IMG/VR virus record: IMGVR_UViG_3300025083_003781
Span: 1-27,386 of that record
Length of the DNA stretch: 27,386 nucleotides
DNA from: a virus
Direction: 5' to 3' (one strand)
In this document: one piece after another, positions 1 to 27,386 of the stretch
How the letters are laid out: every line of letters starts with the position of its first letter
Position numbering within the stretch: the first letter of the stretch is position 1
Notes under the pieces: model-generated
Seen by the model: only the letters and a program-made list of their open reading frames with translations
Database searches by the model: none
What the model was told of the DNA's origin: nothing
Translations under genes and position numbers: made by a program

Positions 1-57
1 AACATCATAACCTTCCCACTCTTTTTCAAATTTAGATTTTAGTACGTTTTTACTCAT
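1..57 (-). CDS. Unknown protein, N-terminal fragment cut by window edge
   Basis: Only the first 19 codons are visible, reading from an ATG whose complement is at 55-57; the protein starts MSKNVLKSKFEKEWEGYDV. No family can be recognised from so little. A near-late-promoter element (AATAAATA on the minus strand, 64-71) ends six bases before the ATG. It overlaps the end of the preceding 54-aa gene, so the two are packed as one operon. Confidence 0.6.
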   Translation of the reverse strand, partial: MSKNVLKSKFEKEWEGYDV

Positions 58-62
58 AATAT

Positions 63-227
63 TTATTTATTCTTGTTTAAAATGTCAATCACTGTTTGAG
101 GAACATGCTTAAAAGCGTGAATCGTAACACTCACATAGGATACTATTAAAACAAATGGAAGCAATGCAAGAGAGTATACGATATACAGAAATTCGTATTT
201 TATTCTATTCAATATTTTAATCATCAT
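63..227 (-). CDS. Small predicted single-pass membrane protein, 54 aa
   Basis: An open frame of 54 codons begins MMIKILNRIK and contains a hydrophobic run (about residues 13-36, YEFLYIVYSLALLPFVLIVS) consistent with one membrane span, followed by a short polar tail. Its start overlaps the last codons of the glycosyltransferase-like gene by 11 bases, which suggests translational coupling. It lies just after the lysis genes, so a helper role such as a spanin or antiholin is conceivable, but there is no lipobox and no direct support. The function is unknown. Confidence 0.55.
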   Translation of the reverse strand: MMIKILNRIKYEFLYIVYSLALLPFVLIVSYVSVTIHAFKHVPQTVIDILNKNK

Positions 228-1065
228 AATCTAAGTGTTGTTTTAGGTGGTCCCAGACTTCTCCGCTTTTAAATTCATCAGGGTGCCATTGCGCGTATGA
301 TATATTATTACACCATTGTGTTCTATCTTTCCATCGCGGAAAATTTATCCGCATAAAATCTTTTTCTGCGATATCCCACACCATCGATCCATGGTCGAGG
401 CTAATTACTGGTTTACCACCAATTAAAGCATCAACTCCGCTGTTACTATTTATTGTGACAACAACCTTTGCGTTCTTAATTGCTTCTGATATAGGAATAT
501 TTGAATTAATGTATTTTAAGTTTTTAATACCAACTACCTTTGGTTGAGTGCCAGGGCGTGTTGGGTGATCCTTTAGAACGATAGGTAAGTCTGTGTATTT
601 GCGTATGTTTTCGCAAATTGTCTGATAATTGATGGTGCGTTTAACATGTCTTAAAGATTGATCTCCTCTAATTTGAATAGGAATTAGAATATATTCACCA
701 TCGCTATAATCTAAAAGTCTTCCATCGTCGAAATGCGTTTTCCAACGATCACTAGGTGAATTGGAGTTGTAGAAATTCGCTCTCCCATTTAAACCATTCC
801 ACCCCACCGATAGCCACTCTTTGTTATGCCCTTGAACATTATTGATATAAGCATTCTCGATTACTAAAATGTTTTTTACGTATTTTCGTAGATAATAAAA
901 GTTCCTTAAGCCCCAACACACACCAAAATCCGCTTTAGAAACTTTAGATAAATCCATATCGGATTTTTCAACTATACAATCTGTATGCTTACGTATACCT
1001 TGAATTAAATTTCCAATTGGATTTAGGTGGTGCGATAACTGATGCTTTTTTATTAGTACTTTCAT
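217..1065 (-). CDS. Glycosyltransferase-like protein (capsule-polysaccharide KpsC/KpsS type GT-B)
   Basis: The 282-aa protein has a late segment with KDHPTRPG and then SEAIKNAKVVVTINSNSGVDAL and IGGKPVI. This resembles the nucleotide-sugar-binding C-terminal half of GT-B enzymes of the capsule polysaccharide export/Kdo-transferase group, where a KPHP motif is followed by a Ser/Asn-rich loop, an Ala-leading helix and GKPVI. The N-terminal half is less conserved and I do not recognise it. The start ATG overlaps the endolysin TGA as ATGA, so it is translationally coupled to the lysis genes. Possible roles are sugar addition to phage DNA, to the virion or to host surface glycan; the sequence does not decide. 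The acceptor and sugar are unknown. The fold assignment is fairly confident, the role is not. Confidence 0.6.
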   Translation of the reverse strand: MKVLIKKHQLSHHLNPIGNLIQGIRKHTDCIVEKSDMDLSKVSKADFGVCWGLRNFYYLRKYVKNILVIENAYINNVQGHNKEWLSVGWNGLNGRANFYNSNSPSDRWKTHFDDGRLLDYSDGEYILIPIQIRGDQSLRHVKRTINYQTICENIRKYTDLPIVLKDHPTRPGTQPKVVGIKNLKYINSNIPISEAIKNAKVVVTINSNSGVDALIGGKPVISLDHGSMVWDIAEKDFMRINFPRWKDRTQWCNNISYAQWHPDEFKSGEVWDHLKQHLDYDD

Positions 1066-1694
1066 TTAAGAGACTTGAAATTAAGAATCCTTTTATCCTG
1101 CATTCTTTTCCAGATTGCAGCAATGCCAATTTGTTTTGATCGAGCAGTGCTACTCCACTTTCCATCAGAGACATACTTTCCGGGCTTTTCGATTGAAGTT
1201 TTTGAATAGAGGTATGGGCTTGGTGTGCTTCTGTGGTATTTCCAATAGCCGGTGCCATTATAACACTGCACTGCCCATAGAGTGTCGAATAAATATGCCC
1301 ATCTCTTATCACCCATATTGTCATACGCTAATGCATCAATCGCACTTTCTTCCCAAGTAAATGGAGGATTTCCGCTTTTAGGTCTTCCTCGTGGAACCCA
1401 GCGTGTTCTTCTTGTTAATGGCGATCCTTCGTGCAAGTGATGTCGAAAACTTCCACTGCTTTCCATATTGTGTAATGCTGCAATAACATACCACGGTGTG
1501 TTTGTTTGTTTAGCAACTTGTGCATAACGACACTTGTTGATCGTTATTCTTCTAATTATTTTATCAATCTGAGGGATGTATGAAGTATTTGGCTCAGCTT
1601 CGATAAATCTTTTAACGCGCAAATCCTCTCCTCGCTCGTAAGCGAGAAGGGATTGATGTGCTAATATTAATACTATAACAGTGAAGAAACGCAT
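1062..1694 (-). CDS. Endolysin, lysozyme-like peptidoglycan hydrolase with N-terminal signal
   Basis: The 210-aa protein starts MRFFTVIVLILAHQSLLAYE, a hydrophobic secretion or signal-anchor segment. The core has PWYVIAALHNMESSGSF followed by HHLHEGSPLTRRT and NPPFTWEESAIDAL, the pattern of a phage lysozyme-like family in which the Glu in NMESS (residue 78) is the likely catalytic acid. Aromatic and Tyr-Asn motifs (VQCYNGTGYW) complete the fold. It would cleave host cell-wall glycan at lysis. The ATG chosen lies inside the end of the holin-like gene (22-base overlap), which keeps the signal segment at the N terminus; upstream in-frame starts would bury it. The next gene overlaps its stop as ATGA. 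Family assignment is from memory of related phage proteins. Confidence 0.75.
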   Translation of the reverse strand: MRFFTVIVLILAHQSLLAYERGEDLRVKRFIEAEPNTSYIPQIDKIIRRITINKCRYAQVAKQTNTPWYVIAALHNMESSGSFRHHLHEGSPLTRRTRWVPRGRPKSGNPPFTWEESAIDALAYDNMGDKRWAYLFDTLWAVQCYNGTGYWKYHRSTPSPYLYSKTSIEKPGKYVSDGKWSSTARSKQIGIAAIWKRMQDKRILNFKSLK

Positions 1695-2062
1695 AGCAGT
1701 GTTACAATATAGGAGATTGCAGTTGCAATCCAATAGTGAATGAGTTCAGGTGAAATGCTTCTTTTTCTAAGAAGTTTTCTAACTCCTCCACTTTCAGCTA
1801 ATTCCGCTGCTTCAGCAAAAACCAATAGGCGAATAATAGGAGATAAGACCGCAACCGTTAGTACAAGAATACCAGCGTAAATGAGCTCAGCAAATGGTGC
1901 GTCACCCAATCCGGTGTATTTGAATATCAGTAGCAATAGTAGTGAGATCACCGCTCCTTTGCTCCAAAGAAGAGAAAGCGCTGTTTTTACGTTCTTCAAT
2001 ACCCCTCCAACATTTATAAATGTAGAGATTTTTAGCATAGTGTTTGTTAGTAGTTTTTTCAT
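1673..2062 (-). CDS. Holin-like membrane protein
   Basis: The 129-aa protein begins MKKLLTNTML and has three hydrophobic segments at about residues 36-48 (GAVISLLLLLIF), 58-82 and 108-128, with a charged loop (AEAAELAESGGVRKLLRKR) between the last two. Size, topology and position directly before and overlapping the endolysin gene fit a holin that permeabilises the inner membrane for lysis. It does not resemble T4 holin t, so the call rests on context and topology. A TATAAATA late-promoter element lies about 90 bases upstream (2151-2158). The ATG is preferred over an in-frame TTG eight codons upstream. Confidence 0.6.
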   Translation of the reverse strand: MKKLLTNTMLKISTFINVGGVLKNVKTALSLLWSKGAVISLLLLLIFKYTGLGDAPFAELIYAGILVLTVAVLSPIIRLLVFAEAAELAESGGVRKLLRKRSISPELIHYWIATAISYIVTLLCVSSLL

Positions 2063-2150
2063 TTTTTCTGTTTTATATATCGTCAATTTATGACAGTTCG
2101 TTGTAGCAACATCTTAGTTGCGAAAGTACAATTTATCCATGTCTATATTT

Positions 2151-2158
2151 TATTTATA
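2151..2158 (-). promoter_or_regulatory. T4-type late promoter element TATAAATA
   Basis: The minus strand reads TATAAATA, the exact T4 late consensus. Transcription would start near 2145 and run into the holin-like, endolysin and glycosyltransferase-like genes, as expected for late lysis genes. Confidence 0.65.
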
Positions 2159-2159
2159 T

Positions 2160-2441
2160 TCAATAGCGATCGTAAATATAGACGTCGGCATAAGCAGCAT
2201 CGCTAAGTCTAATTGATTGGTGGGAGTGTGCACCAAAACCATTATGATGTTTATAGCGAGATCGGTATTTGTGTGCTTTTGGATTATTGGCTCCCAATCT
2301 CCCAGCTAAACACACTCGTCGATTTACTTGGCTGTTAGCTTTCACTAACTTTCTAAGAGTTTTGATTTGTTCCTTTCCTTCATCGCTGTGATGATTAACG
2401 GTCATAACGTATGAGTTTGATCTCGATTTTTGTTCTTTCAT
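2160..2441 (-). CDS. Unknown basic protein, 93 aa
   Basis: The protein begins MKEQKSRSNSYVMTVNHHSD and is rich in Arg, Lys and His, with a KAHKYRSRYKHHNGFGAHSH stretch. This suggests nucleic-acid contact, but no family is recognised. The leader is A/T-rich without a Shine-Dalgarno sequence and resembles the leaders of the neighbouring small genes. A strong inverted repeat (2484-2582) lies immediately upstream in the transcript. It ends just before the late promoter for the lysis genes. Confidence 0.55.
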   Translation of the reverse strand: MKEQKSRSNSYVMTVNHHSDEGKEQIKTLRKLVKANSQVNRRVCLAGRLGANNPKAHKYRSRYKHHNGFGAHSHQSIRLSDAAYADVYIYDRY

Positions 2442-2483
2442 AGTAATATATTAGAGTTCCTAGCCGCTTCGTTGATTTAAATC

Positions 2484-2582
2484 GTTGACAGTCGGGATCA
2501 GTGCAGGGAGTTCTTATGCCCCTTGATTAGTAAAACACCCTGTCCAGTTATTAGCTGATCCCTGAAGGTGTTGCCTGTCAAC
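2484..2582 (-). ncRNA. Structured intergenic RNA element (two nested perfect 8-bp stems)
   Basis: GTTGACAG (2484-2491) pairs with CTGTCAAC (2575-2582), and GGGATCAG (2494-2501) pairs with CTGATCCC (2555-2562), both perfectly. An inner GCAGGG/CCCTGT pairing is also possible. The element lies between the 53-aa and 93-aa genes, so it could be a 5' leader structure, a processing site or a small RNA. It has no U-run typical of an intrinsic terminator. The strand given follows local transcription. Confidence 0.5.
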
Positions 2583-2594
2583 AAAATTATTATA

Positions 2595-2756
2595 TTAGCG
2601 TTCCTTTAGACGAACCATTACATCTTTGGTTTTATTGATCTCTTGCTCAAGGAGAGCAGCACAGAACTCTTTCCACTCCTCTTCGGTCACTCTACCTTCA
2701 CGTAGATCGAACCACATCATGTCATACATCTCGTATGTGATCTTATTATCGTTCAT
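2595..2756 (-). CDS. Small acidic protein, 53 aa, unknown
   Basis: The open frame encodes MNDNKITYEMYDMMWFDLRE and continues with EGRVTEEEWKEFCAALLEQE, an amphipathic helical protein with acidic character. Similar short proteins are common in T4-like phages, but I cannot name a function. The start codon follows the A/T-rich leader TTAATATAATAATAATATG shared with other genes here, without a clear Shine-Dalgarno sequence. Confidence 0.6.
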   Translation of the reverse strand: MNDNKITYEMYDMMWFDLREGRVTEEEWKEFCAALLEQEINKTKDVMVRLKER

Positions 2757-2766
2757 ATTATTATTA

Positions 2767-2845
2767 TATTAAGTTTAGAGAGTGCGCTCACTACTAGGAT
2801 CAAGAGTGAGAGTGTACCTAGGACTTACCTTTGACGTTCTCTTAA
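2767..2845 (-). promoter_or_regulatory. Leader hairpin upstream of the 53-aa gene
   Basis: The sequence between the 151-aa and 53-aa genes contains CTCACT paired with AGTGAG around a 12-base loop, and GAGA/TCTC further out. The loop contains CTAGGA, which could pair with CCTAGG downstream to form a pseudoknot. It may be a leader structure or processing site; no function is shown. Confidence 0.3.
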
Positions 2846-2855
2846 AATTTATGGT

Positions 2856-3311
2856 TTAGAGGAATGTTCCCATCATGCTGAGTTCTTCGTTTATATCGTC
2901 TTCGGTATAATCAGCAATACCTTCGATATTATCGTAGGAATCTGATGAAGTAGCCGCTTCAACAAGGTGGGTATCTTCTGGAGTTTCCTCCTCATCTTTA
3001 CCAAAACTGTTGAAAATTGCCATTGCATCGTCAAGGTCTTCGTCAACTACGTTAACCTTTTTGGCTACGCGCTTTGACACTTTGATCTTAGGTTTGCTTT
3101 TTTCTTCGATAGTAACAAGCATTTTGTCAATATTGTAGGTACCACGAGATTCTCCGCGGTTAACTGGAAGAAGTACGGGATATAAGACTTTTTCTTCAAA
3201 CCCACAGGCTTTTATGCTTTCTATTAGTTCCTTACGAGGAATATCGTTGTGTGAACTACCTGGGCGTTTGAGTGATTCTAGCAGTGATTTTATTTCTTTA
3301 GCGTTTTTCAT
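2856..3311 (-). CDS. Unknown protein with basic middle and acidic tail, 151 aa
   Basis: The protein begins MKNAKEIKSLLESLKRPGSS. A compact N-terminal part (about residues 1-70) is followed by a Lys-rich linker (KSKPKIKVSKRVAKKVN) and a long acidic tail (DEDLDDAMAIFNSFGKDEEE onward) that is probably disordered. No family is recognised. It has its own sigma70-type promoter (3344-3372) and a leader with AAGGAAACC before the ATG that is nearly identical to the leader of the 56-aa gene at 9985-10155. The two genes therefore share duplicated control DNA although their products differ. An early host-interaction role is possible but unproven. Confidence 0.6.
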   Translation of the reverse strand: MKNAKEIKSLLESLKRPGSSHNDIPRKELIESIKACGFEEKVLYPVLLPVNRGESRGTYNIDKMLVTIEEKSKPKIKVSKRVAKKVNVVDEDLDDAMAIFNSFGKDEEETPEDTHLVEAATSSDSYDNIEGIADYTEDDINEELSMMGTFL

Positions 3312-3334
3312 AATATAGTTGGTTTCCTTACCTT

Positions 3335-3641
3335 TCTGAATATATTATATAATAAAAACAGGGGTTTGTAAACAACAAAATGCATAAAAAATGCACTTTT
3401 TTCATAACTTATTGTAAACCAACCACTTATGATTGCACTTTTTTTCATCTTTTTTTGCCTTTTTTCATAAGTGGTTGGTTCTAAGGGACTTATGTAACCT
3501 ATTGTAAACCAACCACTTATGCATTTTTTGGAAAAGCCGAATTTTGAAATGCATTTTCCGTGTGTAAGTGGTTGGTTTTAAGGTACTTATGAAATTTGAA
3601 TATGTGTAAGTGGTTGGTTCTAAGGGACTTATGACCTAACA
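3335..3641. repeat. Duplicated intergenic block, copy A, with palindrome-ended units
   Basis: This roughly 0.3-kb block recurs as a direct copy at 10179-10487. It holds about five units of 27-30 bases built around TAAGTGGTTGGTT and ending in ACTTATG, at 3403-3431 (reversed), 3466-3494, 3492-3521 (reversed), 3565-3591 and 3607-3633. Units with CATAA/TTATG ends can form hairpins. The left end supplies the promoter for the 151-aa gene. The block has no gene. It could hold operators, iterons of an origin, or a recombination hot spot. Confidence 0.8.
3344..3372 (-). promoter_or_regulatory. Sigma70-type promoter for the 151-aa gene
   Basis: On the minus strand TTTACA (3367-3372) and TATAAT (3344-3349) are separated by exactly 17 bases. 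The same arrangement occurs in the second repeat block at 10188-10216. Predicted transcription starts near 3337, giving a leader of about 26 bases. Confidence 0.75.
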
Positions 3642-3652
3642 CCTTTTAGCGG

Positions 3653-4117
3653 TCAAGTTAGCTTATCTGCAGCAGTAGAACTCGCCCATGCTTCTGGTTT
3701 AAGTTTCGCTTTAATACCTAGCATCCCTAGAACAAATCCAACCGCTTCTTTTACCGCAGTGCTCGATTTAAACTTTGGGTCAATATTGAGATCTAAGTGT
3801 AACTCAAAATGACGGTCTTCGATATCATCAACAATCTTTGATGCGATGTCAACAGCATAATATGCTTCAGCGACGAGACGAGCACGAGGTTTTGAGGCTG
3901 GAGCGTAATCGTTTTCATTATGAATAAACGACCACATAGAACATCCATGTTTCCCGTTGTGGTGTAAAATTATAACTGTTGCGTATCTAATCGTGGAACT
4001 ACCTCGAGCTCGTTTAGAATCGCAGCCAACATAAACACAACTATCTTTTGAGCTATTGCGGATCGCTCTTTTTGCGATTGAAAGCTTTTCTATATCTTTA
4101 TCTGTTAATTTGTGCAT
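3653..4117 (-). CDS. RNase H-like protein, YkuK/DUF458 family
   Basis: The 154-aa protein has VYVGCDSK (Asp33), a beta-strand IRYATVIILHHNGK, then HLDLNIDPKFKSS (Asp109) and PEAWASSTAADKLT (Asp151) at the C terminus. These match the YkuK/DUF458 family of RNase H-fold proteins, in which the spaced Asp residues would bind metal. Length is typical for the family. Cellular YkuK proteins have no well-defined role; in a phage it may process RNA or DNA. It lies between tRNA-Arg(ACG) and the repeat block, and starts at the ATG after a TTAATGTATTATG leader. Confidence 0.75.
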   Translation of the reverse strand: MHKLTDKDIEKLSIAKRAIRNSSKDSCVYVGCDSKRARGSSTIRYATVIILHHNGKHGCSMWSFIHNENDYAPASKPRARLVAEAYYAVDIASKIVDDIEDRHFELHLDLNIDPKFKSSTAVKEAVGFVLGMLGIKAKLKPEAWASSTAADKLT

Positions 4118-4153
4118 AATACATTAAGTTGTGTGGTGGTGAGAGTTTAAAAA

Positions 4154-4230
4154 TGGTACGTCGAGTAGGATTCGAACCTACGACTTTCTGATTCGTAATC
4201 AGACACTCTATCCAACTGAGTTACCGACGC
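4154..4230 (-). tRNA. tRNA-Arg (anticodon ACG)
   Basis: Cloverleaf on the minus strand with anticodon loop TTACGAA, stem TCTGA/TCAGA, T arm GTAGG-TTCGAAT-CCTAC and encoded CCA. The acceptor has G1:U72 and G7:U66 wobbles. It stands apart from the main array, beyond the metallophosphoesterase gene. A34 would need deamination to inosine to read CGC and CGA. Confidence 0.9.
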
Positions 4231-4435
4231 ATATAAAGTATGAGGGAGTCGACCGTTTACACAATCCTTATCCTCGTTATCAACCTCATCACGTGCATGA
4301 GGAATTACAAACTCGACCTAAATACCAATCTATGAGTCGGTCATATTCATAGACTTTTTCGCCAAATTATGCTTGAACTATTGCAACTATCAGAGGCATG
4401 GCAGGTAAGTTGGTATGAGGAGCAATTATACCCTA
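4231..4435. other. Gene-free spacer with two hairpins
   Basis: No frame is supportable in this 205-base gap. It contains a CCTCAT/ATGAGG hairpin at 4284-4302 and a TCTATGA/TCATAGA hairpin at 4329-4353. The latter is followed by a T-run on the plus strand, so it would terminate plus-strand rather than minus-strand transcripts. Confidence 0.5.
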
Positions 4436-5140
4436 CTATCGATGATGTGTTATATCCAACAGCTCATCAATGTTGAGAATTCTGCTAGTACATCCATCAT
4501 ACTCACTCGTTTCGCTGAGATGAAAGTGTCCACAGTAATGTCTCTTGGGGTTGCATTGTTGAACTAGTTTGTCGATATTACTCCGCTCACCTCGAAGTTC
4601 ATTCCATAATGTCTCATCCTTCTCCAACCAATACGCGATTGGATCCTTATTAGCAGGACCATTCCATGATGGTGCAGAGTGAGTGATAAGTACATCACAC
4701 TCCTCGATCTTATCAGAGTCAAGTACAAATATCTCATCCTTCCAATAGCTCTTACCTTCGATTCTCATCGTACGGTCAACGCTGATCGCACCTCCAACAA
4801 ACTGAAATGTCTTACCACCTAGCTTCCTAACAGTATAATCTTGTAGGAGCTCGAAGTTGGAGAATTTATAAGAACCATCGAAGTACTCAGGGTCATCGTG
4901 ATTACCTCTGATGCCTAGAAATTGGATGTCTCTTTCAGCGAAGAGCTCATTCATTTTACCAATTTCATCATCATAAAACTTCTTTGACCTGAACCCAAGA
5001 CCGATGTCACCAACATGGATGATAGTACATCCGCGGATGTTATGCTTCTTGATATTGAACTTAAGTGGTCCCCAAGTTCCGTGCGTGTCGCCCAGCGCGT
5101 ATATAGTTTCACTCATAATTTCGTATGATTTAAGCTTCAT
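4436..5140 (-). CDS. Calcineurin-like metallophosphoesterase
   Basis: The 234-aa protein carries all signature blocks of the family in order: GDTHG (Asp18, His20), VGDIG (Asp45), RGNHDD (Asn80, His81), ITHSAPSWNG (His154) and GHFHLSE (His205, His207). These bind two metal ions and hydrolyse phosphomonoesters or diesters. Length fits a single catalytic domain. The start at MKLKSYEI follows the local A/T-rich leader; an internal ATG eight codons later is an alternative. The gene sits inside the tRNA region, between the large array and tRNA-Arg(ACG), which makes an RNA-end or nucleotide phosphatase role attractive, but the substrate is not evident. Confidence 0.85.
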   Translation of the reverse strand: MKLKSYEIMSETIYALGDTHGTWGPLKFNIKKHNIRGCTIIHVGDIGLGFRSKKFYDDEIGKMNELFAERDIQFLGIRGNHDDPEYFDGSYKFSNFELLQDYTVRKLGGKTFQFVGGAISVDRTMRIEGKSYWKDEIFVLDSDKIEECDVLITHSAPSWNGPANKDPIAYWLEKDETLWNELRGERSNIDKLVQQCNPKRHYCGHFHLSETSEYDGCTSRILNIDELLDITHHR

Positions 5141-5160
5141 ATTATTGTTATATTAATGTT

Positions 5161-5201
5161 CCTATCTTAATAAGGCAACGGTTTTACAGACCGCCGATAG
5201 G
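5161..5201 (-). promoter_or_regulatory. Leader stem-loop upstream of the metallophosphoesterase gene
   Basis: CCTATC (5161-5166) pairs with GATAGG (5196-5201) and, inside it, CGGT (5179-5182) pairs with ACCG (5190-5193). It sits between tRNA-Lys and the gene start and may separate tRNA processing from the mRNA. Function is inferred only from position. Confidence 0.35.
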
Positions 5202-5221
5202 GACAACCTCTACTTAAAAAT

Positions 5222-5297
5222 TGGTACGGGCGGTGGGGGTCGAACCCACGACATACTGGTTAAAAGCCAGGTGCTCTACCAACTGAGCTACACCCGC
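5222..5297 (-). tRNA. tRNA-Lys (anticodon TTT)
   Basis: Anticodon loop CTTTTAA in stem CTGG/CCAG, normal D and T arms (T loop TTCGACC), acceptor GCGGGTG closed with a G1:U72 wobble, and CCA encoded. It is the last tRNA before the metallophosphoesterase gene in the direction of transcription. Confidence 0.9.
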
Positions 5298-5305
5298 ATA
5301 TAAAG

Positions 5306-5380
5306 TGGCCGGTAGTGTAGGTAACGATCCTACCTATCAAGAGCTTCAATCTTGCGCTAATCCATCTCAGCTAACTACCG
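5306..5380 (-). tRNA. tRNA-Phe (anticodon GAA) with unusual T loop
   Basis: Anticodon loop TTGAAGC in stem CAAGA/TCTTG, acceptor CGGTAGT/ACTACCG with discriminator G and encoded CCA. The T arm is GTAGG-ATCGTTA-CCTAC: the loop has A54 and T58 where T54 and A58 are normal, a swap of the conserved pair. Confidence 0.85.
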
Positions 5381-5389
5381 ATTATAAAG

Positions 5390-5466
5390 TGGTACCGAAG
5401 GTGGGACTCGAACCCACAAATTCCTGATCCTAAATCAGACGCCTATGCCAATTCGGCTACTTCGGC
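5390..5466 (-). tRNA. tRNA-Leu (anticodon TAG) with short variable loop
   Basis: Anticodon loop TTTAGGA in stem TCTGA/TCAGG, acceptor GCCGAAG/CTTCGGT and encoded CCA. The variable region is only about five bases (AATTT), whereas bacterial leucine tRNAs normally carry a long variable arm; the other Leu tRNA here (6880-6965) has one. Confidence 0.85.
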
Positions 5467-5476
5467 TTTAAAAACT

Positions 5477-5549
5477 TGGCACCGTCGCGAGGTAACGCTC
5501 CCCGACTTTTGGTTTTGGAAACCAAAGCTAAGACTTCTTAGACGACGAT
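5477..5549 (-). tRNA. tRNA-Trp (anticodon CCA) with reduced D and T loops
   Basis: Anticodon loop TTCCAAA in stem TTGGT/ACCAA, acceptor ATCGTCG/CGACGGT, discriminator G and encoded CCA. The D arm is CTAAG-AAGT-CTTAG with no GG, and the T loop is AGCGTTA rather than TTCRANY. Both partners of the usual D-T loop contact are therefore altered. Confidence 0.8.
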
Positions 5550-5599
5550 AATGTTCTCCTATCCTTATAGTTTAAATTTGAAGATGACATCTTCAAAAA

Positions 5600-5673
5600 T
5601 GGACGTGGGAGTGAGAATCGAACTCACTTAAAGAGATTTGCAATCTCCGACCTAACCATTCGGACATCCCACG
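5600..5673 (-). tRNA. tRNA-Cys (anticodon GCA)
   Basis: Anticodon loop TTGCAAA in stem GGAGA/TCTCT, T arm GTGAG-TTCGATT-CTCAC, acceptor CGTGGGA/TCCCACG, discriminator T and encoded CCA. Confidence 0.9.
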
Positions 5674-5677
5674 AAAT

Positions 5678-5763
5678 TGGTGTGCGCAGATGGAGTCGAA
5701 CCACCCGAGTCGCTAGACAGTTGATTTACAGTCAACACCGCTACCCCTACGGTATATACGCAC
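5678..5763 (-). tRNA. tRNA-Tyr (anticodon GTA)
   Basis: Anticodon loop CTGTAAA in stem GTTGA/TCAAC, with the long variable arm expected of bacterial Tyr tRNA. Acceptor GTGCGTA/TGCGCAC, CCA encoded. Confidence 0.9.
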
Positions 5764-5771
5764 TTAAAAAT

Positions 5772-5847
5772 TGGCGGCCCTGCTCGGACTTGAACCGAGA
5801 ACACACAGAATCAAAATCTGTTGCTCTACCAATTGAGCTACAGGGCA
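5772..5847 (-). tRNA. tRNA-Gln (anticodon TTG)
   Basis: Anticodon loop TTTTGAT in stem ACAGA/TCTGT, T arm CTCGG-TTCAAGT-CCGAG and encoded CCA with discriminator G. The first acceptor pair is T1 opposite C72, a mismatch; weak first pairs are tolerated and even favoured by GlnRS. Confidence 0.88.
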
Positions 5848-5910
5848 ATAAAAGATTATCTGTTGTTAGCTAAACTTATAGGGACAGAAAACTCCCACTT
5901 TAACTTCGAA

Positions 5911-5988
5911 TGAAACACTCTCCGAGTCGAACGGAGTTTAGGAAACCCTTATGCAGCCGCGCACCTCTAGCTATGAGGCTTGTGTTTC
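5911..5988 (-). tRNA. Aberrant tRNA-like element (no readable anticodon stem)
   Basis: Acceptor GAAACAC/GTGTTTC, D arm CCTC/GAGG and T arm CTCCG-TTCGACT-CGGAG are intact, so this looks like a tRNA from both ends. The anticodon region contains TGCATAA, but its flanks do not pair, position 33 would be G, and CCA is not encoded. It may be a decaying tRNA-Met(CAT) or a tRNA mimic. Confidence 0.55.
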
Positions 5989-6102
5989 GTTAAAGAGAAA
6001 ATGTTTGTAGATCGTTATTGTTTAGATCATTCAGGTTATTTCCAAACCTTTTGTTCAGGAGTCGGGTCACTCGAGTAGACGGACTGCCGTATAGATTTAA
6101 AA
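5989..6102. other. Gap in the tRNA array without an assigned element
   Basis: About 110 bases between two aberrant tRNA-like elements. I see no cloverleaf, no encoded CCA and no supportable frame. It may be the remains of a tRNA. Confidence 0.4.
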
Positions 6103-6197
6103 GGAGAACTGCGGAGTCGAACCGCTCTTTCTTTGCTATTCAGTACAAATACAATACACCCTGGAGAGGGGCTGTGCTACCGTTACACTAAGTTCTC
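6103..6197 (-). tRNA. tRNA-like element, possible Glu (CTC), with a 30-nt insertion
   Basis: Acceptor GAGAACT/AGTTCTC, D arm GTG-TAACGGTAG-CAC and a T arm with TTCGACT are present. A four-pair stem GCCC/GGGT frames loop CTCTCCA (anticodon CTC). It is followed by an extra hairpin of about 30 bases, TATTGTA/TAC..AATA. CCA is not encoded. It is a near-duplicate of the next element in all arms except the anticodon region. Confidence 0.5.
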
Positions 6198-6204
6198 ATA
6201 AAAA

Positions 6205-6272
6205 TGGAGGAGAACTGCGGAATCGAACCGCTCTTTCTTTGCAGTGATGTGCTACCGTTACACTAAGTTCTC
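6205..6272 (-). tRNA. Shortened tRNA-like element, partner of 6103-6197
   Basis: Acceptor, D arm and T arm are nearly identical to the preceding element, but only about 17 bases lie between D and T arms (TCACTGCAAAGAAAG), too few for a normal anticodon arm plus variable loop. A terminal TCCA is encoded. It is either a deletion derivative or an anticodon-less tRNA mimic. Confidence 0.5.
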
Positions 6273-6279
6273 ATAAAAA

Positions 6280-6367
6280 TGGAGGAGGGTAGAGGAATCG
6301 AACCCCCACAGTTTTACCCATGGCACGGATTTCAAATCCGCTTACGCACCATTGCGTGCTACCCTCC
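6280..6367 (-). tRNA. tRNA-Ser (anticodon TGA)
   Basis: Anticodon loop TTTGAAA in stem GCGGA/TCCGT, long variable arm (about CCATGGG), acceptor GGAGGGT/ACCCTCC, discriminator T and encoded CCA. Discriminator T is unusual, since bacterial Ser tRNAs normally have G73. Confidence 0.88.
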
Positions 6368-6372
6368 AAAAG

Positions 6373-6448
6373 TGGTAGGAGAAGCCGGGATCGAACCGAC
6401 GACCTCCTGAATGTAAATCAGATGCTCTACCAACTGAGCTATTCTCCT
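6373..6448 (-). tRNA. tRNA-Val (anticodon TAC)
   Basis: Anticodon loop TTTACAT in stem TCTGA/TCAGG, T loop TTCGATC, acceptor AGGAGAA/TTCTCCT, discriminator A, encoded CCA. Confidence 0.9.
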
Positions 6449-6454
6449 ATAGAA

Positions 6455-6530
6455 TGGTCCGCGGGGAAGGACTCGAACCTTCTTCACTTGATTCACAGTC
6501 AAGGACATTAACCGGTTATGTTACCCTCGG
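6455..6530 (-). tRNA. tRNA-His (anticodon GTG)
   Basis: Anticodon loop CTGTGAA in stem CTTGA/TCAAG, T arm GAAGG-TTCGAGT-CCTTC and encoded CCA. The acceptor CCGAGGG/CCCGCGG has one internal A:G mismatch. The base at -1 is T, so the G-1 needed by HisRS would have to be added or replaced after transcription. Confidence 0.85.
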
Positions 6531-6537
6531 ATTAAAT

Positions 6538-6616
6538 TGGTTGCGGAGGTAGGATTTGAACCTACGATGACCTGCTTATGAGACAGGTGACTTAAACCAG
6601 ACTTGTCCACTCCGCG
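6538..6616 (-). tRNA. tRNA-Met (CAT), probably initiator
   Basis: Anticodon loop CTCATAA with stem CCTGT/GCAGG, T arm GTAGG-TTCAAAT-CCTAC, encoded CCA. The acceptor begins C1 opposite A72, the mismatch that marks bacterial initiator tRNA. The three G:C pairs normally next to the anticodon of initiators are absent, so the assignment is not certain. Confidence 0.75.
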
Positions 6617-6625
6617 ATTAAAAAT

Positions 6626-6702
6626 TGGTATGAGGAGTAGGACTTGAACCTACGACCTACGAGATATGAGCTCGTTGCTCTAACCACCTGAGCTATCCTC
6701 AC
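6626..6702 (-). tRNA. tRNA-Met elongator (CAT), or Ile2
   Basis: Anticodon loop CTCATAT in stem ACGAG/CTCGT, T loop TTCAAGT, acceptor GTGAGGA/TCCTCAT with G1:U72, encoded CCA. A separate Ile(TAT) gene next to it makes a lysidine-modified Ile role less needed, so elongator Met is preferred. Confidence 0.8.
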
Positions 6703-6709
6703 ATAAAGT

Positions 6710-6786
6710 TGGTACGCCAGGAGGGGCTTGAACCCTCGACCCTGCCCTTATAAAGAACACGCTCTAACCAACTGAGCTACTGGCGT
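6710..6786 (-). tRNA. tRNA-Ile (anticodon TAT)
   Basis: Anticodon loop TTTATAA in stem TGTTC/GGGCA (two G:U pairs), T loop TTCAAGC, acceptor ACGCCAG/CTGGCGT, encoded CCA. It reads AUA directly, a codon common in A/T-rich phage genes and served in many bacteria by Ile2 with lysidine. Confidence 0.85.
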
Positions 6787-6797
6787 ATTATAAAAAT

Positions 6798-6872
6798 TGG
6801 TGCAGGTAGAGGTAATCGAAACCTCGTCTCAGCGTTGGCAACGCCATGTAATAGCCACTATACTATACCTGC
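6798..6872 (-). tRNA. tRNA-Gly (anticodon GCC)
   Basis: Anticodon loop TTGCCAA in stem TGGCG/CGCTG, T arm GAGGT-TTCGATT-ACCTC, acceptor GCAGGTA/TACCTGC. The minus strand ends in ACCA, so CCA is encoded. Confidence 0.87.
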
Positions 6873-6879
6873 AATAAAG

Positions 6880-6965
6880 TACGGAAGGTGGGACTCGAAC
6901 CCACAAGGACGTTGCCATCCATCGGAACTTAAACCCGACGTGTTTACCAGTTTCACCACTACCGC
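6880..6965 (-). tRNA. tRNA-Leu (anticodon TAA)
   Basis: Anticodon loop TTTAAGT in stem TCGGG/TCCGA, a long variable arm, T arm GTGGG-TTCGAGT-CCCAC. The acceptor GCGGTAG/CTTCCGT has one T:T mismatch, and CCA is not encoded (the end reads ACTTT). Confidence 0.85.
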
Positions 6966-6981
6966 TTTGAATATTAAAAAA

Positions 6982-7056
6982 TGGAGTAAGTGATGGGACT
7001 TGAACCCACAACCTTTTGATTGGAAATCAAAAGCTCTACCATTGAGCTACACTTAC
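6982..7056 (-). tRNA. tRNA-Gly (anticodon TCC)
   Basis: Anticodon loop TTTCCAA in stem TTTGA/TCAAA, T arm with TTCAAGT, acceptor GTAAGTG/CACTTAC, discriminator T as in bacterial Gly tRNAs, encoded CCA. Confidence 0.9.
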
Positions 7057-7065
7057 TTAAAAAAA

Positions 7066-7139
<74 letters not shown>

Positions 7140-7148
7140 TTAAAAAGT

Positions 7149-7224
7149 TGGTGGAGGTAACCGGATTCGAACCGATGACATCCTGCTTGCAAAGCAGGCG
7201 CTCTACCAACTGAGCTATACCCCC
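7149..7224 (-). tRNA. tRNA-Ala (anticodon TGC)
   Basis: Anticodon loop TTTGCAA in stem CCTGC/GCAGG, T loop TTCGAAT, acceptor GGGGGTA/TACCTCC that contains the G3:U70 pair recognised by alanyl-tRNA synthetase, discriminator A and encoded CCA. Confidence 0.92.
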
Positions 7225-7230
7225 GAAAAA

Positions 7231-7307
7231 TGGTAGGACTGAAAGGATTTGAACCTTCGACCTTTCGCTTATCAGGCGAATGCTCTAACCAACTGAGCTA
7301 CAGTCCT
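7231..7307 (-). tRNA. tRNA-Ile (anticodon GAT)
   Basis: Anticodon loop CTGATAA in stem TTCGC/GCGAA, T loop TTCAAAT, acceptor AGGACTG/CAGTCCT, discriminator A, encoded CCA. Confidence 0.92.
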
Positions 7308-7311
7308 ATGA

Positions 7312-7420
7312 AAACTATACACAGTGAGGATCTGCACCTCACAACTTACTCCGCTTCGACACCTTTCGGCTGCGTTTCTTTGCCAATAAGCATACCTATT
7401 TTGCTATATGTGTATAGTTT
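7312..7420 (-). ncRNA. tRNA-like RNA with an 11-bp acceptor-like stem
   Basis: AAACTATACAC (7312-7322) pairs perfectly with GTGTATAGTTT (7410-7420). Directly inside the 3' side is a T-arm-like hairpin GTGAGG-CCTCAC (7324-7342) with seven-base loop TGCAGAT. The middle holds a CC-GAAA-GG tetraloop hairpin and a CATA/TATG stem. No anticodon stem is readable and CCA is not encoded. It occupies a regular slot in the tRNA array. Confidence 0.5.
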
Positions 7421-7426
7421 AAAAAT

Positions 7427-7501
7427 TGGCGGGAATGACGAATTACGATATCGCGACCTCCGGCGTGACAGGCCGGCGCTCTTCCTCTGAGCTACATCCC
7501 C
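7427..7501 (-). tRNA. tRNA-Asp (anticodon GTC) with unusual T arm
   Basis: Anticodon loop CTGTCAC in stem CCGGC/GCCGG, acceptor GGGGATG/CATTCCC, discriminator G as in Asp tRNAs, encoded CCA. The T arm reads GCGAT-ATCGTAA-TTCGT: the closing pair is T:T and the loop lacks TTC. Confidence 0.85.
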
Positions 7502-7508
7502 ATAAAAA

Positions 7509-7610
7509 TGGTCGGCTGCGCATTTAAGCTATGGACGGCCGATGCGCCCTCTGTGTGGTAGAACTCTTACGACAAAAGTCTTTTTATAATAGGATGTTAC
7601 CTATCACCAC
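7509..7610 (-). ncRNA. Candidate tRNA-like structure with pseudoknot next to 3' ACCA
   Basis: The minus strand ends in ACCA (7509-7512). Just before it GCCG (complement at 7513-7516) can pair with CGGC (7538-7541), and ATGCGC (7518-7523) pairs with GCGCAT (7542-7547), forming an H-type pseudoknot like the acceptor ends of plant-virus tRNA-like structures. Further upstream are an ATAGG/CCTAT hairpin (7589-7604), a GAC/GTC hairpin and a closing GTGGT/ACCAC stem (7555-7559 with 7606-7610). No ordinary tRNA fits here. Confidence 0.4.
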
Positions 7611-7634
7611 CAGAAACGAATGATTAAATCACAA

Positions 7635-7708
7635 TGCTTCAAGCAGGATTCGAACCTGCGTTTCCGTCTGATAGCGACGGCGCCCTAGTCCACCTAGACG
7701 ATTGAAGC
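7635..7708 (-). tRNA. tRNA of uncertain identity (loop GCTATCA)
   Basis: A good cloverleaf: acceptor GCTTCAA/TTGAAGC, anticodon stem CCGTC/GACGG, T arm GCAGG-TTCGAAT-CCTGC. The seven-base loop GCTATCA places C at position 33 instead of the near-invariant T, with nominal anticodon TAT (Ile). A one-base shift would give ATC (Asp). CCA is not encoded. Confidence 0.65.
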
Positions 7709-7710
7709 GC

Positions 7711-7799
7711 ACTAATAATAAGTGTAGGAAATCATATTATTAGTGTGTGATTAATGCTATATTTTAAAGTAGTCCTACACTAACTTTAGGTCATAACAA
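7711..7799. other. Spacer with inverted repeats inside the tRNA array
   Basis: ACTAATAAT (7711-7719) pairs with ATTATTAGT (7735-7743), and GTGTAGGA with TCCTACAC around 7722-7779. The two pairings interlock. No tRNA or frame is seen. Confidence 0.4.
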
Positions 7800-7803
7800 A
7801 AAT

Positions 7804-7878
7804 TGGCATTCCAGACGGGATTCGAACCCGTGATACCGCCGTGAAAGGGCAGCGTGATAACCACTTCACTACTGGAAC
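7804..7878 (-). tRNA. tRNA-Glu (anticodon TTC)
   Basis: Anticodon loop CTTTCAC in stem CTGCC/GGCGG, T arm ACGGG-TTCGAAT-CCCGT, acceptor GTTCCAG/CTGGAAT with G1:U72, discriminator G, encoded CCA. Confidence 0.9.
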
Positions 7879-7887
7879 ATAAAAATT

Positions 7888-7983
7888 AAATTCAACATGA
7901 CATACGAATCGAACGTATTTTCTTAAGCAGATACTTATTATAGAACCACTGCCGCTAGCTATCACGGTAGTCATGTTGAATTT
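7888..7983 (-). ncRNA. tRNA-like RNA with a 14-bp acceptor-like stem
   Basis: AAATTCAACATGAC (7888-7901) pairs perfectly with GTCATGTTGAATTT (7970-7983). Immediately inside is a canonical T arm, ATACG-TTCGATT-CGTAT (7902-7918), and a D-like arm CCG/CGG. The anticodon region (around CTATAAT) has only a GCAG/CTGC closing stem and no seven-base loop. CCA is not encoded. It has tRNA ends without a decoding arm. Confidence 0.55.
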
Positions 7984-7989
7984 TAAAAA

Positions 7990-8079
7990 TGGAGGAAGAT
8001 TAGGTAATCGAAACCTAATAGCTATAAAGCCATCCCATTGTTTAGCAAACAAGTCCAGAACCTATCTGGTCAATCTTCC
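7990..8079 (-). tRNA. tRNA-Ser (anticodon GCT)
   Basis: Anticodon loop TTGCTAA in stem CTTGT/ACAAT, long variable arm, T loop TTCGATT, acceptor GGAAGAT/ATCTTCC, discriminator T and encoded CCA. Confidence 0.88.
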
Positions 8080-8087
8080 GTTAAAAA

Positions 8088-8164
8088 TGGTACACCAGGA
8101 GGGATTTGAACCCCCGACCCAAGCATTAGAAGTGCTTTGCTCTATCCAGCTGAGCTACTGGTGC
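8088..8164 (-). tRNA. tRNA-Arg (anticodon TCT)
   Basis: Anticodon loop CTTCTAA in stem AAGCA/TGCTT, T loop TTCAAAT, acceptor GCACCAG/CTGGTGT, discriminator A, encoded CCA. It reads AGA/AGG, favoured in A/T-rich phages and rare in many hosts. Confidence 0.9.
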
Positions 8165-8168
8165 ATTA

Positions 8169-8244
8169 TGGAGCTGAATGTCAGATTCGAACTGACGACA
8201 TCCTCTTTACAAGAGAGGCGCTCTACCAACTGAGCTAATCCAGC
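8169..8244 (-). tRNA. tRNA-Thr (anticodon TGT)
   Basis: Anticodon loop CTTGTAA in stem CCTCT/AGAGG, T arm GTCAG-TTCGAAT-CTGAC, acceptor GCTGGAT/ATTCAGC, discriminator T, encoded CCA. Confidence 0.9.
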
Positions 8245-8252
8245 TTTGAAAT

Positions 8253-8327
8253 TGGCTCCAGAGGAAGGATTCGAACCTTCACTTTTACGATTAACAGTCG
8301 TATGCACTACCGTTATGCTACTCTGGA
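8253..8327 (-). tRNA. tRNA-Asn (anticodon GTT)
   Basis: Anticodon loop CTGTTAA in stem TACGA/TCGTA, T arm GAAGG-TTCGAAT-CCTTC, acceptor TCCAGAG/CTCTGGA, discriminator G, encoded CCA. It is the first tRNA of the array in the direction of transcription. Confidence 0.92.
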
Positions 8328-8830
8328 ATAAAAAATCTGAGGTGTCTATTAACTTATCAACCTTATCAACGCACCCCTCGCTGTCCTTACTAACTGCGTA
8401 TGGTCCACAATTAGAGTTAGATAAGAAACAAACGATTTGCTTAACCTTGGCAGCCTACTTAAGCAATTTCATCTGCCCGCTTCTAGGATTCGTTTGTTTA
8501 GAGTTTAACCATTTAGTTTCGCGAATAAGGCCAGTTGATCGGATCGGTTAGACCCAAGGCTGTGAAACCTTAAACGTTACTTATGCTTGACGCCACGTAA
8601 AGGCAGGTTAAATTGTCAAGCTATTGTAAGAAACGTGTGGTGTCCTGGTCACGCGAATCATTAATGCTGCCTCTCACAGCGCCACACAGCACACTATTTA
8701 CAGACCGCGCTATGTTTATTTCTTACAACAATTTTTAAACTCTCACCTCTAGCAGCTTGGCTGCTACCCACGGATTCACGGTGGATGTTCGATTACTTTA
8801 CGGGTGTAACCTTTGCGAAAACCCCTATTC
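8328..8830 (-). ncRNA. Gene-free region with several long-range stems and a pseudoknot
   Basis: No credible frame is present, but the region is dense in pairings. AACAAACGA (8427-8435) pairs with TCGTTTGTT (8490-8498). Inside it TTGCTTAA/TTAAGCAA (8437-8466) has a loop containing GGCAG, which pairs with CTGCC (8473-8477), an H-type pseudoknot. GCTTGAC/GTCAAGC (8585-8621), TTGTAAGAAA/TTTCTTACAA (8624-8728) enclosing GTGTGG/CCACAC, and TAGCAGC-TTG-GCTGCTA (8750-8766) follow. It likely encodes one or more structured RNAs between the leader terminator and the tRNA array. Identity is unknown; it does not match RNase P RNA motifs that I looked for. Confidence 0.5.
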
Positions 8831-8839
8831 TTTAAACTT

Positions 8840-8864
8840 AAAAACCTTGGCTGTTGGGCCAAGG
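8840..8864 (-). terminator. Intrinsic terminator in the tRNA-array leader
   Basis: On the minus strand CCTTGGC-CCAACA-GCCAAGG (8845-8864) is followed at once by TTTTTA, a standard intrinsic terminator. It lies about 230 and 330 bases downstream of the two repeated promoters and before the tRNAs, so it would limit read-through into the array. Confidence 0.7.
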
Positions 8865-8915
8865 TCAATTTTAACTAATTTACTATTCTATTTGAACTTA
8901 GCTAAAATCGACCTT
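8861..8915 (-). promoter_or_regulatory. 18-bp hairpin overlapping the terminator (attenuator-like)
   Basis: The 18 bases at 8898-8915 pair with those at 8861-8878 over their full length, with two G:U wobbles. The last four bases of this hairpin on the RNA are the first four of the terminator stem, so the two structures compete. It forms first during transcription. A ligand or protein that controls it is unknown. Confidence 0.5.
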
Positions 8916-9082
8916 GTATCCATTCATTCATTGGGTGGAAGTATGACCCACAAACACTTAACGTGCTTCTGCGGATATATTTACTTTCAATGTTGACCTG
9001 TGTCGTGTTCATTCTATTCTATTTATACATATTTTTCTTCTTCTTAAAGTTTAATTTGCTTTTTCTTACCTTGTTAAATAAT

Positions 9083-9111
9083 ATTATACACTATAATCTA
9101 TGGTTTGTACA
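9083..9111 (-). promoter_or_regulatory. Promoter in repeat copy 1 for the RNA/tRNA region
   Basis: Minus strand TGTACA (9106-9111), 17-base spacer, TATAAT (9083-9088). The same -35/-10 pair and spacing appears before RNase H and the glycosylase-like gene. Start near 9076. Confidence 0.75.
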
Positions 9112-9177
9112 TAATATAATTCAGTTTTTTTCTTCTTCTTAAAGTTTAATTTGCTTTTTCTTACCTTGTTAAATAAT

Positions 9178-9206
9178 ATTATACACTATAATCTATGGTT
9201 TGTACA
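9178..9206 (-). promoter_or_regulatory. Promoter in repeat copy 2 for the RNA/tRNA region
   Basis: An exact duplicate of the promoter at 9083-9111, shifted by 95 bases: TGTACA (9201-9206), 17-base spacer, TATAAT (9178-9183). Start near 9171, downstream of the tmRNA-like RNA. Confidence 0.75.
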
Positions 9207-9240
9207 TAATATAATTCAGTTTTTTTCTTCTTCTTAAAGT

Positions 9241-9321
9241 TGGTGGAGCATAGGGGAATTGAACCCCTGTCCGCGATCACTGGGTTATACCCTATCACTC
9301 ACGTCGAAACCTGTATGCCCC
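9241..9321 (-). ncRNA. tmRNA tRNA-like domain lacking the internal mRNA domain
   Basis: The 5' end GGGGCAT pairs with ATGCTCC before A-CCA, including G3:U70, the alanine identity pair. After the acceptor comes ACAGGTTTCGACG, matching the UUCGACG signature near the 5' end of bacterial tmRNA. The 3' part GGAC-AGGGG-TTCAATT-CCCCT matches the tmRNA T arm. It has no D arm or anticodon arm. A normal tmRNA has some 200-350 bases between these halves (pseudoknots and tag frame), but here there are about 25, capped by GGGT-ATA-ACCC. The tag frame is missing or lies elsewhere. The tmRNA relation is strong, the function open. Confidence 0.8.
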
Positions 9322-9332
9322 GCAATCACCTT

Positions 9333-9472
9333 CATACTCTCTCAGATGCACACGGGAATTTTTATACCCGTCCAATGGAGTCACCCATAGTTAACACAAT
9401 CAGTTTCCGTGACTAAATCGGAAGTTCACTTGTGCGGCAAGTTTTCTGACTTAATGCACCTGAGAAAGTATG
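9333..9472 (-). ncRNA. Pseudoknotted RNA domain directly upstream of the tmRNA-like domain
   Basis: The 18 bases at 9455-9472 pair with 9333-9350 over their length (two G:U wobbles), closing a domain. Inside are hairpins ACTTG/CAAGT (9428-9442) and ACGGG/CCCGT (9352-9371), and a pseudoknot: ATGG/CCAT (9375-9388) with six-base loop pairing to GTGACT (9409-9414). It ends 11 bases before the tRNA-like domain. It could be the displaced mRNA/pseudoknot domain of tmRNA. I find no tag ending in Ala-Ala; one short frame ends ENLPHK before a stop. Confidence 0.55.
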
Positions 9473-9489
9473 TAGGTTTTAAATGGTTA

Positions 9490-9708
9490 TTAGTTGGTTT
9501 TTTTGTTCGCGAGGTCATACTGCCTCAATGAGAGGTGCGCGAGAAATTCACTCGCATCTTTGATCTCAGCGGCAGATAGAATCGTAGTTCCGATCTTTGC
9601 CTCGGTCTTGCGTCTCCACTCGTAAAGCATTGATCGTTTATCTTGTATACTCAGTTCGTCATCGTTGAGCATCTTGTCGCTGTATTCGTATAGTCTTTGC
9701 AGGTTCAT
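9490..9708 (-). CDS. Small helical protein, 72 aa, unknown
   Basis: The protein begins MNLQRLYEYSDKMLNDDELS and is helical and charged throughout, ending LANKKTN. No family is recognised. It is the last coding gene before the tmRNA-like locus and is preceded by the leader ACCAAGGAAAGATT, which contains an AAGGA ribosome site at a suitable distance. The array of three tiny genes (56, 49 and 72 aa) shares the promoter at 10188-10216, so they are likely early genes. Confidence 0.6.
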   Translation of the reverse strand: MNLQRLYEYSDKMLNDDELSIQDKRSMLYEWRRKTEAKIGTTILSAAEIKDASEFLAHLSLRQYDLANKKTN

Positions 9709-9756
9709 AATCTTTCCTTGGTAGTTGTTAGTTTTAAGTTTCTGAAATCTGGTTGC

Positions 9757-9906
9757 TTAGTAATTGCGGAAAAATCTGACCATAGCAACTTTCGCGCGTA
9801 ATCGGGAATTTGGGAATGCTCTGCGATTCTTCCATAGCTTTGTAAGCTGATCTTCATGCTTCTTCACCTTGCTTGCGCGGAATTCTGATTTTGTCTTTGT
9901 TTTCAT
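9757..9906 (-). CDS. Small very basic protein, 49 aa
   Basis: The frame encodes MKTKTKSEFRASKVKKHEDQ and ends AKVAMVRFFRNY. The high Lys/Arg content suggests nucleic-acid or ribosome contact, but no family is recognised. It lies between two other tiny genes in the same direction with a short A/T-rich leader. Coding status rests on its position in the operon and its start-stop continuity. Confidence 0.5.
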   Translation of the reverse strand: MKTKTKSEFRASKVKKHEDQLTKLWKNRRAFPNSRLRAKVAMVRFFRNY

Positions 9907-9984
9907 AATGTAGTTTTTGTTTTGCCCTGCACTCACAGGGCTTGGAAGTAGTTGGTTGGTTGATCCCTCCCGTTCGAATTATTG

Positions 9985-10155
9985 CTACTTGATATCGTCA
10001 ATCATGTTCAGCACAGTCTTAAACACCTCTGGGGCATTATTCTTAAGTCGCTCTAGAACATTCATGGCGATATCTATCTCGCCAATACGAACATCCTCAT
10101 CTTGAGGACTTCGTTTAATTTGATGCATTCGTTCGTGTAGTAGTTTTTCTTTCAT
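9985..10155 (-). CDS. Small protein, 56 aa, first gene after repeat block B
   Basis: The frame encodes MKEKLLHERMHQIKRSPQDE followed by a helical acidic part (IGEIDIAMNVLERLKNNAPE). No family is recognised. Its leader, with AAGGAAACC and the ATATTATG before the start, is almost identical to that of the 151-aa gene at 2856-3311, and it has the same promoter arrangement. This supports it being a real, early-expressed gene. Confidence 0.6.
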   Translation of the reverse strand: MKEKLLHERMHQIKRSPQDEDVRIGEIDIAMNVLERLKNNAPEVFKTVLNMIDDIK

Positions 10156-10178
10156 AATATAGTTGGTTTCCTTACCTT

Positions 10179-10487
10179 TCTAAATATATTATATAATAAA
10201 AACCACAGTTTGTAAACAACAAAATGCACAAAAAATACACTTTTTTCATAAGTGGTTGGTTTACAATAGGTTATGATTGCACTTTTTTTCATCTTTTTTT
10301 GCCTTTTTTCATAAGTGGTTGGTTCTAAGGTACTTATGTAACCTTTTGGTTTTCAATCACTTATGCGTTTTTTGAAAAAGCCGAATTTTGAAATGCATTT
10401 TCCGTGTGTAACTAATTGGTTTTAAGGGACTTATGAAATTTGAATATGTGTAAGTGGTTGGTTCTAAGGGACTTATGACCTAACACC
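10179..10487. repeat. Duplicated intergenic block, copy B
   Basis: A direct copy of the block at 3335-3641, with units at 10247-10275, 10310-10338, 10336-10365 (diverged), 10409-10435 and 10451-10477. The first unit is in the opposite orientation to its counterpart at 3403-3431, although the flanking bases are the same. It supplies the promoter of the 56-aa gene and contains no frame. Confidence 0.8.
10188..10216 (-). promoter_or_regulatory. Sigma70-type promoter for the 56/49/72-aa genes
   Basis: Minus strand TTTACA (10211-10216), 17-base spacer, TATAAT (10188-10193), matching the copy at 3344-3372. Confidence 0.75.
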
Positions 10488-10488
10488 A

Positions 10489-11025
10489 TTATCTAAGTTC
10501 GTTTTTAAACAACCTCCATCGATCACTATCTATACTTTTTTTGCCATTATCAATTTCTGTAAGCATATCTTGAACTTCTTCAAAACTATTATAGATGTAC
10601 TTATGCGGGATCATTCCCATGATCCATAGAGGGGTATTTTGTTTACCTCCTTCAACCACAATAAACGTGGGACGTTTCATTTTTACTGCTACAACCAATT
10701 CTTCAATTGTGCCAAATGTAGGGACATTCGGATCAATGTGTGCAATAATAAAATCTGAACGATCAACCATACTTAAATCAAATGCGCGAACCTTTTTAAA
10801 GTGATCAGCGACTTGCGAATATTCTCCTTTTTTCATCAGTGCGCCTAAGCGAGAATGTGTAGATTCATCTTCTTCTGGCGCATTGATGAATGGTTTTTTA
10901 TATGGATCAAAAACGGTTATTCCTTTATTTTTGAGAAAAGGTGTCATAGTTTCTCTCCAACCACGCCCATCGGCATATTCCATTGGACCTATCAAATAAG
11001 TTTTAGTTTTTCTTAGTATATTCAT
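10489..11025 (-). CDS. Nucleoside 2-deoxyribosyltransferase-like protein
   Basis: The 178-aa protein begins MNILRKTKTYLIGPMEYADG. The KTYLIGPME opening, the central VDRSDFIIAHIDPNVPTFGT and the following IEELVVAVKMKRPTFIVVE are the pattern of the nucleoside 2-deoxyribosyltransferase fold, with the Glu pair in TIEE as the likely nucleophile region. Such enzymes exchange or release bases from deoxynucleosides or their monophosphates. The ATG chosen is one base after the nuclease stop; in-frame ATGs upstream lie inside the nuclease gene. A role in nucleotide salvage or in handling modified nucleotides is inferred, and fits the nearby NrdA/NrdB. The substrate is unknown. Confidence 0.7.
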   Translation of the reverse strand: MNILRKTKTYLIGPMEYADGRGWRETMTPFLKNKGITVFDPYKKPFINAPEEDESTHSRLGALMKKGEYSQVADHFKKVRAFDLSMVDRSDFIIAHIDPNVPTFGTIEELVVAVKMKRPTFIVVEGGKQNTPLWIMGMIPHKYIYNSFEEVQDMLTEIDNGKKSIDSDRWRLFKNELR

Positions 11026-11026
11026 C

Positions 11027-11716
11027 TTATTTGTTGATTTGATCATAGTAGTAATCAATTTCGTCTCTTAAACGTTTTTCCCAATTACCTTCTACAATAG
11101 ATTCCCTAAAGATAATAGGTGTTGGATCATTATCAACAACCATGATTGTGATTAGATCGTCAATTTCTATGCCGGTGTGTTCTTTGAACATTAAGGCATA
11201 GGCACACTCTTGCATAAAATAAGAACTAATCTCGCTTGCGTCCTTTACTCTGTTTGAGGTTTTGAAATCAATAATCGCAGGTTTATTATCAAATTCAGCA
11301 ATGCAATCAACCCTTCCAGCGATTTTAAGATCATCTGAATAAAGCTTACACTCTTGCATATAGATTTTATTAATACGCGTATCGATAACATTTTTAAGTG
11401 TTTTCCAGCCGAATTGTATGTGCGGCATTTTGTCATTTTCTGTGCGAATAAAATCCTTTTCGTTATTGATATATCTTTCTGATATATTGTGTATTGCAGT
11501 TCCACGTGTAAGAGCATGACGAGTAATCCTATTTGCCTCATCTTCTCCAATTGATTTTCTCCACTCTGCCCATTTCCATCGATCACGATAACCTAACACT
11601 GTCGTGACAGAAGGATACTTTTTACCTTTTGGCGTGATGTACTTACGTCCACTCTTTGCGGTTTCGTCAGTAAGATCTCCATATCCCAATTCAATATCCA
11701 TATGTTCAAACTTCAT
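11027..11716 (-). CDS. PD-(D/E)XK exonuclease-like protein
   Basis: The 229-aa protein has a RecB/Cas4-like layout. It begins with KYPSVTTVLGYRDR, has RGTAIHNISERY at about residues 71-82, then AGRVDCIAEFDNKPAIIDFK with the metal ligands Asp137, Asp150 and Lys152, and a downstream helix with SSYFMQECAYAL containing the motif Gln169. This combination marks PD-(D/E)XK nucleases of phage recombination and DNA degradation. The order with FmdB-like and deoxyribosyltransferase-like genes suggests an early nucleotide and DNA module. Its start overlaps the preceding 84-aa gene by 11 bases. Confidence 0.8.
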   Translation of the reverse strand: MKFEHMDIELGYGDLTDETAKSGRKYITPKGKKYPSVTTVLGYRDRWKWAEWRKSIGEDEANRITRHALTRGTAIHNISERYINNEKDFIRTENDKMPHIQFGWKTLKNVIDTRINKIYMQECKLYSDDLKIAGRVDCIAEFDNKPAIIDFKTSNRVKDASEISSYFMQECAYALMFKEHTGIEIDDLITIMVVDNDPTPIIFRESIVEGNWEKRLRDEIDYYYDQINK

Positions 11717-11960
11717 AATTTTGTATTTTTTTAAATGTTTTTTCTAACAATTTATGTTCATCTGTCGCGTTTTCGAAGACAACAGTTTTAACAGTAAACG
11801 TATGGGATCCACGGCAGATATTATCAATGTAGACTTTATCATCTTCAACGTAATAATCTTTATTCCAAGATAGAGCTTTTTCCAATAACTGTCTGGTTAT
11901 TTTCTTTTGCTCCTTTAAATCAATTTCAATTTCCTTTTCAACTTTTACTTTTACTAACAT
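11706..11960 (-). CDS. Unknown protein, 84 aa
   Basis: The protein begins MLVKVKVEKEIEIDLKEQKK and shows alternating charged and hydrophobic residues (strand, helix, then strands around YVEDDKVYIDNICRGS). No family is recognised. It sits in the tight operon between the FmdB-like and nuclease genes and overlaps the latter's start, so it is probably translated together with it. Confidence 0.6.
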   Translation of the reverse strand: MLVKVKVEKEIEIDLKEQKKITRQLLEKALSWNKDYYVEDDKVYIDNICRGSHTFTVKTVVFENATDEHKLLEKTFKKIQNYEV

Positions 11961-11977
11961 AATATAATAAATCTGTG

Positions 11978-12229
11978 CTAAATATCAATGGTGTTTTCTT
12001 TACCTGATGCCTTTTTAATACCTTTAAGAACGTCTGCCCACTCAGAACCAGCTCTACGTAATGTTGAATGAGCACCTTGGTATGACAATGCTGGAGAACT
12101 TACTTGTCGTTTTACACCCAACTCTTTACAATGTGGACATGGCATTTCAGTAGGCTCATCGCGGTTGTTAATCGTATTTGTTGCTTCCCACTTTTCGCTG
12201 CATTTAGTGCAATAATATTCGTAGATCAT
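11978..12229 (-). CDS. FmdB-type zinc-ribbon protein
   Basis: The 83-aa protein opens MIYEYYCTKCSEKWEATNTI and has a second knuckle, MPCPHCKELGVKRQVSSPAL, giving CxxC...CxxC, the zinc-ribbon arrangement of the FmdB regulatory family. The tail is Ala/Lys rich. Such short proteins are common in marine phages; a role in transcription or as a metal-binding adaptor is guessed from the name only. Its ATG follows the upstream gene's TAA without a gap. Confidence 0.8.
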   Translation of the reverse strand: MIYEYYCTKCSEKWEATNTINNRDEPTEMPCPHCKELGVKRQVSSPALSYQGAHSTLRRAGSEWADVLKGIKKASGKENTIDI

Positions 12230-12778
12230 TTATTTAAACCAGTTTGGAGTTTCACGTTTTGACCATACCATTGAAAAACGTTTTTGTTTTGTTTTATAAA
12301 ACTTTCGATAAGAACCCACGATATCGTCATGATTGATGCATTCTGGATTTGAACCCATTGCCAAAGCAAACGGTGTCATGCTTTTCTTTTCGATATTGTT
12401 TGGTAGTTCTTTTAAAGCAGTTAGAAGCTTTTTCTGTGTTGCATGGATTTTGCCATAACGATGAGTATATTCTGCACAAAGATTTTTGAAAAGATCATAG
12501 TGCCATTTGTAATTCGAATCAGACTCCATTGTCCACACAGTACATGGGTGACCCATATGAACTGCTTTATACAAAACATCTTCGCGGCTATCAGGTAGTT
12601 CCCAATACTTAGACATGGTTTTACCTGTTGATGATGGCCGGCGAGTTTCGTCACCATCGAGCATGCGATGAGCGGTTGAAAGCATTTGACCTGATTCGAT
12701 AATCATTTTTACCACATGCTTATCGCAATGCAATTCAGCAGAAGTTTTAGCGCTTTTATCTAGAACAAATATATTCAT
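12230..12778 (-). CDS. Putative pyrimidine-dimer DNA glycosylase-like protein
   Basis: The 182-aa protein begins MNIFVLDKSAKTSAELHCDK and continues HVVKMIIESGQMLSTAHRML, then VHMGHPCTVWTMESDSNYKW and ALAMGSNPECINHDDIVGSY. The pattern of CDKHVVKM, a HPC motif and a Trp-rich helix recurs in a marine-phage family often grouped with pyrimidine-dimer glycosylases; the N-terminal helix arrangement is compatible with that fold. No experimental member is known to me, so a role in DNA repair is a suggestion. A promoter (12785-12813) lies immediately upstream, so close that the mRNA may start at the ATG. Confidence 0.5.
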   Translation of the reverse strand: MNIFVLDKSAKTSAELHCDKHVVKMIIESGQMLSTAHRMLDGDETRRPSSTGKTMSKYWELPDSREDVLYKAVHMGHPCTVWTMESDSNYKWHYDLFKNLCAEYTHRYGKIHATQKKLLTALKELPNNIEKKSMTPFALAMGSNPECINHDDIVGSYRKFYKTKQKRFSMVWSKRETPNWFK

Positions 12779-12784
12779 AGCTAT

Positions 12785-12813
12785 ATTATACCATACTTAC
12801 GTGTTGTTGTACA
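12785..12813 (-). promoter_or_regulatory. Promoter for the glycosylase-like operon
   Basis: Minus strand TGTACA (12808-12813), 17-base spacer, TATAAT (12785-12790). Only six bases separate the -10 element from the ATG at 12778. Confidence 0.7.
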
Positions 12814-13233
12814 CTACAAAATTTCAGGAAAACATGCTTCTACAAGACTTTTTGTGATTTTAGAATATTTTTTATTCTTTACAGTCGTTATAGTTCCATC
12901 CTTTGCAGCACACAATATAAGAGCATCATCTTTCGTAAGTTGCTCAAGAATGCCAATAAATATCTTTTCCTTTTTGACCCGAGGAATATTGTTATTTTTG
13001 ATACAAGCTCCAATGGGTTTAAACACATTCGAGAGAGCTGCAGGTTCACGACCTTCTGGACAAGATTCGAACGGTGGTTTACCATAAGGCAAATCTAATT
13101 CAATGCTATCGTTATAGCACAGCTGCAAAACACTTTTTAACTGTTTAAATGCGTTATCCTTAAGATACTTAATGCGGTCACTGCGCTCCTTAAGTTTACA
13201 TGTTTCTTCTAGTACTTCGTGTATATATTTCAT
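12814..13233 (-). CDS. DUF6433-like conserved phage protein
   Basis: The 139-aa protein begins MKYIHEVLEETCKLKERSDR and has LKSVLQLCYNDSIELDLPYG in its first half and IFIGILEQLTKDDALILCAA in the second. This two-part helical pattern matches a conserved family of T4-like phages (DUF6433 as I recall it), whose function is unknown. It lies eight bases after the RNase H gene in the same operon, which suggests a role in replication. The family label is from memory. Confidence 0.55.
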   Translation of the reverse strand: MKYIHEVLEETCKLKERSDRIKYLKDNAFKQLKSVLQLCYNDSIELDLPYGKPPFESCPEGREPAALSNVFKPIGACIKNNNIPRVKKEKIFIGILEQLTKDDALILCAAKDGTITTVKNKKYSKITKSLVEACFPEIL

Positions 13234-13241
13234 CTTATTGT

Positions 13242-14150
13242 TTATTTATTTGGAAAGAAATCCCTTACTGAATTGATAAGCAGATTGCAACGCTTTTCAA
13301 TGAGATAATTGAGAAATCCTGATTTATGAATTTCTTTAGTTTTAATTTGAGAATCGTAATTGCTTTGAATAGATTCTGCAATATCTTTAGGGATGTAATC
13401 TAAATCAATCACCGTTTTATTTCTACAGTAGTTTCTGTATGTGTCTTCTCCCATAGATTTTCGTAATTCAGATTCTACTAAATCTGAATCATTACGGTTA
13501 TTGGACAAGCATGTGTCATACCATTCTGTGATTTTTTTAGCACGCATTGGTTTTTGACGACTACCATCGACGAATGTTTCATCACCACTCAAAATGTTAG
13601 GTACACCATCACTGACATCACCACGGCAAACATGTTCAAATTTGTAGAAGTGAGGATCTTCAACCTTAGCAAAAGACTTCTTCATTGGACTAAATTGCTT
13701 AACATTTGAATAGCGCTGAAGCTGTAGAAAATCTTTATCAGATGAAACAATCATAACTGGTTCGTGTTTACCGAACTCTTGTGTGCTTTCAGTAAGAGTC
13801 GCGATAATATCGTCAGCCTCAGCACGATCTGAGTAAATGACTGGGTAGTGTGTAAATTCGTGCAATTCATCTCGCACGGTATTTATTAAAGTGAAAAGGC
13901 GATTCCAATCTAAATCTGATTCTTTTCTAGCTGTTTTTCGTTTAGCTTTATAGTTAGAGAATACCTCTTTACGCCAAGACGAACTATCGCATGCAATTAC
14001 TAATTCGCCGTATTCATCACGGAATTTTGTGTTGTAACGGCGGAGCGTGTTGAGAATCATGTGCCTAATAAGGCTTTCTTCTATTTCGTCTGGCCTGTCT
14101 TGCGAAAATATTGCAGCGATGGCAATTCCTGAGTAGTCGACAATTATCAT
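13242..14150 (-). CDS. rnh: RNase H, T4 Rnh/5'-3' exonuclease family
   Basis: The 302-aa protein has the acidic-site motifs of the FEN/T4 RNase H family: MIIVDYSGIAIAAIF (Asp5), VIACDSSSWRKEVFSNYKAK, DRAEADDIIATL and VSSDKDFLQLQRY, then a helix-hairpin-helix-like part with DVSDGVPNILSGDET. Length equals T4 Rnh (about 305 aa). It would remove RNA primers and flaps at the lagging strand in phage replication. A promoter with TGTACA and TATAAT lies upstream (14183-14211). The order of motifs and the intact acidic residues make an active enzyme likely. Confidence 0.9.
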   Translation of the reverse strand: MIIVDYSGIAIAAIFSQDRPDEIEESLIRHMILNTLRRYNTKFRDEYGELVIACDSSSWRKEVFSNYKAKRKTARKESDLDWNRLFTLINTVRDELHEFTHYPVIYSDRAEADDIIATLTESTQEFGKHEPVMIVSSDKDFLQLQRYSNVKQFSPMKKSFAKVEDPHFYKFEHVCRGDVSDGVPNILSGDETFVDGSRQKPMRAKKITEWYDTCLSNNRNDSDLVESELRKSMGEDTYRNYCRNKTVIDLDYIPKDIAESIQSNYDSQIKTKEIHKSGFLNYLIEKRCNLLINSVRDFFPNK

Positions 14151-14182
14151 AATTTAGTAGTGTTATTGTTTAATCTAAGTAG

Positions 14183-14211
14183 ATTATACACTATAATGTA
14201 CCGTTTGTACA
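14183..14211 (-). promoter_or_regulatory. Promoter for rnh
   Basis: Minus strand TGTACA (14206-14211), 17-base spacer, TATAAT (14183-14188). Nearly the same spacer sequence (ending ATTATAGTG) occurs in the 95-bp repeats. Confidence 0.75.
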
Positions 14212-14224
14212 TAACAAAATGCTG

Positions 14225-14668
14225 TTATTTTTTCTTATTAGACTTTAAACTAGGATAAGAAATGTTTTTTAAATGACTTCCATGGATTTTTCCACCAACG
14301 AAACGATTATAGAATTTGTCTGGCTGCAAAAGAACGTGACGAGACATTTGTTCGTGCATTTCAAAGTAACTCATTTCACCAAGAGATTGGCATAATCGTA
14401 TAATCTTTCTTTTAAACCTTTTTGGTGTAGATGCTTCGAGAAGATCTTTTACCTTTTGACTAGAACCGTAATAATCTTTCCAGTCAGATTCTTTAATTTC
14501 TTTTCTTTTCCGCTTTTTACCTTTTAACGGTGGTTTTCTAATAGTTTTCCAAAAGCGCTTTTTTCCGATATAAATCATATCGGTTTCTACATCGTAAATT
14601 TCATAAACAAAACCTACGTGGTCTTGTATTTGATCGCTAGTGAAAACTGAATTTTTATAACTCCACAT
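14225..14668 (-). CDS. SegE-like GIY-YIG endonuclease
   Basis: The 147-aa protein opens with GFVYEIYDVETDMIYIGKKR, a GIY-YIG core (VYE..YIG), followed by a basic Lys/Arg-rich segment (KGKKRKRKEIKESDWKDYYG) and a helix with MSYFEMHEQMSRHVL. Its Glu-containing helix would supply a catalytic residue. This pattern matches the SegE-type free-standing homing endonucleases of T4-like phages. It stands between the Ntn-hydrolase-like and rnh genes as an independent gene. A GATAAATA late-like element ends five bases before the ATG. Confidence 0.75.
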   Translation of the reverse strand: MWSYKNSVFTSDQIQDHVGFVYEIYDVETDMIYIGKKRFWKTIRKPPLKGKKRKRKEIKESDWKDYYGSSQKVKDLLEASTPKRFKRKIIRLCQSLGEMSYFEMHEQMSRHVLLQPDKFYNRFVGGKIHGSHLKNISYPSLKSNKKK

Positions 14669-14672
14669 AGAG

Positions 14673-15587
14673 TTATTTATCTATCCACTCTTTAAACGAA
14701 ATGAGCTTTCTCGATGAGATAATTTCAAAGAATGTTTTTGATTCTGGACCACTCAATCGGTTATAATCAAATCTGACTGATGAATAGATCGGGCGATAAT
14801 GAAGAGTTTTCTCCTTTGGAACAATAAGTAATTGACCTGTCGTCACCATGTCACCTTTCTTAACATTACCAACTCGCATAGGATTCATGAAAACATCACC
14901 GTCTGGCGTCTTCGCTAAAAGATCGATTAATTCTCCAGGATCATCGAAGTTGCTTGATATCGCGTCTTGAGTGTACTGTAAGCGTTTTTCACTACTTTTG
15001 CGGGATTTTATTAATCTTTCGTCCGTTGGGTTTTTATGATAACCTAGTTGCGGCATTAAGATTCCATGGTTGGTTCTGCATGAATACTCGTTTTCTGTAG
15101 GAGAAAGTTTCTTTATTTTATGATAATACTCGCGAGGGGTTTGTGTGTCTACGTTGTCCTTTCTAACAGTAAACCCACCTTCTAAAATAAAACAATCTTT
15201 ATCGTTAAAAACGTATGTGGCTCCTGCTAAATTTTTACTAACAAGGACGTTTAAAGCTTCTTTAGGCGTCTTACATAGAAGTGCTGCGCGTATTGCCTTT
15301 CCATCAGGTGAATAATAACCACTACTATTTCTTTTTTTATTTCTAACATTAATAATCTTATCACCTTCTTTTTCATCACTTTTTACAGAAAAAGAAGCAG
15401 AAATAATAGAAACACCATACTCATTAATACCTTCACTCCATCGACTAAGCTTATCATCAATATACAATCGCTGAACACCATGGCGGTTCGATTGAACAAC
15501 TTCAACATCAGTCTTATAATTGCGATCGCGATTTTTAGCGCCTATCCAACCATAATCTTTTGTATATTTTACTGCGACTACACACAT
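14673..15587 (-). CDS. Ntn-hydrolase-like protein (C45/C59 type)
   Basis: The 304-aa protein starts MCVVAVKYTKDYGWIGAKNR. A Cys directly after the initiator Met, then strand, then KNRDRN (Arg20, Asp21), is the N-terminal nucleophile arrangement of the choloylglycine-hydrolase/acyltransferase superfamily, in which Met removal frees Cys2 as nucleophile. Further family-like elements are SEGINEYGVSIISASFS and a central Asn-containing SCRTNHGILMP. Such enzymes cleave or transfer amide-linked acyl groups. The substrate in a phage is unknown; disabling host acyl-homoserine lactones or peptides is only speculation. A TATAAATA element lies 18 bases upstream. Confidence 0.65.
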   Translation of the reverse strand: MCVVAVKYTKDYGWIGAKNRDRNYKTDVEVVQSNRHGVQRLYIDDKLSRWSEGINEYGVSIISASFSVKSDEKEGDKIINVRNKKRNSSGYYSPDGKAIRAALLCKTPKEALNVLVSKNLAGATYVFNDKDCFILEGGFTVRKDNVDTQTPREYYHKIKKLSPTENEYSCRTNHGILMPQLGYHKNPTDERLIKSRKSSEKRLQYTQDAISSNFDDPGELIDLLAKTPDGDVFMNPMRVGNVKKGDMVTTGQLLIVPKEKTLHYRPIYSSVRFDYNRLSGPESKTFFEIISSRKLISFKEWIDK

Positions 15588-15605
15588 ATCAATATTAGTA
15601 GTATC

Positions 15606-15613
15606 TATTTATA
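15606..15613 (-). promoter_or_regulatory. T4-type late promoter element TATAAATA
   Basis: Minus strand TATAAATA, 18 bases before the start of the Ntn-hydrolase-like gene. Transcription would start about 12 bases before the ATG. Confidence 0.6.
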
Positions 15614-15625
15614 TAATTACAATAT

Positions 15626-15787
15626 TTAATCGAAATTATCATCATCAACTTCCACATGACGTGAGCCACAGAATGGGCAATAGTCAGGAACGAAATAATT
15701 GTCGTTATAAATGTCGTCTTCATCTTCAATCCATTCTACAATGTAGTTGGTTTTACAAGTTTGGCATGTTATACTTTCTTTCATCAT
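15626..15787 (-). CDS. Small zinc-ribbon protein, 53 aa
   Basis: The frame encodes MMKESITCQTCKTNYIVEWI, then an acidic middle and YCPFCGSRHVEVDDDNFD. CxxC in the first part and CPFCG in the second give four Cys for one zinc ion. Its ATG overlaps the NrdA TGA, the ATGA arrangement of translational coupling. Because it directly follows nrdA, it could assist the reductase (for example in disulfide reduction) or be a small regulator; no function is shown. Confidence 0.7.
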   Translation of the reverse strand: MMKESITCQTCKTNYIVEWIEDEDDIYNDNYFVPDYCPFCGSRHVEVDDDNFD

Positions 15788-17427
15788 GATTCACAGGAGC
15801 TACACGTTAAAATTGTTCTTGCTAACTCTTGGCTTGGGTTTGCGCTACGTTGATAATAGAAACTTTTAAGACCTTGTTCCCAACCAAATATTAGCAATGA
15901 GTTTATTTCTTTCACTGATGTTTTTGGTGGAATCATTAAATTCAAAGATTGTCCTTGGTCAATATACCTTTGTCTTTGAGCTGCTTGTATTACAATTTCT
16001 TTTTGTGAAATTTCACCAAAGGTCTTAAATATTTCTTTTTCTTCTAGTGTTAAAAAATCTAAATGTTGAACTGATCCGCCTTTAATAAGAATTGATTTCC
16101 ACACACTTGTCGTGTTCTTTTTGTGTGCGACCAATACTTCTTGAAGATACGGGTTTTTGTACGTAAATTTACCTTTTGCTAAATTTTTAACAAAATAGTT
16201 GCTATTTAAAGGTTCGACTGAAGGAGATACTTGGCCTAATATGAATGAACTGCTTGTTGTTGGCGCAATGGCCATTGTTGTTGCATTTCTACGCCCATAA
16301 CCTTTAAGCAGCTCTGGCTCACCTAGACTTAGACTTAATTCTTTACTCGCTGAATGTGTGCGTTCTTGTATAATTTTAAATATTTCGTTATTTAGAAATT
16401 TTGCTTCCATACTTTCAAATGGCACCATACTTTGTTGCAAAAGCGAATGCCATCCTAAAACTCCAACACCAATAGCACGTTGTCTTTTAGCAAAATTGTG
16501 AGAGCTCTTCATAAAAGGCATATCTTTTGTTTTATGAATATATTCTTCCATGACAGCATCTAAAAAGTGTGTTAGCACTTCAATCGCATCAGTATCTTTT
16601 ATTTTATCCCAATGGATTAGGTTTAAAGAAGAAAGACAACACACAAATGATTCATCATTATCAGATGAAAGAGCAATTTCAGCACATAAATTAGAGCAAT
16701 GTATTTTCTTATTCTTGTCCTTATAGACCTCAGGTGCTTTTTCGTTTGCGTTATCAGAAAAGAAAATGTATGGATACCCACTTTCTGATCGTTTTTTAAG
16801 AACGTGTGCCCAAACATTACGCTTATCGCTATCACCATCAATCATCCCTTGCATCCAATCGTTCGAAACAGTAATACCAAAAGACATTTCTTGAATAGCA
16901 TGGCCTTCGCCTCGTATTCTTAAGAATTCCAAAATGTCTGGGTGATCAACCGGTAAGTACGCAGCGAAGCTACCTCTTCTCACTCCTCCTTGTGAAACAA
17001 TGGATGCTGTTTTATCGTACATCTCCATAAAATGCACTGGGCCGAATGATGTATTCCCATCACTAATTTTAGAACCTCTTCCTCTAACGTCACCGAAAAA
17101 GCCAGAAGTGCCTGCTGCATTTTTGCACTGCATTCCTACTTCTGCATTCTTATACAATATGGATTCCATCGTATCATCAATGTAAACACCATTGCATGAT
17201 ATAGGAAGGCCACGTTTTCTTCCAAAGTTTGCCCAAACTGGACTTGCTAAGGAGTAAAAACCTTTTGCCATATAATGCTCAAACTTTTCGGCAAATCCAT
17301 CGATTTTTAAATATTTTTCTGCGGCTGCAGAAATATCTTTAATGCGTTGAATAGGTGTTTCATTTGGGAGTAAGTAGTCCTTTTTTAGGAATTTCTGTGA
17401 GTCTTCGTTTAGCCAATAATAATTCAT
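15784..17427 (-). CDS. nrdA: Class I ribonucleotide reductase alpha subunit, short form without ATP-cone
   Basis: The 547-aa catalytic subunit reduces ribonucleoside diphosphates to deoxy forms. It keeps ISCNGV (Cys78, first redox cysteine), SNLCAEIALSS (catalytic thiyl cysteine), CCLSSLNL (second redox cysteine), the TSSS...EPLNS substrate loop and KSFYYQRSA with the Tyr pair for radical transfer. The C terminus ends TCSSCES with the redox-active Cys pair. Typical NrdA is about 750 aa; this one begins just before the barrel and lacks the N-terminal ATP-cone, so dATP inhibition is probably missing. It follows nrdB by four bases and overlaps the zinc-ribbon gene. The ATG at MNYYWL is preferred over in-frame starts inside nrdB. 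Confidence 0.9.
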   Translation of the reverse strand: MNYYWLNEDSQKFLKKDYLLPNETPIQRIKDISAAAEKYLKIDGFAEKFEHYMAKGFYSLASPVWANFGRKRGLPISCNGVYIDDTMESILYKNAEVGMQCKNAAGTSGFFGDVRGRGSKISDGNTSFGPVHFMEMYDKTASIVSQGGVRRGSFAAYLPVDHPDILEFLRIRGEGHAIQEMSFGITVSNDWMQGMIDGDSDKRNVWAHVLKKRSESGYPYIFFSDNANEKAPEVYKDKNKKIHCSNLCAEIALSSDNDESFVCCLSSLNLIHWDKIKDTDAIEVLTHFLDAVMEEYIHKTKDMPFMKSSHNFAKRQRAIGVGVLGWHSLLQQSMVPFESMEAKFLNNEIFKIIQERTHSASKELSLSLGEPELLKGYGRRNATTMAIAPTTSSSFILGQVSPSVEPLNSNYFVKNLAKGKFTYKNPYLQEVLVAHKKNTTSVWKSILIKGGSVQHLDFLTLEEKEIFKTFGEISQKEIVIQAAQRQRYIDQGQSLNLMIPPKTSVKEINSLLIFGWEQGLKSFYYQRSANPSQELARTILTCSSCES

Positions 17428-17431
17428 AATT

Positions 17432-18406
17432 TTAAAAGAGTGAGTCTGCATTGAACGTCTGTGATTTTTTACTATATTCAACAGGTCGAGAGTGAAAGAA
17501 ATCTGTAGCATTATTACCTAACAACTCTTCTTCAAACCATGTCGTAGATTCAAGTAAATCCGCATCAACATCAAAGAGTACGGGAAATCCAATTCCTTGT
17601 AAAGATTCGTTAATTCTATTCTTAATAAATTCTTTAAGAATGCCAGCGTTCAATCCTTCAGCATCAATACCATTAACCATCCAATCAACAAGTTTAGATT
17701 CAGCCTTAAACGCTTGTTCGGCTTCATGGAGAATGCGATCTTCGAGTTCTTTATCAAATAACTCTGGGTGCTCTTCACGGATAGTGTTAATGATTTTCAT
17801 CCCTGCAAGGGCATGGAGCATTTCTTCGTTTCGAGTATATTTGACTTGCTGATCTGTATCTTTTAAGACGTTTTTGTGACGAGCAAACCAATTTATGGTA
17901 TAGAACTGTGAGAAAAGACTTACGTTTTCAACGAAAAGAGTGAATAGAATAAGCGCATAAACGTATTGCTTTTGACTATTCTTGTAGAATTTGTGCGTGT
18001 ATTTTTTAAGATAATTTACACGACCTTGAATAAAATCGAGTTCAAGGTTTTTTTCAAAAACATCTTCAAGACCTAACACCTCAAGCAATCTTTCATAAGC
18101 ATTATTATGAATAACTTCCACATTTCCCATCGCAATACCTAAATCATTTAACGATGGGTGCGGTAAATTATCGCCAAGCTTAACCCAAAATGTTTTAACA
18201 GCCACTTCAATTTGTCCAATAGCTGATAGAGTTCTTACGATAATTTCTTTTTCTTGATCTGTGAGGTTAACTGAAAAATCATGAACGTCAGACGAAAAGG
18301 AAAATTCCTTATCAGTCCAGAAACCATTATATATAGCTTCAATAAATTCGTCGGTCCATGGGTAGTTGTTAGGTTTGCGTGATACTTGTTCTGTAAATAT
18401 AGACAT
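17432..18406 (-). CDS. nrdB: Class I ribonucleotide reductase beta subunit
   Basis: The 324-aa protein has the diiron and radical site of NrdB: Glu67 (in QIEVAV, Glu instead of the usual Asp), NVEVIHNNAYERL with Glu97, His100 and Tyr104, the stable-radical Tyr by its spacing, FVENVSLF (Glu160) and NEEMLHA (Glu195, His198). It forms the tyrosyl radical used by NrdA. Its C-terminal tail ends FNADSLF and would dock on NrdA. It is the first gene of its operon and has a promoter upstream (18463-18490). Length is normal. Confidence 0.9.
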   Translation of the reverse strand: MSIFTEQVSRKPNNYPWTDEFIEAIYNGFWTDKEFSFSSDVHDFSVNLTDQEKEIIVRTLSAIGQIEVAVKTFWVKLGDNLPHPSLNDLGIAMGNVEVIHNNAYERLLEVLGLEDVFEKNLELDFIQGRVNYLKKYTHKFYKNSQKQYVYALILFTLFVENVSLFSQFYTINWFARHKNVLKDTDQQVKYTRNEEMLHALAGMKIINTIREEHPELFDKELEDRILHEAEQAFKAESKLVDWMVNGIDAEGLNAGILKEFIKNRINESLQGIGFPVLFDVDADLLESTTWFEEELLGNNATDFFHSRPVEYSKKSQTFNADSLF

Positions 18407-18462
18407 TTAGCTTTAATTTTTATAGTGTTGTGATGGGTGCGGATTTGCTCTTCATGGTATTA

Positions 18463-18490
18463 ATTATACCACAAATAACGAATAAGTAAA
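18463..18490 (-). promoter_or_regulatory. Promoter for nrdB-nrdA
   Basis: Minus strand TTTACT (18485-18490), 16-base spacer and TATAAT (18463-18468), in the gap between the 89-aa gene and nrdB. The predicted leader is about 50 bases. The -35 is weaker than in the other promoters. Confidence 0.55.
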
Positions 18491-18503
18491 TTACAAAAAT
18501 TAC

Positions 18504-18773
18504 TTATTTTGCTTTGTACAAAGCACGTAAAGCACCGTTTTCGGAATTGCGGAGAACAATCACCGATTCCTTACAACGATTATAATAGCTAACTATATTT
18601 TTTTCATCCTCATTGATGTATTTAGACCAGCGCTCATATTTTGTGCGGCCGGGCTGAAATCGCGCGAATGTTTCTGGTGAAACATCGAAAATTCTATATT
18701 TGCGCTTCTCAGTGGATCCTAATGGTTTATCTGCTATTGCAATTGCAGATGTAGTCGTAGTTTCTTTTTTCAT
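18504..18773 (-). CDS. Unknown conserved-looking protein, 89 aa
   Basis: The protein begins MKKETTTTSAIAIADKPLGS, a polar flexible N terminus, and then a compact part with KYRIFDVSPETFARFQPGRT and YERWSKYINEDEKNIVSYYN. No family is recognised. It overlaps the stop of the upstream gene as ATGA and ends just before the nrdB promoter, so it closes the preceding operon. Confidence 0.6.
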   Translation of the reverse strand: MKKETTTTSAIAIADKPLGSTEKRKYRIFDVSPETFARFQPGRTKYERWSKYINEDEKNIVSYYNRCKESVIVLRNSENGALRALYKAK

Positions 18774-19348
18774 CGAGAAATATCTTCTTGGGTGATAAAA
18801 ATAATTTGCTGTGTTTTAACATGCTTTGCTTCGAACACCACGTGGCCCAGTATTGAACCATGTGGTGTGCTTTCCGTGATGTTAACCATAGAACCTTTTA
18901 ATGCTAATATTTCTCCGGTTTTTGGTAATGCAATGTCACGGACAAGTGCATATTTTCCTTTTTCTATTTCTCGATCTTCGTTTATATACCATTCGTTAAT
19001 TTCTGGTTTATAGGACGATAGATTTATATCATACGCTTTATCAAGAATCTTTATTAGTTTTTTATCACTAATTCCTGTATGTTCTTTGATAAGATAGAGT
19101 GCTGCGGCGTATTTCGCAACTGTGGTTTTTCCGAGTGGTATTTTTCCTAACAATTTTCGGATGTTAAATACCAATCTGTGAAAGACTGTGTAGGATGACT
19201 TTTCTTTAGATGTTTCTGGTTTTTTTAATTTTACACCATCATCACCTAGAATTCCTTGTTTGTAAGCGTCTGTTTTTTCCCATGGCATTGTCAATAGGCG
19301 CAAAAAGCGTAATGCATAAAAAAAGTCTGGTCCTCTAAGTAATCCCAT
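18770..19348 (-). CDS. Conserved T4-like marine-phage protein, 192 aa
   Basis: The protein opens MGLLRGPDFFYALRFLRLLT followed by MPWEKTDAYKQGI, a motif I recall from conserved hypothetical proteins of cyanophages and other marine T4-like phages. The middle (KLLGKIPLGKTTVAKYAAAL) is helical and a C-terminal part (EINEWYINEDREIEKGKYAL) forms strands. Function is unknown; the neighbours suggest a late or structural role. It follows the 122-aa gene by two bases and overlaps the next gene. Confidence 0.65.
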   Translation of the reverse strand: MGLLRGPDFFYALRFLRLLTMPWEKTDAYKQGILGDDGVKLKKPETSKEKSSYTVFHRLVFNIRKLLGKIPLGKTTVAKYAAALYLIKEHTGISDKKLIKILDKAYDINLSSYKPEINEWYINEDREIEKGKYALVRDIALPKTGEILALKGSMVNITESTPHGSILGHVVFEAKHVKTQQIIFITQEDISR

Positions 19349-19350
19349 GT

Positions 19351-19719
19351 TTAAATTTTGTTAAGTGTTTTTGCGATATTCAAGTCAACGTTTATATCTT
19401 TATATTGTGTTTGTGGTATATAGTTTAAGAAAACTAAGAATGTTTTAAGAACTGGCCAAAGGTCTTCATCTATTCTATAGAATAGCATACGAGTTGCGGC
19501 CTGTAATTGGAAAACATTATATATAGTAATGATGTGGTTTAACACAAGTCTTTCTTGTATTTTACCAGAATCTCTATAACGTCTTAATAATCTTATTATG
19601 TATTTGAACTTAGCGATGTCATCATAAAAATCTTCTGCATCTATACACGAAGGGTTTTCGTAATATTTAGCTGCAAATAATTCAAAGTTTTCACTGTTCA
19701 ATTCATCAAACAACTTCAT
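19351..19719 (-). CDS. Conserved helical protein, 122 aa
   Basis: The protein begins MKLFDELNSENFELFAAKYY and continues with FYDDIAKFKYIIRLLRRYRD and RLVLNHIITIYNVFQLQAAT, an all-helical protein found, as I recall, beside the 192-aa family in marine T4-like phages. Function is unknown. A TATAAATA element ends only five bases before its ATG, so its late mRNA would be leaderless. Its close spacing with the next gene supports a shared transcript. Confidence 0.65.
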   Translation of the reverse strand: MKLFDELNSENFELFAAKYYENPSCIDAEDFYDDIAKFKYIIRLLRRYRDSGKIQERLVLNHIITIYNVFQLQAATRMLFYRIDEDLWPVLKTFLVFLNYIPQTQYKDINVDLNIAKTLNKI

Positions 19720-19724
19720 AAAGT

Positions 19725-19732
19725 TATTTATA
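19725..19732 (-). promoter_or_regulatory. T4-type late promoter element TATAAATA (leaderless arrangement)
   Basis: Minus strand TATAAATA, then ACTTT and the ATG of the 122-aa gene. With the usual T4 late start distance, +1 would fall at or next to the A of ATG. Confidence 0.65.
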
Positions 19733-19817
19733 TAAAGAATTTGATATAATTATAATCTGGTCAACTGTCTTGTTAATTCTAATAATCGTATTTGCCTTCA
19801 ATTAACGTGTGGTGAAA

Positions 19818-20726
19818 TTATATTTTCCACCCAAATTCACTGAAGTCGCGTTCGATTTCTTCCCAAACCTGCGTGATATTGTCAATACCCTTTTCCATCT
19901 CTTTAAAGTCTGCATCGTACTTTCCTTCAAGTAATTTATTGACACCCTTATTCAAGTTTGATCCAACTTTAAGGGATTTCTCAAGGCTATGAATTTGTTT
20001 TGCCGCTGTTTTTATACCTTGGCTTAGTGTAGCTTCTTCAAGATCAGCTGATTCTTTAAAATCGACTGAATTCTGTTGATCATACACTACTGCATCTTCC
20101 CATTTTGCTGAAGCAGCAGTTATGTAATCAACTATGATCTTAAAGTCATTATCGTAATTGCCTTCAAGCTCTTTATTGACTAGCCTGTTTAAGTTGCCTT
20201 TAGGTCGCAGTGCAATTTCAAGAGAGTCGAGCATGTTGGTGATTTTATCAATCTTTTTTGATGCTAGCGACTCTTCAAGATCAACTGATTCTTCAAGACC
20301 ACGTTTTTTAGCTTCCTTTTCAGCTCGCTTAACATCATCCTTAAATCCACTCCATGGGTTACCTGTATGCTTTTTGAATACTTTAAGCCAACCCTTAAGC
20401 TGATCGTCATTAACTTTGCTAAAATCAATTGCTTCTTCAAGATCGACTGAAGTTGATTCACCGAGGATTTTCTTAGCTACATCTACATCCATTTCAGTTG
20501 GATATGTTTTACCATCAAATTTAAAGTCTTTATCGCCAGCCACTGCAGCCTTTGCCGCCGCCTTCGTAAATTCGTTAGCTTCATCGATGTCTTTTTCTGT
20601 AAGAGGCTCTGAACCTCTTCGTTTATTTACGTCGATAGAATGCAGATCAACGAAGTCTGAATTGTTTTCAAATACTTGTTCCACAGCTTGTGCTATGGAC
20701 ATTGTGATTTTGTCATGTGATTTCAT
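19818..20726 (-). CDS. Protein with an internal duplication, 302 aa
   Basis: The protein contains two copies of a roughly 55-residue helical module, at about residues 158-215 (KIDKITNMLDSLEIALRPKG and following NLNRLVNKELEGNYDNDFK) and 238-295 (SLEKSLKVGSNLNKGVNKLL, EGKYDADFKEMEKG). Linkers contain repeated VDLEE/ADLEE motifs. No family is recognised; the repeats and position among structural-like genes suggest a virion or head-assembly protein. A TATAAATA element ends five bases before the first ATG. If +1 falls there, the first ATG begins the mRNA; the next in-frame ATG (residue 9, complement at 20700-20702) is an alternative start. Confidence 0.6.
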   Translation of the reverse strand: MKSHDKITMSIAQAVEQVFENNSDFVDLHSIDVNKRRGSEPLTEKDIDEANEFTKAAAKAAVAGDKDFKFDGKTYPTEMDVDVAKKILGESTSVDLEEAIDFSKVNDDQLKGWLKVFKKHTGNPWSGFKDDVKRAEKEAKKRGLEESVDLEESLASKKIDKITNMLDSLEIALRPKGNLNRLVNKELEGNYDNDFKIIVDYITAASAKWEDAVVYDQQNSVDFKESADLEEATLSQGIKTAAKQIHSLEKSLKVGSNLNKGVNKLLEGKYDADFKEMEKGIDNITQVWEEIERDFSEFGWKI

Positions 20727-20731
20727 ATTTC

Positions 20732-20739
20732 TATTTATA
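20732..20739 (-). promoter_or_regulatory. T4-type late promoter element TATAAATA (leaderless arrangement)
   Basis: Minus strand TATAAATA, then GAAAT and the ATG of the 302-aa gene, the same spacing as at 19725-19732. Confidence 0.65.
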
Positions 20740-20746
20740 TATTTTC

Positions 20747-21121
20747 TTATTTCTGTGTGTCTTTTAGTTGCTTTAATCTATCGGCTTCCGCCTGCTTAAG
20801 TTGTTTAATAAGTTTTCTTGCTATTTTTTTAATTGCACCCTTTTTCTTTTCAAGTTTTTTCTCTATTACAGCCTTTTGTGAAAAGGACAAATCAGCGTAA
20901 TTCATTCCGTCTGGTGTAAACTTTTTACGGAGTACATCCTTTGCTTTCTTTTCAGCGCGTTTTTTTATTGTTTCAGACGAAGCCTTTTTCTTCATCGCAA
21001 GCTTACGTTTTAATTTGAGCTTGGGCGCTAACCTTTTCATTAACCTACTTCTAGCTATTCTCTGAGAAGGCGTTAATGGTTTCTCTGTTAGGTAAAATTC
21101 TTTAAATGTTTTATTTCTCAT
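20747..21121 (-). CDS. Very basic, helical phage protein, 124 aa
   Basis: The protein begins MRNKTFKEFYLTEKPLTPSQ, then RIARSRLMKRLAPKLKLKRK and long Lys/Ala-rich helices with FTPDGMNYADLSFSQKAVIE. The combination of TPSQRIARS and RLMKRLAP recurs in virion-associated proteins of T4-like phages whose function I do not know. High charge suggests DNA or scaffold contact. The ATG is chosen because GGAGTAAAA, a good ribosome site, lies directly before it; upstream in-frame codons lack one. Confidence 0.65.
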   Translation of the reverse strand: MRNKTFKEFYLTEKPLTPSQRIARSRLMKRLAPKLKLKRKLAMKKKASSETIKKRAEKKAKDVLRKKFTPDGMNYADLSFSQKAVIEKKLEKKKGAIKKIARKLIKQLKQAEADRLKQLKDTQK

Positions 21122-21123
21122 TT

Positions 21124-21426
21124 TTACTCCTTTATTATCCATGCAAGAATACCACATATCGCAGTAATTATGCCTGAGATGAATGTCCAAACAATTGATC
21201 TTATAGTTCTTATTGTCGTTGTGTTATCTGCTTGCACTTGTTCAAGATTGCGGATTCTTTCATCGTATTCCACCATTCTTTTTAAAGTGATTCGTGTAGT
21301 TTCATCGAGATTACTTATCTTCTCTTCTGCACGAGCTAACGCAATGACTGCTTCTGCCATTTTGTCAATCTTCTCTTCAATTCGGTCTAATCTTGTTTTT
21401 TCGGAATTATTCATTTTTTTGCACAC
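21124..21426 (-). CDS. Coiled-coil protein with C-terminal membrane anchor, 100 aa
   Basis: Residues 8-70 form heptad-like helices (RLDRIEEKIDKMAEAVIALA, EEKISNLDETTRITLKRMVE) and residues 76-98 are hydrophobic (RSIVWTFISGIITAICGILA). The layout resembles XhlA-type hemolysin or holin-accessory proteins and other small phage membrane proteins. It is far from the lysis cassette in this window, so lysis is uncertain. A second in-frame ATG (MNNSEK) four codons in is an equally possible start. Confidence 0.6.
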   Translation of the reverse strand: MCKKMNNSEKTRLDRIEEKIDKMAEAVIALARAEEKISNLDETTRITLKRMVEYDERIRNLEQVQADNTTTIRTIRSIVWTFISGIITAICGILAWIIKE

Positions 21427-21434
21427 ATTAATTT

Positions 21435-22961
21435 TTAAGCACCAAATTCGTGACCAGCTACACGTTTCATCTGTTTACTATATTCTTTAAAGTCTGGTTT
21501 TTCTCTGTAAAGTTTAATTGAAATCTCATCACGTTCCTTACCTTTTATTCTCCACTTATAACCTTTTTCTAAGTGTTTAGGATCTGTCGTTTTAACCACA
21601 CGTCGTTTAAATCCATCCTCCCACGTTTCACCTTTATATTTACCTTCTCCTTCATCAATTGAAGTTGTTTTATTAATAGATTCTTTTTTACCTTTATGTT
21701 TTGCCCATAAATCTTTATCTGTTGTAGTACGAGTCTTACCACCAGTGATAAATGAATTAACACGTGCAAAAGCCCATTGGTGTGGAGTTGCACCAGGACG
21801 GTGACCGGTTTTCCATGCAGCCATTCCTCTATCAAAAACCTTTTTCAAAATACCATAAGCAATACCGGACTCTTTTGACTTTTTCTCAAGACCTTTTATA
21901 CTTTTTTCCTCTAATGGAGTATCTTTCTTATACGCTTTAACGAGTTTATCAGTTCCTTGTTCTAGTTCTTCGTCTTTACTAAACTTTTTATGGTACGCAA
22001 GTGTGTGTTTAGAAACCTTTGTTTTAGCTCTTGCATCACCTGGTGCAGGCTTATAAGCTTTTGGATTATTATCAGACATTTTCGCCTGTTTATTAAACTG
22101 AGCTTGTCTTTTGTCCTTCGTTGATTTAGCAAGACCTTTACCATAAGTTGGGTTTATCTTTTCAACAAAATGTTTTTTACCATTTGTGTCAACAACATAG
22201 TTCGATTTACGAGAAGAAATAATGATTGTTTCACCTGACTCAGTGATAGCAGATTCTCCAATATTGAATATTTCGCCTGAAACATACTTTTCTCTTTTCT
22301 CTGACAGCGTTGGTAATTGGATATGCTTGCGGAACGAGGTGGCTTCTTTTAGACCCATTCTTTTACGAAGAAGATTAAACAGTGTCATGTCTTCACCATA
22401 TTCTTTTGGCAATCCTTCAGTAAACGATTTAAAATCTCCTTCAACCGCTGCTGCACGCATTTTTGATGCACTCATACCACTCACGCCAGTCGCGTCTGGA
22501 TCTCTTTCTCCGGCAGAAATAATTTCTATACCATCTTTAAAGTTATAATATCCATGACGGCCTTTTATGGCGTTATAATTCTTAAGGAGTTTTTGAAATT
22601 CTTTTATGCGGTCAGAGCCAACGACCATTGTTAGTTTTGTAAAACCTTGATCGTGTAAAATGGAAGCAATGTGCAATGCGGTTTTTGCGTTCTTATCTTC
22701 AATAATGTTTCTTCCGTGCTTTGGAAACATTTTACGCATAACCCGAATTTTCTCTTTATACTTAAGAGGATTCTTTTTAGAATCATTCGATTGCGAAGCA
22801 TATATGCGATACTGATTTCCAATAGCTGCAGCAGCTACCTTAGTTATAAGCTTACCGTGACCAACAGTAGGAGGATTAAATCTTCCAAACGTAAAAACTA
22901 CTGCGTTTACGCTGTCTTCATTAAACTGCTTAAATCCTTTAATATCGTTTATTTTTTTCAT
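21435..22961 (-). CDS. Nicotinamide-nucleotide adenylyltransferase-like protein with C-terminal phage domain
   Basis: The 508-aa protein opens with VVFTFGRFNPPTVGHGKLIT, a nucleotidyltransferase (HxGH-type) site in which the first His is Thr (TVGH). GVSGMSASKMRAAA near residue 164 corresponds to the ISxTxxR motif. This half would transfer AMP to a small phosphate ester such as NMN. About residues 200-350 look linker-like. The region around 370-420 (ESGIAYGILKKVFDRGMAAW, KTGHRPGATPHQWAFARVNS) is a domain frequent in marine phages (DUF5824 as I recall). The ATG is preceded by GGGA and GAGG. The enzyme is either an NAD-salvage protein or a nucleotidyltransferase with a structural role. Confidence 0.65.
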   Translation of the reverse strand: MKKINDIKGFKQFNEDSVNAVVFTFGRFNPPTVGHGKLITKVAAAAIGNQYRIYASQSNDSKKNPLKYKEKIRVMRKMFPKHGRNIIEDKNAKTALHIASILHDQGFTKLTMVVGSDRIKEFQKLLKNYNAIKGRHGYYNFKDGIEIISAGERDPDATGVSGMSASKMRAAAVEGDFKSFTEGLPKEYGEDMTLFNLLRKRMGLKEATSFRKHIQLPTLSEKREKYVSGEIFNIGESAITESGETIIISSRKSNYVVDTNGKKHFVEKINPTYGKGLAKSTKDKRQAQFNKQAKMSDNNPKAYKPAPGDARAKTKVSKHTLAYHKKFSKDEELEQGTDKLVKAYKKDTPLEEKSIKGLEKKSKESGIAYGILKKVFDRGMAAWKTGHRPGATPHQWAFARVNSFITGGKTRTTTDKDLWAKHKGKKESINKTTSIDEGEGKYKGETWEDGFKRRVVKTTDPKHLEKGYKWRIKGKERDEISIKLYREKPDFKEYSKQMKRVAGHEFGA

Positions 22962-22993
22962 CGTTCCCAACCCCTCAATAAGGCGTTTGCGCT

Positions 22994-23266
22994 TTAATTT
23001 CCAGACCTATTAGAATAGGCTTTCCATGCTTGCATAAGATGCTTGGCTGCATTCGCAAATGCTGGATCTTCGATCTCTTCTGAATCACTTTTAGTTTTTA
23101 ATGCTAAACGATAGAGTAGATCTTCGTAAGTGGACGCGTCGAAGTATTCAATTTCTTTATCCATTATTTTAGTAACATCTGCATGTGGCCGAGGTTTACT
23201 AGCTTCATTTACCACATACATTGCCTTTACGGTCTCTATTAGGTCGTCTTCTTTTGGTGTATTCAT
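22994..23266 (-). CDS. Unknown protein, 90 aa
   Basis: The protein begins MNTPKEDDLIETVKAMYVVN, with an acidic middle (KIMDKEIEYFDASTYEDLLY) and helical end HLMQAWKAYSNRSGN. No family is recognised. It is in the same operon between the cupin-fused and adenylyltransferase-like genes. An AATAAATA element lies 17 bases upstream of the start. Confidence 0.55.
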   Translation of the reverse strand: MNTPKEDDLIETVKAMYVVNEASKPRPHADVTKIMDKEIEYFDASTYEDLLYRLALKTKSDSEEIEDPAFANAAKHLMQAWKAYSNRSGN

Positions 23267-23296
23267 ATTTTGTTTTTGTTTGCTATTTATTTTTTT

Positions 23297-24805
23297 TTAT
23301 CTTTCCCAACCTTTGATTACATCAGGTGAAAAGTTATTCGTAGAAAACTCTAATCTATCAACTAACTTAACGGCGCCAGATTTACTCTTGTCTATTGCTA
23401 CAAATCCTTCTGAACCAGTCACTTTAAAACCGGTACGAGTTCTTACGAAAGTATCAATTTCCTTTAGTCTATCAAGTTTATTTATAATGATCAATTTAGC
23501 ATCAACGATCGCGTTCATAAGTTGAAACATCATATCTAGATTCTTGCGATTTTCTTTTGAGAAAAACCTCATTTCCTCTTCCTGACGTTGAAGAACATTT
23601 AGTTTGCCTTTTTCACTTTTGCGCTTATCATATTCTTTTTTGTACTTTTCATTAAACCATGCTATCAAATCGTTAACATGCTTTGCTGTGCTTTGAATTC
23701 GTGTACCTTTACGGACTAATGTGTTATTAAAGGTTTCGATCTTTATAGCAAGGGCGGGTGTTTTTTCAAGTTCAACAAGTGTTGTTGACTTAATTTTCTG
23801 GAATATTTTACCAGCTTTCGAAAGTTGCTCAGTTACCTCATCACTATCAGATTTTGTAAATGTTGCTGTACCTGATAAGTCTTGTAAATCAGCGTCTTGA
23901 TACCATACACTTGGTTTTTTCTTCAATCCTTTTATATTTACACCAAAAGATGCTTTCATTGTTTCAAAGCTTTTACCTTTATATGTAGTATGCCATACTA
24001 CTCCAAGATTTGCGGATGTGATACTCTTCGCTAATTTAGAATTGGCTGGTACTGCATAAACAATTGTGTTAGGCTGAAAGGTAATATATTTCTCGCTATC
24101 AATCGTCTCAGTGTTAAGGTCACCTTTAGTAAACATGATATCGCCCTGAATAACATCTTTAATACCTAGATCTTTTAACTCATTAAAAGCGATAACTAAT
24201 TTCTCTGCTAGATCACCAGATGTATCAGCTCTTACATCAGCTTCTGATTTGTATACTTTGGGCTCTTTATTGAAAATACCTTTTTTAGCAACAAAGAATT
24301 TGCCGTCTAATGGATCAATACCTGCAAAAACAGCAGGTGCACCATCCCATTTAACCGTAACGTTTGTCGCAGAATTAGTGTTTCCTGATAACATATCTCT
24401 CAAAGATCGTAATGCGAGGATAGCTTCTCTTGCCCCTTTAACACCGCCATAGATAACTCTATCTTCAATGTGTGTCATATGAGTATTCTTGCCATCCTTT
24501 GACGCTTCACTAATATATGTTTTAAAGGTTTTGAATTTAGGTTCTTCAATTTCTATCACCAAATTATTAGATCCAGCTTTGTAAATTCTATGGTATTCCA
24601 TTTTAGGAATATTCAAAACGTCACCTTCTTCTAATTCATAAGGTACGCCATTATCCATCTGAAACATCCAGCCCTTTCCTTCAAGAACAGTTACAACACG
24701 GTCGGCTTTATCTCTATGCCAAACGAGTTCATCTGAATTTGTAGTCGACTCGAATGTTCTAACTTTATATCTACCTTGTATTTTATCTGTATATGGTTTA
24801 TTCAT
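23297..24805 (-). CDS. Cupin domain fused to DUF6267-like nucleotidyltransferase (ligase-like)
   Basis: The 502-aa protein has an N-terminal cupin of about 90 residues: ELVWHRDKADRVVTVLEGKG, then GVPYELEEGDVLNIPKMEYH with His30 and His72 as possible metal ligands. The larger part matches, as I recall, DUF6267 of marine T4-like phages. It contains NVTVKWDGAPAVFAG (Lys152-Trp-Asp-Gly), VIQGDIMFTKGDL and, near the end, EGFVAIDKSKSGAVKLVDRL. These are arranged like motif I (KxDG), motif III/IIIa and motif V of DNA/RNA ligases and capping enzymes, which form a covalent Lys-NMP. Ligase, capping or an inactive relative are all possible. The cupin fusion is unusual. Confidence 0.6.
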   Translation of the reverse strand: MNKPYTDKIQGRYKVRTFESTTNSDELVWHRDKADRVVTVLEGKGWMFQMDNGVPYELEEGDVLNIPKMEYHRIYKAGSNNLVIEIEEPKFKTFKTYISEASKDGKNTHMTHIEDRVIYGGVKGAREAILALRSLRDMLSGNTNSATNVTVKWDGAPAVFAGIDPLDGKFFVAKKGIFNKEPKVYKSEADVRADTSGDLAEKLVIAFNELKDLGIKDVIQGDIMFTKGDLNTETIDSEKYITFQPNTIVYAVPANSKLAKSITSANLGVVWHTTYKGKSFETMKASFGVNIKGLKKKPSVWYQDADLQDLSGTATFTKSDSDEVTEQLSKAGKIFQKIKSTTLVELEKTPALAIKIETFNNTLVRKGTRIQSTAKHVNDLIAWFNEKYKKEYDKRKSEKGKLNVLQRQEEEMRFFSKENRKNLDMMFQLMNAIVDAKLIIINKLDRLKEIDTFVRTRTGFKVTGSEGFVAIDKSKSGAVKLVDRLEFSTNNFSPDVIKGWER

Positions 24806-24829
24806 ATTATATGTTACGTTGTGTTCCCA

Positions 24830-25348
24830 TTACCAAAAAAAGTTTCCACCACCTTTTAAACCAAGCTGATCTGCATACCGTGGAAGATTGCAAGACCAAT
24901 ATCCGGGTTTTGTTTTATCTTTTTTCGCTGCGCAGTTGTGTCGAGCTGCAAACGATTTACGGGCAGCAGGGTCGTTAATTTTTGCTTTAAGACCTGAAGT
25001 ATCTCCAAACTGTACTTTAATTATATTACCTTTATCGTTTTTGACGTAAACAAAATATTTCTTTTTACCTCCACGTTTTGGTTCGTTTAATTCAACTTCC
25101 CTACCTTTATATTCTGCTTCAATCAAGGGATGATCTAAGGGTACCTCTTCACCTTCGAACATCGCAAGTTCACCAATGTCTGTTGACATAAGGTATTCAT
25201 CAAACTTGCAAAGCTGCAACGACTCTTTCAGTACGCGGGCTTTACAAAATAGTTTGTAATAGTTTTCACTATGTGGGCGAAATATATTCTGGGCTAACGG
25301 TATATCGTTATTCCTGTGAAATGTCAGTGCTGCTTCAAGTATACTCAT
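24830..25348 (-). CDS. DUF5872-like protein, 172 aa
   Basis: The protein begins MSILEAALTFHRNNDIPLAQ and ends with a characteristic block, PAARKSFAARHNCAAKKDKT followed by KPGYWSCNLPRYADQLGLKG and a GGGNFFW tail. The ARKSFAARHxC...KPGYWSC signature matches the DUF5872 family of marine phages as I recall it. Function is unknown; the conserved Cys and His suggest a metal site. It overlaps the stop of the 463-aa gene by one base (TAATG), showing tight coupling in the late operon. Confidence 0.7.
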   Translation of the reverse strand: MSILEAALTFHRNNDIPLAQNIFRPHSENYYKLFCKARVLKESLQLCKFDEYLMSTDIGELAMFEGEEVPLDHPLIEAEYKGREVELNEPKRGGKKKYFVYVKNDKGNIIKVQFGDTSGLKAKINDPAARKSFAARHNCAAKKDKTKPGYWSCNLPRYADQLGLKGGGNFFW

Positions 25349-26739
25349 TATTTTTCCTTTAAGATTATATATGCGCTTGAGTCCGAGGTCGAGCTGCCAG
25401 CGTAATTGATAAGTTGTGTGATAAACTTATTAGCTTTAATGCCGCCCTTTGAAATAAGATCAATTACGTATAATCCACCTAGTTTGCCGTGAATCCACAC
25501 TGCAGAATTTTTGCCTAGACCATTAAGCTTTTCTATCACTTCATCTTCTGATATTTTTTTATCCACCACTTGAAGTAGTTTAGTGAAATTCTTAATTGCT
25601 TTTTTATCTCCTTTAGCAATTAGTTGAGCTTCCTTTTTGATCGACGAATTCTTAGGAAGTTGTCTTCTATAAATTCGTTTTGCAGCATCAGACATAACAC
25701 CCCAAGATGCACCCCCACCTCGAGCACCTTTACCTTTAATCTCAACCTTATGAGATCCAAACGCAGAATTAGGACGAATATCGAGTTGACCAGACTTATG
25801 AGTAATGTAATTCGCTTTAGTTGTATACCACTCACCGCGCACGATCGCTTTGATGTGTCCCGCTGAGTACATATAATCTTCAGTTTCAGGCGGGCGTTGA
25901 ACATTCTTTTCAACACCTTTAACAGCTTTTGACACTTTCTTTAGAGAAATTCCAACCAGTCGCTTTTGGAGATATAAGTCAAGAATATCGTCGTTCAAAT
26001 CTTCAACTGTTGCAGTGTTGAGTTCGTTAAATTTAAAGTCGGTGTCTACAACCCAGATATCGCCGGGATTCCACTTATCATCCGGGAGTGGTCGAAAGTC
26101 GTTATTCTTAAATGCTGTGTTTTTAGCAGAATATATTGCTTTCATTAAGTTATCATCGCGATGGAAAGTCATGCCTTTTTCGATTATACTATTCGCTATA
26201 GCATACTGTGCAGTAAGATATGATGAAACTTTCCAACTCTCGTCAATTCCTAGAATTTCTTTAAGTTGAGTTTTTCCAACACTTACTTTTTTAAAAGCCT
26301 TTGTAAGAACTTCATCTGTAAAACTTTCAATCGGCATTGCGAGGCCAATATCGAGCATTGCTGCCATCCAAACACACTGGGCTGATTCACCAATTGCTGT
26401 GCTTGCAGTTCCTCCGCCTGCTCCTGCTCCTCCACCAAATTCTTTTGTTTTAAGTAATTGTGATGAAGATATTTTAGTTTCATCCTTACCAATTAAATTA
26501 AAAGCTTTGCCATCTTTTTTAAACTGCTCAATCGATGCTAATGCACCTTGTACATCTACAACTTGAAACTCTCCTCCTTTCGCGAGTGTAAGAGGTTCTT
26601 GTTTACGTATCTTATTTGCTAAGATTTCTGTACGTTCTTTTCCTGCATTAGGACCTCCAGTGGCGGTCTTTTTTAATTCCCCTGGAGCTAGTTTAGTTCC
26701 TTCGCTAAGGAACGCCTGAAATGTTTTAATATTAAGCAT
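25348..26739 (-). CDS. Conserved marine T4-like phage protein, 463 aa
   Basis: The protein begins MLNIKTFQAFLSEGTKLAPG and has a Gly/Ala-rich loop (FGGGAGAGGGTASTAIGESA) followed by QCVWMAAMLDIGL, later DKWNPGDIWVVDTDFKFNEL, RLVGISLKKVSK and LDIRPNSAFGSHKVEIKGKG. I recall a large protein of this kind in marine T4-like phages, without known function. The GDIW and GISLKK motifs are reminiscent of PD-(D/E)XK nuclease-like folds, but no catalytic set can be named. The ATG overlaps the stop of the ATPase gene by eight bases; an upstream TTG is less likely. Confidence 0.6.
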   Translation of the reverse strand: MLNIKTFQAFLSEGTKLAPGELKKTATGGPNAGKERTEILANKIRKQEPLTLAKGGEFQVVDVQGALASIEQFKKDGKAFNLIGKDETKISSSQLLKTKEFGGGAGAGGGTASTAIGESAQCVWMAAMLDIGLAMPIESFTDEVLTKAFKKVSVGKTQLKEILGIDESWKVSSYLTAQYAIANSIIEKGMTFHRDDNLMKAIYSAKNTAFKNNDFRPLPDDKWNPGDIWVVDTDFKFNELNTATVEDLNDDILDLYLQKRLVGISLKKVSKAVKGVEKNVQRPPETEDYMYSAGHIKAIVRGEWYTTKANYITHKSGQLDIRPNSAFGSHKVEIKGKGARGGGASWGVMSDAAKRIYRRQLPKNSSIKKEAQLIAKGDKKAIKNFTKLLQVVDKKISEDEVIEKLNGLGKNSAVWIHGKLGGLYVIDLISKGGIKANKFITQLINYAGSSTSDSSAYIILKEK

Positions 26740-27386
26740 AAGTCTCAATCATTCGTGCTAGATCGTTGTCTGAAATATTAACACCAGATTTAATAGTGCC
26801 TGCCTGCATATTCAAAGCTCGCGAAAGTTTACGTAAGTTAGCGGTTTGTTTAGACTTTCCTTTACGAAGTAAGTCAACTGTCTTTTTACGTGTTGCGGAA
26901 TCTAATTTTAAATCACCATCCAATTTAATTTTGTCTACGATTGTTTCCATGAAGTCATAAATTTCAACATCTGTTGGATCTATTTCAATCATAAAGGCCC
27001 TTGTACGAATTGCACCATCAGGGTCGAGCTTATCTATTTTCAAGTTGGAGATGAATATGACTTTACCCGTAAATTCAAAATAACGTGGGATTTTCCCTTG
27101 ATCAAGGATTTCCTCATCAGTCATATCCTCATCTGGATCAACGACATTCTTACCCATTTTATTCCATACTAGCTTTCTTACCTTTTTAGTATCGGTCGCA
27201 GCTTTAAACATGTTACGTGCTTCTTGATCTTTTAAAGCATCGTCGGAATCATCGAATAGTACGATTTCGTCTTTGTATTTAAACAGGAGAGAATATATAC
27301 CTGCAGCTGATGCAGTACCAGTGTTTTTAAAGTAACCTTGTCCGTCAGAAAGACCAATTTCGCCTAACACCTTTTCTACAGTATAT
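26732..27386 (-). CDS. AAA-type ATPase, C-terminal part, cut by window edge
   Basis: The reading frame is open to the right edge, so the N terminus with the Walker A motif lies outside. The visible part has DEIVLFDDSDDAL (Walker B with acidic residues), KVIFISNLKIDKLDPDGAIR (sensor 1 and possible Arg finger region), followed by a C-terminal helical lid (LDSATRKKTVDLLRKGKSKQ). This is typical of a P-loop AAA+ protein. Neighbouring genes suggest a role in head or DNA transactions in the marine T4-like set. The true start cannot be determined here; a GTG at 27370 is merely the first in-window candidate. Confidence 0.7.
   Translation of the reverse strand, partial: YTVEKVLGEIGLSDGQGYFKNTGTASAAGIYSLLFKYKDEIVLFDDSDDALKDQEARNMFKAATDTKKVRKLVWNKMGKNVVDPDEDMTDEEILDQGKIPRYFEFTGKVIFISNLKIDKLDPDGAIRTRAFMIEIDPTDVEIYDFMETIVDKIKLDGDLKLDSATRKKTVDLLRKGKSKQTANLRKLSRALNMQAGTIKSGVNISDNDLARMIETYA

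Follow-up and report, generated by a model that had tools for sequence, protein, structure and literature searches.

We identified an 81-nt element of a tailed phage, from its sequence and predicted fold, as a tmRNA gene that consists of the tRNA-like domain alone (TLD-only). It lies in a 27,386-bp virus contig of a marine-type tailed phage, which was analysed over its whole length and is called the window here. tmRNA is the RNA by which bacteria rescue stuck ribosomes.

A TLD-only tmRNA gene in a phage contig

A first-pass annotation had proposed a tmRNA tRNA-like domain without the mRNA insert, with a GGGGCAT/ATGCTCC acceptor stem holding G3:U70, a UUCGACG-type signature, GGAC ahead of a T arm and an encoded CCA. 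All of these features were present (Table 1). They lie on the minus strand, a strand that the annotation had not named, where the element reads, from 9321 to 9241, GGGGCAUACAGGUUUCGACGUGAGUGAUAGGGUAUAACCCAGUGAUCGCGGACAGGGGUUCAAUUCCCCUAUGCUCCACCA. The acceptor forms 7 of 7 pairs, G3:U70 included, and its 5' strand is followed by GGTTTCGAC, GGAC, the T arm AGGGG-TTCAATT-CCCCT, A73 and CCA. The combined pattern of GGTTTCGAC, GGAC and T arm occurred once in the window and in none of 100 shuffles. The predicted fold (-27.2 kcal/mol) contained the three expected helices, namely the acceptor stem, P2 with a small cap and the T arm.

Table 1. Coordinates of the tmRNA element and of the structured RNA next to it in the window
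Feature	Position	Strand	Basis
TLD-only tmRNA	9241..9321	-	acceptor stem, UUCGAC loop, P2 helix with hairpin cap, GGAC, T arm, A73-CCA
5' acceptor strand GGGGCAU, holding G3 of the G3:U70 alanine identity pair	9315..9321	-	sequence
3' acceptor strand AUGCUCC, containing U70	9245..9251	-	sequence, cmscan alignment
A73-CCA, encoded, after the 3' acceptor strand	9241-9244	-	sequence, cmscan alignment
Insert in place of the whole mRNA-like domain: imperfect P2 helix, cap GGGU-AUA-ACCC	9273..9302	-	fold
Strongly structured RNA adjoining the TLD on its 5' side, with CAUACUUUCUCAGGUGCA/UGCAUCUGAGAGAGUAUG as closing strands	9322..9480	-	fold

The Infernal search with Rfam models that had been suggested as a check gave homology to the tmRNA family RF00023 at 62.3 bits (gathering cut-off 47; E 2.5e-22 for the window; cmscan). 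This alignment spanned the whole model (1-374), with 11 nt in place of the 303 model positions between the P2 strands, so the proposal of a domain without its insert was borne out from end to end. It was the sole tmRNA match above cut-off in the contig. The element is not a complete tmRNA, as those 11 nt hold no pseudoknots, tag reading frame or resume codon. Nor is it a functional tRNA: its hairpin has only 4 bp with a 3-nt loop, and ARAGORN called it neither tRNA nor tmRNA, though the program found 25 tRNAs in the window. The permuted tmRNA model matched the T arm only (11.3 bits), and both acceptor strands lie in order on one 81-nt element, which sets it apart from the permuted or two-piece tmRNA (RF04321). 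What it does have, next to the RF00023 score, is the set proper to the tRNA-like domain of tmRNA (G3:U70, A73, UUCGAC loop, GGAC and T arm, with no anticodon arm), contiguous in a phage genome and lacking the mRNA-like domain, as in mycobacteriophage DS6A. None of the listed open reading frames of at least 60 aa covers it.

The neighbouring genes (exonucleases, ribonucleotide reductase, cytidyltransferase) are a set of T4-like tailed phages. DNA of the 1-kb region had no match among 50,697 phages, and the exact core of the element had none in viral contigs. Homologues of the nearby exonuclease led to 55 loci. In the same neighbourhood a TLD-only element was found in two of them, L282 (62.0 bits) and L288 (72.7 bits), and a complete permuted tmRNA (108 bits) in a further relative, L308. 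In the window's phage group this place is therefore held repeatedly by tmRNA-type genes, which vary in form. The sequences of the nearest relatives (98-100% protein identity) stop short of the element.

Between the 3' end of the TLD and a large tRNA array (4154-8327, minus strand, 25 ARAGORN calls) the window holds two identical 95-bp tandem copies and a partial third of 20 nt (9032-9241). Each full copy has a promoter-like TGTACA-17-TATAAT site on the minus strand, and these sites perhaps drive the array. Within the window one tRNA (7430-7501) was called by Rfam only, and a tRNA-Tyr with ATA anticodon (7893-7977) by ARAGORN only.

A covarying family with a fixed alanine pair

We searched for relatives with the pattern TTCGAC-N12..42-GGAC-T-arm, which is blind to the acceptor stem, P2 pairing and G3:U70; it fixes TTCGAC, GGAC and part of the T arm, whose conservation in the family is thus not independent evidence. 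At least 119 loci in viral contigs matched. Among the matches listed, 114 of 119 had a correctly placed 5' strand that forms 6 or 7 of the 7 possible pairs with the 3' acceptor strand, and are TLD-only; G3:U70 was found in 91 of the 93 distinct elements among them. From a narrower but complete scan (15 loci, 8 of them previously seen) we estimated about 220 contigs for the full pattern, and a covariance model placed 6 of the 7 newly found loci in the family.

That model, R1, was built from 11 equal-length members and used for alignment; MAFFT had misplaced the 5' acceptor strand of the diverse set because loop lengths differ. Family members scored at least 40 bits with R1, against at most 29 for tRNAs and the ends of full tmRNAs. 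The window element reached 77.8 bits, a value that is not independent, as it is one of the 11 seed sequences.

Pairing was then compared within molecules and with strands swapped among members, using 72 diverse members (pairwise identity below about 80%, the window element included). The acceptor stem formed 503 of 504 pairs within molecules versus 404 ± 5.5 after swapping, the outer six pairs of P2 387 of 432 versus 188 ± 10, and the T stem 357 of 360 versus 239 ± 7. In the R1 alignment of 76 members, 95.9% of cells paired across 22 pairs. Changes on both sides of a pair were found in 527 cells, as opposed to 162 when shuffled and at most 100 when slid, and covariation was 0.73 compared with at most 0.10 when slid. 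G3:U70 was present in all 76 members, while pairs 4, 5 and 6 covaried with four to six types each. We conclude from this pattern of substitutions that both the RNA structure and the alanine identity are under selection.

The class has escaped notice, since the elements were without tmRNA annotation in the annotated phages checked, and ARAGORN missed 111 of the 114 viral-contig copies. One phage contig (L075) has two divergent TLD-only copies, at 5-84 and 1317-1395, 1.3 kb apart.

A scan of genome_contigs returned mostly 3' halves of ordinary tmRNAs or chance matches, along with about nine family-like loci, three of which (L167, L192, L194) adjoin phage head or terminase genes. TLD-only-like elements in two cyanobacterial assemblies (L142, 2383-2466; L213, 6776-6859) have non-phage neighbours (TPR and acyl-CoA dehydrogenase proteins) and are possibly cellular or prophage remnants. 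T-arm matches in the Gordonia phages GodonK and GMA2 were rejected as family members, being consistent with ends of full tmRNAs. The match in Mycobacterium phage Marshawn (L250) was likewise rejected; it is consistent with an attachment-site 3' fragment beside the integrase.

Genomic placement in carrier phages

The carriers are diverse tailed phages, in which the element lies beside a tRNA array (the window and the Streptomyces phages), by itself in the gap between capsid-protease and major-capsid genes, or in that between terminase and portal genes. In the Streptomyces phages LuckySocke, Shaeky and BRock it is inside tRNA arrays (that of BRock has UUUGAC instead of UUCGAC), and GiJojo and Alone3 gave matching hits at the BLAST level only. 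Among the matches listed, 94 of the 114 viral loci had no tRNA in view, and 112 of the 113 tRNAs present elsewhere were on the same strand as the element.

By tblastn, the element is located between the head-maturation protease and major capsid genes at 18 loci, that of Pontimonas phage phiPsal1 included; the capsid gene typically starts 105-120 nt after it. It stands just upstream of the capsid gene at five further loci and between terminase and portal at seven, with the portal gene about 55 nt downstream (all of these counts include related contigs). Elements of the capsid and portal groups are all on the same strand as those genes. At other loci the element adjoins exonuclease, primase, helicase or endolysin genes.

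Of the 101 distinct flanks upstream of the element, 17 had a TAnnnT box ending its approach to G1 at a distance of 6-8 nt, where neighbouring positions predict about 4.7, so G1 may be the transcription start in a subset of copies. At several capsid-group loci the TLD follows a terminator-like hairpin; a crude scan for terminators in the surroundings of family members gave next to no hits. At four capsid-group loci (L013, L028, L056, L248), a TAnnnT box resembling a promoter and paired GCGTNANCGC-type repeats occupy the stretch from the TLD to the major capsid gene and have the look of a conserved leader of the capsid mRNA.

A search of 50 carrier records turned up no SmpB, which means that the RNA has to rely on that of the host. 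In one 123.6-kb phage contig (G005, loci L023/L253/L254) a TLD-only element (46486-46567) coexists with a full-length tmRNA (77588-77979). The tag that ARAGORN gives for this full tmRNA, SPEYRIRLLTNTKW, looks atypical.

Proposed function and comparison with known systems

The element probably serves as a decoy: chargeable with alanine, it would use SmpB and EF-Tu of the host and so block or divert trans-translation. The 81-nt RNA, once expressed, would take the shape of the upper half of tRNA-Ala. Host alanyl-tRNA synthetase would charge this RNA by way of G3:U70, and host SmpB and EF-Tu would bind it. In ribosomes stalled on broken mRNAs it would then replace host tmRNA. Without a tag frame it could not switch the ribosome to a template, so that trans-translation would be blocked or diverted: no SsrA tag would be added, no tag-directed proteolysis would follow and SmpB would be tied up, presumably to the benefit of the phage. 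The sequence appears to hold what alanyl-tRNA synthetase, SmpB and EF-Tu recognise, minus the template part.

The first-pass annotation had suggested such an alanine-charged decoy, and structure, conservation and published precedent support it. The relatives with tmRNA-type genes in the same neighbourhood also count in its favour. An RNA similar to the DS6A TLD strongly inhibits tmRNA in E. coli, perhaps by titrating SmpB (Mao 2009, as cited in PMC4131195 and PMC11915505), and the complex of TLD and SmpB is described as mimicking tRNA on the ribosome (PMC3929946). The inhibition is reported to occur whether or not the TLD RNA is chargeable (Hudson, Lau & Williams 2014, PMC4131195). Titration of SmpB alone would put no demand on chargeability, so the strict conservation of the alanine pair argues against pure titration; it would be compatible with untemplated alanine addition. 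Among the present results, it is the only one by which a chargeable decoy or a rescue RNA can be told from pure titration. The full-length tmRNA of the 123.6-kb contig also counts against a decoy, being odd if the aim is simply to abolish trans-translation.

The main rival reading, which we consider unlikely, is that the element is instead a productive minimal rescue RNA. Here the charged TLD with SmpB would enter stalled ribosomes, take over the peptide and add at least one alanine untemplated; the chain would be released or tailed, and ribosomes would be freed for the phage without SsrA-directed proteolysis. The strict conservation of G3:U70 suggests that charging matters, and SmpB with a TLD fragment supported polyalanine synthesis on ribosomes without mRNA in vitro (Shimizu & Ueda 2006, as cited in PMC3929946). 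Mitochondrial tag-less tmRNAs are described as being kept together with SmpB (PMC11915505), and many phage copies are in late structural operons, whose expression calls for many ribosomes. Against this, there is no known release step, and the published similar RNA inhibited tmRNA.

A purely cis-acting role is improbable. The TLD would then be an RNase P/RNase Z or CCA-enzyme site that separates or protects phage transcripts, which would suit its constant strand and its position a short way ahead of the capsid or portal genes of two phage groups. Such a site needs neither G3:U70 nor the anticodon-less tmRNA architecture, and both are conserved; the excess of TAnnnT boxes before G1 and the terminator-like hairpins ahead of the TLD also speak against it.

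The first-pass annotation had alternatively taken the element for half of a split tmRNA, whose mRNA-like half would lie elsewhere, for instance in the RNA directly upstream. Two-piece tmRNAs do occur in phages (PMC9004378), and this 159-nt neighbour is highly structured (-57.6 kcal/mol, z -5.8, 0 of 200 shuffles). The reading did not hold up and is very improbable. The 81 nt already contain both sides of the acceptor stem and of P2, so that a partner RNA would find no free strand; the minus strand at 8900-9800 showed nothing resembling a tag frame; the permuted model scored the T arm alone; and more than 100 relatives are self-contained elements with unrelated flanks. No similar upstream domain was seen beside the TLD in L288 or the capsid-group loci. 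The upstream RNA matched no Rfam family, and its exact core had no match in viral contigs; it is treated here as a neighbour of the TLD and a possible leader. tmRNA genes are common integration sites, as the Marshawn fragment beside its integrase illustrates, but a non-functional remnant, whether a tmRNA in decay or the 3' end of a host tmRNA copied at an attachment site, is hardly credible. Covariation refutes it for the family: more than 70 diverged sequences have both halves, and these covary. An attachment copy would hold the 3' end only.

A lone DS6A gene could be a curiosity. With a covarying family from many lineages, its alanine pair fixed and its place beside capsid genes, interference with trans-translation looks like a strategy to which phages turn repeatedly. 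The family also supplies many test cases, including culturable Streptomyces phages and phiPsal1. We think it doubtful, next to the decoy proposed here, that phage TLD-only RNAs are active alanine-charged rescue RNAs rather than mere SmpB sponges, acting by untemplated alanine addition or dead-end peptide transfer. If they were, tmRNA would have a third mode of action peculiar to phages: RNAs under selection to be chargeable, produced from the late structural operons, would keep phage proteins from SsrA-directed degradation.

The first-pass annotation had set the reduced form apart from the standard and circularly permuted ones; a form unlike those known is not supported, as TLD-only phage tmRNA is already known in kind. 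Mycobacteriophage DS6A has a "TLD only" tmRNA (Mao 2009, as cited in PMC4131195 and PMC11915505), which by its published description is of the same kind as the window element; it was the single TLD-only phage report found in the open-access literature searched. DS6A is one mycobacteriophage; the contig of the window element is that of a marine-type tailed phage, and the family to which the element belongs numbers about 120 viral loci. Jakobid and oomycete mitochondrial tmRNAs (RF02544) also keep the TLD and have lost tag frame and pseudoknots, but they are organellar and usually circularly permuted, while the phage element is a contiguous single piece. The CDS-less plastid tmRNA of Mallomonadaceae (about 65 bp; PMC11915505) is likewise a contiguous TLD-only gene of similar size, though an organelle gene with two sequences reported. 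Standard phage tmRNAs (Streptomyces phage BillNye, crAss-like cr106_1) share the TLD, the tmRNA signature and the alanine identity, and differ in having a full mRNA-like domain. The two-piece permuted tmRNAs (RF04321/RF01849; phage Melnitz, L308) are phage-borne too, but have a permuted gene order, a tag, and P2 formed between two RNA pieces. What is new here is the size and spread of the family, the proof by covariation of its structure and alanine identity, and its repeated placement at capsid and portal genes.
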